This document shows positions 1-53,292 of a stretch of 53,292 nucleotides of DNA, piece after piece (within the stretch, counting starts at the first letter, position 1; the number at the start of each line of letters is the position of its first letter). Source of the stretch: an uncultured Candidatus Competibacteraceae bacterium (GTDB lineage Bacteria > Pseudomonadota > Gammaproteobacteria > Competibacterales > Competibacteraceae); NCBI GenBank assembly GCA_903879705.1, contig CAIRMO010000148.1, forward strand, positions 1-53,292, given 5' to 3'. Position numbers and translations under genes: made by a program. The notes beneath the pieces were generated by a model. That model ran no database searches and was not told the DNA's origin. It saw nothing but the letters and a program-made list of their open reading frames with translations.

Positions 1-2429
1 CCCCCGCCGCCCCCGCCGCCCCCGCCGCCCCCGCCGCATGAGGCCGAACCCTTCGGCCCGGAGCCGATCACGAACGGCAGTTGTTCGCCGCGTCGGCACC
101 CTTGGCTCAACCGCAACCCGCTGTGCGGATCGACCCAGATTTTCTCGACATCAGCCGGGGCGGGCGTATCGACCGGGTCCAGATTCAAACCGGCCATCAG
201 ATCCATCCACACCCGCAACGCGCCACTGGCCCCGCTCAGCCCGGTCGGTTTGTTGTCGTCGCGGCCCAGCCAGACCACCGCCAGCCGGTTGCCCGTGAAG
301 CCGGCAAACCAGCTATCCCGGTAGTCATCCGTGGTGCCGGTCTTGCCGGCGATGTTCAGCTCCGGCGACAACTTGCTCTTCATCGCGGCGGCAGTGCCGG
401 ATTTGACCACCTGCTGCATGGCGTTGGTCAACACATACACCGGCCCCGGCTCGACCGCCTTCACCACATCCATCGCGTAACGCTGGAGCGGTTTGCCGCT
501 GGTGTCAGTAACTTCGCGAATCGCCCGCAACGGAATGCGGAAGCCGCCGCTGGCGATGCTCTCGTAAATCTGCGCAATCTCGAACGGCGAGACATTCACC
601 GCGCCCAGCAGCAGCGACGGGTACGGCTTGATCGCCTGGTCCAGACCCAGCCGCTTGAGCATCGTGACCACATTGATCACGTCCATATCCAGCCCCACCC
701 GCACGGCCGGAATGTTGTAGGAGCGAGCCAGCGCATCGCGCAACGTGACCCGGCCATGAAATCGCCGGTCGTAATTGCCCGGACTCCAGTGCTGACTGCC
801 GGAAGTGTAAGTCAGCGGGCTGTCGTTGATCCGGGTGATCAGGGTATAGCGGTCGGGTTGCTCCAGCGCGGTCAGATAAACCACCGGCTTGATCAGCGAC
901 CCGGCCAGCCGTTTAGCATCCAGGGCACGATTGAAGCCAACCGACTTGGGTTCCCGATCGCCGACCATCGCCAACACTTCGCCGGTCTGGGTGTCGGCGA
1001 TCACCGCTGCGCCCTGCAAAGGCCGGGCTTTCGGCTGACTCTTTTCCAGCGGCGGCAGGCTGTTGATCAAGGTGTTTTCCGCCGTCGCCTGAAGACGCGG
1101 GTCCAGGGTAGTAAAGACCCGCAGTCCTTCCGAAGCCAGATCTTCGGCCTTGTAATACTGGCGCAACTGCCGCCGCACCAGATCCAGAAAAGCGGGATAA
1201 GCAGTGATGCCGCTGGACACCTTGGCCGTCACATCCAGCGTCATATCCTTGGCGACCACCGCATCCTCAGCCCCGATCAGATTCTGCTCAACCATCACCT
1301 CCAGCACGAGGGAGCGGCGCTCCTTGGCCCGATCGGGATTCTTGCGCGGCTCATACAGCGATGGCCCCTTGACCATCCCTATTAGCAGGGCCAGTTGATG
1401 CAAATCCAGATCTTCCAGCGCCTTGCCAAAATAGAACTGGCTGGCCAGACCGAAGCCATGGATGGCCCGGCTGCCGTCCTGACCCAGATAAATCGCATTG
1501 CTGTAGGCTTCCAGAATTTCGTCCTTGCCGTAGCGGGCGTCGATCAGGATCGCCATCAGGATTTCATTAACCTTGCGCTTAAGGGTGCGCTCATTACTCA
1601 AAAACAGGTTTTTGACCAGTTGCTGAGTGAGGGTGCTGCCACCTTGCACGGTGCGCCCAGCCCGCAGGTTAGCCAGCAGCGCCCGGAAGATGCCCTTGGG
1701 ATTGATGCCGGCATGTTCAAAGAACGAGCGATCCTCGACTGCCAGCAAAGTGTCCACCAGCGCCGGCGGCAGATCGCTGCCTTTGAGCAGGATGCGATCC
1801 TCGTAGTGCGAGGGATAAATGCCGGCGATTTCTGGCGGGTCCAGCCGGAGCAATCCGGGCGCTTCCTGGCCATCCAGACTGGTGAGATCGACCAGGATAT
1901 TGCCAGCGAACACCATCTTGACCTTGCGTGAGGGTTCCGTGTCATCCCAGAACGCGAACTCGCGGGTGATGACCTCAAAAGTTTCGCCTTGGCGAGCGTA
2001 GCTGCCCGGTTTGGTCGGCGACTCATTACCCCCTGGCGACGGAGTACAAACCACCAGTGGTGGCGGCGGTTTGCGTTTGAAGACCGGACGCTTGTTTTTG
2101 TCGGGCAGCGGCGCGGGCGGCGGCGGTGGGGGTGGTGGGCAGTTCACATCCAGATAGCGCAGCAGCTTGAGTTCCTGGGCAAAGGCGTCGGCGTTCAGCG
2201 GCATACTCTGGAACAGCTCCAGCGGCCGGGCGAACACCTTGGCCGGCAACGCCCAGCGTTTTTGGTCGAATTCGGTGCGGATGACGCCGTCCAGGTAAAA
2301 CATGTACAGCGCCAGCCCGACCCCACCCAGCAGCAGTCCGCCCAGTAACAGCGAGACGAGCAGCGACGCCAGCGACCGGAACACGCCATGCCCGCGCGGC
2401 GAGGGGCGCGATGAGCGGTTTCTAGCCAT
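1..2429 (-). CDS. mrcB: Penicillin-binding protein 1B, bifunctional glycosyltransferase/transpeptidase (3' end outside window)
   Basis: This inner-membrane enzyme polymerises lipid II and cross-links peptidoglycan. The frame is open from an ATG at 2429 to the left edge. After a short basic tail, residues ~18-45 form a membrane anchor. Residues ~98-105 are eight consecutive prolines, followed by a second Pro run near 122, within or beside the region that is UB2H in the Escherichia coli enzyme. The glycosyltransferase motif EDRSFFEHAG (catalytic Glu232) and GGSTLTQQLVKN follow. The transpeptidase has Ser511 in GSLIKP, an SYN motif, and KTGT at 696-699. The reading frame ends in SASC followed by at least twelve glycines at the window edge. 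There is no ATG-near Shine-Dalgarno of note. It is divergent from the kinase fusion at 2515, with an 85-base spacer. Identification is firm; the native C-terminus cannot be seen. Confidence 0.93.
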   Translation of the reverse strand, partial: MARNRSSRPSPRGHGVFRSLASLLVSLLLGGLLLGGVGLALYMFYLDGVIRTEFDQKRWALPAKVFARPLELFQSMPLNADAFAQELKLLRYLDVNCPPPPPPPPAPLPDKNKRPVFKRKPPPPLVVCTPSPGGNESPTKPGSYARQGETFEVITREFAFWDDTEPSRKVKMVFAGNILVDLTSLDGQEAPGLLRLDPPEIAGIYPSHYEDRILLKGSDLPPALVDTLLAVEDRSFFEHAGINPKGIFRALLANLRAGRTVQGGSTLTQQLVKNLFLSNERTLKRKVNEILMAILIDARYGKDEILEAYSNAIYLGQDGSRAIHGFGLASQFYFGKALEDLDLHQLALLIGMVKGPSLYEPRKNPDRAKERRSLVLEVMVEQNLIGAEDAVVAKDMTLDVTAKVSSGITAYPAFLDLVRRQLRQYYKAEDLASEGLRVFTTLDPRLQATAENTLINSLPPLEKSQPKARPLQGAAVIADTQTGEVLAMVGDREPKSVGFNRALDAKRLAGSLIKPVVYLTALEQPDRYTLITRINDSPLTYTSGSQHWSPGNYDRRFHGRVTLRDALARSYNIPAVRVGLDMDVINVVTMLKRLGLDQAIKPYPSLLLGAVNVSPFEIAQIYESIASGGFRIPLRAIREVTDTSGKPLQRYAMDVVKAVEPGPVYVLTNAMQQVVKSGTAAAMKSKLSPELNIAGKTGTTDDYRDSWFAGFTGNRLAVVWLGRDDNKPTGLSGASGALRVWMDLMAGLNLDPVDTPAPADVEKIWVDPHSGLRLSQGCRRGEQLPFVIGSGPKGSASCGGGGGGGGGGG

Positions 2430-2514
2430 GTCGGTCTCCCTCAGGAATCGCCGCGATCGGCTGATTCTGTCCTACCCTAGCGATATTCATCATTCACGAT
2501 CCGGAGTCCGCGCT

Positions 2515-4134
2515 GTGCAAGAAGTCCACCCAACCTATGACCAGACCGCGCTGATTGCGGCGTTGTTGCAACCGGGGCGTTATCCGCACCCGGCGGCTGC
2601 GGTCGAACATTTGCAAACCCATATTTCACATATCCTGCTGGCTGGTGACTATGCCTATAAAGTCAAAAAACCGCTGAATCTGGGTTTTCTGGATTTTACC
2701 AGTCTGGCCCGGCGGAAATACTACTGTGAAGAGGAATTGCGGCTGAATGGCCGCCTCGCCCCGGAGTTGTATCTGGACTGCGTTCCGATCAGCGGCAGCG
2801 TCGCTGAACCTCGATGGGGCGATTCATCTGGCCCGGTGCTTGATTATGCGGTACGGATGCGGCGCTTTCCCCAGACGGCGCTGCTGGATCAGGTGCTGCT
2901 CGCCGGGCGCTTGGAGCCGCATCATCTTGACGCGCTGGCCCGGCGGCTGGCCGAGTTTCATCGCGCCATCCCCGCCGCCGATCCCGCTGCGCCGTTCGGA
3001 ACCCCGGAGCGGGTGCAACAGCCGATGCTGGACAATTTTACCCAAACCCGGCCCTTGCTGACTGATCCCGCTGATTTGTCCACGCTGGCGGCAGTGGAAC
3101 AGTGGACGCTGGCCGCTTTTGCTCGATTGTGCCCACGACTGGCCGAGCGCAAGGCTGGCGGCTGGATCCGCGAGGGCCACGGCGATCTGCATCTGGGCAA
3201 CATGGTGCTGACCACAGGCGACCAGGTGGTGATTTTCGATTGCATTGAATTTAACGAGGATTTCCGCTGGATTGATGTCATCAACGATCTGGCGTTTCTG
3301 ACCATGGACTTGTACTCGCGCCAGGCCGGACCCTTCGCTCAGCGGGTGCTGAACACCTATCTGGAGTACAGCGGCGATTTTGCCGGAGCGGCGCTGCTGG
3401 ATTATTACCAGATTTATCGGGCAATGGTGCGGGCCAAGATCAACGCGATTGAGGCCAGCGAGGATGACGTTCCCGAAGCCACCCGCGCCGTCGCCCGGGA
3501 ACAATGCCGGGCTTACCTGCAACTGGCGCTGAACCTGACGCGCCCACCTGCGCCGTTTTTATTGATTACCCACGGCGTTTCCGGTTCCGGCAAATCGCGG
3601 CGCACCAGTCAATTGCTGGAGATCTTCCCCGGCGCGATCCGGATTCGTGCCGATGTGGAGCGCAAGCGGCTGTTCGGACTTGGCCCGTTGGAGGATAGCA
3701 GTTCGGTATTCGGCCAGGGGTTGTATACCCCGGACGCCAGCGCCCGAACTTATCAGCGGTTGCTGGAACTGGCGGATCGCCTGCTGGTTGCCGGGCATCC
3801 AGTGCTGGTCGACGCCACTTTCCAGAAACGGGTCCACCGGCAACCGTTCCGCGAGCTGGCGGCCCGGCGCGGGGTTCCCTTCATCCTGCTGGATTGCGTG
3901 GCAGAACCGGCGGTCTTGCGCGAGCGGGTGGCGGCCCGGCGGTTGCGCGGTGACGATGCCGCCGAGGCCGATGTCGCGGTGCTGGAGCGGCAGCTTCAAT
4001 ATGACGAGCCGCCAGCCGCTGACGAGAACCCACTGAAAACCAATGGCGACGACGATCTTGAACGGCTGCGGGCGGCGATCTCCGCCGGTTCCCGCGATCG
4101 CACACCGGTCAAGGGGAGGTTGACGGCGATCTAG
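2515..4134 (+). CDS. Fused aminoglycoside-phosphotransferase-like / P-loop (AAA_33) kinase, 539 aa
   Basis: The N-terminal ~330 residues are an APH/choline-kinase-type fold: the catalytic loop HGDLHLGN starts at residue 222 (Asp224, Asn229), and IFDCIEFN downstream supplies the metal-binding Asp. The C-terminal ~190 residues are a small-molecule or polynucleotide-kinase-like P-loop domain with Walker A GVSGSGKS at 354-361 (Lys360). This two-domain arrangement is a widespread proteobacterial family usually annotated AAA family ATPase; its substrate is not known to me. The GTG at 2515 is preferred because CGGAG lies 8 bases upstream and the longer frame would run into the divergent PBP1B gene. 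It has no obvious operon partner; the next gene is in a compositionally different patch. Confidence 0.82.
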   Translation: MQEVHPTYDQTALIAALLQPGRYPHPAAAVEHLQTHISHILLAGDYAYKVKKPLNLGFLDFTSLARRKYYCEEELRLNGRLAPELYLDCVPISGSVAEPRWGDSSGPVLDYAVRMRRFPQTALLDQVLLAGRLEPHHLDALARRLAEFHRAIPAADPAAPFGTPERVQQPMLDNFTQTRPLLTDPADLSTLAAVEQWTLAAFARLCPRLAERKAGGWIREGHGDLHLGNMVLTTGDQVVIFDCIEFNEDFRWIDVINDLAFLTMDLYSRQAGPFAQRVLNTYLEYSGDFAGAALLDYYQIYRAMVRAKINAIEASEDDVPEATRAVAREQCRAYLQLALNLTRPPAPFLLITHGVSGSGKSRRTSQLLEIFPGAIRIRADVERKRLFGLGPLEDSSSVFGQGLYTPDASARTYQRLLELADRLLVAGHPVLVDATFQKRVHRQPFRELAARRGVPFILLDCVAEPAVLRERVAARRLRGDDAAEADVAVLERQLQYDEPPAADENPLKTNGDDDLERLRAAISAGSRDRTPVKGRLTAI

Positions 4135-4417
4135 CGGTTATTGGACGCCGATTGTTTTGCAGTCATAATTTTCGCAGTGGGCCATATAAAGTTCGGTTTT
4201 CGAGACCCACACTTTGCTCGAAGCGTAGCTGTCAGGAACGGGAGACGCTCAATCCGTAACCTGCTGGCGATGTACGAAGTGAATAACTTTGAAGACTCCG
4301 GTGCGGTCATTTCGCACACCGGGATTCGTGAGAGGAGCAGTCGGGTAACCGGCTGTCTTACCTCGATAGCGTAGCAGCAACGCTTTCTCTGCTGCAATTG
4401 GAAACAGGAGATCAATA
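4135..4417 (+). other. Intergenic region with consecutive hairpins ahead of the 82-aa orphan
   Basis: These 283 bases carry no credible gene. The right half can fold into successive stem-loops: CCGGTGCG at 4298-4305 against CGCACACCGG at 4313-4322; CAGTCGG-GTAA-CCGGCTG around 4338-4355, with a GNRA-type GTAA loop; and GCAGCA/TGCTGC around 4374-4394. They sit immediately before the Shine-Dalgarno (CAGGAG, 4405-4410) and ATG at 4418. That position would suit a structured 5' leader or a small RNA. Structure is inferred from complementarity only, and no known RNA family was recognised. Confidence 0.4.
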
Positions 4418-4666
4418 ATGGCTATTTCTGGCTCAAAACTACAATCTTTGCTAACCAAAGGTGAACCTGAAGCTACTTTTCTTGGGAAGGCAACAAAAGA
4501 GTGTGGTGAAACATTTACCCTAAAGAAAGAACAACCGGGTTCTCCAACAGGAGGTGCAAATTTGACCAGAAAATACTTAGGCTCAAAGGGATCAAAAGTT
4601 GTCACACATATAAATAATGGAAGTGGAAAAATTTTTGGGGTAACGACTACTGCTGAGCCACTGTAA
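4418..4666 (+). CDS. Hypothetical 82-aa protein
   Basis: I do not recognise this protein. It is soluble, rich in Lys, Gly, Thr and Ser, has no membrane segment or signal peptide, and has a single Cys in the KECGETF stretch. The start is well supported by CAGGAG spaced 7 bases from the ATG. It lies 120 bases upstream of the TerD-FGE gene in the same orientation and shares its low GC (24 of 60 bases in 4441-4500). It therefore probably arrived with that gene and may be its partner or substrate. A hairpin with a T-rich tail lies between the two genes, so they may be transcribed unequally. Confidence 0.6.
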   Translation: MAISGSKLQSLLTKGEPEATFLGKATKECGETFTLKKEQPGSPTGGANLTRKYLGSKGSKVVTHINNGSGKIFGVTTTAEPL

Positions 4667-4735
4667 AATGCTTAAAGTATAGTCGTTCAGGAAAAAGAGC
4701 CTTGCACTAGGCTAGTAATTGGTTATTTATATATT

Positions 4736-4761
4736 CCCCCGACTTTGCCGGGGGATATTTT
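4736..4761 (+). terminator. Rho-independent terminator or attenuator
   Basis: A six-base stem CCCCCG (4736-4741) pairs with CGGGGG (4749-4754) around a seven-base loop and is followed by ATATTTT. It sits between the 82-aa gene and the TerD-FGE start at 4787, so it could end the first transcript or attenuate readthrough. Confidence 0.6.
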
Positions 4762-4786
4762 AAGACTTCAAGAGGAGAATTTGAAA

Positions 4787-6208
4787 ATGAGTGTCATGAA
4801 CATTTCGCGTGGTCAAAGGATTAAATTGACTGATATTATCTCTAACGGTAATGAGTTTCAACTAGGCATTGCTTGTAATAGTCCAGGATTAGTCGTTGAT
4901 TTTTCTTGTTTTAGATTGGATGCCAGTGAGAAATTATCAGATGACCGCTATATGACATTTTTTAATCAACCCGCTACTCCTTGTGGTGGTGTTAGCCTCA
5001 GTCCCCCTACAGGAGACAGTGCAGGTTTTGCTATCACACTTCAAAAGCTGCCAACAACTATCCATCATTTGATGATTACAGCGGCTATTGATGGAAGTGG
5101 TACGATGTCTCAGCTAAAAAGCAGCTATGTCCGATTTCTTTCCAAGGGAACCGAAGTAGCTCGCTTTGATTTTACAGGTACGGACTTTTCAGCAGAACGT
5201 GCTTTAATGTTGTTGGATATTTACCGTAAGGATAATACTTGGCGAATTTCTGCGGTAGGCCAAGGTTTCAATGGTGGTTTGGACGCTCTAGTTAAGCATT
5301 TTGGGGGGTATGTTGATGAAATGACCTCTAGTTTACCATCTCCCCATCCCTCTGATACTTTGTCAAGTCAATCAAAAAGTAAAGCTGTATTGATTAAACC
5401 TGATCAAACACATCGAATAACGGTTGAAAAGAAATCAGGGTCTCCTGAAAAGATAGCATTATCGGTATTTCATGACCGGTTGCGCGATGGCAGCAATGGC
5501 CCCACGATGATTACGATTCCAGCAGGTGAGTTCTGGATGGGATCGCCAGAGATCGAAGCTGAACGGAATAGCGGCAATGAGCGTCGGCATCGGGTCAAGA
5601 TTGAACAGCCTTTTAGTATCGGCAAATACGCGGTGACTTTTGATGAGTACGACCGTTTTTGTGCCGACTGGGGTAAATTCAAACCCGATGATCAAAAGTG
5701 GGGTCGCGGCAACCGGCCAGTGATTAACGTCAGTGGGTTGGATGCGCTGGAATATACCGAGTGGCTATCGGAGCAGACGGAACAAAACTATCGGCTGCCT
5801 ACCGAGGCGGAGTGGGAATATGCGGCGCGAGCGGGAACGAAAACGGCATTCTGGTGGGGTGATGACATTAACCCGGATCAAGCGAATTACTACGGGGATT
5901 ACACTTATCGCAATGGACTCAAGGGTGTGTGTCGTCAAAAAACTGTCCCGGTTGATCAATTTAAGCCGAATCCGTGGGGGTTATATCAAGTGCATGGAAA
6001 TGTCTGGGAATGGACTGGCTCCCAGGATGACGAAAATTATGGCGGGGCAGAAATGCTGTGCGCTAATAAAGATACAGACGGCCCTTTGTCGGAGCGGGGC
6101 GGCTCCTGGAACGACATACCCGCGAGGGTGCGTTCCGCACACCGCGACGGGGGCGATCCTGCTTTCCGCTACGCCGACCAGGGATTCCGTCTCGCCAGAT
6201 CCTTATAA
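4787..6208 (+). CDS. TerD-domain / FGE (formylglycine-generating-enzyme-like, C-type-lectin fold) fusion, 473 aa
   Basis: Residues ~1-180 match the TerD fold: a CNSPGLVVDFSCFRLDAS-type strand, then FFNQPATPCGG, LQKLP, and the closing VGQGFNGGLDALVKHFGG. A Ser/Pro-rich linker (~186-235) leads to an FGE-sulfatase domain beginning near TMITIPAGEFWMGSPE (residue ~240), with RLPTEAEWEYAARAG, GLYQVHGNVWEW and a terminal RGGSW...GFRLA block. No cysteine sits in the last block where genuine FGE has its catalytic pair, so formylglycine formation is unlikely. The ATG at 4787 has AGAGGAG nine bases upstream. GC differs sharply between halves (25/60 in 5041-5100, 43/60 in 6121-6180), suggesting a domain graft. 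TerD domains belong to stress and phage-conflict systems; FGE-type lectin folds are common displays for diversified binding surfaces. Confidence 0.85.
   Translation: MSVMNISRGQRIKLTDIISNGNEFQLGIACNSPGLVVDFSCFRLDASEKLSDDRYMTFFNQPATPCGGVSLSPPTGDSAGFAITLQKLPTTIHHLMITAAIDGSGTMSQLKSSYVRFLSKGTEVARFDFTGTDFSAERALMLLDIYRKDNTWRISAVGQGFNGGLDALVKHFGGYVDEMTSSLPSPHPSDTLSSQSKSKAVLIKPDQTHRITVEKKSGSPEKIALSVFHDRLRDGSNGPTMITIPAGEFWMGSPEIEAERNSGNERRHRVKIEQPFSIGKYAVTFDEYDRFCADWGKFKPDDQKWGRGNRPVINVSGLDALEYTEWLSEQTEQNYRLPTEAEWEYAARAGTKTAFWWGDDINPDQANYYGDYTYRNGLKGVCRQKTVPVDQFKPNPWGLYQVHGNVWEWTGSQDDENYGGAEMLCANKDTDGPLSERGGSWNDIPARVRSAHRDGGDPAFRYADQGFRLARSL
6098..6199 (+). other. Putative DGR variable region at the 3' end of the TerD-FGE gene
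   Basis: In frame, the segment reads GGSWN, then a run whose codons are GAC, ATA, CAC, GAC, GGG, GGC, GAT, GCT, TTC, TAC, GCC and GAC, spaced by invariant-looking CGT TCC GCA and CGC codons, and ends CAGGGATTCCGTCTCGCC. In diversity-generating-retroelement targets of the FGE type the same block is templated by AAC-rich codons, with changes confined to template adenines. Most of these codons (GAC, GGC, TAC, GCC, TTC) are reachable from AAC by such changes. No reverse transcriptase or template repeat lies in the window, so the assignment is inferential. Confidence 0.5.
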
Positions 6209-6439
6209 CCCTTTATTCTTTATCCTTTTACCCTTTACCGCTCGCTGCGATATTACTCGCGGTTCCAATTCAAAACCGGACATGTATCAGCGGTAAGTTA
6301 TTGTTTTAGCGCAACTAAAGCCTAAATAGCCTTGGCAATGTCTGGATCAGCATTGGGGTCTCTACAGGTGTTGTTTCTGGAAGATTTCAATTACCCCTGC
6401 CTATAATCCGCTTTTTCACGACTCAACGATGGGGGCGCG

Positions 6440-7429
6440 ATGGCAAAGTACGACGTTTACGGAATCGGCAATGCACTGGTGGATATGGAATATGAGGTCG
6501 AGGTGACTGACCTGGAGGCGCTGGGCATTGATAAGGGCGTGATGACCCTGGTGGATGAGGAGCAGCAGTTGCGAATGATGGCGCATCTGGCCGCCCATCC
6601 TCATCAGCGCAGTTCGGGCGGGTCGGCGGCCAATTCGATGATCGCGGTCCGCCAGTTCGGCGGGAGCAGTTTCTATTCCTGCAAGGTGGCGGGCGATGCT
6701 CTCGGTCACTTCTACATGCAGGATCTGCTCGATGGCGGGGTGAATACCAATCACCACACCGAAAGGGAGCCGGGCCATACCGGCCGCTGTGTGGTGCTGG
6801 TCACGCCGGATAGCGACCGGACGCTTTGCACCTTCCTGGGGATCAGCGGCGAGTTGTCTGCGAAGGAACTGGTCGAGGACGCCCTGTGTGACTCGGCCTA
6901 CTTCTATATGGAAGGCTATCTGGTGACTTCGGAAACCGCCCGCCAAGCCTGTATTGCCGCCAAGCGCCTGGCCGAGGCGGCGGGGGTCAAGACCGCGATT
7001 TCCTTGTCTGACCCCAATATGGTCCGGTTTTTCAAGACCGGGGTACTGGAGATGATCGGTTCCGGCGTGGATCTGCTGTTCGCCAATGAGGACGAGGCCA
7101 GAGACATGGCCGGCGCTGCGGACCTGGGCAGCACGGTCGAGTACCTGAAGACCCTCAGCCGCGAATTTGTGATTACCCGCGGTTCCAAAGGCGCGCTGGT
7201 TTGGGACGGTCAGGCGCTGATCGACATTGACCCGGTTCCGGTGGACGCGGTGGACACGGTCGGGGCCGGGGATATGTTCGCCGGAGCGTTCCTCTATGGT
7301 CGGGTTCAAGGTTGGGAACACCGGCGCGCCGGGGCCTTGGCTTCGGCGGCGGCGGCCCGGTTGGTGACTCGTCTAGGGCCGCGCATGGCGGCAACGGAGA
7401 CTCAGGCGATTTTGCAAGGCTTTCGGTAG
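6440..7429 (+). CDS. PfkB-family carbohydrate/adenosine kinase, 329 aa
   Basis: This cytosolic ribokinase-fold enzyme transfers phosphate from ATP to a sugar or nucleoside hydroxyl. The start GIGNALVDM carries the conserved substrate-binding Asp, followed by SGGSAANSMIAVRQFGG, and the signature VDTVGAGDMFAGAF near residue 275 includes the catalytic Asp. NEDEARDM is also typical. The overall pattern resembles the adenosine-kinase branch of the family, but specificity cannot be assigned by eye. GGGGGC precedes the ATG. It converges on era with a 72-base gap and appears monocistronic. The 230 bases before it, after the FGE gene, hold only T-rich sequence with no further feature I could support. 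Confidence 0.88.
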   Translation: MAKYDVYGIGNALVDMEYEVEVTDLEALGIDKGVMTLVDEEQQLRMMAHLAAHPHQRSSGGSAANSMIAVRQFGGSSFYSCKVAGDALGHFYMQDLLDGGVNTNHHTEREPGHTGRCVVLVTPDSDRTLCTFLGISGELSAKELVEDALCDSAYFYMEGYLVTSETARQACIAAKRLAEAAGVKTAISLSDPNMVRFFKTGVLEMIGSGVDLLFANEDEARDMAGAADLGSTVEYLKTLSREFVITRGSKGALVWDGQALIDIDPVPVDAVDTVGAGDMFAGAFLYGRVQGWEHRRAGALASAAAARLVTRLGPRMAATETQAILQGFR

Positions 7430-7501
7430 TCATCGAAGGTGTCATTTCGGGTTATAGCAGAACGCGCATCGGGCGATGGACTGGTGGGGTGAGCGGCCTG
7501 A

Positions 7502-8437
7502 TCAGGACGGGTCAGCGTAGCCCAGACTGCGCAACGCCCGTTCGTCGTCGGACCAGCCCTCACGGACCTTGACCCAGGTTTCCAGATAGACCTTGCGATC
7601 CAGCAGACGCTCCAGGTCCTGGCGGGCTTGGCGACCGACTTCGCGCAAGGTCGCGCCTTTTTCGCCGATGACGATGCCTTTTTGGCTGGCGCGTTCAACC
7701 CAGATCAGGGCATGGATACGCACCAGCCGCTCATCTTCAATAAACTGTTCGATTTCGACGGTCAGTGCATAGGGCAGTTCTTCACGCAGCAATCGGGTCA
7801 ATTTCTCGCGGACCAGTTCCGCCGCCAAAAACCGCTCGCTGGCGGTGGTGAGCTGATCTTCCGGGAACAGGAAATCTTGCACCGGCAACAACCGGGCGAT
7901 GGCCTGCTCCAGTTCCGCCACGTTATCGCCCTTGAGCGCCGACAACGGCGTCACTTCGGTGAAATTCCGTTTTGCGGCGATCTCTTGCAGGAACGGCAGC
8001 AGGCGTGATTTGTCGGCGATCCGGTCAACCTTGTTGACCGCCAGCACCACTGGCCCGGCAAAATCGACCAGTCGATGCAAAACATCCTGATCCTCATCAG
8101 TCCAGCGCAGCGCCTCAATCAGGAACACCACGGTATCGACATAGCCAAGAACACTGGCCGCGGCCCGGTTCAGATAACGGTTCATCGCACGCCGACCCTG
8201 GCGGTGCAGGCCCGGCGTGTCCACATACACGATTTGCGCGTCGGGCAGCGTCTGAATGCCGAGGATGACATGGCGGGTGGTTTGCGGTTTAGGGGAAGTG
8301 ATGCTCAATTTCTGGCCGAGCAACCGGTTGATCAGGGTGGACTTGCCGACGTTGGGCCGACCCAGCAGAGCAGCGTAACCAGCGCGAACCGGGGCTGACA
8401 TCGGCTGGCTTAAATTTGTCATTTTAGGGTTTTTCAT
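7502..8437 (-). CDS. era: GTPase Era, 311 aa
   Basis: Era is an essential GTPase that binds the 3' end of 16S rRNA during small-subunit maturation. G1 GRPNVGKST, the switch SPKPQTTRH, G3 DTPG and G4 NKVD are all present. The C-terminal KH domain has GEKGATLREVGRQARQ and ends RALRSLGYADPS. The N-terminal ~15 residues before AGYAALLGRPNVGKS are a little longer than in Escherichia coli; ATGs at codons 1, 6 and 13 are all possible and none has a clear Shine-Dalgarno. Normally era follows rnc directly. Here a serine recombinase gene on the opposite strand fills the space, only 14 bases from this start, so era must be expressed by readthrough of about 590 bases or from a promoter inside that gene. 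Confidence 0.95.
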   Translation of the reverse strand: MKNPKMTNLSQPMSAPVRAGYAALLGRPNVGKSTLINRLLGQKLSITSPKPQTTRHVILGIQTLPDAQIVYVDTPGLHRQGRRAMNRYLNRAAASVLGYVDTVVFLIEALRWTDEDQDVLHRLVDFAGPVVLAVNKVDRIADKSRLLPFLQEIAAKRNFTEVTPLSALKGDNVAELEQAIARLLPVQDFLFPEDQLTTASERFLAAELVREKLTRLLREELPYALTVEIEQFIEDERLVRIHALIWVERASQKGIVIGEKGATLREVGRQARQDLERLLDRKVYLETWVKVREGWSDDERALRSLGYADPS

Positions 8438-8451
8438 AGTACTATGGTGCC

Positions 8452-9024
8452 ATGAAACTCAGTGTATGGGCTAAATTACAAGGGTTGCAGTACAGGTCGG
8501 CCTGGAAGATGTGGAAGGCCGGTAAGCTGCCGGTTCCCGCCGAACAACTGCCGACCGGGACGATCATCGTGCATCCGCCGGCGGCGACTGCCGATAGCGG
8601 CGTGGCGTTGTATATCCGGGTGTCCAGCGCCAGCCAGCGAGCCGACCTGGATCGCCAAGTGGCTCGTTTGGCGGTGTATGCCGCTGAAAACGGCCTGCGC
8701 GTCGTGGAGGTCGTCAAGGAAATCGGATCGGGGCTGAACGGTCACCGGCGCGGTTTGATACGGCTGTTGCGCAATCCGAAGGTTACGACCGTGGTGGTCG
8801 AACACCGCGACCGCCTGATACCGTTTGGCTTTGGGTACATCGAAGCGGCGCTGGCGGCGCAAGGCCGGACAGTCGTCGTGATCGATCCTGCCGAAGTCCA
8901 GGATGACCTGGGGCAGGATGTAGCCGAAGTACTCACCTCGCTGTGCGCCCAGTTATACGGTCAGCGGGGCGCAACGAACCGGGCAAAACGCGCCTTGGCG
9001 GCGATGGCGTGCGAACTGTCCTGA
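8452..9024 (+). CDS. IS607-family serine recombinase (TnpA-like), 190 aa, without tnpB
   Basis: The N-terminal ~45 residues form a MerR-like winged helix (VWAKLQGLQYRSAWKMWKAG), as in IS607 transposases. The resolvase-type catalytic domain follows: YIRVSSASQRADLDRQ supplies the nucleophilic serine, GSGLNGHRRGLIRLL comes next, and VEHRDRLIPFGFGYIEAAL is the conserved RDR-type motif. Length is normal for IS607 TnpA (roughly 190-215 residues). The partner tnpB gene that usually follows is missing: the stop codon is one base from the stop of rnc on the other strand, and the start is 14 bases from the start of era. The frame and catalytic residues look intact, so this is either a very recent remnant or a retained solo recombinase. 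Confidence 0.87.
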   Translation: MKLSVWAKLQGLQYRSAWKMWKAGKLPVPAEQLPTGTIIVHPPAATADSGVALYIRVSSASQRADLDRQVARLAVYAAENGLRVVEVVKEIGSGLNGHRRGLIRLLRNPKVTTVVVEHRDRLIPFGFGYIEAALAAQGRTVVVIDPAEVQDDLGQDVAEVLTSLCAQLYGQRGATNRAKRALAAMACELS

Positions 9025-9025
9025 C

Positions 9026-9691
9026 TCACCGGATTTGTTCCAACGCCTGGCGGGCAGCTTCCTGTTCAGCTTTGCGGCGACTGCTACCTAACGCGACGGC
9101 GCGCACGGCAGCAGTGACGCATTCCACGACAAAACTCTGCAAGTGCGGCTCGCCGCGAATTTCCAGCACGTTATAGATCGGCAAAGGCTGCTGATGGGCT
9201 TGCAGATGTTCCTGCAAGCGGGTTTTTGGATCTTTCAGCTCGCTGGCGCTGACCAATCCGGCCAGCCAGTCCCGGTACAGCCGCAGGATCAAATCACGAC
9301 AGGCGACGAAACCGCCGTCCAGATACACCGCCGCAAAAATCGCCTCCAGCGTGTCCGACAGGATCGATTCACGCCGGAAACTGCCGCTTTTCAATTCACC
9401 CGGTCCCATCCGCAACCAGTCGCCCAGTTTCAGGCCACGCGCCAGTTCCGCCAGCGTTTCGCCCTTGACCAGGCTGGCCCGCAACCGGCTCATCTCGCCT
9501 TCGCTGGCACCGGGGTACTGCTGGAACAGATACTCAGCGATGATCAGGTTCAGCAGGGCATCACCCAGAAATTCCAGCCGTTCGTTATTGCGGGCAGAAA
9601 CGCTGCGGTGGGTCAACGCTTCTTCGAGCAGGGCGGGCTGCTGGAAACCGTAATCCAGCGTAGCGCACAACCGGCTGAGTGGCGGGTTCAC
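9026..9691 (-). CDS. rnc: Ribonuclease III, 221 aa
   Basis: RNase III cleaves double-stranded RNA in rRNA and mRNA maturation. The signature NERLEFLGDALLNLIIAEYLF (residues ~36-56) carries the first acidic metal ligands and DTLEAIFAAVYLDGG the second. The C-terminal dsRNA-binding domain starts near DPKTRLQEHLQ and ends SSRRKAEQEAARQAL. The start is GTG at 9691, overlapping the stop of the DUF4845 gene in a GTGA, so translation is probably coupled. Length agrees with the ~226-residue E. coli enzyme. Downstream era has been displaced by the recombinase gene. Confidence 0.96.
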   Translation of the reverse strand: MNPPLSRLCATLDYGFQQPALLEEALTHRSVSARNNERLEFLGDALLNLIIAEYLFQQYPGASEGEMSRLRASLVKGETLAELARGLKLGDWLRMGPGELKSGSFRRESILSDTLEAIFAAVYLDGGFVACRDLILRLYRDWLAGLVSASELKDPKTRLQEHLQAHQQPLPIYNVLEIRGEPHLQSFVVECVTAAVRAVALGSSRRKAEQEAARQALEQIR

Positions 9692-10086
9692 TGGAGTGCA
9701 ATAGTTTCGTTGACCTTCAGCACCACATACAGCCCGTAAAACAGCTCGGTCTCTTCCTGATAAACCAGTTCCAACACCCGGGTATTGCGGTCGTTCTTGA
9801 TCTTCAGATCGCGGGCCTTGACTTTATCGACATAGCCAATATCAAACCGTTTCTGGATAGCGTTCTGAATGTCCGACGGACTCATCTGCGCCAGTTGCGG
9901 TTCCTTGCGGATGCTCTCGATGGTGGATTTGATCGTGTAGTACTGGATGTACATCGGAACCACCTTCATCCCAATCAACCCGATGAACGCGATCACAATG
10001 ATGATCAGCAACATGCCAATCAGGGTCATGCCACCTTGTTGCCCATTGCCTTTCGGCTTTCCTTTCAGCCACCGTCTGGTTTGCAT
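9688..10086 (-). CDS. DUF4845 membrane protein, 132 aa
   Basis: This small protein has a basic start (MQTRRWLKGKPKGNGQQGG), then a type IV pilin-like hydrophobic segment MTLIGMLLIIIVIAFIGLIG, and a ~95-residue soluble tail ending LKVNETIAL. Proteins of this family sit between lepB and rnc in many gammaproteobacteria. Their function is unknown to me. The ATG at 10086 is chosen because GAGGAAA lies seven bases upstream; longer versions would overlap lepB. The stop overlaps the rnc start. Confidence 0.82.
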   Translation of the reverse strand: MQTRRWLKGKPKGNGQQGGMTLIGMLLIIIVIAFIGLIGMKVVPMYIQYYTIKSTIESIRKEPQLAQMSPSDIQNAIQKRFDIGYVDKVKARDLKIKNDRNTRVLELVYQEETELFYGLYVVLKVNETIALQ

Positions 10087-10115
10087 CTTGCGTTTCCTCC
10101 TCAGTTGTCGGTTGT

Positions 10116-10955
10116 CTACTGAATACTGTTGCCAATTCGCCCACACCGGCCGTTCAAAGTAATGCAATCCAGATTCATCCAGATGAAGAACGCCTTGCCG
10201 ATCAGGTTTTCTTCCGGCAGCGGCCCCCACACCCGGCTGTCGCTGCTGTTGTCGCGGTTGTCGCCCATCATGAAGTAGTGGCGGTCGGGCACCTGATAGT
10301 CCCAGGCCGTGGTTCCATCGGGTTCCCGGCGTAATTGCAGGCCCGGCCAGAATCCGGTCAACGGCCAGCGGCCATCAGTCAGCATCTGGATGTGATGGTT
10401 GATCGAACCCAGTTGCTCATCAAATTGCTGGTAGCCGGAATCAGCCGGATTCGTCGGTAATGACGCCAGCGCCGCCGGCTGGCCGTTGATCAGCAACTGC
10501 CGATTCCGATACTCCAGCCGGTCGCCGGGTAAGCCCACCACCCGCTTGATATAGGCGACCGCGGGTTCACGCGGGTAACGGAACACGGCGACATCGCCCC
10601 GCGCCGGCTGACCGCTGCCGAAAAACCTGGCGTTCAGCACCGGTAAGCGCAAACCATAGGAAAATTTGTTGACCAGAATAAAATCACCATTGAGCAGTGT
10701 GGGCACCATCGAATCCGAAGGAATCCGGAAGGGTTCGACGATGAATGAACGCAGCACCAGCACCGCCAGGATCACCGGGAAAAAGGATTTGGACAGATCG
10801 ACATACCACGGCAGCTTGATCGCGGCGGTGGCTATTTTCGACGCGGCGCTGCCGACTGCGACCCGGCGTGGCGCCAGCACCCACGCATCCAGCAACCAGA
10901 TGCCGCCGGTCAATCCGGTCAGCACCACCAGCACCGCAGCAAAATCAATGTTCAT
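10116..10955 (-). CDS. lepB: Signal peptidase I, 279 aa
   Basis: This inner-membrane serine protease removes signal peptides from exported preproteins. Two N-terminal membrane segments (~5-25 and ~60-72) precede the catalytic Ser in PSDSMVPTLLNGDFILVNK. The catalytic Lys lies in AVAYIKRVVGLPGD, and the family box GDNRDNSSDSR follows. Length and topology fit the gammaproteobacterial enzyme. The start lies nine bases after the lepA stop, so lepA-lepB-DUF4845-rnc read as one operon. Confidence 0.96.
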   Translation of the reverse strand: MNIDFAAVLVVLTGLTGGIWLLDAWVLAPRRVAVGSAASKIATAAIKLPWYVDLSKSFFPVILAVLVLRSFIVEPFRIPSDSMVPTLLNGDFILVNKFSYGLRLPVLNARFFGSGQPARGDVAVFRYPREPAVAYIKRVVGLPGDRLEYRNRQLLINGQPAALASLPTNPADSGYQQFDEQLGSINHHIQMLTDGRWPLTGFWPGLQLRREPDGTTAWDYQVPDRHYFMMGDNRDNSSDSRVWGPLPEENLIGKAFFIWMNLDCITLNGRCGRIGNSIQ

Positions 10956-10964
10956 GGGGGCATC

Positions 10965-12767
10965 TCACAAGTTCTTGTCCATTTGCAGCACCGCCAGAAA
11001 GGCGTCCTGCGGGATTTCTACCTTACCGACCTGCTTCATCCGCTTCTTGCCGGCCTTCTGCTTTTCCAGCAGTTTGCGCTTGCGGGTGATGTCGCCACCG
11101 TAGCACTTGGCGATGACGTTCTTGCGTAACGCCTTGACCGTAGTGCGGGCGATGATCTGGCTGCCCACTGCGGCCTGAATAGCGACTTCAAACATCTGTT
11201 GCGGAATCAGTTGCTTGAGCTTGACCGCCAGATCGTGACCCCGGCGCTGGGCTTGGTCGCGGTGGATGATGACCGACAGCGCGTCCAGTTTTTCACCATT
11301 GATCAACACGTCCAGCCGGACCAGCGGCGCGGCCTGAAACCGCTCAAAGCTGTATTCAAAGGAGGCGAAGCCGCGACTGACCGATTTGAGCCGGTCGAAA
11401 AAGTCCATCACCACTTCACTCATCGGCAGCTCGAAACTCAGTTGCACCTGACTGCTGGTGTAATGCAGGCCGCGCTGCGCTCCACGCTTTTCGATGCACA
11501 GGGTGATGATCGGCCCCAGATGTTCCTGCGGGGTCAGAATGTGGGCGATGATGATCGGTTCGCGCACTTCAGCGATTTCATTGACCGGTGGCAACTTGGC
11601 CGGATTATCGATGGTCAAGGTCTCGCCACCGCTGGTCAACACCTGATAAACCACAGTCGGTGCGGTGGTAATCAAATCAAGGTTGTATTCCCGCTCCAGC
11701 CGCTCCTGGACGATTTCCATGTGCAGCAAACCCAGAAAACCGCAACGGAAGCCAAAGCCCATCGCCTGCGACGTTTCCGGCTCAAAATACAAGGAGGCGT
11801 CGTTCAGCCGCAGCTTCTGTAACGCTTCACGCAAGTTGCCAAAATCATCGGAATCCACCGGGAACAGACCGGCGAACACCCGTGGCTGGATTTTCTGAAA
11901 ACCCGGCAACGGCTCGGTGGCTGGTCGATCCGCGCCGGTGAAGGTATCACCCACCGGCGCGCCGTCAATGTCCCTGATCCCGGCGATGATGTAGCCGACC
12001 TCGCCCGCATTCAACACCGGCTGATCGGTGCGCTTGGGGGTGAAGATGCCGACCGCTTCGACCTGAAAATTGCGCCCGGTCGACATCACCTGGAGCTTCT
12101 GTTTGGGCGTGATCCGACCGTCCATCACCCGAACCAGTGAGATAACGCCGACAAAATTATCGAACCAGGAGTCGATAATCAGCGCCTTGAGCGGGCCGTC
12201 CGGATCGCCTTGCGGCGCCGGGATACGGGCGATGATTTCTTCCAGCAGCTCAGGAACGCCCAGGCCGCTCTTGGCGCTGACCCGCAGGGCGTGGCTGGCG
12301 TCCAGACCGATGATGTCGCCGATCTCATGCGCTGCCCGCTCCGGGTCCGCCGAGGGCAAGTCGATTTTGTTCAGCACCGGCAGCACTTCCAGACCCTGCT
12401 CCATCGCGGTGTAGCAGTTGGCGACGCTTTGCGCCTCGACCCCCTGGGCGGCGTCCACCACCAGCAACGCGCCTTCACAGGCGGCCAGCGAGCGCGAAAC
12501 TTCGTAGGAAAAGTCCACATGCCCGGGGGTGTCGATGAAGTTCAACTGGTAAATCTGGCCGTCGCGGGCCGGGTAGCGCAAGGAGACACTCTGCGCCTTG
12601 ATGGTGATGCCGCGCTCCCGCTCCAGGTCCATCGAGTCAAGCACCTGATCGGCCATTTCCCGTTCGCTCAGGCCGCCGCAAATCTGGATGAATCGATCAG
12701 CGAGAGTCGATTTACCGTGATCAATATGGGCAATAATGGAAAAGTTGCGAACGGTGTCCTGTTTCAA
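10965..12767 (-). CDS. lepA: Elongation factor 4 (LepA), ~600 aa
   Basis: LepA is a membrane-associated translational GTPase that acts on stalled or mistranslocated ribosomes. G1 [14 protein letters not shown]3 DTPGHVDF and G4 NKIDLP are visible, followed by the LepA-specific C-terminal domain ending [20 protein letters not shown]. The TTG at 12767 ([20 protein letters not shown]) is preferred because it gives 600 residues, matching the family (~599). An ATG at 12860 in the same frame would add 31 residues not expected in LepA. AAGAGAA lies a few bases upstream of the TTG. Confidence 0.95.
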
Positions 12768-12899
12768 TCCGGGTTCTCTTGGAAGAATGCGCGATGCTGA
12801 AAAAGTAGCTAGGCGGAGGGTTTGCCGGCTGATCAATCCCGGCTCGATTGGAGGAGTCATCGCGGCAGGTAAAAACCAGGGCGGGGGATTATAGCGGGA

Positions 12900-13373
12900 T
12901 CAGCGCGGAGAAAGCACACCGCCAGGTGCGTTTGCCGGAAGCACCCGATGCAACACCACGGGCTGATAACGGGGGTCATGCCGCAGTCGGCGGGATAGAG
13001 TACGCACCGCCAGAAAGCCCAGCCCCAAGCCCAGCACGCCGAGCAGAATCACCGGCTCTTCGCCGGCCCCGGCGAAAGCGGATTCACCCAGCAAGGCACC
13101 CGCCAGCAACAGCACGAGCGGCAGCAGATAAGCCAGCAGCGCCCCGCGCAGCAAGACGCCATCAGCCAGACCCACGATCACGACATCACCGGCCTGCAAC
13201 GGTAATTCCGACATCGCCCGCACCCGGGTCGAACGTCCGCTCCAGACCTTGGCCAGCGCCGCCGTCCCGCACCCGGCGCTGGCATGGCACGCACCGCAAG
13301 CCGACTGGCGCTGAATGTCCAGCCAGACATAGCCGGGACCGACCTCCGCTACCACGGCACGCTCTTCGATCAT
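12900..13373 (-). CDS. rseC: SoxR-reducing system / sigma-E positive regulator RseC (MucC), 157 aa
   Basis: The N-terminal domain carries a cysteine cluster (QSACGACHASAGCGTA, four Cys) typical of RseC/MucC. Two hydrophobic helices follow at ~78-97 and ~103-121, with a basic tail. RseC proteins are inner-membrane modulators of sigma-E activity and are also linked to the Rsx electron-transfer complex. Its ATG overlaps the rseB stop in an ATGA, so the two are translationally coupled. Confidence 0.9.
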   Translation of the reverse strand: MIEERAVVAEVGPGYVWLDIQRQSACGACHASAGCGTAALAKVWSGRSTRVRAMSELPLQAGDVVIVGLADGVLLRGALLAYLLPLVLLLAGALLGESAFAGAGEEPVILLGVLGLGLGFLAVRTLSRRLRHDPRYQPVVLHRVLPANAPGGVLSPR

Positions 13374-14365
13374 GGCTGGGCGGCTTCATCAGCGCGGTGA
13401 ATAGCGACGGCGATACGCTCCACCGTTGCGGCCGGCGTCTCGCCCACCACCAGCACCTGATACCCGTCTACGGTGGCGCCAAAGGCGTTCATCGAACCGA
13501 GCTGGGACGCACCCTGCAACAGCGCTGGCGTTCCGTCCAGTTTTTCCAGAAACACTGAAATGGTGGCTAGCCCGTCAGCAAAGACCAGATGTTCGGTTTG
13601 GCGCCGGTCGGCCGTCTTGGCAAAGCGGTTGTGCAGCACTTTGACGAAGCCATCGGGGATTTGCTCGACCCGCCAAACCGATTGCGTCACCGGATCGCCG
13701 GGCGTTGCCTGCGGATTGTCGCCGGGCGGGCTGGCGGGTAACGCGGCCGGAGCCTCAAACTCGGCTTCATCGATCTGCGGTTTAATCTGGAAATCGGTGA
13801 ACATCAATTGTTCAATCGGATAGCCCTTTTCATCCAGCAGCACCGAGCGCAGCACCATACCGGTGCCTCGATCCAGCCATAGCCGATAACCGAACCGCCA
13901 GTGGTCCCGAGGCTGAATGGCGATCACCTGGGTATCCAGCCCGGCGACCCGATCATCGCCCAGCAGGGCAAAGTCGTAATGGCCTTCCAGCCGGCCCAGT
14001 TCGCTGGGGATGGAGACGGGAAAGGGGGAACGCGGATAGTGGCCGTCGGCGGAGTTGGCTTGCGGATCCGCCGACCGGCAGATCACGCTGTTATTGGCGA
14101 CCACGATTTCCCGGGGTGGCCCGCTCAGCGAGAACAGCCGCTGTCGTTCCCCTTCGAGACCACCGCGATGCACGATCCGCATCGCTTCAAGATGCGAACC
14201 CTGAATATAAATGAAGGTGCCTTCATAGCTGAGGGCCTGGGCCGACTGGATCATTCGTTCCAGCCATTGTCTGGCCGAGGCGGTATCCGGCGGGGGCCGG
14301 CCAGCAGAAGACCAGGAGCCGGCAGCGAGCGCCAGGGCGGCGCAATAAATCAGCGTCCGCTTCAT
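13370..14365 (-). CDS. rseB: Sigma-E regulatory protein RseB/MucB, 331 aa
   Basis: RseB is a periplasmic protein that binds the anti-sigma factor RseA and senses lipopolysaccharide or lipoprotein stress. A signal peptide is evident (KRTLIYCAALALAAGSWSSA). The lipoprotein-carrier-like large domain has SARQWLERMIQSAQALSYEG and FGYRLWLDRGTGMVLRS. The small C-terminal domain contains VEQIPDGFVKV and DGLATISVFLEK, both family hallmarks. It sits eight bases downstream of rseA. Length agrees with the family (~318 in E. coli). Confidence 0.95.
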   Translation of the reverse strand: MKRTLIYCAALALAAGSWSSAGRPPPDTASARQWLERMIQSAQALSYEGTFIYIQGSHLEAMRIVHRGGLEGERQRLFSLSGPPREIVVANNSVICRSADPQANSADGHYPRSPFPVSIPSELGRLEGHYDFALLGDDRVAGLDTQVIAIQPRDHWRFGYRLWLDRGTGMVLRSVLLDEKGYPIEQLMFTDFQIKPQIDEAEFEAPAALPASPPGDNPQATPGDPVTQSVWRVEQIPDGFVKVLHNRFAKTADRRQTEHLVFADGLATISVFLEKLDGTPALLQGASQLGSMNAFGATVDGYQVLVVGETPAATVERIAVAIHRADEAAQP

Positions 14366-14373
14366 TCGACGTG

Positions 14374-14982
14374 TTAGCGGCTGTTGGAACCGGTTTGGTA
14401 ACCGACCATGCGCACATAGGGCAACACGCCCTGGACGCTGTTCATGGAGGCGTAGCCGTTGTGGCTGACCAGATAACGGTTCAGGCGAGCCTGGGCCGGA
14501 TCGTTGGTGAGCGGGGGGTTCAGGGCGGCGGCTTGAACCGGGATGCCGATTGATCCGGCAGACGCAGCGGTCTGCGCGATGGGCGTGGATGCGACGTCGG
14601 GCGTCTTCATCTGGATTCCGACCAGGGCGACCAACGCCACTGATGCGGCCAGGCCAAAGCCGGTGACCGGTTTGTACCAGGCCGGTAACGGCTTGATCGT
14701 TGATTGCGGCAGGGGTTCGTTGGCAATGGCCTCATGGATGCGGGCGGCGAAGGCGGGATCCAGCGTGTCAGGCAGATGGCCCTGGAGCGCGTCGCTGATC
14801 AGGTGATAGCGTTCCCAGCAGGCTTGCAACCCACGATCCCGGCTGAGGCGGCGCAAGGCCAGGTTGATTTCCAGCGCGTCAAGTTGTTCATCGACCAGCG
14901 CCGAAAGCTGGCTGGCCGCGAGTTCGATGTTGGCATCGGCAGCAACCGGCGCCGAAAATGGTTCAGCCGTCTGTTCAACCAT
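14374..14982 (-). CDS. rseA: Anti-sigma-E factor RseA/MucA, 202 aa
   Basis: This is a single-pass membrane anti-sigma factor. The N-terminal cytoplasmic domain (AASQLSALVDEQLDALEINLALRRL, DRGLQACWERYHLISDALQG) binds RpoE. A membrane helix lies near residues ~97-113 (VTGFGLAASVALVALVGIQ). The periplasmic tail ends YVRMVGYQTGSNSR, which resembles the MucA tail that contacts MucB. Order rpoE-rseA-rseB-rseC is canonical. No mucD-type protease gene follows. Confidence 0.93.
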   Translation of the reverse strand: MVEQTAEPFSAPVAADANIELAASQLSALVDEQLDALEINLALRRLSRDRGLQACWERYHLISDALQGHLPDTLDPAFAARIHEAIANEPLPQSTIKPLPAWYKPVTGFGLAASVALVALVGIQMKTPDVASTPIAQTAASAGSIGIPVQAAALNPPLTNDPAQARLNRYLVSHNGYASMNSVQGVLPYVRMVGYQTGSNSR

Positions 14983-14997
14983 GACTGTATCTCGAAA

Positions 14998-15573
14998 CTA
15001 GCTCAGTAGTGGACGCAATTTAGTGTCAATCGCTTCCCGCGCCCGGAAAATCCGGGAACGCACGGTGCCGATTGGACACCCCATGGTTTGGGCAATTTCC
15101 TCATAACTCATTCCTTCGAGTTCGCGCAGGGTGATGGCGGTGCGCAGGTCCTCGGGCAGATTCTCAATCGCCTTGAAGATCGTGGCGGCAATTTCATCCT
15201 TGAGCAGCAACCGCTCGGGGGTCTCGTATTCTTTGAGCGGCGATTGGCCTTCATATTGCTCGGCTTCATGAGCGTCGATGTCGGAAACCGGCGGCCGCCG
15301 ACCCTGGGCGACCAGATAATTTTTGGCGGTGTTAATGGCGATCCGGTATAGCCAGGTGTAGAACGCGCTGTCACCGCGAAAGTTTGGCAAGGCCCGGTAG
15401 GCTTTAAGAAACGCCTCCTGGGACACATCCTGGGCTTCGCTGGGATCATGCACATAACGGGAGATCAGCTTGATGATCTTGTGCTGGTATTTGAGTACCA
15501 GCAGATCAAACGCGCGTTTATCGCCTTTTTGGACCCGTTGAACCAGATCGCGATCCAGATGACCTTCGCCCAT
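14998..15573 (-). CDS. rpoE: RNA polymerase sigma factor RpoE (AlgU/sigma-24), 191 aa
   Basis: This ECF sigma factor directs the envelope-stress response. Region 2 reads DKRAFDLLVLKYQHKI and SFRGDSAFYTWLYRIAIN-type sequence; the NTAKNYLVAQGRRPP stretch is almost that of E. coli RpoE. Region 4 has TLRELEGMSYEEIAQTMGCP followed by IGTVRSRIFRAREAID. The start at 15573 (MGEGHLDRDL) has AAGGGG nine bases upstream and gives exactly 191 residues, the length of the E. coli protein. A longer frame upstream lacks family similarity. A sigma-E-like promoter lies about 50-75 bases upstream, pointing to autoregulation. Confidence 0.97.
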   Translation of the reverse strand: MGEGHLDRDLVQRVQKGDKRAFDLLVLKYQHKIIKLISRYVHDPSEAQDVSQEAFLKAYRALPNFRGDSAFYTWLYRIAINTAKNYLVAQGRRPPVSDIDAHEAEQYEGQSPLKEYETPERLLLKDEIAATIFKAIENLPEDLRTAITLRELEGMSYEEIAQTMGCPIGTVRSRIFRAREAIDTKLRPLLS

Positions 15574-15624
15574 CCGGGCAGACCCCTTTATCAATAAGGC
15601 AATGGCGAGTCCCTGCTGGCACGG

Positions 15625-15650
15625 TAGACCGGGGCCGGTTCCGTTAGTTC
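15625..15650 (-). promoter_or_regulatory. Candidate sigma-E autoregulatory promoter for rpoE
   Basis: On the minus strand GAACTA (15650-15645) is separated by 16 bases from TCTA (15628-15625), close to the sigma-E consensus of GGAACTT and TCTGA. It lies 52 bases upstream of the rpoE start. Autoregulation from such a promoter is the rule for rpoE operons; the match here is by eye. Confidence 0.5.
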
Positions 15651-15795
15651 GCAGGGTCGTCAGGATATGGTTATAGTGCTGAATCGGCGGCGGAACGAAA
15701 ACACAGGGTTTCCGCCCCTCAATCCGGCGTACAGCAACGCCATTGTACCCAACATGGGTACTCAAAATAGCCTATTCGCGGAGTTGCTCAAAGCG

Positions 15796-17421
15796 ATGAC
15801 GACCTCCCCGGTTTCCACTGACGTTTTGATCCTGGGCGGCGGCGCCGCCGGCCTCAGTCTGGCGCTGCGGCTGGCTGACGCTGCCCAGGTTACGGTCCTG
15901 ACCAAGGGGCCGCTGCATGAGGGCAGCACTTACTATGCCCAAGGTGGGGTGTCTGCGGTGCTGGACGCCGCCGACTCCATTACCTCGCATATTGAGGATA
16001 CGCTGATCGCCGGGGCCGGTTTGTGCCATGCCGACGCGGTGCGGTTTACGGTCGAGCATGGCCGGGCGGTGATCGAGTGGCTCAGCGCCCAAGGGGTGCT
16101 GTTTACCCGTGAACCCGGTGCCGATTATCACCTGACCCGCGAGGGCGGTCACAGCCATCGGCGGGTGGCCCATGTCGCCGACGCCACTGGGCGGGCGATT
16201 CAAACCACGCTCGATGAACGCGCCCGCAACCATCCGAATATCACCCTGCTGGATCAGCATATCGCGGTGGATTTGCTGACCGGTCGCAAACTGGGACTGG
16301 CCAGCAACCGTTGCCTGGGAGCGTATGTCCTGGATCGGCGCAGCGGGCGGGTGGAGGCGCTGGCGGCCCGGTTTGTGGCGCTGGCGACCGGCGGGGCCAG
16401 CCGGGTTTATCTTTATTCCAGCAATCCCGACGGTTCGACCGGCGATGGTATTGCGATGGCGTGGCGGGCCGGCTGCCGGGTAGCAAATCTGGAGTTCATG
16501 CAGTTTCATCCCACCTGCCTCTATCACCCGCAGGCCAAGAATTTCCTGATTTCCGAGGCGGTGCGCGGTGAGGGTGGTTATTTACTATTGCCGGATGGTA
16601 CCCGGTTCATGCGCCATTTCGACGTGCGGATGGAACTGGCCCCGCGCGACATCGTAGCCCGGGCCATTGACCATGAAATGAAACGCTTGGGCGCGGAATG
16701 CGTGTATCTGGACATCAGCTATAAACCGGCGGCGTTCATTCAGGAGCATTTCCCGAACATTTATGCCAAGTGCCTGGAATTTGGCTTTGACATGACCCGC
16801 CAGCCGATTCCGGTGGTGCCGGCGGCGCACTATACCTGCGGCGGTGTTCTGACCGATCTGCACGGACGGACGGACGTGGAAGGCTTGTATGCAGTGGGTG
16901 AAGTCGCGTTTACCGGGCTGCATGGGGCTAATCGCATGGCCAGCAATTCGTTGCTGGAATGCCTGGTCTTTGCGGCGGCGGCGGCGGACCAGATTCGCCC
17001 GGACCTGGATCGCGTCCCGGACCTGCTGACCTTGCCCGATTGGGACGAGAGCCGGGTCACTGATTCTGATGAAGAAGTGGTGGTGAGCCATAACTGGGCG
17101 GAATTGCGGCAGTTCATGTGGGATTACGTCGGGATCGTCCGTACTAACAAGCGACTGCAACGCGCCCAGCACCGGGTAGATCTGCTGTTGCGGGAGATCG
17201 CTGAATACTACGGCCATTTCCGGATCAGCGGCAATCTGGTGGAACTGCGCAATCTGGCGCAGGTGGCGGATTTGATTATCCGCTGCGCCCTGGCCCGCAA
17301 GGAAAGCCGGGGACTGCATTACACCCTGGACTATTCCAAAGCCGGCGAGACCGCGCCGGTGCGGGATACGGTGCTGGTTCCGGTTAATTTCGCCGGTGCG
17401 GATGCGCCGCCGCACTGGTGA
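15796..17421 (+). CDS. nadB: L-aspartate oxidase, 541 aa
   Basis: NadB is a flavoenzyme that oxidises L-aspartate to iminoaspartate, the first step of NAD biosynthesis. The FAD-binding motif [15 protein letters not shown] is near the N-terminus, followed by [11 protein letters not shown]. Active-site segments are [19 protein letters not shown] and the catalytic-loop [21 protein letters not shown]. The ATG at 15796 gives 541 residues against ~540 in E. coli; an in-frame ATG lies further upstream (about 15754). It is divergent from rpoE, the usual arrangement in gammaproteobacteria. Confidence 0.95.
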
Positions 17422-17565
17422 GTGCGTACAGGAGCGAAGTTTTGACTACAATGCTCGTCGGGATTGCAACTTCGGTGCGCTTGAATGTTGATTGCCAAGC
17501 CCTTACAGGCTGAGTGCCCACTGCCACAGTGAGCCTGAAAGCTGGGACTTCTTACGGAAATTCTG

Positions 17566-18264
17566 ATGAAAAAACTTCAAGATTTGATTGAGCAGGCCTT
17601 CTTCAGCAGCCGCTGGCTGCTCGCCCCCATGTATGCCGGGCTGGTACTGGCGCTGGTCTTGCTCCTGGTTAAGTTTGGGCTGATGTTTGGCCATGCCTTG
17701 CACGAAACCATCGGTGCGAACCCAAGCGACCCCTCCAAGCTGGTGCTGGCTATCCTCCATCTGGTGGATTTAACGCTGGTGGGTGGTCTTGTACTCATCA
17801 TCGTCTTCTCCGGCTACGAGAATTTCGTCTCCAAGATTGACTGCGCCGAGGGGCACAAAGACCGTCCCTCGTGGATGGGCACGATTAATTACGGCGGCCT
17901 GAAGCTGAAGATCATCGGTTCAGTGGTCGCCATCTCTATCATTCACCTGCTAACCGATTTTATGGGGGTTGGCAACAGTGCGGCGATCACGCTCGCCCAT
18001 GCACAGAGACTGATGGAATCCGCTACGGGAACGGATGAGATGCTGAAGGCGGCGGAGGCCTATGCCCAGATGTCGGCGGCGCTCAACACGGCGGAAAGCC
18101 ACAAGTTGATCTGGAAGGTTGGCCTGCACATGGCATTCGTGGTTTCGGGCGTAATGTTCGCCATCATGGAAAAGATCTCCCATTCCGCCAATTCACACGG
18201 CCCGTCCGCCGGCGACACCGTTTCGGAAACCGCTACGGGTGAGAATGGAAAACACGGCTACTGA
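17566..18264 (+). CDS. YqhA-family (UPF0114) inner-membrane protein, 232 aa
   Basis: Hydrophobic helices lie at ~18-45, ~65-85, ~112-132 and ~178-198. The motifs SSRWLLAPMYAGL, LVDLTLVGGLVLIIVFSGYENFVS and IGSVVAISIIHLL are those of the YqhA/UPF0114 family, whose function is not established. It is longer than typical members (~165 residues) because of a soluble ~45-residue insertion (HAQRLMESATGTDEMLKAAE and following) before the last helix, plus a Ser/Gly tail. A weak Shine-Dalgarno ACGGAA precedes the ATG. Confidence 0.85.
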   Translation: MKKLQDLIEQAFFSSRWLLAPMYAGLVLALVLLLVKFGLMFGHALHETIGANPSDPSKLVLAILHLVDLTLVGGLVLIIVFSGYENFVSKIDCAEGHKDRPSWMGTINYGGLKLKIIGSVVAISIIHLLTDFMGVGNSAAITLAHAQRLMESATGTDEMLKAAEAYAQMSAALNTAESHKLIWKVGLHMAFVVSGVMFAIMEKISHSANSHGPSAGDTVSETATGENGKHGY

Positions 18265-18453
18265 CCGCGGACGAATGATGCTGAGTCTTCAAGCGGTTCA
18301 GCAAATACCGCTTCCAACGACAGGATGTGCTTAAAGAACTTCTGTTTTTAGGGAGAGGCGGTCTTGCCACGTCCTTACCCGACTCACAGATAATGTCCTG
18401 GGCATGACGCAAAAAGGCTTACTTCATTCAAAGTCCACTCATGGAGAAGATCG

Positions 18454-19365
18454 ATGATTAGGTACGACAACAAGAACTGGATCAGCCTGCTCTTCACCCT
18501 CAAAGGCTCGGTCCTTCGCAGCATTGCCCTGCGGATCGTGCTTTTCAGTACTCTTAGTGCCGCCCTCGTAGAGCTGCATCAGAGGCAAATCATCAACCTA
18601 AAGGATGTTTCCAGTACGCCGTGGACAATGGTGGGTGTGGCTTTGGGGCTACTCCTAGTCTTTCGCACGAATGCCTCTTATGACCGTTATTGGGAAGGAC
18701 GAAAACAGTGGGGCAGCATACTGGTCGCCATTCGCTCTTTGGGGATAGGTATTTTCGCCTATCTTGCACCGCATCCTAATGCCGCCGCTGTTCAGCAACG
18801 ATTGAACCGGCTACTGATTGCTTTTCCAATTTTGTTGAAACAACGGCTGCGCCAAACCGAAGATTCGCATGAAGTTCAACGAGTTCTCTCCCCGGAAGAC
18901 CAGCAGATACTGGCGGGCACAAGCAATCCGGTAGCCGCTATACTGTTCATGATGGCGTCGATTCTGGGGCAGTGCGCGGCGCAAGGGATGCTCACTGAGC
19001 AGCGCTTCACCATGCTAAACGCTTACCTTGTTGAATTGTCCATAAATAGCGCAGGCTGTGAGCGCATTCGCAATACTCCACTGCCCATCGCTTATGTGCT
19101 GCATCTCAAGCGGTTTCTTACCCTGTTTTGCCTGACTATTTCCCTTCCTCTCGTGGCAGGAATGGGGTGGTGGAGTGTGCTGGTGACGGCGATGATCAGT
19201 TATTCTTTAATCGGTATTGAGGAAATTGGCGTAGAAATCGAAGACCCCTTCGGCGATGATCCCAATGATCTGCCCATCGACGAAATCTGCACTGCTATTG
19301 AGCAAAACCTCATTGAGTTTGCCCGTCTTGCAGAACTTACGGCAACGCCTGCCGTTGCGGTATAA
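18454..19365 (+). CDS. Bestrophin-like anion channel (UPF0187 family), 303 aa
   Basis: The order of features fits bacterial bestrophin homologues (YneE type): an amphipathic start MIRYDNKNW, helices at ~25-45 and ~57-67, then FRTNASYDRYWEGRKQWG, the highly conserved motif after the first pore helix. Later come LPIAYVLHLKRFLTLF, IGIEEIGVEIEDPFGDDPNDLPID and a closing helical tail. Bacterial members form pentameric ion channels of uncertain physiological role. GGAGAAG precedes the ATG. It has the same direction as the YqhA-like gene 190 bases upstream; that gap holds no further feature I could support. Confidence 0.87.
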   Translation: MIRYDNKNWISLLFTLKGSVLRSIALRIVLFSTLSAALVELHQRQIINLKDVSSTPWTMVGVALGLLLVFRTNASYDRYWEGRKQWGSILVAIRSLGIGIFAYLAPHPNAAAVQQRLNRLLIAFPILLKQRLRQTEDSHEVQRVLSPEDQQILAGTSNPVAAILFMMASILGQCAAQGMLTEQRFTMLNAYLVELSINSAGCERIRNTPLPIAYVLHLKRFLTLFCLTISLPLVAGMGWWSVLVTAMISYSLIGIEEIGVEIEDPFGDDPNDLPIDEICTAIEQNLIEFARLAELTATPAVAV

Positions 19366-19473
19366 CCTCAAGTCCTAATATCCGCTCCCGCTTTCAGGCC
19401 GGGGATTTTCACGGGAAATTTTCAAGCACGGTTCTTAGGGAAGGGCGTGGCAGTAATCCACCTTTAATGGAGG

Positions 19474-19701
19474 CACTGCCATTAAGTTAAGGATTCAGGA
19501 CGTTGGGTTGTCTACTTTTTCCGTCATACTCGCGGATACGAGTATCCAGTTTTTTCAGCAAGTTACTGGATTCCCGCATCCGCGGGAATGACGGAAGACA
19601 GTTTTTCAGCGAGTTACTGGATTCCCGCATCCGCGGGAATGACGGAAGACAAACTGTTGGCGTTATGGGTCAAGCATCGTTCCCTTAACTTAATGGCAGT
19701 G
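19474..19701 (+). mobile_element. 228-bp MITE-like element with 19-bp perfect terminal inverted repeats
   Basis: The ends are CACTGCCATTAAGTTAAGG (19474-19492) and its exact reverse complement (19683-19701). The interior carries three copies of a 29-bp palindromic unit and encodes no credible protein. No target duplication is obvious at the borders. It lies between the bestrophin-like gene and the glutamate-synthase-like gene. The family of the parent transposase was not recognised and no matching transposase is in the window. Confidence 0.75.
19521..19645. repeat. Three 29-bp palindromic (dRS3/REP-like) units, one inverted and two direct
   Basis: Direct units at 19566-19594 and 19617-19645 are identical and have a 51-base period that includes the flanking CAGC(A/G)AGTTA. 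Their core is ATTCCCGCATCCGCGGGAAT. A third unit at 19521-19549 is in reverse orientation. It differs at paired positions (ACTCGCGGATACGAGT) so the stem is preserved by compensating changes. An apparent 61-codon frame across the array is only the translation of the repeat. Confidence 0.85.
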
Positions 19702-19781
19702 ATTCATGGGGAGAGGGGACTGGACGCTTACGATCAGAAAAGCAGCCGCTATCATGCCGGTTTTATCGCGAGAGATTTGCC

Positions 19782-21290
19782 ATGCCAATTTTTGAACTGC
19801 CCAATTTTGTAAGCACTTTTTTAGCGGTCATGGCGGCGTTATTTGTCTTTGCCGTCGGCGTTGGCGTTCTGTTCGTCGCCATTCTCTACCTCATCGACAT
19901 CACCCAGACTCAACATGCCATTCGCCGCAATTTCCCGGTCATCGGGCGCTTGCGTTACCGGATGGAACATCTCGGCGTGTTCTTTCGCCAGTATTTCTAT
20001 GCCATGGATCGGGAAGAAATGCCGTTTAACCGGGCACAACGCGCCTGGGTCTATCGGGCGGCGAAGAATCTGGATAACACCCAGCCGTTTGGCTCGACCC
20101 GCGATTTGCGCCCGCCGGGTACGCTGCTGTTCGCTAACGCCACCTTTCCAGCGCTGGACACGGTGGCTGAACCGGGATCGCCCCTGGTCATTGGCCCGGA
20201 GTGCGCCCAGCCCTATCCCGCCCGGAGTTTCTTTAATCTCTCGGCCATGAGCTACGGCGCAATTTCTCAGCCGGCGGTCCTGGCGCTCGCCAACGGGGCG
20301 CGGCTGGCTGGCTGTTGGATGAACACCGGTGAGGGTGGGTTATCCCCGTATCATCTGGCCGGCGGCGCTGACCTGGTGTTTCAAATCGGTACCGCGAAAT
20401 ATGGCGTTTGCGATACACAAGGCGGCCTGGATGAAACCCGCTTGCGGGAAGTGGCCGCGCATCCCCAAGTCAAGCTGTTTGAAATCAAGCTCAGTCAGGG
20501 CGCGAAACCGGGCAAGGGCGGTATTCTGCCGGCGGTCAAGGTGACGCCGGAGATTGCCGCGATTCGTGGTATCCCGGTCGGCCAGGATTCCCGCAGTCCT
20601 AACCGGCATCTGGACATCGCCGATACGGCGGCGCTACTGGCTTTCGTCCACCGGGTGAGAACGCTCACCGGCAAACCCACCGGCTTTAAGCTGGTCATCG
20701 GCGATCCGCGCTGGCTGGACGATCTGTGCCGGGAAATCGTCCACCAAGGGTTGACCAGCGCTCCCGATTTCATCACGGTGGACAGCGCCGACGGCGGCAC
20801 TGGCGCAGCGCCGATGAGTCTGCTGGATTATGTGGGCTTGCCGTTGTCGGAAAGTCTGCCGCGGGTAGTCGATAAACTGGTCGAGTACGGATTGCGCGGG
20901 CGGATTCGAGTGATCGCGTCCGGCAAGCTGATCAATCCTGGCGAAGTGGCTTGGGCGCTATGTGTGGGGGCGGATTTTGTCAATTCGGCGCGGGGATTTC
21001 TGTTCGCGCTCGGTTGTGTGCAATCCATGCGGTGTGACAAGAACACCTGTCCGGCGGGAATCACCACCCACAATCCTCGCCTGCAACAAGGTTTGGACCC
21101 CAAAGACAAGGCGGAACGGGTGCGGCACTATGCGGAGAATATGCGGCATGAAGTGGGCATTATTGCGCACGCCTGCGGCGCGGCAGATTTCCGGCAACTC
21201 CGGCGCGAGCATTGCCGGATCGTGGTTGGCCCCGGTCGCTCGGTTCCGCTCAACGAACTTTATTCCCGGAATGAGGGGCTTCGCGGATGA
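19782..21290 (+). CDS. Membrane-anchored glutamate-synthase-like FMN protein, 502 aa
   Basis: An N-terminal membrane helix (~11-38) precedes a full FMN-binding glutamate-synthase central/FMN barrel: RSFFNLSAMSYGAISQPA, NTGEGGLSPYH, KPGKGGILPAVKVT, and ITVDSADGGTGAAPMSLLDYVG. The cysteine set CVQSMRCDKNTC (C-x5-C-x4-C) is that of the 3Fe-4S cluster in glutamate synthase. The glutaminase domain and the GltD partner are absent, so it is unlikely to be assimilatory glutamate synthase. Single-domain members of this family are common in proteobacteria and their substrate is unsettled. The start is supported by GCGAGAG upstream. Confidence 0.88.
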   Translation: MPIFELPNFVSTFLAVMAALFVFAVGVGVLFVAILYLIDITQTQHAIRRNFPVIGRLRYRMEHLGVFFRQYFYAMDREEMPFNRAQRAWVYRAAKNLDNTQPFGSTRDLRPPGTLLFANATFPALDTVAEPGSPLVIGPECAQPYPARSFFNLSAMSYGAISQPAVLALANGARLAGCWMNTGEGGLSPYHLAGGADLVFQIGTAKYGVCDTQGGLDETRLREVAAHPQVKLFEIKLSQGAKPGKGGILPAVKVTPEIAAIRGIPVGQDSRSPNRHLDIADTAALLAFVHRVRTLTGKPTGFKLVIGDPRWLDDLCREIVHQGLTSAPDFITVDSADGGTGAAPMSLLDYVGLPLSESLPRVVDKLVEYGLRGRIRVIASGKLINPGEVAWALCVGADFVNSARGFLFALGCVQSMRCDKNTCPAGITTHNPRLQQGLDPKDKAERVRHYAENMRHEVGIIAHACGAADFRQLRREHCRIVVGPGRSVPLNELYSRNEGLRG

Positions 21291-21481
21291 AACGCTTGCC
21301 GCAACATCCATGCGGCGCGGGCATAGTCCGGGGTATCCGTAGCAACGATAATCCGATCCCGCGCCGCCGGCTCCAAACCCGCTCACGCCAAAAGCGCTGA
21401 TTTCGATCCTGGCCCTGGAGGAATCTGCTCCAGCCATCAACTACCACACCACAATCCGAGTTTAAAGAGGCACCGTAAGTT

Positions 21482-21826
21482 ATGACTTCATCTACCCCGC
21501 TACCCTCCCTGCGGTTCTGCTATGCCGAGGCGCTCCATGCCAAGATTCTCAATCTGCTGGAGACGCTGGAGCAGGCCGAAGATCCAGCCAAACACCGCAG
21601 CGCTTTGGGTGATCTGGTGGTGGAATTGACCAACGCCGGGATGGATGACTATTTTATTAAGCCGCTCCAGTTAGCCAAGGTGGGTTTTGTGGTGCAACAG
21701 ACCGCGAATCTTGGCGTGGCCGGCGCGGCCCGGATTATGGCACCGATGATCCGTAATATCATCGGTCGCCTGGATAAGACGCAGTTGCTGACTATCAGCG
21801 GCTATATCCGGCAATTGATGGGTTGA
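21482..21826 (+). CDS. Hypothetical helical protein, 114 aa, upstream of RIO kinase
   Basis: I do not recognise this protein. It is predicted largely alpha-helical and soluble (HAKILNLLETLEQAEDPAKH, SALGDLVVELTNAGMDDYF), and a Gly/Ala-rich turn AANLGVAGAARI-type segment precedes a basic helix. A purine-rich sequence (AGAGG) lies upstream. Its stop falls 12 bases before the ATG of the RIO kinase, which suggests an operon and perhaps a physical partner. The 190 bases upstream, after the glutamate-synthase-like gene, show nothing I could identify. Confidence 0.7.
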   Translation: MTSSTPLPSLRFCYAEALHAKILNLLETLEQAEDPAKHRSALGDLVVELTNAGMDDYFIKPLQLAKVGFVVQQTANLGVAGAARIMAPMIRNIIGRLDKTQLLTISGYIRQLMG

Positions 21827-21837
21827 CTATCGCAATA

Positions 21838-22695
21838 ATGAAAATACCTCGAAGAATGAAGCCGTTGGTTGATGAAGGTCTGGTGGATGAGATCCTCGGT
21901 GAGCTAAAAAGCGGTAAAGAAGCGCAAGTCTATATGGTGCGCTGTGGCGACGTGATCCGGTGCGCCAAAGTCTATAAGGAAGCCCATCAGCGCAGTTTTA
22001 AGCAAGCGGTGCAGTACCAGGAAGGCCGGAAGGTTCGCAGTAGCCGCCGGACTCGCGCCATGGCCCAGCGCACCCGATATGGGCAAAAGGAGCAGGAAGC
22101 CGCTTGGCTCCATGCCGAAGTCGATGCTTTATATCAGCTCGCTGCGGCCGGGGTGCGAGTACCCGCTCCTCTGGGTTTTGTGGAAGGCGTCCTGCTGATG
22201 GAATTGGTCGTCGATGCGGATGGACAGCCGGCACCCCAGCTCCATGAACTTACTTTGACTCGTGAGCAGGCCCGGGAGTACCACCTTCATCTTCTCGCGG
22301 AGGTGGTGCGAATGCTCTGCGCCGGGCTGATTCATGGCGACTTGTCGGAGTTCAACATTCTGGTGGACGCGCAAGGCCCGGTGATTATCGACTTGCCCCA
22401 AGCCGTGAATGCCGCGGCCAACAACAGCGCCCGCATGATACTGGAGCGCGATGTTGCGAATATCACCGCTTATTTGGGCCGGTTTGCCAACGAGTTGCTA
22501 ACAACCGACTACGGCCAGGAAATCTGGATGCTTTATCAACAGGGCAACCTCTCTCCCGATATTAAACTGACGGGACGCTTTGAGCGCAGTGCCGTGGCGG
22601 CTGATGTCGATGAAGTAATGCGGGTTATTGAGGATGCACGGGAAGAAGCCGTGGCGCGCCAAGCCTTGGCCTTGGAGGCATTAGAGATGGCCTGA
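21838..22695 (+). CDS. RIO-family atypical protein kinase, 285 aa
   Basis: RIO kinases are small atypical Ser/Thr kinases/ATPases linked in archaea and eukaryotes to ribosome assembly; the bacterial members are poorly characterised. Hallmarks: the RIO1-type nucleotide region GKEAQVYMVRCGDVIRCAKVYKE with its Lys, the long basic flexible-loop segment (QEGRKVRSSRRTRAMAQRT), the catalytic loop GLIHGDLSEFNILV (Asp and Asn), and the metal motif VIIDLPQAV. A TTG at 21823 overlapping the preceding stop is an alternative start; the ATG at 21838 gives the natural family N-terminus MKIPRRMKP. Confidence 0.88.
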   Translation: MKIPRRMKPLVDEGLVDEILGELKSGKEAQVYMVRCGDVIRCAKVYKEAHQRSFKQAVQYQEGRKVRSSRRTRAMAQRTRYGQKEQEAAWLHAEVDALYQLAAAGVRVPAPLGFVEGVLLMELVVDADGQPAPQLHELTLTREQAREYHLHLLAEVVRMLCAGLIHGDLSEFNILVDAQGPVIIDLPQAVNAAANNSARMILERDVANITAYLGRFANELLTTDYGQEIWMLYQQGNLSPDIKLTGRFERSAVAADVDEVMRVIEDAREEAVARQALALEALEMA

Positions 22696-22703
22696 AAAAG
22701 CCT

Positions 22704-22859
22704 GTCCTCAAGCAGGGGTTCCCAATGGACAATGGCGGATGAGGGTTGTGTGTCGCTCCATTCAATCTTTCACACACGACCTGCTTGAGGACAACTAGAG
22801 ATGATCGCAGGCGTGTTTCGCTTGCTGGAAAGTTGCTAAAATTGCGGCGCGATCATCTC
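22704..22859. repeat. Two inverted repeats between convergent genes
   Basis: GTCCTCAAGCAGG (22704-22716) is matched by its exact reverse complement at 22780-22792. GAGATGATCGC (22798-22808) is matched exactly at 22849-22859. Neither stem is followed by a T-tract. They occupy the gap between the RIO kinase (+) and the methylase (-). They may be bidirectional transcription stops or the scar of a mobile element at the edge of the defence module. Confidence 0.6.
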
Positions 22860-22936
22860 CAATAACTGCTGGCGATTAACCACGCAGATGTCGCGCCACA
22901 TGGTCGGGTTGCTGGAGGCGAATTGGTACTTTCCTA

Positions 22937-25900
22937 TTATTTGTCGTTTTCAATCAACGCAATTTCTTCCCGGCTCAAATCAAAGAGCCGATAAACCTGC
23001 TCATTGATTTCGGCTTCCTTGACGGCAACATCTCCGGCGGTTGGGTTTTCAAGAATGCGCCGGACGAGGGTTTCCAGTTCGGCTTGTTCAGAAGGTGTGG
23101 CGGCGGGAATGGGGATCGGGGAAACATACATCGGTTTATATTCCAAGAATCCACCTTGTCGTTCGGCTGCGCTTTGGGACACTAAATATCGTGTAATCTC
23201 AGAATTTAAGATGCTCAATAAGTAGCTAGAGTCTGAAACCAGAAATGTTGCTGGAGCGCATAAATTATAACCACGCGGAGTGAAAGCAAATTGAGGCTGC
23301 GTAGCTAGATTACCCCATGCAATGTTTGGCTGTTCAAACTCTTGCCAATAGGCACAGGATCGAAGTTCCCAGAAGTATTTACCCTGATCAGCCCGTTTAA
23401 TAAGACCAGCCCGAAACTGCTGATGAAAAGCATGAATAGCCGGATAAATTGCCGCATAAGCATCTTCTGCGGCTTTAGCCGATTTACCTGTCCACGGATG
23501 CGTTCTATTTTCCGATGATTCAATTTTAATCAGATATTGATCGGCAAAATCGACTCGCCACCGTTTGACATCCCGCCCACGCAGGAACGGTTTTAAGACT
23601 CCCGCCGATGAGGGATGTTCCGCAATCAGCCGGTCACGGGTGGCGCGATCCACGACAAACGCATCATTCAAGCCGGTTAAAATTCCACGATAAAACCGAC
23701 CCTTGCAGTATTCACCCAGTGGCGTACCGGCAGCGCGGAGTTTTTCCAGCAGATGGCGTTTTGCTGTCCCTTCCAGACGCCAGCCCGTTGGATCAAGACT
23801 GCGTTGCGGAATCTCGAAACTGTCCCGGCGGACCACCGACACAAAATCAGCCAATAGCGGGCCGGGCTTCCAAGTCAGTGCCCGAAAGCTGGAATCAGAA
23901 TGCAGATCCTTTTTCGCTACTCGTTCCAGCAACACAATCGTTGGATAGGCAATAGCCTCAAAAACCGGGGCATCACCGAAATCAATCAACTGGTGAATCC
24001 GGGTCTGTTTTGCCAACCAGCCACGCAGCTTTTCCCCATAACCGGAACGATACCATTTATTCGACGTAATAAAAGCAAACTGGCCGCCGTTATGCAGCAG
24101 TTTGATTCCACGTTCATAGAAATAGGTGAATAAATCTGCCGTGCCGGTAAAGCATTCATAGCGCGGCTTCAGCAATGGCTTGAGGTCTTTAATTTCTTCG
24201 TGCCGCACATACGGCGGATTCCCCACCACCACATCAAACCCACCTTTCGCATGAAACACCTCCGAAAAATAAATCTCAAAGTCGAAAACTTCTCGGCCTT
24301 TGGTCAACGGGTGAATCAAATCCTCAATCTGCTGCTTGAAATCCGCCTTTTTCGTCCGGTCGGATTCATTAAAGAACTGCGGCTTTAATGCCTCCAGCCG
24401 TTTAAAATACTCGTCATTAAACAGATTTTTTTCTACGCCAAGCAATGAATTTCCGGCTACGACTTTATAATCCAGATTTGGCAGCGGTTTAATCTGCTCT
24501 ATATCTTCTTCATCAACCACCAGCGACAACCACAGCCGCAACTTGGCAATCTCCACTGCCCCAATATCAATATCCACACCATACAGCGAGTTTTGAATCG
24601 CATGGCGCTTGAAGTGGTAAGTAGTGCGTTCCGCGACCTCACTAAAATACGGCGTCAATGCCGCACGCGCCCGGACAATCTCGGTCATCATGCCCACTGG
24701 AAACGCCCCGGAACCAATCGCCGGATCGCACACCGTAATCGTTTTTAGCGCATCATCCAAAGTTTGCGCGTGTTGCTCAATTGCTTCAGGCAACCGGCGC
24801 TGATAACTCACCGTCCCCTCTTTGCGAGCAGTCTCATAATGCGCCGCCTGTTTTCCCTCCCGAATCAGCGCCTCAATATCAGCCCGTGGCAAAGTCTTTA
24901 TTCCCCCCTTTGACAAAGGGGGGCCAGGGGGGATTTCGGAAGCATTCACCGCCGTATCCAGATAATTGATCAGGCTTTCCTGGCACATGTAATGAACAAT
25001 CTCACGCGGGGTATAAAATGCGCCCAACCCCTTCCGCCGATTCTCCTCAATCAGATTTTCAAACACCTTGCCCAACATTTCCGGATCAATCGCCACTTCC
25101 TTTTCCAACGGTTCTGCTTCATTGACCGTAAAGTTATAACGGTCAAAGACATCAAGAATCCCGCTACCCACATCACTCGATGGCAGGGCGAATTGATTGG
25201 TAAACAGTGCATTCGGTAAATCAATCGCCCGCTGTTCCCACGCATAACCGGCCAGCGGCTCAAACAGACCACCATTGAGAAACGGAATGCGGCATTGAAA
25301 CCGTGGACACCACGCCTCAATCCCGCGATCTGTGGCTAAGGTGTCATAAAACAACGGCTCCAGCACCGCATTAAACAGCGGTTGTTCATTCGCCACGGCC
25401 TGATCCACCAATTGACGCATGAAATGACGCGGCCCATTGCCCCACGGTTCGTCCTGAGCCACGCCCAGCCAGCCCTTTTTCTGGATAAAGTACAGAAACA
25501 CAATCTGGCCGAGCAGCTTTTTGGCAAAGTCGGCAGTGCTGATATTTTTGGCATTGAAATCAGCCGCAACCGCCGGTTGTTGTGCTAACACTGCTATCAG
25601 GGCTTCATCCGTAGTTTTAAATAACCGGGCGTATTCATTGAAAAACTCTTTAGTAACCGACTCGATGCTAAAGGCTTCTTCAATCCGCGCCAAAGTCGGT
25701 TTAGCTGTAGTATTTTGCAGCAATGGCAGAAAGCGGGTTTGGGCGGTATGGCATTCTTCCTCGGTGCCAACCAGATAAGAATAGCGCCGCGCCGGAGTCA
25801 GCCGTTCCTCGGTCCTAATTTTACCGGTTGTAGCATCCCGTTTAGTTTCATAGTCCATCCGAACATATGAAAGCCGCCATGACTGCAAATCCGGGGCAAC

Positions 25901-26251
25901 AAAAGCAATCAATCCGGCTTCTTTATAAGCATTATCATTGCCATTACCACGTTTGAGCTTGTGGGCGACAAAATCCCGCAATGCCGTTCGGGTGCGTTCC
26001 AGCTTCCATGATTCAGTCAGATGGACAATCAACACATCAGCCAACTCATCGTCAGGCGATGTAAATGTCCCTAATCGTTGACAGCTTTTAACATGGGCAG
26101 CAAACGCTTCGGGTACCAGCATTTTATGCGCTTTGGCTTCATCAAAACCATTACAGAGTTCACTAATAAACCGGCGATAACGCTCCCGATCAAACGCAGC
26201 CTTAAAAGTAGTACGAACTAGACATTGCGCGGTGGTTTTGTCCATGATCAT
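22937..26251 (-). CDS. Eco57I-class N6-adenine DNA methyltransferase (PglX/type IIG-like), 1104 aa
   Basis: The N-terminal ~400 residues are a helical region without a nuclease motif I can see. LGKVFENLIEENRRKGLGAF followed by YTPREIVHYM (~393-422) is the standard lead-in to the methylase. Motif I is DPAIGSGAFPVGMM from 509 and motif IV is NPPY at 678-681, the gamma-class adenine methylase signature. The last third (RGILTGLNDAFVVD, LKPFLRGRDVKRW) is a target-recognition-type domain. An in-frame palindromic repeat adds IPPGPPLSKGG (~440-450). The start ATG overlaps the helicase stop in an ATGA, so the pair is coupled. Such proteins modify self DNA in BREX, DISARM class 1 and type IIG systems; the exact system is not assigned. 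Confidence 0.88.
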   Translation of the reverse strand: MIMDKTTAQCLVRTTFKAAFDRERYRRFISELCNGFDEAKAHKMLVPEAFAAHVKSCQRLGTFTSPDDELADVLIVHLTESWKLERTRTALRDFVAHKLKRGNGNDNAYKEAGLIAFVAPDLQSWRLSYVRMDYETKRDATTGKIRTEERLTPARRYSYLVGTEEECHTAQTRFLPLLQNTTAKPTLARIEEAFSIESVTKEFFNEYARLFKTTDEALIAVLAQQPAVAADFNAKNISTADFAKKLLGQIVFLYFIQKKGWLGVAQDEPWGNGPRHFMRQLVDQAVANEQPLFNAVLEPLFYDTLATDRGIEAWCPRFQCRIPFLNGGLFEPLAGYAWEQRAIDLPNALFTNQFALPSSDVGSGILDVFDRYNFTVNEAEPLEKEVAIDPEMLGKVFENLIEENRRKGLGAFYTPREIVHYMCQESLINYLDTAVNASEIPPGPPLSKGGIKTLPRADIEALIREGKQAAHYETARKEGTVSYQRRLPEAIEQHAQTLDDALKTITVCDPAIGSGAFPVGMMTEIVRARAALTPYFSEVAERTTYHFKRHAIQNSLYGVDIDIGAVEIAKLRLWLSLVVDEEDIEQIKPLPNLDYKVVAGNSLLGVEKNLFNDEYFKRLEALKPQFFNESDRTKKADFKQQIEDLIHPLTKGREVFDFEIYFSEVFHAKGGFDVVVGNPPYVRHEEIKDLKPLLKPRYECFTGTADLFTYFYERGIKLLHNGGQFAFITSNKWYRSGYGEKLRGWLAKQTRIHQLIDFGDAPVFEAIAYPTIVLLERVAKKDLHSDSSFRALTWKPGPLLADFVSVVRRDSFEIPQRSLDPTGWRLEGTAKRHLLEKLRAAGTPLGEYCKGRFYRGILTGLNDAFVVDRATRDRLIAEHPSSAGVLKPFLRGRDVKRWRVDFADQYLIKIESSENRTHPWTGKSAKAAEDAYAAIYPAIHAFHQQFRAGLIKRADQGKYFWELRSCAYWQEFEQPNIAWGNLATQPQFAFTPRGYNLCAPATFLVSDSSYLLSILNSEITRYLVSQSAAERQGGFLEYKPMYVSPIPIPAATPSEQAELETLVRRILENPTAGDVAVKEAEINEQVYRLFDLSREEIALIENDK
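24903..24923. repeat. Palindromic G/C-run repeat inserted in frame in the methylase
   Basis: A perfect stem CCCCCCTTT / AAAGGGGGG with a three-base GAC loop, followed by CCAGGGGGG, lies inside the methylase gene and is read as part of IPPGPPLSKGG. A near-identical hairpin (CCCCTTTGTCAAAGGGGGG-type) occurs in the intergenic element at 46709-46865. Short palindromes of this kind are usually intergenic. Confidence 0.8.
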
Positions 26252-29200
26252 CCATCGATTTTAAGCAGATAGGCAGAAAGAATGACTTCACGCGGTGCAG
26301 TGACCGCATTCTGGTCGGTTGGGGGCGTTGCACCGCGCAGATATTCACCAGGAATTTCCTGACGGAGAATCGCGATCATGGCGACCGGATCGACGGTTTG
26401 ATCAAACGCTTCCTTAACTTTACGCAAAGTATTCTTGCCAATCCGACCTTCGGCAATCAGCCGCTGAACTTCAACCGCGAGTTTTCGATCCTCTGGCTTG
26501 AGCAGCCGCGCATTGCGAAAATCTTTAGCCCGCAGGCGCTTTAACAGGATAGCAGCATGACCAGTAGCCGCCACTGGCGACAATAAACTTTCAACTCCCG
26601 GCGTAGTCACTGACTGGAATCCGCTCTTGTTTTTAATCAGGAGCGAATAAAACAGCTCAGGCGGAATCGGTTGGCAAAGTTCCTGATCCGTGGTTTCAAG
26701 AATTTCAGCGGTAGTAAAAAAATCCAGTTCATCAGCGATATTATTACCACCGTGAGCGCGAAAGAATTTATCCAGCCGGCCCTGCCGAAAATAACTAATG
26801 ACAGCAGGACGATCGAGCAATGGCACCGTATCAGGATCAGTCGCCGAGGCCGGTTCTGGCGCATGGCAACGGCTGGAACGGGCCTTACGCGGCAATGCCA
26901 GAATCTGCCGGAACAATATCGGCTGTTGCTCCTTAATATCGAGAATCAGCCGCAAATATTTCAGTTCACTCTTGGGTTCAGCGGGATCGCCTTCTGCCGC
27001 AGTCCTGGAATTGATCCGGTCAAATAAATTGTGTGAAGTAATTTCTTCATCCCCGGTCAGCAACCGTGCATCGTTACCCAATAGTGCGATAAAAGCGTGA
27101 ATTTTCGATTTGGCCGCTTCCATCAAGGCAATCTCGTCATTGCCTTCATCAGTCGGAAAAAAGTTGTAGGTATAAATAGTCCTGGATTCCGTACCTACTC
27201 GATTGACCCGCCCCACCCGTTGCATCATTCGACTCGGATTCCAGGGCAGATCATAGTTAATGACAATGGCTGAACGGTGCAGATTCACACCTTCGGCCAA
27301 TACATCAGTCGTGATCAGAATCCGGTAGTCGTTGCACTCTTCGCGGCTATTGGCATCGAAATTGGTAATCACTGCTTGGCGCTGTTCAGGACTGGACTGG
27401 GAACTGAAAAATAACGTCCTCGACTCCACTTCGGCTTTAATACACTCAGCAAGATAGCGGGCGGTATCTGCGAACTCGCTAAAAATAATCAGCTTTATCA
27501 TCAGCTTTTCACTGTTGAAAACCGGGCGAGTGGTTAGTTCCCGTTTAAATTCCAGCCACTTCGGATCGCGGTCAATGCCTCTCCATAACTGTTGAATTTC
27601 GTACAATACCATCAAGTCTGACGCAACATGTTCCCGAAAAACCGCGGTGAAATTTACCGCCATAAACTTTTCGGCTTTTTCCTGCTCAATCAGCGCCTCA
27701 ATGGCATTGTCATCGCCCTCCTCCAGAAATTCCAGCACCTTACGGCTATGCTTTTTACTGGTATAAACAAAACCCGCATCAAAAGCCTGTAGCACCAGTT
27801 CATGCGATTTAATAAAGCGGTTCAGCGTTTCCTGAAAAGCATAGAAGCTGCTTTCCAACCGCTTCACCAACAGAATTTTCATAAATGTCGCCAGATTGCG
27901 CTGACCTTGCACCGCACGGTCTTCCACCGATCCCGTGTAATAAAGCGGATTAAGCGGTTGGTAACGAGCGTAATGAAAATCGGCGCTGGTAATATACTCC
28001 AAGGTACGGGTAAAAATGGCACTTTCCAGGGGATTAAGCTGGTAAAGTAAGGGGACGGGATCGGTAACATGAGGAAACCCGATTTTTTGCTTTTTCAGAT
28101 CGTCACCATAATATTGTTCAATCTCACGACGAGTGCGACGCACCATAATATATTTGAGTACCCGATCCCGCAGTTCCTGGGCATTGCGCTCAACGGCTTC
28201 AACATATTTTTCAGCATCGTCCAGCCGATGCAACCCATTAAGGCGTTTGCGTAAACGATCAAAAAATGCTTCCAGATTAGGCAAGCCGGGAATGGTGCTT
28301 TTGCGGGGTGGTTGAAAGAGCTTTAATTGGCTATAAATATCATCCAGTGTATTATTATAGGGCGTGGCCGAAACCAGAATAACGCCCTTGTTTTGGCAAA
28401 TACGGGTCAGGTGTTCGTAACGCTGGGTGGAGTCCACCTTAAAACGGTGCGACTCATCAATGAATATATATTTGTAAAAATCTACGCCCTGGTTAAGCAG
28501 TTCTTCGAGTTTACCAATCGACACGCATTGGTGGCCGGGAATGCAAAAATCACGAAACACACGCGGCCACGAACCGGGGCTATTTTCATCCAGTAGACTC
28601 GGCGGAGCGATGACCAGACAGCGGCCATCCAGTTGCAGCGCCAATAATGCTGAAATAAAAGTTTTTCCTAAACCCACCACATCAGCAATAAATACCCCGC
28701 CATACGCTTTGAGCATTTGTTGGGCAGTAAAAACCGCATCCTCCTGGTATTGCAGCTTCTTGAAGCGGGGTGGCAAATTTTCAGTATTTAACCGGGAACG
28801 GTCGCCCAGATAATCACGGAAGTATTCGGCCAAAAATTTCAGGTAGAGTTTATAAGGTGTAAAAAAGGCAAATGGCGAGTCTTTTTCCACGACATTGATA
28901 ATAGTCTCGTGAACGTCTTTTACATCGACTGCCTTGACCCATAACTCATTAAATCGATGCAGCGCATAATCATGATCTTCTGGTTCATTGAGCAATACAT
29001 TAAATTCATGATTGCCCTCCAAACCACTGTACGACAAATTACTGGACCCGGTAATAATGTAACCATGATTCACATCGGGCAAAGCCTGCTCCGGCGTCAT
29101 AATATAAATCTTGGCGTGGATATTCTGTTCTGGATACAACTTCACCATGAGTTTTCCAGAACGAATCCACGCAATAAACGTGCGAATACCGATTTCAATC

Positions 29201-29532
29201 GCCGCTGAATCCTCCGCTTGAATCAATTCGCTACGCAGCATTCCACTGAAAACTTGCCTGATTTCTGCCGTGGACGGGGTACTTGTTTCCAGTTCGTGAT
29301 GGGCAATTTGCAGTAAACCGTGAATCACCTGCTCGTTTTTCAGGCCGATCAGAATGCGGATTTTTTTGACCGATGCCAATACCGGATAAAGGCGAAAAAA
29401 CCCGCTAATGAAAAAGTAACCGACCAGGCAATCGAAATTCTGCATCTGGGGCAAAATAGTTTCCAGCCGGCGGCTCAGAGTATTTTCACCCTGATTGGTC
29501 AGAAATTTTTTAGGTTGAATGGGCGTTAACAT
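26248..29532 (-). CDS. PLD-nuclease-like / SNF2-type helicase fusion, 1094 aa
   Basis: Residues ~1-195 are a phospholipase-D-like domain: HAK at 139-141, then GSSNLSYSGLEGNHEF (Asn165, Glu177). The superfamily-2 helicase follows with Walker A DVVGLGKT (Lys290), DESH box at 359-362, SATPYNN at ~388, and C-lobe motifs DVLAEGVNLHRSAIVINYDL and MMQRVGRVNRVG. The C-terminal ~250 residues (SELKYLRLILDIKEQQ onward) are unassigned. The stop overlaps the methylase start. PLD nucleases and SNF2 helicases are the effector parts of DISARM and related restriction systems, so this gene is the likely DNA-translocating, DNA-cutting half. No Shine-Dalgarno is evident before the ATG at 29532. Confidence 0.9.
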   Translation of the reverse strand: MLTPIQPKKFLTNQGENTLSRRLETILPQMQNFDCLVGYFFISGFFRLYPVLASVKKIRILIGLKNEQVIHGLLQIAHHELETSTPSTAEIRQVFSGMLRSELIQAEDSAAIEIGIRTFIAWIRSGKLMVKLYPEQNIHAKIYIMTPEQALPDVNHGYIITGSSNLSYSGLEGNHEFNVLLNEPEDHDYALHRFNELWVKAVDVKDVHETIINVVEKDSPFAFFTPYKLYLKFLAEYFRDYLGDRSRLNTENLPPRFKKLQYQEDAVFTAQQMLKAYGGVFIADVVGLGKTFISALLALQLDGRCLVIAPPSLLDENSPGSWPRVFRDFCIPGHQCVSIGKLEELLNQGVDFYKYIFIDESHRFKVDSTQRYEHLTRICQNKGVILVSATPYNNTLDDIYSQLKLFQPPRKSTIPGLPNLEAFFDRLRKRLNGLHRLDDAEKYVEAVERNAQELRDRVLKYIMVRRTRREIEQYYGDDLKKQKIGFPHVTDPVPLLYQLNPLESAIFTRTLEYITSADFHYARYQPLNPLYYTGSVEDRAVQGQRNLATFMKILLVKRLESSFYAFQETLNRFIKSHELVLQAFDAGFVYTSKKHSRKVLEFLEEGDDNAIEALIEQEKAEKFMAVNFTAVFREHVASDLMVLYEIQQLWRGIDRDPKWLEFKRELTTRPVFNSEKLMIKLIIFSEFADTARYLAECIKAEVESRTLFFSSQSSPEQRQAVITNFDANSREECNDYRILITTDVLAEGVNLHRSAIVINYDLPWNPSRMMQRVGRVNRVGTESRTIYTYNFFPTDEGNDEIALMEAAKSKIHAFIALLGNDARLLTGDEEITSHNLFDRINSRTAAEGDPAEPKSELKYLRLILDIKEQQPILFRQILALPRKARSSRCHAPEPASATDPDTVPLLDRPAVISYFRQGRLDKFFRAHGGNNIADELDFFTTAEILETTDQELCQPIPPELFYSLLIKNKSGFQSVTTPGVESLLSPVAATGHAAILLKRLRAKDFRNARLLKPEDRKLAVEVQRLIAEGRIGKNTLRKVKEAFDQTVDPVAMIAILRQEIPGEYLRGATPPTDQNAVTAPREVILSAYLLKIDG

Positions 29533-29849
29533 GGAGATTATCCGCTGGTGCTGAACATGAGTCGCAGTGGCTGCCGCTTTCTAAAAACTGCTCCTAAACC
29601 CGTTGTAGATGTATAGCCATCCGGTTGGAGTTGTGGAATTTCCCCTCGCTGAGGAGCGAACCACCCCGGCCCCTGACGGGCATACGCGCCAACTTAAGCG
29701 CTAACTCTCAGATATTGCTGAGTCCCTGAGCTTGGCATTCCATGATCAGTTGGCGGATTCGTTCCGGTACGGTTTGGCATCCAACACCAAAAAGGCGAGG
29801 CAATCGTGACTGATGAGGAAATAACCGCTTACGCCGGAAGGACGAGATT
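29533..29849. other. 317-base gene-free spacer with a repeat fragment
   Basis: This holds the presumed promoter region of the PLD-helicase/methylase pair, but no clear -35/-10 was recognised. TCCGGTTGGAGTTGTGGAA (29620-29638) matches the left end of the element at 46709 at 18 of 19 positions. CGAACCACCCCGGC (29657-29670) matches 46737-46750 exactly, so a truncated copy of that element lies here. Nothing else could be supported. Confidence 0.6.
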
Positions 29850-30755
29850 TCAGAAATTCCGGCGTAAATCCATTCCCGTGTACAGCCCAGCCACTTGATC
29901 GGCGTAGCCATTGAATGGCAGCGTATCGCGGCGAAACAGGTCGCCGATTCGCCGTTCCTTGTTCTGGCTCCAGCGCGGGTGATCTACCGCCGGATTGACG
30001 TTGGCGTAAAAGCCATACTCGTCGGGACCGCTAATAGCCCAGGTGGTGCGCGGTTGCGGTTCGGTAAAGCGGATTTTGACAATAGACTTGATGCTCTTGA
30101 AACCATATTTCCACGGGACAACCAGGCGTAGCGGCGCGCCGTTCTGGTTAGGCAATTCCTTGCCGTACAATCCGGTCGCCAACAGGGTCAGCGGGTGCAT
30201 CGCCTCATCCATCCGCAACCCCTCCACATACGGCCAATCCAGCAGGCGGGTCTTCTGGCCCGGCATCTGCGCCGGATCGAACAGGGTGGTGAACTCGACA
30301 TACTTGGCGCTGGCGGTCGGCTGAAACCGGGGCAAGATTTTTGCCAGCGGAATGCCCATCCACGGCACGACCATCGACCACGCCTCGACGCAACGCAGCC
30401 GGTAGATGCGTTCTTCCGCTTGTTGCGGGGCCAAAATATCGTCCAGCGCATACTGACCCGGTTTCTCGCAATGGCCTTCCACCGTCACCGTCCAGGGGCG
30501 GGTTTTCAAACTGCCGGCATACTCAGCCGGATCGGTTTTGCTGGAACCAAGCTCGTAGAAATTATTGTAGGAGGTGATATCTTTGCAGGAAGTTGGCTTG
30601 AGGTCATCGTCCGGGGCGGCAGATGCTGCTCGTCCCCCCGGCAGTAGCGCCGCTCCCAGCCCGGCGGCGGTTTTCAGAAACTCGCGGCGGCTGGCGTACA
30701 GATCAGGTGGGGTAATCTCGGATGGGTGGACATCAGCGGGTTTCTGAATCAGCAT
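29850..30755 (-). CDS. msrP: Protein-methionine-sulfoxide reductase catalytic subunit MsrP (YedY), 301 aa
   Basis: MsrP is a periplasmic molybdopterin enzyme that repairs oxidised methionines in envelope proteins. A twin-arginine signal is clear: [20 protein letters not shown] followed by an Ala-rich cleavage region. The molybdenum-ligand cysteine is Cys122 in [30 protein letters not shown] and [20 protein letters not shown] are strong MsrP signatures. The ATG at 30755 has GGAGCC upstream and gives the right length; the frame further upstream overlaps the opposite-strand receiver gene. The heme-bearing membrane partner MsrQ, usually adjacent, is not here. Confidence 0.94.
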
Positions 30756-30908
30756 GGTGCGGCTCCAGGCAGCAGGTAGCACGGCATTCTGACCGGCGAA
30801 GTCATGGCGAGTTGCCGGATTGTCACCGCCGGGTGAAACGGGTCGAGGATCGCGGTTTGGCGCATCAAAAGCATTGCTGTGAGACAGTAGCAGCAACCGG
30901 AGCAACAC

Positions 30909-31685
30909 ATGAGCGATAAGAAAACCTTTATGGTAGATATGATCGGGATCGCCGATCATGAACGAAATGTGCTGAAAAGCATCTTTAAACTCTCGTTGTA
31001 CCGCGCCTGCGCCTACACCGTCGTTTCGGCTAATGAACCTAGTCAGATTCTTATAGTTGACGCCGACGATCCCGAAGTCATGGCGAAATGGCGTACCCAG
31101 CATCGCGTTGGACAATCCACGTCCTTGGTAATACCCACCGTGATGGTCACTAAAGAAAAGCATCTTGATTCGCCCCATTACTATATTTACCGGCCCTTTA
31201 TCGCTACCCGGGTCCTCGGCGTTCTGGATAAGATTGCCGCTGAAATCTCTACATATTCCCAAGAGCGGGCTATTAGTGAAGAACCTTCGGCGATTGCCAC
31301 TAAAGAAGTGTTGCCTATGTCTACTGTCTTGGTGGTGGATGATAGCAGCACCATCCGAAAACAGCTTGAAATCGAACTAAAAATATTTGATGTTCAAGTT
31401 GATACTGCCGAATCCGCTGAACAGGTATTCGATCTGATAAACCGCAAGATTTACGATATGATTTTTCTCGATGTGGTGCTGCCAGGAATCGATGGTTATC
31501 AAATCTGCAAAATCATAAAAAAGGACAAGGATAAAAAGAAAATTCCGGTTGTCATGCTCACCAGTAAATCGTCACCGTTTGATCGGATCAAAGGTGCGCT
31601 GGCTGGATGCGACACTTATCTGACTAAGCCGGTTAAACAAGCCTCTTTCCAAAAAGTCGTCAAGAAATATCTGAAAATACCGTAA
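30909..31685 (+). CDS. Two-domain response regulator (PilG-like), 258 aa
   Basis: The C-terminal half (~137-258) is a complete CheY-type receiver: acidic pair Asp144/Asp145, phosphoacceptor Asp188 in [12 protein letters not shown], Thr218 and Lys240 in YLTKP. The N-terminal ~115 residues look like a degenerate receiver-like or partner-binding domain ([17 protein letters not shown]). Position at the head of a pilH-pilI-chemoreceptor-cheA cluster suggests the PilG role, controlling twitching or pilus extension. It is less GC-rich than the downstream kinase gene. Confidence 0.85.
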
Positions 31686-31776
31686 CGGATTCGAGGCTAA
31701 ATCAAGCAGCATTCGACATTCAACAGGTCTGGCCTTGCCTATTAATTTACAAAGCAATTTCTGAGAGGAACCGCTA

Positions 31777-32142
31777 ATGGTTATTCGCAAAGTATTACTG
31801 GTTGATGATTCTCCTACTGATCTGGCTAACATCAAGCATATCGTAACCGAGGCCGGTTGCATCGTGATTACTGCAACTAATGGCAAGGAAGCGGTGACGA
31901 AAGCCAAGGTGGAAAAACCTGATCTGATTTTTATGGATATCATCATGCCGGACATGGATGGTTACGCCGCCTGTCGCCTGTTGAACAGCGAAACGGAAAC
32001 TAAAGGCATTCCGGTCGTATTCGTCACCAGCAAAAACCAGAAAGCGGATCGACTCTGGGCGCAAATGCAGGGTGGCAAGGCCTTTGTCACCAAGCCCTAT
32101 GCCGCCGACACTATTATTGACCAGTTGAAAGCCCTGTTATGA
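31777..32142 (+). CDS. pilH: Single-domain response regulator PilH, 121 aa
   Basis: This CheY-like receiver has acidic residues Asp10/Asp11 (VLLVDDSPTD), phosphoacceptor Asp54 in IFMDIIMPDMDG, and the conserved Lys in FVTKPYAADT. WAQMQGGKAFVTKP is typical of PilH. In Pil/Chp systems PilH is the second receiver, thought to act as a phosphate sink or retraction signal. A Shine-Dalgarno GAGAGGA lies upstream. The stop overlaps the next gene's start in an ATGA. Confidence 0.92.
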   Translation: MVIRKVLLVDDSPTDLANIKHIVTEAGCIVITATNGKEAVTKAKVEKPDLIFMDIIMPDMDGYAACRLLNSETETKGIPVVFVTSKNQKADRLWAQMQGGKAFVTKPYAADTIIDQLKALL

Positions 32143-32696
32143 ATGACGCAATTAATGATCTATCGGCGAAAACTTTCCGGCGCTGGCTCAGTCCCGGCGC
32201 GGCGCTGAACCGGTTTAAACCGCCGCCCCTCCGGACCACCGGGATCGCGTCCGCCGAGCGGCAACGGGTGCGTTATGGTTTCCTGGTCGGCGGCATTGGC
32301 TTGCTGATCGGCCCGGACACCAGCAGCGAGGTGCTGGAATCTGCGCCGGTTTATCCCTTGCCGACCGCGCCGGTCTGGCTGCTGGGACTGGTCAATCTGC
32401 GCGGTAATCTCGCGCCGGTATTCGACATCAAGCCATTGCTGGAACTGGAGGACGACCATCATCCCGTGCAAAACCGCCTGTTGATTCTGGGCGGGGGTGA
32501 TAAAGCTGTGGGCATCATGATTGATGGCTTGCCGCAGCGGACGGCGACCGGACAGATTCTGTCCCGGTTGCCGCCACTGCCAGCCGCATTGCGCCCTTAT
32601 GTCGCTAAAGCCTATTTACAGAACGGCGCAGTCTGGCTGGAATTTGATCATCATGGATTCTTCAGATCACTTGGCGAACCCATAACCGAATCTTGA
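32139..32696 (+). CDS. pilI: CheW-like adaptor PilI, 185 aa
   Basis: This scaffold couples the chemoreceptor to the CheA-type kinase. The CheW fold is visible in RYGFLVGGIGLLIGPDTSSE, PVWLLGLVNLRGNLAPVFDI and LLILGGGDKAVGIMIDGLPQ. The start overlaps the pilH stop, indicating translational coupling. Length is typical of PilI (~178). Confidence 0.88.
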   Translation: MNDAINDLSAKTFRRWLSPGAALNRFKPPPLRTTGIASAERQRVRYGFLVGGIGLLIGPDTSSEVLESAPVYPLPTAPVWLLGLVNLRGNLAPVFDIKPLLELEDDHHPVQNRLLILGGGDKAVGIMIDGLPQRTATGQILSRLPPLPAALRPYVAKAYLQNGAVWLEFDHHGFFRSLGEPITES

Positions 32697-32749
32697 GGTT
32701 ATAGGGTTGCTCACTTGAACCGCTAACAGAAATTCGGAGGAAATCGTTC

Positions 32750-34921
32750 ATGTTCTCAATCCGCAGCAAACTGATTTTATTCTTCGCCGGTGCTGGATTG
32801 CTGGTGTTCGGCATCATATTTTTGTTCAGCCTCCAAAACAGCCATCTCTTCGAGAATCTTCGCGATAGCGAGGTCAAGGGCTTGTTTATGAGGAATATCG
32901 AAACGGTCAATCGACTGGTCGGTCGAGTTGAATTAAGCGCCCTGAATATCGCTGCTGGCGCGAGTGCATTGCACACCCTGAAACAAGCAGCCCCCAATTA
33001 CAATGTAGAACCCGCAGTCAAGCGACTGCTGACCACAATGATGGACAATATCCAGGAAGCGGTCGGCGCCGGTTTCTGGTTTGAGCCCAAGATGTTCGAT
33101 CCACAGCAGGTTTTATATGGCCCTTACGTTTTCCGCAAAGGTAATGCGCTGGAATTTACTTGGGAATACAACACGCCAACCTACAATTATCTCAAGAATG
33201 ACTGGTATCTTGAGGCGCTGCCAGAAAACTGGGATCGCAATCGTAAGCGGGATAAAAATCTGTATTGGACTACGCCTTACTATGATGAAGTCTCCAAGGT
33301 CACGATGGTGACCGCCGATGCCTTTATTTATGACGCGCAAGGCAAGATTCTGGGGTTAGCGACGACTGACTGGGCGCTGGACGGCATTCTGGATCAACTG
33401 AACAAGAACCGCATCACCCCGGGGATGGAATCATTCGTCATTGATGCCGCTTCCGGGCGGATTGTGCTGTATACCCCGGACGCCGGGATGAAGCTCAAAC
33501 AGTCCAGTGATATTCCGTGGCTGACTAAAATTCAGGGTGAAGCGGGCAAAGTCGGCCAGACCAGCGTGACTCTTAATAATGCGCTTTACCGGACTTATTA
33601 TTCAGCCACCAGCAATGGCTATCTCTATGGCGTTATGATTCCCGATGCCGAATTCATGCCGGAAATCCGCCAGATCATTTTTAACAGTCAAGTGGCGCTG
33701 ATCGTTGTGTTTCTAGTGATGTTACTGGCGATGATCGGTATTTACCGCTCGATCCGTCGGCCAGTGCTAAAAATTGCCGATACCGTGCGCAAGGTCGGCG
33801 GCGGCAACTACGCAGCTCGCACCGGGCTGGCGAAGAGCGGCGACGAATTGGCGCAACTGGGGCATGCCTTTGATGAGATGCTCGATGAGCGAATGACGAC
33901 GCTGGTCAAAGTCGAACAGGAAAATGAGAAAATCAACGATTCCATCATCGGCCTGTTGCAAGCCGTGTCGCAGTTGAGCCAGCGCGATCTGACGGTCCGG
34001 GTACCCGTCACCGAGGATATGACCGGGCCGGTGGCCGACGCGCTCAATCTGCTGACCGGCGAAACCGCCAAGGTCTTGCAGCATGTCACCCGGGTTTCCG
34101 TGGATGTCGCGACCGCTTCTGACAAGGTTAAAGCGCAATCGGACGCCGTGATTGCGGTGGCCGACGCCGAGCGGCAGGCGGTGGAACAAACCGCAACCGA
34201 TCTGGCGGCAGCAGTGGACGCCATGCAGCAGATTGCCAACCTGGCGCACGCTTGCAACGTAACCGCGGAAACCGCGATGAAAACCACCCAGGCGGCGTTG
34301 TCGACGGTGACCGGCACGGTTAGCGGCATCAATAGCACTCGCGACACCATTCGCGAGACCGAGAAACGGATCAAGCGGCTGGGTGAACGCTCTCAGGAAA
34401 TCAGCGGGGTAGTGAACCTGATCAACACCATCGCCGAGCGCACCCACATTCTGGCGCTGAACGCCAGTATGCACGCGGCTTCAGCCGGCGAGGCTGGACG
34501 CGGGTTCGCGGTGGTTGCCGACGAAGTGCAACGGCTGGCGGAAAACGCCCGCGAGGCCACTTCGCAAATTTCGACCCTGGTCAGCAATATCCAGATTGAA
34601 ACTGCCGACACGGCCAGCGCCATGAACACCGCCATCAGCCAGGTCGTCGATGGCAGCCGGTTGGCCGAGCAGGCCGGCAACCAGATGAGGTACACCCAGG
34701 AAACCACCGCTGATCTGGTAGCGGCGGTTCAGCAGATTGCCGCACGCTCGCAAGAGCAGTCGCAGGTCAGTACCGTACTGTTGGATCGCGCCCAGCAGAT
34801 TCAGGAAAGCACTCGCCAGACCCAGCGACAGATGCAGGAGCAGATCGTCCAGACCACTAACCTGGTCGAATACGCCCAGAACCTGCTGAGTGCGGTGCGC
34901 GTATTCCGCTTGCCGGGGTAA
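32750..34921 (+). CDS. Methyl-accepting chemotaxis protein with dCACHE sensor (PilJ position), 723 aa
   Basis: A membrane helix at ~8-28 is followed by a periplasmic region of about 290 residues. That region contains GAGFWFEPKMFDPQ, NDWYLEAL, YWTTPYYDEV and LGLATTDWALDGI, a double-CACHE ligand-binding domain. A second helix (~312-332) leads to a HAMP domain. The cytoplasmic signalling tip reads AERTHILALNASMHAAS and AGRGFAVVADEVQRLAENA, of the PilJ type. A strong Shine-Dalgarno CGGAGGAAA precedes the ATG. Gene order makes it the PilJ equivalent, but PilJ of Pseudomonas has a different helical sensor, so this receptor may respond to a small ligand. Confidence 0.9.
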   Translation: MFSIRSKLILFFAGAGLLVFGIIFLFSLQNSHLFENLRDSEVKGLFMRNIETVNRLVGRVELSALNIAAGASALHTLKQAAPNYNVEPAVKRLLTTMMDNIQEAVGAGFWFEPKMFDPQQVLYGPYVFRKGNALEFTWEYNTPTYNYLKNDWYLEALPENWDRNRKRDKNLYWTTPYYDEVSKVTMVTADAFIYDAQGKILGLATTDWALDGILDQLNKNRITPGMESFVIDAASGRIVLYTPDAGMKLKQSSDIPWLTKIQGEAGKVGQTSVTLNNALYRTYYSATSNGYLYGVMIPDAEFMPEIRQIIFNSQVALIVVFLVMLLAMIGIYRSIRRPVLKIADTVRKVGGGNYAARTGLAKSGDELAQLGHAFDEMLDERMTTLVKVEQENEKINDSIIGLLQAVSQLSQRDLTVRVPVTEDMTGPVADALNLLTGETAKVLQHVTRVSVDVATASDKVKAQSDAVIAVADAERQAVEQTATDLAAAVDAMQQIANLAHACNVTAETAMKTTQAALSTVTGTVSGINSTRDTIRETEKRIKRLGERSQEISGVVNLINTIAERTHILALNASMHAASAGEAGRGFAVVADEVQRLAENAREATSQISTLVSNIQIETADTASAMNTAISQVVDGSRLAEQAGNQMRYTQETTADLVAAVQQIAARSQEQSQVSTVLLDRAQQIQESTRQTQRQMQEQIVQTTNLVEYAQNLLSAVRVFRLPG

Positions 34922-34977
34922 GCGGGATCGCGCCTGCCACCGGTGTTTCTGCCACCTGCTGAGAGATTGCCATTGCC

Positions 34978-37900
34978 ATGCTGGTCCCGGAAGAAGACCG
35001 TGCCGCCCTGGAAGCGGAAGTTGCCGAATTGCTCGGCATTCTCGAAACGCTGCCGACGGCGGATGACGGCAGCGGCAGCAACGACCGTGTTGACCTCAGC
35101 GGTTACACCGCACAGGTCGCACAGATCGGTCGGTTGGCGGGCAACGCCGGATTGCCGGGACTGTGGGAGGTTTGCCAGCAGTTTCGGGAACGGCTGGTTA
35201 CGGCTGAGGCGGGCGGGCTGGACCTTGATGACACGGTGCGGGAACGGCTGGAGGAATGGCCGATTCTGGTCATCGGTTATCTCGGCGATCCGACTGATCA
35301 GGAGGCTGGCGCGGCGTTGATCACGCATTTGGGCAGCCCGGCCTGGAATCTGTCACTGTCGATCCAGTCCGCCGAGGCATTGCGCGGAATGCTGACCGGG
35401 GAAACGCGGGCGCTCGACCCGGTAACCCCGCCAACGCCGGAGACCGTGAAACAGGAATGCGCTGATCTGCCGGTGCCCGTCAAAAGTGCCGAACCACCGA
35501 CCCTGATCGTTGCAACGGTCGTGGAGGAGCCAGCGGTTTTTCCTGAGCCGATCGATGTGGAACCCGAACCCGCCATTGAGGATGCAGAACCGGTTGCAGC
35601 AATAGCTGACATCAGCAGCGCCGAACAGGCGTTGTTGAATATCCTCAGCGCGGAACTGGCGCAGATGGCCGAAGCGGCTGCCAAAATGATCGCCGTCGCC
35701 GCATCGGCCGATCAGCCGCCCGCAGTCCGGGGTGAAGCCTTGACCGGTTATGCCGAATATTTGGAGCGGCTCGGCGATGCGTCCGGTTCGATTGGCCTGA
35801 CCGGCTTGCAGCAGGTTTGCACCGTTCTGCAAAACCATCTGCATGATTTGGTTGCTCAACCGGAACCGTTGACCGCCCCGCAACAACACGCCATTCAACT
35901 CTGGCCGGAGCTGGCGCTCGACTACCTGCGCGCTTTGCACGACCGCCCGGTTTGCGCGGCGCTGACTACGCACCTGCAAGACCCCGGTTGGCCGTACCCC
36001 TTGCCAACGGCTGAAATGGAACCCCTGCTGGAACAACTGGCGACGGCCAAGCTGGCCACGGGCGATGATGAAGCGCCGGCCCGGCCCACTCAGGCCCAGC
36101 CGGATGACGTGTCGCTGGCGCTGCCCGCCGATGTCAACCCGGAATTGCTGGATGGGTTGTTGCAGGAATTGCCCCAGCAGACCGCCGAGTTTTCGGTCGC
36201 GATTCAACGGTTGGCGGCCGGTCAGGGCGGACTCCGGGAGGTCGATGTAGCGCGGCGCATCGCCCATACCCTGAAAGGTGCCGGCAATACGGTCGGGGTG
36301 CGCGGCATTGCGACCCTGACTCATCAGATCGAAGACATTCTGGACGCGCTCGCCGTCCATGAAGCGTTGCCTAACCGTCCGCTGGCCGAGACCTTGCTGA
36401 ATGCGGCGGATTGTCTGGAGGCGATGAGCGAGGCGCTGCTGGGCGTCAGTGCTGCGCCGCCACAAGCTCAAACGGTATTGCAAGCGGTGCTGGACTGGGC
36501 CAATCGTCTTGACCAGACCGGCATTCCGGTTGACGACGAGGACGATCTGCCGCCCGCGTCGCCGGTGGTCACGGAAACCGTGTTGGCTGAGGCAGCAGCT
36601 CCGGCCCAACCCCAGCCGATCCCCACGGCTGAAGCCACCTTACGGGTGCCGGCGCAGTGGGTGGATGAACTGCTGCGGCTGGTCGGCGAGAGCATCATCC
36701 TCACCGGTCAGGTTCAGGAGCGGGTGCGCCAGACTCTCGTCCAGACCAAGGCGGTGATCGGACAAAACCGCCAGTTCCAGCAATTGACCAGCGAGCTGGA
36801 ACAGTTGGTCGATATTCGCAATGTGTCGTCGCCGCTATCCCGGACGATGCAGCGCGGCGATTTCGATCCGCTCGAATTGGAACAGTACAGCGAATTGAAT
36901 ACCGTCACCCACCGGCTGGTGGAAGCCGTCACCGATAGCCGCGATCTGGATCGGGCCATTGCCGAGGGTCTGACCACGCTGGATGTGTTGCTGGTCGAGC
37001 AGAGCCGGTTGCACCGGGAGAGTCAGGAAGCGGTATTGCGGACCCGGATGGTACCGCTCCAGACGGTCGTGCCACGGCTGCAACGCGGTGTCCGTCAGAC
37101 CTGCCGGCTGGTGGATAAAGATGCCGAATTGACGGTGCTAGGCGCGGAGACGCTGATCGACAGCCAGGTGCTGAACGGCATGATCGACCCGCTGATGCAC
37201 ATCCTGCGTAATGCGGTCGATCATGGCATCGAAACGCCCACCGAACGTCGGCAATTGGGCAAACCGCCGGTCGGGCGGATCGAACTCAGCGTGCTGCGCG
37301 AAGGCAACGCCATTGCGATCCGCTGTCAGGACGACGGGGCCGGCCTTGATCTGGCCGCCATCCGGCACACGGCGCTGGAGCGGGGCTTGATCAACGCCGA
37401 TCAAATTCTGACCGACGATGAACTGGTGCGATTGATCCTGTTGCCGGGCTTTTCTACCCGCAGCGCGGCGACCCAGACTTCAGGACGCGGCATCGGCATG
37501 GATATGGTCTACAGCCGACTGCTGGAGCTGAAAGGTTCGCTGCGAATTCAGACCCGGCCCGGTCAAGGTTCGCTGATGGAATTGCGGCTGCCGGTGACCC
37601 TGATCGCCACGCACGCCCTGCTGGTGCGGATGAATAGCCGGATGTACGCCCTTTCGGACCGGGGCATCGAGCAGATTCTGTATTCCGGGGCCGGAGTGAT
37701 TCAGCCGCTGGGTAATGCCACGATTTACCAAGTGGGCAATGCCGTTTACGAACTGACTGCGCTTGATACCCTGCTCAACTTGCCGACGGACCGGCGGACC
37801 CGCCCCCGCACGTCCATGCCGGTGCTGCTGGTGCGGGAAGAAACCGGCGCGCTGCGGGCGGTGCTGGTGCAGGAAACCGTGGACAGCCGCGAGCTGGTGG

Positions 37901-38448
37901 TCAAACCCCTGGGCCGCTATGTACCCAAAATCAACGGGGTGGTCGGCGCGACTATCCTCGGCGATGGCAGCGTCGCGCCGGTGCTGGATATGCCGGAATT
38001 GTTGCGCACCCTCCCGACCGCGATCCGTCCGGCGCTGACGACCGCAACCGTTCAACCGATACCGGCAGCGCCCGCGACTCATCGCCTCTTCGCACTGGTG
38101 GTCGACGATTCGTTGAGCGCCCGCCGTTCACTGGCGCAGCTTGCCCAGGATGCCGGCCTCGAAGTCCGCACCGCCCGCGATGGGCTGGAGGCGATCGAGC
38201 TTATCGCCAGCAAGCGCCCGGATATTGTGCTGGCCGATCTCGAAATGCCGCGCATGAACGGGCTGGAACTGGCCGCGCATTTACGCGCCAATCAGGCCAC
38301 CCGCGACCTGCCGATCATCATGATCACCTCGCGATCTACCGACAAACATCGGCGCGAAGCCGCGGCGATGGGCGTCAATGTCTATCTAACCAAGCCGTTT
38401 GCCGAAGACGAACTGCTCGGCCACCTCAAAAAGCTGTTGCCGCCGTGA
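34978..38448 (+). CDS. ChpA/PilL-like hybrid CheA histidine kinase with receiver, 1156 aa
   Basis: This is the central kinase of the Chp system. The first ~370 residues are two degenerate Hpt-like or helical segments joined by acidic linkers. The phospho-histidine is His430 in RRIAHTLKGAGNTVG. The dimerisation/ATPase core follows: HILRNAVDHGIE (~740), DDGAGLDL and GRGIGMDMVYSRLLELKG. A CheW-like domain comes next (THALLVRMNSRMYALSDRGI), and a C-terminal receiver with phosphoacceptor Asp1087 (IVLADLEMPRMNG) and YLTKPF. Only one canonical Hpt His was seen, fewer than in Pseudomonas ChpA. Its stop overlaps the next ATG (TGATG). Confidence 0.93.
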   Translation: MLVPEEDRAALEAEVAELLGILETLPTADDGSGSNDRVDLSGYTAQVAQIGRLAGNAGLPGLWEVCQQFRERLVTAEAGGLDLDDTVRERLEEWPILVIGYLGDPTDQEAGAALITHLGSPAWNLSLSIQSAEALRGMLTGETRALDPVTPPTPETVKQECADLPVPVKSAEPPTLIVATVVEEPAVFPEPIDVEPEPAIEDAEPVAAIADISSAEQALLNILSAELAQMAEAAAKMIAVAASADQPPAVRGEALTGYAEYLERLGDASGSIGLTGLQQVCTVLQNHLHDLVAQPEPLTAPQQHAIQLWPELALDYLRALHDRPVCAALTTHLQDPGWPYPLPTAEMEPLLEQLATAKLATGDDEAPARPTQAQPDDVSLALPADVNPELLDGLLQELPQQTAEFSVAIQRLAAGQGGLREVDVARRIAHTLKGAGNTVGVRGIATLTHQIEDILDALAVHEALPNRPLAETLLNAADCLEAMSEALLGVSAAPPQAQTVLQAVLDWANRLDQTGIPVDDEDDLPPASPVVTETVLAEAAAPAQPQPIPTAEATLRVPAQWVDELLRLVGESIILTGQVQERVRQTLVQTKAVIGQNRQFQQLTSELEQLVDIRNVSSPLSRTMQRGDFDPLELEQYSELNTVTHRLVEAVTDSRDLDRAIAEGLTTLDVLLVEQSRLHRESQEAVLRTRMVPLQTVVPRLQRGVRQTCRLVDKDAELTVLGAETLIDSQVLNGMIDPLMHILRNAVDHGIETPTERRQLGKPPVGRIELSVLREGNAIAIRCQDDGAGLDLAAIRHTALERGLINADQILTDDELVRLILLPGFSTRSAATQTSGRGIGMDMVYSRLLELKGSLRIQTRPGQGSLMELRLPVTLIATHALLVRMNSRMYALSDRGIEQILYSGAGVIQPLGNATIYQVGNAVYELTALDTLLNLPTDRRTRPRTSMPVLLVREETGALRAVLVQETVDSRELVVKPLGRYVPKINGVVGATILGDGSVAPVLDMPELLRTLPTAIRPALTTATVQPIPAAPATHRLFALVVDDSLSARRSLAQLAQDAGLEVRTARDGLEAIELIASKRPDIVLADLEMPRMNGLELAAHLRANQATRDLPIIMITSRSTDKHRREAAAMGVNVYLTKPFAEDELLGHLKKLLPP

Positions 38449-38924
38449 TGAGCGAATCGAATCCAACCGGTTTGGCGGCGGTGCCAGACACCCGGAGTTT
38501 TATCCGGCTGACCCTCGATGACCGGCAATGGCTGGTGCCGCGAACCGAAGCGCAGGGACTGGCGTCGTTGCTGGATCTTGACCGCGAGGTGCGAGCGCCG
38601 CACAGCCTCGGCGCGCTGGGGATTGCCGGTGAATGGTGGCCGGTCTACTGCCTGTCGGGCGAGCTGCGCCGGTTGCCGGGGTTGCCGGCGGCGCGCCAGG
38701 TTTGCCTGTTACTGAACAACGGCGTCGATCAGTTGGGTCTGGCCTGCGACCAGGTTGATACGGTGACCGAATCGATCCATCTTCATCCAGTGCCGGTTTG
38801 CATGACCCCGCCGGATTCGCCGATTCTGGCGCTGGCGGTGCTGGAGCGGGGATTGGGTTGCGTGACCACCACCGAGCAACTGGCCCGCCGGATCGCCACG
38901 TTCAAGGATGACGCCAATGGCTGA
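38448..38924 (+). CDS. CheW-like protein 1 after the Chp kinase (ChpC-like), 158 aa
   Basis: A CheW fold is suggested by SFIRLTLDDRQWLVPRTEA, HSLGALGIAGEWWPVYCLSGEL and CLLLNNGVDQLGLACDQV, the usual strand order including the WPVYCL position of the PVFDL motif. It overlaps the kinase stop by one base and the following gene by eight. Its role may be that of ChpC, an accessory adaptor linking other receptors to the kinase. Confidence 0.78.
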   Translation: MSESNPTGLAAVPDTRSFIRLTLDDRQWLVPRTEAQGLASLLDLDREVRAPHSLGALGIAGEWWPVYCLSGELRRLPGLPAARQVCLLLNNGVDQLGLACDQVDTVTESIHLHPVPVCMTPPDSPILALAVLERGLGCVTTTEQLARRIATFKDDANG

Positions 38925-39453
38925 GAACGGGTCCGGCAGCAATGCCTGGCTGCTGGCGCTGGATCCTTCCTTACGCGCCGCAGTCGGCGAACGCGAGTTG
39001 ATCCAGTTGATCGAAACGCCCACTTTGCTAGAGGTGCCGCTCAGTCCGTATTACTGCCGACAGGTGCTGGTCTGGAACCAGATTTTGTTGCCGGTGATGA
39101 ATTTAGCCAACGGTCTGCGTCGGCAACCCGCCGCGCCGGATCAATCGAGGCTGGCTGGCATCTTCGGCTATCAGCTGATGCCGGGGGCGAAACCGGCTTA
39201 TGGCGCATTGCTGCTGGCCGGTATCCCGGAGCGAATCCGGGTTGCAGATGATCAGGCCTGCCTGCTGCCGAAACGGCCAGCGGGCTGGCGGGCTGTGGCC
39301 ATCGCCTGTTTCAAACACGGCGGCCACCCGATTCCCGTTCTCGACTTGCCGCACCTGTTCAGCGGCGCTTTGCGTTCAGTTTTGACATCCCGGGGAAATT
39401 TAAAAGGGCATTCAGCGTCTCTTGGCGCACCATTCACTCAACTGTGGACCTGA
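38917..39453 (+). CDS. CheW-like protein 2, 178 aa
   Basis: A divergent CheW-type domain: [38 protein letters not shown] (equivalent to the receptor-binding strand) and [16 protein letters not shown]. The ATG at 38917 overlaps the previous stop and has AAGGATG upstream. This is the third separate CheW-like gene of the cluster, in addition to the CheW domain inside the kinase. No CheR (PilK) or CheB (ChpB) gene follows; purE comes next. Confidence 0.75.
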
Positions 39454-39458
39454 CCGAC

Positions 39459-39956
39459 ATGAATCCGCTGATTGGCTTGATCATGGGATCAACCTCCGAC
39501 TGGACTACGCTGGAACACGCGGCAAATACCCTGGACACACTCGGCGTTCCCTATGAAGTCCGGGTAGTGTCCGCCCATCGCACCCCCGATCTGCTGTTTG
39601 ACTACGCTGCCGGGGCTGAGGCGCGGGGATTGGAGATCATCATTGCCGGAGCGGGCGGGGCGGCCCATCTGCCCGGCATGGCTGCCGCAAAAACCGTATT
39701 GCCGGTGCTGGGCGTACCGGTGCAATCGGCGGCGCTCAATGGCCTCGATTCGCTGTTGTCCATTGTGCAAATGCCGGGCGGGATTCCAGTCGGGACGCTG
39801 GCGATTGGCAAAGCCGGGGCGATCAACGCGGCCCTGCTGGCGACGGCCATGCTCGGCAATAAATATCCGGCGTTTCGGGAAGCAGTGCGTGACTTTCGCA
39901 CCCGCCAGACCGCGACCGTCCTTAGTCAATCCGATCCCCGGAGCAACCCGTTATGA
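39459..39956 (+). CDS. purE: N5-carboxyaminoimidazole ribonucleotide mutase, 165 aa
   Basis: Class I PurE converts N5-CAIR to CAIR in purine biosynthesis. Visible signatures are LIMGSTSDW (Ser/Asp of the active site), VVSAHRTPD, and [12 protein letters not shown], with [14 protein letters not shown] later. The ATG at 39459 starts immediately after the CheW-like stop and matches the family N-terminus. The stop overlaps the purK start in an ATGA, so the pair is translationally coupled. Confidence 0.96.
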
Positions 39957-41050
39957 AGGTCGGCATCGTCGGCGGCGGGCAACTGGCTCGAATGCTGGTT
40001 TTGGCGGGCTACCCGCTGGGCCTGCAATTCCGGGTACTGGATCCGGCAGCAGACGCCTGCGCCGGTCAGGTCGCGGAGCTGATTCATGGCGGTTACCACG
40101 ACGAAACCCGGCTGAGGCAACTGGCGGCGTGGGCTGACGTCGCCACCTTTGATTTTGAAAACGCGCCCGCCGCCGCCGCCGCGATCCTGTCACGGCAAAC
40201 GGCGGTCTATCCCCCGGAGGAGGCGCTGGCGGTTGCCCAGGATCGGTTGGCGGAAAAAACCCTGTTCTGGGAGCTGGGCATCCCGGTTCCGACCTTCTCG
40301 ACCGTGGACAGCCTGGCGGAATTGCACGATGCGGCCCAGCGGGTCGGGCTGCCGGCGGTGCTGAAAACCCGCCGGCTGGGCTATGACGGCAAGGGGCAAC
40401 GAGTATTGCGGACTGCCGAGGAGTTAGAACCCGCTTGGCAGGCGCTGGGCGCTGCCCCGCTGATTCTGGATGGCTTCGTGCCGTTCGAGCGGGAAGTGTC
40501 GGTGCTGGCGGTGCGCGGGCGCAGTGGTGAAACTGCGTTCTATCCGCTGGTCGAAAATCAGCACCGCGATGGGATTTTGCGGCGGTCACACGCGCCGTTT
40601 TATGCCCCGAAGCTGGAGCGGGAAGGTTTTGATTATGCCCGCCGATTATTGGAACGGCTGAACTACGTCGGGTTGCTGGCGATTGAATTCTTTGTCAAGG
40701 ACGGTCATTTGATCGTCAACGAAATGGCCCCCCGCGTTCACAACTCCGGGCATTGGACGATTGAGGGGGCGGTGACCAGCCAGTTTGAGAATCATCTGCG
40801 TGCCATTCTGGGCTTGCCGCTGGGTTCCACTGCCGCCATTGGGTATTCCGCGATGCTGAATTGCCTCGGCGAGCTGCCGGAACCGGCGGCGGTTCTGGCG
40901 GTGCCGGGGGCGCATTACCATGCTTACGGCAAGGCCCCGCGTCCGGGCCGCAAGGTCGGGCATCTCACCCTGTGGGCTGATGACCCGGCTGTACTGCAAG
41001 CCGGACTTAAGCGGCTGGCAGCGCTGGTCGATGGCGGCTCACCCGGCTAA
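39953..41050 (+). CDS. purK: 5-(carboxyamino)imidazole ribonucleotide synthase, 365 aa
   Basis: This ATP-grasp enzyme carboxylates AIR using bicarbonate and ATP. It starts [22 protein letters not shown]-grasp elements include [32 protein letters not shown], and [23 protein letters not shown] (metal ligands). Length is typical (355-390). The stop overlaps that of the convergent hotdog gene by three bases. Confidence 0.96.
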
Positions 41051-41403
41051 TCCTGAAGTTCGGGCGGGTCGCTAACCGGAACCAGCAGGCCTTGGGCGAC
41101 GGGCTGACCGTCCTCCCGCAGACACTCGAACCGCACCCGGCCAGAGCCAGCGTCTACCAAGCGGATCGTGAACGCCTGTTCCGGACGCAGCGGCGCCAGA
41201 AATTTCACGGTCGGCATACTGAGCAACCGCCCATCGACTCGCCAGTCCGCCAGCGCCTGGAGAATTTCGTCCAGAATGACCACGCCGGGGACGATGGGAT
41301 TGCCGGGAAAGTGGCCGATCAGCGCCGGATGGTCGGCGGGAATCACCCCGCGGGTTTCAAACCTCATCGACGTTTCAAACCTCATCGGCGTTTCAAACCT
41401 CAT
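41047..41403 (-). CDS. Hotdog-fold 3-hydroxyacyl-ACP dehydratase (ApeI/FabZ-like), ~118 aa
   Basis: The FabZ-type motif HPALIGHFPGNPIVPGVVILDE carries the active-site His, and the VKFLAPLRPEQAFTIRL strand follows, as in thioester dehydratases of the ApeI group. The start is ambiguous. Three in-frame ATGs (41403, 41385, 41367) lie in a tandem 18-bp repeat, each preceded by a GAGG from the copy before, giving an N-terminus with MRFET repeated. The first ATG overlaps the end of the ligase gene, so the two are coupled. A pairing of ligase and dehydratase is typical of aryl-polyene-like lipid clusters, but no ketosynthase or ACP is present here. Confidence 0.8.
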   Translation of the reverse strand: MRFETPMRFETSMRFETRGVIPADHPALIGHFPGNPIVPGVVILDEILQALADWRVDGRLLSMPTVKFLAPLRPEQAFTIRLVDAGSGRVRFECLREDGQPVAQGLLVPVSDPPELQD

Positions 41404-41407
41404 CGAC
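41354..41407. repeat. Three tandem copies of an 18-bp unit carrying start codon, SD and stop
   Basis: The unit GTTTCAAACCTCATCGAC occurs at 41354-41371, 41372-41389 (one change, A to G) and 41390-41407. On the minus strand each copy contains ATGAGG. That gives an ATG for the dehydratase and a GAGG Shine-Dalgarno for the next copy's ATG 12 bases on. The rightmost copy supplies the ligase stop. Confidence 0.9.
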
Positions 41408-42706
41408 GGTGGACCGTAGCACGGCAACCAACGCCAACAGGCGCTCCCGGGTGATCTTGCCGGTTTCGTTGCGCGGCAAAGCCTCCACTTTCAGCAGTGG
41501 CCGGGGCAAAAACAGCGGATCAAGCCGTTCAGCCAGCGCCGTCAGAATTTCGCGCTCACTCAAGCCGGGTGCCACCACCAGCGCAATGAGTCGTTCAACT
41601 CCGCCTCCAGTGCCGTCCGGCATGGCGAATACTCCTTCCGTTACGCCCGCGATGGCGTTGATCTGGTGGTTGAGATAGGCCAGCGAACTGCGCTTGCCGG
41701 CAATGTTGACCAGATCCTCGCTACGTCCGATCAACGTGAATTCGGTTTCGCTGCACACTTCTACGATGTCGCTCAACGCGACCGGTTCCGGTAGATGCGC
41801 GCCGGACAGCTCACCGTCGTGCCAGTGAAACCCGTCGTATAACCGCCAGCGGTCGCCATCCAGGGTGCGGCGGCTGGCGATGGATCCGGCCTCGGTGCAG
41901 CCGTAAATTTCCAGCACTGGCGCATTGAACGCCGCTTCAGCCTGTGCGGCCAGTTCCGGGGCCAGCGGCGCGGTGGCCGAGATCAGCCAAGCCATATCCG
42001 GCCAGCGCAAGCCGGCACTGACGCAAGCCCGCAGATGAACCGGCGTAGTAACCAGAACCCGCCGCCCCGGCGTTTCCAGCAGCGCAGTCCGCACATCCTC
42101 CGGGAAAAATGGCCGGCCAGCATGAACGCTGACCCCGCCGGTCAGCGGAGCCATGATCGAGGTTTCCAGGCCGTACAGGTGCTGGGGCGGCACGGTCGCC
42201 ACGATGCCTGTTCCCGCCGCAAAGCCGAAGCGGTGCCGGGCCTGTTGTGCGCCATTCATCAGTTCGCCCCAGGTTTTGGGATGGGGTTTGGCGCGGCCAG
42301 TGCTGCCGGAAGTAAAGGCGATAGCCATGATCTGCGCTACCGGTAGTTCGGGAACGGTCGGCGGCAGATCGTCAGCCGTTTCCAGCGCCAGCCACGCCGC
42401 GAGATCGGCATCGACGACTGACGCACTGTCGGGATAGGCTTCTGCCAGTTGCTGCAAGTGCAGGTCGGCGCGACTGGACGGCAACAGGTTCGTCTGGCCG
42501 TTGACGCCAACCGCCGCAAACAGCGCCATGAATCGATAGCGATCTTCGCAGCGATTGAAAATGAACCGGACGGCGGGTAAATGGCGGGCGATGCCGGCGA
42601 CCTGACGCAGGAACGCGGCACGACTAATCGGCGCACCCTCTCGCCAGACTAGGGGCGTGTCGAGCGCGGTCACCGTGGACAGCAAAGGGAGTTTGGTGGG
42701 CGTCAT
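41393..42706 (-). CDS. AMP-forming acyl/aryl ligase, 437 aa
   Basis: This is an adenylate-forming enzyme of the acyl-CoA/acyl-ACP synthetase class. The P-loop-like signature is IAFTSGSTGRAKPHPKTWGE, followed by LEIYGCTEAGSIASRR (the YGxTE motif), IGRSEDLVNIAGKR and a C-terminal catalytic lysine in ALPRNETGKITRERLL. It is shorter than fatty-acyl-CoA ligases and resembles ligases next to ApeI-type dehydratases. The ATG at 42706 is preferred over a TTG at 42736. It ends inside the 18-bp tandem repeat and overlaps the dehydratase start. Confidence 0.85.
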   Translation of the reverse strand: MTPTKLPLLSTVTALDTPLVWREGAPISRAAFLRQVAGIARHLPAVRFIFNRCEDRYRFMALFAAVGVNGQTNLLPSSRADLHLQQLAEAYPDSASVVDADLAAWLALETADDLPPTVPELPVAQIMAIAFTSGSTGRAKPHPKTWGELMNGAQQARHRFGFAAGTGIVATVPPQHLYGLETSIMAPLTGGVSVHAGRPFFPEDVRTALLETPGRRVLVTTPVHLRACVSAGLRWPDMAWLISATAPLAPELAAQAEAAFNAPVLEIYGCTEAGSIASRRTLDGDRWRLYDGFHWHDGELSGAHLPEPVALSDIVEVCSETEFTLIGRSEDLVNIAGKRSSLAYLNHQINAIAGVTEGVFAMPDGTGGGVERLIALVVAPGLSEREILTALAERLDPLFLPRPLLKVEALPRNETGKITRERLLALVAVLRSTVDEV

Positions 42707-42772
42707 CAGGAATAGATGGCAGCAGGGAATGATCAATAGTGATCAGGAACCGGCCCGGTGGCGGTCGCCACG

Positions 42773-44668
42773 CTAACCGGCGCTCTGGCGTCCCCGGTGG
42801 TGTTTGAGATGGATCAGCAGCAGGGAAATCGCCGCGGGGGTCATGCCCGGAATCCGTCCGGCTTGACCCAGGGTGCGGGGACGATGACGGCTGAGTTTCT
42901 CTCGCGCTTCCTGGGTCAGACCGTGGACTCCGGCGTAATCCAGATCGGGCGGCAAGGGCAGGTCTTCATGGCGGCGCTGGCGGTCGATTTCGTCCCGCTG
43001 CCGGTCGATGTAGCCAGCGTACTTGGCCTGAATCTCCACCTGTTCGGCAACATGCGGATCGGCTTCTCCCGGACCGGCACCGGGCAAACTCATCAATCCG
43101 GCGTAATTCACCTCGGGCCGGCGCAATAAATCCAGTGCCCGGATCTCCTTTACTAATCCCATCGGTAAAACCCGCTGTACATCGGTTTCACTGAGTTGCG
43201 CTGGACGGATCCAGAGATCGCGCAACCGCTGGTTTTCCCGTTCAAGCGCCTCGCGCTTGGTTTCAAAAATCCGCCAGCGTTCATCGTTGACCAGTCCCAG
43301 CCGGCGACCGATTTCAGTCAGGCGCAAGTCGGCATTATCCTCACGCAATAACAACCGGTATTCGGCGCGACTGGTAAACATCCGGTAGGGTTCAGTCACG
43401 CCCCGGGTAATAAGATCGTCCACCAGGACGCCCAAATAGGCTTCATGGCGGTGCGGACGCCAGGGCGCTTCACCCTTAACATAAAGACCTGCATTGAGTC
43501 CAGCCAATAAGCCCTGGGCTGCCGCTTCTTCATAACCGGTCGTGCCATTAATCTGGCCGGCGAAAAACAAACCTTGAATCGCCCGGGTTTGCAGGGCGTC
43601 ATCCAGATCGCGCGGATCGAAAAAGTCGTATTCAATAGCATAGCCCGGCCGGGTGATATGGGCGTTTGTCAGGCCCTTCATGGATCGAACCAGCGCGTAT
43701 TGAATATCGAATGGCAGACTGGTGGAAATGCCATTGGGATAAAACTCACAGGATTGCAAACCCTCTGGCTCCAGAAAAATCTGGTGGGAATTTTTATCAG
43801 CGAAGCGGTGAATCTTGTCTTCAATCGATGGGCAATAACGCGGACCCACTCCTTCAATCACCCCGGTATACAATGGCGATCGATCCAGACCACCGCGAAT
43901 AATGTCGTGCGTCCGTTCGTTGGTATGGGTCATCCAGCAGGAGATTTGTCGAGGATGGTCGGCAACTGAACCTAGATAGGAAAACACTGGACAGGGATCA
44001 TCGCCCGGCTGTTCAGTCAATTGATCGTAATCAATGCTACGGCCGTCGAGTCGAGGTGGAGTGCCGGTCTTGAGTCGCCCGACCCGGAAGGGCAATTCCC
44101 GCAACCGCGCTGCCAGGGCATTAGCGGGCGGATCGCTGGCTCGACCACCTTCGTAATTCGTCAGTCCGATATGAATTTTCCCGGCTAGAAAGGTGCCGGC
44201 AGTTAATACCACCGCTCCGGCGCTAAACCGAATGCCGGTTTGAGTGATGACACCAGTGATCCGGTCACCCTCAATGCTTAAATCGGTAGCGGCCTGTTGA
44301 AAGATTCGCAAATTAGGCTGGTTTTCAATCAGATTTCGCACTGCCGCCTTGTACAACGCCCGGTCGGCTTGACAGCGGGTCGCCCGCACTGCCGGCCCCT
44401 TGCGGCTGTTGAGGATGCGAAATTGAATCCCGGCCTGGTCGGCGGCCTGGGCCATGATCCCGCCGAGCGCATCGATCTCCTTGACCAGATGACCCTTGCC
44501 AATCCCGCCAATGGCCGGATTACAACTCATCGCGCCGACGGTCTCAGTGGTGTGGGTCAGCAGCAGGGTACGCAGTCCCAGCCGCGCCGCCGCCATGCAC
44601 GCCTCAGTGCCCGCGTGGCCGCCGCCAATCACGATCACATCAAAGGGTTCTGGGTATTGCCTGTTCAC
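42773..44668 (-). CDS. mnmG: tRNA uridine-5-carboxymethylaminomethyl modification enzyme MnmG (GidA), 631 aa
   Basis: With MnmE, this FAD protein installs the cmnm5 group on U34 of several tRNAs. FAD binding is at [22 protein letters not shown]. The family blocks [36 protein letters not shown] and [19 protein letters not shown] are nearly invariant. The GTG at 44668 has GAAGAGG upstream and gives 631 residues against 629 in E. coli; an in-frame ATG at 44755 is less likely. RsmG (GidB), often downstream, is not present. Confidence 0.97.
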
Positions 44669-44761
44669 GCTGGATATTGCCTCTTCAGCCCTATTTTCGC
44701 CTACTACTACACCATGATGATCAGCCGTTCCAACAAGTTTACTATCGCTATCCAAGGATAA

Positions 44762-44986
44762 CTACTCCGATACCCCATAAATCCGCAATGGATGACGCTG
44801 ATTGCGGGCCAACGAATACTGCGCGAGCAGCTTTAAATTCGGTAATTGACTGGCGCAATGCCGCAGCAACGCCGAAAAAGCCGAAGTTACCGCACCTTCG
44901 TGCTGGAGATCGGCCTGCGCCATTGCTTGAAGTTGATCGTAATAGGCGCGAATGGCTTTATGATTAGGCTTGAGATTGAGTGGCAT
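44762..44986 (-). pseudogene. N-terminal remnant of a Type ISP-like restriction-modification enzyme, 74 codons
   Basis: The first ~45 residues, LNLKPNHKAIRAYYDQLQAM and QHEGAVTSAFSALLRHCASQ, match the opening of the very long single-chain Type ISP/Eco57I-like restriction-methylation enzymes (usually ~900-1600 residues). The frame then runs into a short unrelated tail and a stop. No helicase, methylase or nuclease part follows; mnmG begins 94 bases further on. It is most simply a 3'-deleted relic of a second restriction system. Expression of a 74-residue peptide cannot be excluded. Confidence 0.6.
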
Positions 44987-45014
44987 GGCGACTTATTCAT
45001 GGTCATTTCCTAAT

Positions 45015-45043
45015 TAAAAAAGGGAAGACCTACTGGCCTTCCC
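45015..45043 (-). terminator. Rho-independent terminator of rraA
   Basis: On the minus strand GGGAAGGCC-AGTA-GGTCTTCCC forms a nine-pair stem (one G-U) at 45043-45022, followed directly by TTTTTTT. It lies 24 bases after the rraA stop. Confidence 0.9.
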
Positions 45044-45066
45044 CGGAATCCATCGTGTTATTGCCA

Positions 45067-45567
45067 TTAAATCAACGATTGTTCCGAGACGATCATGCCG
45101 TCGTCATCAGCATAGAGATAATAGCCCGGCCTGAAAGTAATCCCGGCAAAGCAAAGCGGAATATCGCGCTCGCCGCTATTGCGCTTGATGCTCTTAAGCG
45201 GATGGGTCGCCAGTGCTTTGACGCCAATACTCAGCTCGCTCATCGCAGCAGAGTCGCGGATACAGCCGTTCACTACAATTCCGGCCCAATTATGATCTTC
45301 GGCCAATTCCCCCAATTGATCGCCCAGCAAGGCGCAGCGGGTTGAACCCCCGCCATCCACTACCAGCACCCGGTTTTCGCCGGGTTCTTCCAGTACTTTG
45401 CGAACCAGGGTGTTGTCTTCAAACACCTTGAGGGTCACGATGAGACCGGAAAACATGATCTCACCGCCGTAGTCGTTAAAGATCGGTTCAGCAATCTGCA
45501 ACCGGTCCGAAAACTGGTTGCACAGATCAAAATGTTCATCGCATAAATCAGTGGTTTTGAAATCCAT
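45067..45567 (-). CDS. rraA: Ribonuclease E activity regulator RraA, 166 aa
   Basis: RraA binds RNase E and inhibits its activity; the fold is shared with aldolases of the HMG/CHA family. The signatures are [42 protein letters not shown] and [17 protein letters not shown]. The last block (DGMIVS) and the RDSA segment fit RraA (161 residues in E. coli). The ATG at 45567 matches the family start [10 protein letters not shown]; no strong Shine-Dalgarno precedes it. A clear terminator follows. Confidence 0.94.
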
Positions 45568-45757
45568 GAGGGTAGTACTCGCGGGTTGAATGAAACGGCG
45601 CAAAAAGTTTAGCACAACCATTGAATGATGTAGCACGAGCTGGAAGCCCATGCTACAAGACGCAGTGCCTGGCGATCAGCTTCGACCGAAAAAACTGATC
45701 GGCCAAGTACCACGATAGCTATCGACCCGGTGCCGTCTTGATACTGGACATCGAGCA

Positions 45758-46066
45758 TTATGACCGTCCGGCGGTATGCCGTTGCCATAGCTCCCGGCAC
45801 GGCTGGGCAATGCGGTTGACATCTTCCATACCGCCAGTGAATTTATGGATCACCCCTTTTTGCAAATACGGCAACAGTTGTTTTCGGCTTTCCAGTTGCA
45901 ATCGGGTGATGACCTGATTTATATCATTAGCCGTCAAGGTATAGCGCAGTAATTCGCCTAAGGCTGCCGCTAGGCTTTGTTGAGTTTGTTGCAGCAGGTA
46001 GCGGAAAAAGCAGCCAATCTCATCGGTCGGGATAGTCGTTTCTGGCAAAGCATTGGCATTAGACAT
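45758..46066 (-). CDS. Hypothetical protein, 102 aa
   Basis: I do not recognise this protein. It is mostly helical and soluble (FFRYLLQQTQQSLAAALGELL, LQLESRKQLLPYLQKGVIHK). The ATG at 46066 is preceded by GGGA at four bases; an in-frame start at 46123 would overlap the transposase relic. In another frame just upstream the DNA reads MAMSFNELLDFIWEHV and then a stop, running naturally into this frame. A one-base frameshift may therefore have detached the true N-terminus. Confidence 0.5.
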   Translation of the reverse strand: MSNANALPETTIPTDEIGCFFRYLLQQTQQSLAAALGELLRYTLTANDINQVITRLQLESRKQLLPYLQKGVIHKFTGGMEDVNRIAQPCRELWQRHTAGRS

Positions 46067-46089
46067 GTTCCCAAATAAAATCCAATAAC

Positions 46090-46605
46090 TCATTGAACGA
46101 CATAGCCATTTTTCAGGTTGCACAGGCCAGCAATCACTAAAATAACTTGATCCGCGAAGCTCTTTATAGGGTTGCGAAACTTAATCGCTAGAATCTGAAA
46201 GGTTTTCATATCCCCGATCAGATGTTCGATGCCAACACGAATGCGGCTGATCGCCCGATTTTCTTTCTTCTGCTTTGGCGTCAACGTAGGATGAGGATTG
46301 GACTTTGACTTCCGGGGCTTTTTATGAGGAATGTGAATCTCTTTAAATTGAGGATAGTCGTTTTTAATGCCTTGATACCCCGCATCAACCCACACCACGA
46401 CGGAAGACAGTCCTGGTTGTTCCGGGTTGAATTCCTCCTTAAACGAGGCGTAGTCATGTTGACGTCCCGGAGTAGTTGGACCTACTACTTGAATCCCTTG
46501 GACCCCTTGGTTGATATTACTGACCACCGTATTTTTTAGGGTATGGCGATGGCTTTTGCCACTGTAATAACAGCAATTCCCAGTCTCTTTTTGCAGATTA
46601 TTGAA
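46090..46605 (-). pseudogene. 5'-truncated IS5-like (DDE_Tnp_4) transposase
   Basis: The open frame begins just after a stop at 46606-46608 and has no plausible start. It encodes GKSHRHTLKNTVVSNI, then VVVWVDAGYQGI (second catalytic Asp) and RVGIEHLIGDMKTFQ (catalytic Glu), ending NGYVVQ. The first catalytic Asp and the N-terminal HTH are missing, so it is a relic. The AT-rich 75 bases upstream (46606-46680) hold nothing identifiable. Confidence 0.85.
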
Positions 46606-46708
46606 TCATAATGCTATTTTTCTCAATGCAACTCTAGTTATACATAAAAACTTCTTATAAATCAATCACAAATCAAGAGACCGGGAACTGCTGGTTTTGA
46701 TATGGAAA

Positions 46709-46865
46709 TCCGGTTTGAGTTGTGGAAACGCCGATTCGAACCACCCCGGCGCTCCGCGCCACCCCTCCTTGTCCAAGGAGGGGAAAATCCCCCCTACCCC
46801 TTTGTCAAAGGGGGGAGCCGCGTGAGCGGCGGGGGATTTTGCCCTTTTCCACAACCCAAATCGGA
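46709..46865 (+). mobile_element. 157-bp MITE-like element with ~20-bp inverted ends and internal hairpins
   Basis: TCCGGTTTGAGTTGTGGAAA (46709-46728) and the reverse complement of 46846-46865 agree at 18 of 20 positions. Inside are hairpins CCCCTCCTT-GTCC-AAGGAGGGG (46762-46783), a CCCCTTTG/CAAAGGGG stem near 46797-46814, and GCCGC/GCGGC near 46817-46830. A truncated copy lies at 29620-29670, and the internal G-run hairpin recurs in the methylase gene at 24903. It encodes no credible protein. Confidence 0.7.
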
Positions 46866-46888
46866 CTTCTACAGGTTCTCATCGGCTC

Positions 46889-47887
46889 TCAACGGCTGGT
46901 GATTTTTAACTCAATCCGGCGGTTACGGCGATACGACTCCGGGTTGTCCGCTGGATCAAGCGGGTGATATTCGCCCATCCCGACCGGCGCTAATCGCTCC
47001 GGCGGCACCCCCTGCTGAATCAGATAATTCACCACATCCTGCGCCCGCGCCGTCGACAGTTCCCAATTCGACGGAAAACGCCCGCGCACCGGCACCCGGT
47101 CAGTATGGCCCTGCACCTCGATAATCACCGGCAAATCCGCCGGCAATCGAGCCGCCAACTGCCGGTAAACCGCCGCAAATTTGTCCAGATCGCCACGCCC
47201 GGACGGCGACAGCGTGGCCTCGCCGGAATGGAACAGCACTTCGGACTGAAAGACAAAGCGATCCCCGACCACCTTGATGTCGGGATTATTGGCGAACACC
47301 TCGCGCAGCCGGCCAAAGAAATCGCTGGCGTACTTTTGCAATTCCTCAACCCGCTCCAGCAGCTTCTTTTTCAAGGCACTGTCCAGCGCCTCGATTCGGC
47401 CTTTCTGCTCGATAATCACTGCATCGCGTTGCACCACGTCTTTCTGATTAACCGCCAAGGCCCGATTGAGTCGCTCCAGTTCCGCCGCCAGCCGCTCGGC
47501 CCGGACACTCAGCAGCGCCGCTTGCTCCTGGACACTGCCCAAGCTCTGCTCGGCCTTGCTTTTATCCGCCGTCAACCCGGCCAGTTGATTCCGCAATTGC
47601 GCCAAGAGATGATCCCGTTCGCTGACCGTGCTTTCCAGACCCTGCGTCCGCCCGCGCAACCGCGCTGCTTCCTTTTCCGCATCGCCAGCCAGACCCTCCA
47701 GATGCTCGACAATCCCTTGCAATTGACCAATGGCGGTGTCCTTACCCATGATCTCGCGGCCAATCAGCACTTCAGTAATCACGAACACGGTGATCAAAAA
47801 AATCAGCACCATCACTAGCCCGCTCAGGGCATCGGTGAACGCGGGCCAAAGATTGACTTCACTGAGCGACTCACGGCGGCGGGGCAT
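46889..47887 (-). CDS. OmpA/MotB-like peptidoglycan-binding stator protein, 332 aa
   Basis: A short basic N-terminus is followed by a membrane helix with an acidic residue at its start (LWPAFTDALSGLVMVLIFLI), the position of the proton-binding Asp in MotB. About 140 residues of coiled coil follow (~50-190). The OmpA-type peptidoglycan-binding domain is at the C-terminus: LFHSGEATLSPSG, VQGHTDRVPVRG, WELSTARAQDVV, RNRRIELK. The start overlaps the MotA-like stop. Together they should form a proton-driven motor or wall-spanning complex. The protein lacks a flagellar context and there are no flagellar genes nearby. Confidence 0.87.
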   Translation of the reverse strand: MPRRRESLSEVNLWPAFTDALSGLVMVLIFLITVFVITEVLIGREIMGKDTAIGQLQGIVEHLEGLAGDAEKEAARLRGRTQGLESTVSERDHLLAQLRNQLAGLTADKSKAEQSLGSVQEQAALLSVRAERLAAELERLNRALAVNQKDVVQRDAVIIEQKGRIEALDSALKKKLLERVEELQKYASDFFGRLREVFANNPDIKVVGDRFVFQSEVLFHSGEATLSPSGRGDLDKFAAVYRQLAARLPADLPVIIEVQGHTDRVPVRGRFPSNWELSTARAQDVVNYLIQQGVPPERLAPVGMGEYHPLDPADNPESYRRNRRIELKITSR

Positions 47888-48950
47888 GATCAGCATCCAG
47901 CGCTAGCCCGGACGATTGCGCCAACAACCGGGCAATGACGCGCAGTTCATGGCGTAAATCAGCGGTCCGGTCGTTTTCGATATTTTGCAAGGTCCCCCGC
48001 AACGACTCGATCCGCTCGCCCAGATTCGCCACCTGTTCCGCCACCCGGGTAATGCCTTCGCCGCGATTGGCCAGATATTCGGTCGTGGCCGCCACCCGCT
48101 CCAGCCGGTCAGTGGTGGCTTGCAGCAATGCCGCCAGATGCCGGGGTGAAATGGTCTCGGTCTGGGCCGTGATCGTGACTACCGGCTGCCACAACGGCAC
48201 CAGATCACTGACCACCAGCGCCTCCAGTTGGGCGTGATGATGGTTCTGGGCGCGGAGCAATTGCAGTTCGAGAAAACCCAGCGCCAGCGCCGCCAGCAGT
48301 CCGAACAGCGAAGCCGAAAATGACGTGCCCATCCCGCCCAGCGGCGCAGCCAGCCGATCCTTGAAATGGGCGATCAAGGTCATCGTATCCGCGGCCTTGT
48401 CGGTGGCCAGCCCGCTGATTACCTCGCGCACCCCGGCGATGGTCAGCAACAGACCGTAAAACGTACCGATCAACCCTAGCAGCACCAGCGCCCCGGTCAG
48501 ATAGCGCACCAGCGCCCGCCGATCATCGCCGTGGGTCGCCAGTGAATCGAGCAGATAGGGCAAGGTCGCGGCGGCATCGCCGTGGCTCACCACCCGGTGA
48601 ATCTTCTGGATAAAGTCGCTCACCCCGCGCCAGTGATTACCGAGCAGCAGTTCATCGGCCTGCTTGAGCGGAATTTCGCGGCGACGGGCCTTTAAAGCGA
48701 TCCCGGCAGCTTGGTCGCCGGCCCGGACATCGCGCAACGCATCAGTCAGCGCCTTGAGGGTGTAGGCCACCCCAAACAGGAAAGCGGCGGCAATGGTCCC
48801 GTTCAGATAGGGATTGGTCAGAAATGCGGCAGTCAAGGGCGGCTGGAAAAATGCACCCAGTGCCGTTAACGCTGCGAGAAACAGCAGAGCGTTCAGCAGA
48901 TAACGCCCGGCACCCCGCTGCGAGCGCCGTTCGGAGAAGGTTAAAGGCAT
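47871..48950 (-). CDS. MotA/TolQ/ExbB-like proton-channel protein, 359 aa
   Basis: Membrane helices lie at ~18-35, ~48-68, ~140-162 and ~200-225. The channel-core region GALVLLGLIGTFYGLLLTIA and PLGGMGTSFSASLFGLLAAL are the TM3/TM4 motifs of the MotA/TolQ/ExbB superfamily. A ~100-residue cytoplasmic C-terminal helical tail follows (RVAEQVANLGERIESLRGTL). The long tail and the OmpA partner recall ZorA/ZorB of Zorya defence, but the tail is much shorter and zorC/zorD/zorE are absent. Confidence 0.87.
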   Translation of the reverse strand: MPLTFSERRSQRGAGRYLLNALLFLAALTALGAFFQPPLTAAFLTNPYLNGTIAAAFLFGVAYTLKALTDALRDVRAGDQAAGIALKARRREIPLKQADELLLGNHWRGVSDFIQKIHRVVSHGDAAATLPYLLDSLATHGDDRRALVRYLTGALVLLGLIGTFYGLLLTIAGVREVISGLATDKAADTMTLIAHFKDRLAAPLGGMGTSFSASLFGLLAALALGFLELQLLRAQNHHHAQLEALVVSDLVPLWQPVVTITAQTETISPRHLAALLQATTDRLERVAATTEYLANRGEGITRVAEQVANLGERIESLRGTLQNIENDRTADLRHELRVIARLLAQSSGLALDADHAPPP

Positions 48951-48962
48951 GGGATGAGCCGG

Positions 48963-49580
48963 TCAGCCTTGGACGCTCTGGCCCCAACAGCCTTCAAACG
49001 CCCATTGCGCCAATGGCCTGCGGCTGCGCGGAGCCGGTTCCTTCTCGGCTAGCACTCCCGGCAACAGATCAACCGGTCCCGGATGCCCGACCGCGATCAT
49101 CGCCATGCCGGCATGATTGGCGGGAATGTTGAAGCGGATTTTGGCCGCCTCCGGGTCGAAGCCGCCCATCTGATGCGCGACCAGCCCCAGCGCGGTGGCT
49201 TGCAGGCACAGATTTTCGCTGGCGGCCCCGGTGTCGTATTGCGCCCAGCGGTTCGGTTGATCGTTATGGCTAAAATTTGGCGCAGCCACCGTCAACAGCA
49301 GAATCGGCGCATTTTTGCCCCAAACCTGATTGCCCTCGGCGAGGCACTCAAACGCCTGTTGCCAGCCAGCGGGATCACGGAACCGATCCCAGACGAGGTA
49401 GCGCCACGGCTGATCGCCGAAGCAGGACGGTGCCCAGCAGGCCGCTTCCAGCAAGGCCAAGAGTTGCTCGCGGCTCACCGGCTGATCCGGATCGATGGCG
49501 CGAGAACTCCAGCGACGGGCGATCAGATCGGCAATGGCGACTTGAGTAACAGCACGGTTTTCCAGCATGAGCGTCTCCAT
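48963..49580 (-). CDS. Nitroreductase-family FMN oxidoreductase, 205 aa
   Basis: The FMN-binding start RRWSSRAIDPDQPVSREQLLALLEAA and WAPSCFGDQPWRYLV are typical of NAD(P)H-dependent nitroreductases. GAASENLCLQATALGLVAHQMGGF and the terminal RRPLAQWAFEG box complete the family pattern. The natural substrate is not deducible. It lies 12 bases upstream of the MotA-like gene in the same direction, so co-transcription is likely though a functional link is not evident. A second in-frame ATG lies at 49568. Confidence 0.9.
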   Translation of the reverse strand: METLMLENRAVTQVAIADLIARRWSSRAIDPDQPVSREQLLALLEAACWAPSCFGDQPWRYLVWDRFRDPAGWQQAFECLAEGNQVWGKNAPILLLTVAAPNFSHNDQPNRWAQYDTGAASENLCLQATALGLVAHQMGGFDPEAAKIRFNIPANHAGMAMIAVGHPGPVDLLPGVLAEKEPAPRSRRPLAQWAFEGCWGQSVQG

Positions 49581-49652
49581 GGAAAGTTAAAGGCGGTTTT
49601 GTAGACCACGCCGGCGCGAAAAAAGCGAAAATGCCGGCCAGTTTTTTGTGGC

Positions 49653-49838
49653 TCAATCTGAATTCCGAACTGCTGAGACGGGCGGTTTGACAGTAGACTT
49701 GCCAGACACAAAAAGCATATCATTGTTCAATATCTGGAGTCCGGCGTTAAGGATCAGGCCAATCCGGCGCTCCAGGTCTGAGTCGAAGTCACTGCGCCAG
49801 CGTTCATCCTCAACCACGAACCTCTCACCCACGATCAA
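49653..49838 (-). CDS. Small open frame of unknown status, 61 aa
   Basis: The translation GERFVVEDERWRSDFDSDLE and RIGLILNAGLQILNNDM looks protein-like, but I cannot name a family. An adjoining frame upstream (RISADLLQQQIKHLISLAEQ) ends at a stop just before it, so it may be the fragment of a broken gene. It lies in the otherwise gene-free stretch between the nitroreductase and rpoS starts (49581-50054). Confidence 0.25.
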   Translation of the reverse strand: MIVGERFVVEDERWRSDFDSDLERRIGLILNAGLQILNNDMLFVSGKSTVKPPVSAVRNSD

Positions 49839-50054
49839 TTTTCAAAATCGCCGGGTTCCTTGTTCAGCAAGCGATATTAAGTGTTTGATTTGCTGTTGCA
49901 GCAAATCGGCTGAAATGCGCTGAAACCATAGCTTGGGACCAATGGATAGATGGTGAGTACAAACCTCGACTCTGTTGACAAAATAGAAAACCCAAAAGAC
50001 GCAATCAGCGTCAATACGAAGTCCACCAAGCGAAGCGTGTCGAGGAGGTTAGCG

Positions 50055-51086
50055 ATGTCCCGACGGATGAACGCCTGTCTGAAGACGGTTGCGTGCGACG
50101 ATGCACTGGTCATGGACGATCCCCTGCTGGATGAGGACAAGCGGGAAAATAACGCCGAAGATGGGGTAGTTGCCGAGGAAGAAGAACTGGAATCGGCGGA
50201 AGTTCCTGGTTCAGCGCCGGTGTCGGTACCGGCGACGGTGGCCCGGGAGGTGACTTCGGATGAGCTGGATGCGACCCGCATGTATCTGGGCGGAATCGGC
50301 TTTTCTCCCCTGCTCACCGCTCAGGAAGAAGTCTACTTCGCCCGCCGGGTGATTCAGGGCGACGCCAGCGCCCGCAACCGCATGATAGAAAGCAACCTGC
50401 GGCTGGTGGTCAAAATCGCCCGCCGCTACATGAATCGTGGTCTCAGCCTGCTGGATTTGATCGAAGAAGGTAATCTGGGGCTGATCCACGCCGTCGGGAA
50501 ATTCGATCCCGAACGCGGTTTTCGTTTCTCCACCTATGCGACTTGGTGGATTCGCCAAACCATAGAGCGGGCGCTGATGAATCAGACCCGCACCATTCGG
50601 CTACCGATCCATATCATCAAGGAAATCAACGGCTACCTCCGCACTGCCCGACAACTGGCGCAGACCTTGGACCATGAACCCACCGCTGAGGATATTGCTC
50701 GGGCAATGGGTAAATCGGCCAACGATGTCAAGCGGATGTTGCAGATTAACGAACGGATCGCCTCGGTGGACACCCCCATCGGTAAGGATGAAGACCGCTC
50801 GCTGCTGGACGCCATCCCCGACGACAACAACATCGACCCGTCGCAGTTGTTGCAGGATGCTGATCTCAACGAGAAACTGGAGCATTGGCTTGAGCAGCTT
50901 AACGACAAGCAACGGATCGTGGTGAAACGGCGGTTCGGGTTGGGCGGCATGGAAAAGGCAACGCTGGAGCAGGTTGGCAACGAGATTGGCGTCACCCGCG
51001 AACGGGTGCGGCAAATTCAGATCGACGCCCTGCGCCGGCTGCGGAACATTCTGGAAACTGAAGGATTTTCCCGGGATTTTCTGTAG
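50055..51086 (+). CDS. rpoS: RNA polymerase sigma factor RpoS, 343 aa
   Basis: RpoS is the stationary-phase/general-stress sigma factor. Region 1.2 reads [21 protein letters not shown]. Region 2 is [20 protein letters not shown] with [19 protein letters not shown]. Region 3 has [19 protein letters not shown], and region 4 [19 protein letters not shown]. The ATG at 50055 is chosen for its AGGAGG six bases upstream and a length near that of known RpoS proteins (~330-340). An ATG at 49950 would add 35 residues without a Shine-Dalgarno. nlpD, the usual upstream neighbour, is absent. An RpoH or RpoD assignment is ruled out by the short N-terminus and region 1.2. Confidence 0.93.
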
Positions 51087-51116
51087 GCGAATCCTCGGCC
51101 CTAATCCACCATGATC

Positions 51117-51149
51117 TGGAAGGCCGCCGACACCCGGCGGCCTTCCAGC
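51117..51149 (+). terminator. Strong hairpin after rpoS
   Basis: A perfect 14-base stem (51117-51130 with 51136-51149; core GGAAGGCCGCCG) around a five-base loop lies 30 bases after the rpoS stop. It lacks a T-tract, so it may block exonucleases or act with Rho rather than as a classical intrinsic terminator. The rest of 51150-51393 shows nothing I could identify. Confidence 0.6.
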
Positions 51150-51393
51150 GTGATCGGGTTGTAAAGCGCATAACGAATCCCCTGAATCAACCATAGACAA
51201 ATGGTCCATGAATGACTTCCCGTTTCACTGAGACCATTCACCGGGGTTGTTAAATCCCAGCCAGTACCTTTCTCTCCACAGGCATTACTTCCCGCCTAAC
51301 TCACGGTAGGCTCCTGAAAACAGAGGGGGTTCTTTGACATCCTCTATCGCCATCAACAGCCCATCCACTAAGTTTCATTATGAATGGTCATGT

Positions 51394-52116
51394 ATGACTA
51401 TATCCATTTCAACTACTGTCAACCTTCCGCACACGATTTACGCCTTGGAACTGGGCCGCATGGGCAACTTCATCTATGTCATCCACGATCACGCCAGCAA
51501 CCGGGCGGCGATAGTCGATCCGGCCTGGAACCCGCCAGCCATCCTGGCCCTGGCTGAACAGCACGGCTTGCGGATCACCGATATCCTGTTGACTCACAGC
51601 CATTTCGATCACATCAACGGCGTTGAAGCGCTGCTGAAGGTTAGCGATGCTCAATTGCATCTGCTGCGGGCCGAGGCGGCGTTCTGGGATCGTTATCTGG
51701 ATCTGCCGACTCTGCACGAAGGCGGCGACCAGATCCGGTTGGGTGAAACCGTCATCGATATCCTCCACACCCCCGGCCATACCCCCGGTTCGGCCTGTTA
51801 CCGGGTTGGCCATCAGGTGCTGACCGGCGACACCCTGTTCGTCTTCGGCTGCGGGCGCTGCGATCTGCGCGGCGGCGATCCGGAACTGATGTACCAGAGT
51901 CTGCGCCGGCTGGGCGAACAGTTACCCGGCGACGCCATCATTCGTCCTGGCCATAACTACGGCATCATGCCGACCTCGACCTTGCTGGAACAACGGGCTG
52001 GCAACCCATTCCTGCATTTTGACGACGAGGCGGGCTTTGTAAACTACCGGATGCATCTGCATGACCGCGAAGAGCCGTACCGGCCCGAACCCCGCCCGCA
52101 CCGCCATTCGCATTAA
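51394..52116 (+). CDS. Metallo-beta-lactamase-fold hydrolase (GloB/YcbL-like), 240 aa
   Basis: The metal-binding motif THSHFDHINGV (HxHxDH) and downstream HTPGHTPGSACY, GDTLFVFGCGRCDL and IIRPGHNYG give the full set of ligands for a glyoxalase-II-like MBL enzyme. The overall size and the GCGRCD segment fit the hydroxyacylglutathione-hydrolase/persulfide-dioxygenase neighbourhood without allowing a specific substrate. The ATG at 51394 is preferred; a TTG 60 bases upstream has its purine run too close to be a Shine-Dalgarno. A His-rich tail (RPHRHSH) ends the protein. Confidence 0.88.
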   Translation: MTISISTTVNLPHTIYALELGRMGNFIYVIHDHASNRAAIVDPAWNPPAILALAEQHGLRITDILLTHSHFDHINGVEALLKVSDAQLHLLRAEAAFWDRYLDLPTLHEGGDQIRLGETVIDILHTPGHTPGSACYRVGHQVLTGDTLFVFGCGRCDLRGGDPELMYQSLRRLGEQLPGDAIIRPGHNYGIMPTSTLLEQRAGNPFLHFDDEAGFVNYRMHLHDREEPYRPEPRPHRHSH

Positions 52117-52121
52117 CCGCC

Positions 52122-53105
52122 ATGAACGACGCCAGGATCGTCAACTGTGTAGCCTATGCGAACGGTTACAAGCTACCCCATCTGACGCTGGAGAATGTGC
52201 CAGCGTTGCTGCATGACCCCGCAGACGCCTTTGTCTGGCTGGGGCTGCGCGAGCCGGATGAGGACTTGATGGCGCGGATTCAGGGTCTGTTCGGCCTGCA
52301 TGAACTGGCCGCTGAAGACGCTCACCGCGCTCACCAGCGGCCCAAGGTTGAACGCTATGGCGATGGGCTGTTTGTGGCGCTGCGCACCGCGCAACTGCGG
52401 GACGGCCAGGTGGATTTCGGCGAAACTCATTTGTTTGTGGGGCCGCGCTATCTGATCTCAGTGCGGCACGGCGCTTCATCCCCTTTCACCACAGTGCGCG
52501 CCCGGTGCGAGCGCAACCCGGAACTGTTGAGGAAGGGGCCGGGGTTCGTGCTGTATGCCATCCTTGATTTCGTGGTGGATCACTATTTTCCGATTCTCGA
52601 CGGGGTGGAAGACACGGTGGAGCAGTTGGAGGAGCGGTTCTTCAAAGGCGATTTCAGCCCAGCCGATACCAGTCTGCTCTACGAACTCAAACGCGATCTG
52701 GTGAGCTTGCGCCGCGCCGTCGCGCCGCTGGTCGAAGTATGCAACTATCTGGTCACCGACGTGTTCAACGGTCTGATTCCCGAGGATATTCGGCCCTATT
52801 TCCGCGATGTTTACGATCATGCCCTGCGCATCAACGAGGCGGTGGACACGCTGCGGGAAACCCTGGTGATGACCTTGCAGATCAGCCTGTCCTTGAGCGC
52901 TACCCGCCAGAATGAGGCGACCAAGAAACTGGCCGGTTGGGGGGCGCTGCTGGCTATTCCGACGATGGTGTTTAGCGTTTATGGGATGAATTTCAAGGCC
53001 ATGCCGGAGTTGAACTGGTCCTACGGCTATCCGCTGGTGATGGGCAGCGTCGCCGTTATCTGCCTGGCGCTGTACCGCTTTCTGAGAAAAGCCGGCTGGT
53101 TGTAG
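52122..53105 (+). CDS. corA: CorA-family magnesium/divalent cation transporter, 327 aa
   Basis: A large N-terminal cytoplasmic funnel domain (VWLGLREPDEDLMARI, HQRPKVERYGDGLFVAL) is followed by a long helix and two C-terminal membrane segments. The signature YGMNFKAMPEL, between the segments at the pore mouth, is the CorA GMN motif. The protein ends RFLRKAGWL after the second helix, as usual. It begins five bases after the MBL-fold gene and may be co-transcribed with it. Ion preference (Mg, Co or Zn) cannot be read from the sequence. Confidence 0.95.
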   Translation: MNDARIVNCVAYANGYKLPHLTLENVPALLHDPADAFVWLGLREPDEDLMARIQGLFGLHELAAEDAHRAHQRPKVERYGDGLFVALRTAQLRDGQVDFGETHLFVGPRYLISVRHGASSPFTTVRARCERNPELLRKGPGFVLYAILDFVVDHYFPILDGVEDTVEQLEERFFKGDFSPADTSLLYELKRDLVSLRRAVAPLVEVCNYLVTDVFNGLIPEDIRPYFRDVYDHALRINEAVDTLRETLVMTLQISLSLSATRQNEATKKLAGWGALLAIPTMVFSVYGMNFKAMPELNWSYGYPLVMGSVAVICLALYRFLRKAGWL

Positions 53106-53292
53106 ATGCTCTCGTTTTCACCCATTGGCGTTATTCACTCCTGCTTTGGTGAAAAATTCGGTATTCCCCGGCAGGCCGGACTGGTTCCGGCGGCCCGGGC
53201 GACCTTGGAGCTGTTGCCGCCCTATGCCGCGCCGGAGGCGGTGCGCGGGCTGGACGGGTTTTCCCACCTGTGGCTGATTTTCATTTTCCACG
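53106..53292 (+). CDS. trmO: tRNA (adenine(37)-N6)-methyltransferase TrmO (TsaA/YaeB-like), N-terminal part only
   Basis: The ATG immediately follows the corA stop. The visible 62 residues, [20 protein letters not shown] followed by [20 protein letters not shown] and [12 protein letters not shown], match the N-terminus of TrmO, which N6-methylates t6A37 in certain tRNAs using SAM. The gene runs off the right edge. Confidence 0.92.

Follow-up and report, generated by a model that had tools for sequence, protein, structure and literature searches.

The C-terminal tail of a TerD-FGE fusion protein, encoded in a 53,292-nucleotide stretch of DNA from an uncultured Candidatus Competibacteraceae bacterium (hereafter the window), is likely an orphaned and frozen remote variable region (VR) of a diversity-generating retroelement (DGR) that circulates in this family. 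The DGR origin of the VR is well supported and present activity is unlikely; its diversification appears to have stopped. The window belongs to a draft genome (G000) of 3,624,787 bases in 148 contigs (completeness 100, contamination 0.14), and the features of the locus are collected in Table 1.

Table 1. The TerD-FGE gene and its 3' flank, in window positions.
Feature	Positions	Strand	Remarks
TerD-FGE fusion gene	4787..6208	+	473 aa from ATG 4787; purine-rich stretch 5' of gene
TerD domain	4796..5302	+	PF02342, E 3.4e-33; residues 18-186 of ORF counted from 4745
FGE-sulfatase / C-type-lectin-like domain	5498..6199	+	PF03781, E 4.4e-48
Variable region (VR) GGSW...GFRL	6098..6193	+	few non-adenine differences from the L050 TR
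Pyrimidine-rich 3' element	6209..6237	+	directly after stop codon
Site of relatives' GC-rich hairpin	6238..6264	+	in the window, no stem of at least 5 bp with a short loop

The initial annotation had described a segment with fixed anchors and variable codons at the end of a TerD and FGE protein, and the tail and its anchors are indeed present as described, positions 6098-6208 encoding GGSWNDIPARVRSAHRDGGDPAFRYADQGFRLARSL followed by the stop codon. The TerD domain belongs to its family by score (PF02342, 115.1 bits, gathering score 25.3), and the VR lies, as in DGR targets, at the 3' end of a gene with a C-type-lectin (CLec)/FGE fold. In the AlphaFold prediction the FGE part (residues about 221-472) was good and most of the TerD part had a pLDDT below 50; the FGE part matched PvdO, formylglycine-generating enzymes and the Treponema DGR variable protein 2y3c. 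The C-terminal cysteines of FGE are catalytic. These residues, present in the aligned 8aru, are missing from TerD-FGE, and by this mark the protein is not a catalytic FGE, because no cysteine follows residue 424 (numbering from 4790) and the VR is cysteine-free. The FGE tail may bind a ligand. Among the matches listed, the closest TerD relative within this family (55%, genome G016) is fused to a TerF-type vWA domain, not to FGE; this gene (G016:C361, L227:1006-2367; TerD plus TerF-type vWA, PF10138) is adjoined, by eye, by a second TerD-like ORF.

As reference we used the template repeat (TR) of L050 (G019:C26), the nearest TR found, from another genus of the same family and at a locus that also holds a reverse transcriptase (RT) and a VR; its sequence is GGSWNNKPARVRSANRNRDDPANRNNNQGFRLA. 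The window VR mismatches this TR at 12/25 adenines and at 7/77 non-adenine positions (one-sided Fisher p 6.9e-5), that is, its differences are concentrated at TR adenines as in DGR targets, the TR being here that of another genus. All seven non-adenine mismatches (7/7) fall at third codon positions, and at first and second codon positions 0/44 non-adenines and 12/24 adenines differ (p 3.7e-7). In 18 TR/VR pairs that share a locus we counted 0-4 non-adenine mismatches, with at most two in 17 of them. Since the TR of G037 and the VR of G019 also differ at 7/74 non-adenine positions, the seven differences of the window VR may reflect TR divergence between genera and are therefore no clock by themselves. 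Across 32 tails that carry the 3' element, a set of 32-residue tails passing the patterns and drawn from the loci of best hits (not all VRs of the family; other lengths and the tail C103a of the window's genome were left out), amino-acid entropy was 1.8-3.4 bits at TR-adenine codons and 0 at eleven anchor codons. Four adenine-free codons also vary (codon 9, 2.6 bits; codon 22, 2.3; codon 24, 1.35; codon 11, 1.15), an effect due at least in part to the mixture of two TR classes in this set.

It could be argued that the FGE tail diverged in the ordinary way and that its DGR resemblance is that of a generic FGE motif. The anchors (GGSW...R.A...GFR) are unspecific as DGR evidence, being shared by non-DGR FGE proteins encoded on contigs C4 and C66 of the same genome. 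Three control tails from these contigs (two on C4, one on C66) mismatch the L050 TR at 15-16/25 adenines and at 30, 31 and 34/77 non-adenines, and are thus somewhat adenine-biased too (one-sided Fisher p 0.033-0.13; p 4.5e-4 to 0.012 when only first and second codon positions are counted), so that an adenine-biased mismatch to a TR is, alone, equally unspecific. Non-DGR tails also vary somewhat: the C4 and C66 genes have counterparts in three genomes of the same genus, and in the resulting 18 orthologue pairs bodies are 0.78-0.92 identical and tails 13/24 to 24/24, the C4 group (bodies 0.78-0.89, tails 13-23/24) including two pairs (13/24, 14/24) that approach the tail identity of the window's pairs. 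Nevertheless, since the controls share the adenine bias, the telling measure is the scarcity of non-adenine change, and here the window VR (7/77) stands far from the controls (30-34/77). Moreover, in none of the 18 control pairs does tail identity exceed body identity by more than 0.15, as it does between the window gene and its C104 paralogue (see below), and the non-coding 3' element and hairpin described below are absent from the three control genes. We therefore regard ordinary divergence as highly improbable and retain a DGR origin of the tail.

The window VR, used as a DNA probe of its own genome, found two clear paralogous tails, on C104 (80% identity, in a protein kinase-FGE gene) and on C103 (C103a, 76%); C103 bears two more FGE genes (b and c) with tails less similar to that of the window. 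Against the L050 TR, adenine and non-adenine mismatches were 14/25 and 11/77 in C104, 16/25 and 14/77 in C103a, 14/25 and 24/77 in C103b, and 11/25 and 17/77 in C103c. We did not accept C103b and C103c as firm VRs of the same DGR, as their adenine bias is weak (p 0.024 and 0.033, a point in favour of ordinary divergence), they are hairpin-free and they failed the 3'-element pattern.

The window and C104 bodies share 82/193 residues, their synonymous change being saturated (about 90 of 120 sites), and their tails share 16/24, with about 5 of 17 synonymous differences (Fisher 3.5e-4 against the body); identity is thus 0.67 in the tail and 0.42 in the body. Bodies so far apart with tails so close indicate a template once shared. 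Compared with C103a the window body is 0.80 identical and the tail 11/24, the VR showing an excess of nonsynonymous change (p 1.7e-4), and compared with C103c the values are 0.78, 10/24 and p 4e-6. The synonymous rate between the window gene and C103a does not differ from VR to body (p 0.61), and therefore no recent re-templating is shown by this pair, in which only the nonsynonymous excess favours diversification. The window, C104 and C103a tails differ pairwise at 11, 12 and 15 of 72 non-adenine sites (14-26 in pairs with C103b or C103c), so that at most one of them fits any single TR.

Neither a DGR-type RT nor any TR was found in the window, in the rest of the 3.62-Mb draft assembly of 148 contigs or in the three genomes of the same genus. 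The absence of both from the 53-kb window, stated in the initial annotation, is thereby confirmed and extended, and the genome-wide search for an RT that it had proposed was negative by every route taken. A Pfam RVT_1 search of the genome gave a single hit, under the cut-off, to a piece on C74 that we rejected as a DGR RT; BPP-1 Brt matched nothing at E 0.001 in the four genomes of the genus (15/39 family genomes have matches at this threshold, some weak); the L050 RT gave no match at E 1e-5 in the same four; and a 16-row DGR-RT profile, taken to E up to 10, found only this same piece in the window's genome and two hits in G026, none of which we count as DGR. The template repeat that had also been proposed was sought with the L050 TR as DNA probe (at most 22 candidates scored per genome) and, among the matches listed, this probe found four places in the window's genome (the window, C104 and two on C103) and one in G028, all of them FGE tails.

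The C74 hit (first 399 bases, minus strand, at the contig end) is an N-terminal piece to which the group II maturase model gives 96 bits (residues 35-131/133) and the DGR profile 28.5, and we take it for the start of a group II-type maturase; full-length DGR RTs reach 92-132 bits with the maturase model, and the rejection of C74 therefore rests on the contrast between the two scores. Of the two G026 hits, L083 proved to be a maturase of group II (378.8 bits, cut-off 300), and L085, an unclassified RT-like protein, missed every cut-off (best, Drt3a with 43.8 bits). This last protein (L085:586-2334, G026:C18) has 583 aa, and its closest model is the antiviral Drt3a.

Downstream of the stop codon, the 3'-element pattern was passed by 32 tails, the window's included; C103a missed the pattern and resembles it by eye. 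In the 31 of these tails with at least 95 nt of downstream sequence, a hairpin of at least 6 bp with a loop of 3-5 nt occurs in 26 (0.024 per shuffle), and a GNA triloop closed by C-G on a stem of at least 6 bp in 19 (0.0002 per shuffled sequence). GNA triloops make unusually stable DNA mini-hairpins. The hairpins of the family sit 35-51 nt past GFRL, and we noticed those with GNA loops 3' of VRs in L040, L050, L089-L115 and L195-L213. The C104 hairpin has 9 bp and a GAA loop; the downstream hairpin is absent in the window and C103a, and the DNA fold at this site has z -1.0 in the window and z -3.0 in the C104 copy. Since five of the 31 tails have no 6-bp hairpin, and that of the VR next to an intact RT in L049 (G004) has merely 5 bp, absence of the hairpin is not unique to the window. 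The 3' element may act as a target-recognition signal. In the phage BPP-1, according to the accessible sections of that study, a hairpin downstream of the VR is needed for homing, with loops of 4 nt (GRNA) and not the 3-nt GNA of this family, and distinct in this from the hairpin-free window (PMC3240598).

These results bear on whether a DGR is active now, with RT and TR located on a plasmid, prophage or other piece that escaped assembly and reaching the window gene in trans. A draft of 148 contigs may have missed an RT, trans activity of DGRs has been reported (PMC10907252, in its available part), the hairpin is kept in C104, and genome G018 has five recently homogenised VRs with no RT above 48% identity to the L050 RT in its assembly. 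On the other side, the listed score puts the assembly at 100% completeness and all searches for RT and TR were negative, the genome's own VRs are too far apart at non-adenine sites for a single TR to fit more than one, and the window lacks the hairpin whose disruption in BPP-1 made homing nearly undetectable (PMC3240598, accessible sections). We consider an active DGR improbable and favour an orphaned VR; of the initial proposal of a DGR VR in trans, what stands is a DGR-type VR by descent, located away from any RT, and not a working trans-acting DGR.

A version of the orphan reading is that the gene was acquired horizontally after its VR had been diversified, the active phase having taken place in a donor and never in the lineage of this genome. 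Consistent with this, the surroundings of the gene are AT-rich (GC 0.38-0.56 in 400-base windows over 4400-6199, compared with 0.58-0.67 over 3000-4199 and 6400-7999), and its FGE part has relatives of 58-77% identity in its own genome and none above 51% in the three genomes of the same genus. The window and C104 tails are, however, alike on bodies far apart, and transfer would therefore need one donor, or donors with a common DGR. We find this version rather unlikely. An 82-aa ORF with no Pfam family (4418-4666) precedes the TerD-FGE gene inside the AT-rich stretch (4200-6400).

Complete DGRs are found elsewhere in the family, where RT, TR and VR of sister genera occur together at one locus. 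RTs at least 65% identical to that of L050 are present in 5/39 family genomes (G001, G004, G019, G020 and G037, that of G020 truncated by the contig end), and RT fragments in 4/39: a 36-residue RT start about 440 nt 3' of a VR gene (G015:C176, L238:3368-3475), an RT start joined, without the core, to a late RT segment (G005:C61, L239:1971-2132), a DGR RT gene fragment (G025:C223, L240:1819-1869) and a fragment partly explained by the contig end (G036:C227, L241:1-229). We read these fragments as DGRs at various stages of decay. Matches to VR DNA are present in at least 22/39 genomes, some generic FGE matches included (at most 21 candidates scored per genome).

In G018 a first class comprises five VRs at five places (L195, L202, L203, L204 and L205) with 0-2/71 non-adenine differences, and a second class five VRs with 2-11/72 differences. 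The members of the first class look recently co-templated, and such near-identity is the outcome of either recent homing in trans or very recent loss; with these VRs recently homogenised and no close RT, absence of an RT from an assembly does not date its loss. In G037, where RT and TR are present, a remote VR differs from the TR of that genome at 8/69 non-adenine sites, and non-adenine divergence therefore shows that a target has fallen out of register but need not mean that the RT is lost. We suggest as a yardstick the mutual non-adenine divergence of the VRs of a genome, which is usable even where the RT is unassembled: 0-2/71, as in the one G018 class, would mean recent co-templating, and 11-15/72, as in the window's genome, VRs out of register. 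Ten VR proteins, three of them from the window's genome, were scanned with Pfam, and FGE was found in 10/10, caspase in four, kinase in two, TIR in one and nothing else in three; L195, a caspase-FGE, is the only member of the first G018 class scanned. TerD, from the window gene, is an additional carrier domain.

We propose that an ancestor or donor would have had an RT that made errors at adenines as it copied a TR rich in this base, and that the cDNA would have replaced the 3' end in several genes with FGE domains, the targets probably being recognised through the common pyrimidine-rich 3' element and hairpin. RT and TR would since have been lost or left unassembled, and TerD-FGE would retain a single fixed variant of its binding face, with selection keeping the anchors and third positions drifting. 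More tentatively, DGRs may be losable generators, in which RT and TR decay and FGE-tailed sensors persist as fixed germline receptors, the window gene representing a late stage; the sensors, fusions to TerD, caspase, kinase or TIR domains, would each stay fixed in a single variant that selection had favoured. If true, this shows the fate of hypermutable receptors once the mutator is lost, and VRs by themselves trace former DGR activity. TerD would also join the domains linked to binding tails made by DGRs.

Several of these features have precedents. The remote variable proteins of cyanobacterial DGRs likewise carry a C-terminal CLec domain on signalling domains, with the VR at the 3' end and the RT distant; in the available portion of that work the targets are linked to a DGR in their own genome, unlike in the window's genome, with no detected RT or TR (PMC7517822). 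The Thiohalocapsa PB-PSB1 DGRs, in the accessible text, also have several targets, their trans activity being inferred from a perfect non-adenine match, and one target (DGR 1) is without observed diversity; that genome has RTs and TRs, unlike the window's (PMC10907252). Remote or trans DGR targets are therefore known already, and the novelty that the initial annotation gave to a trans-acting DGR falls away; what is newer is the TerD carrier and the loss of the RT with targets kept. 'TerD' is not mentioned in the text of PMC7517822 or PMC10907252. DGR-associated conflict systems, which as putative defence systems also comprise DGR-diversified effector domains of FGS/FGE type, do include TerD among their named nucleotide-sensing domains, and in the sections available no TerD-FGE DGR target or RT loss such as that of the window is described (PMC7159879). 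In the open-licence literature, as far as its accessible text goes, we found no TerD-FGE fusion described as a DGR target in work on DGRs and TerD, and in the same literature no report of Contendobacter DGRs and no relevant one of DGR targets without RT or of relic or decayed DGRs.

Two observations from the surroundings of these genes may be added. On C103 (G000:C103, L215:4347-11515), the three FGE genes and an ankyrin-repeat protein share, by eye, the start NNEPREKLRELIVEYGR..., and the common N-terminal part of the four proteins has no Pfam match in any of them. Within the window, a serine recombinase (8452-9024, PF00239 resolvase domain, IS607-like by eye) sits between genes that by eye are Era-like and RNase III-like.
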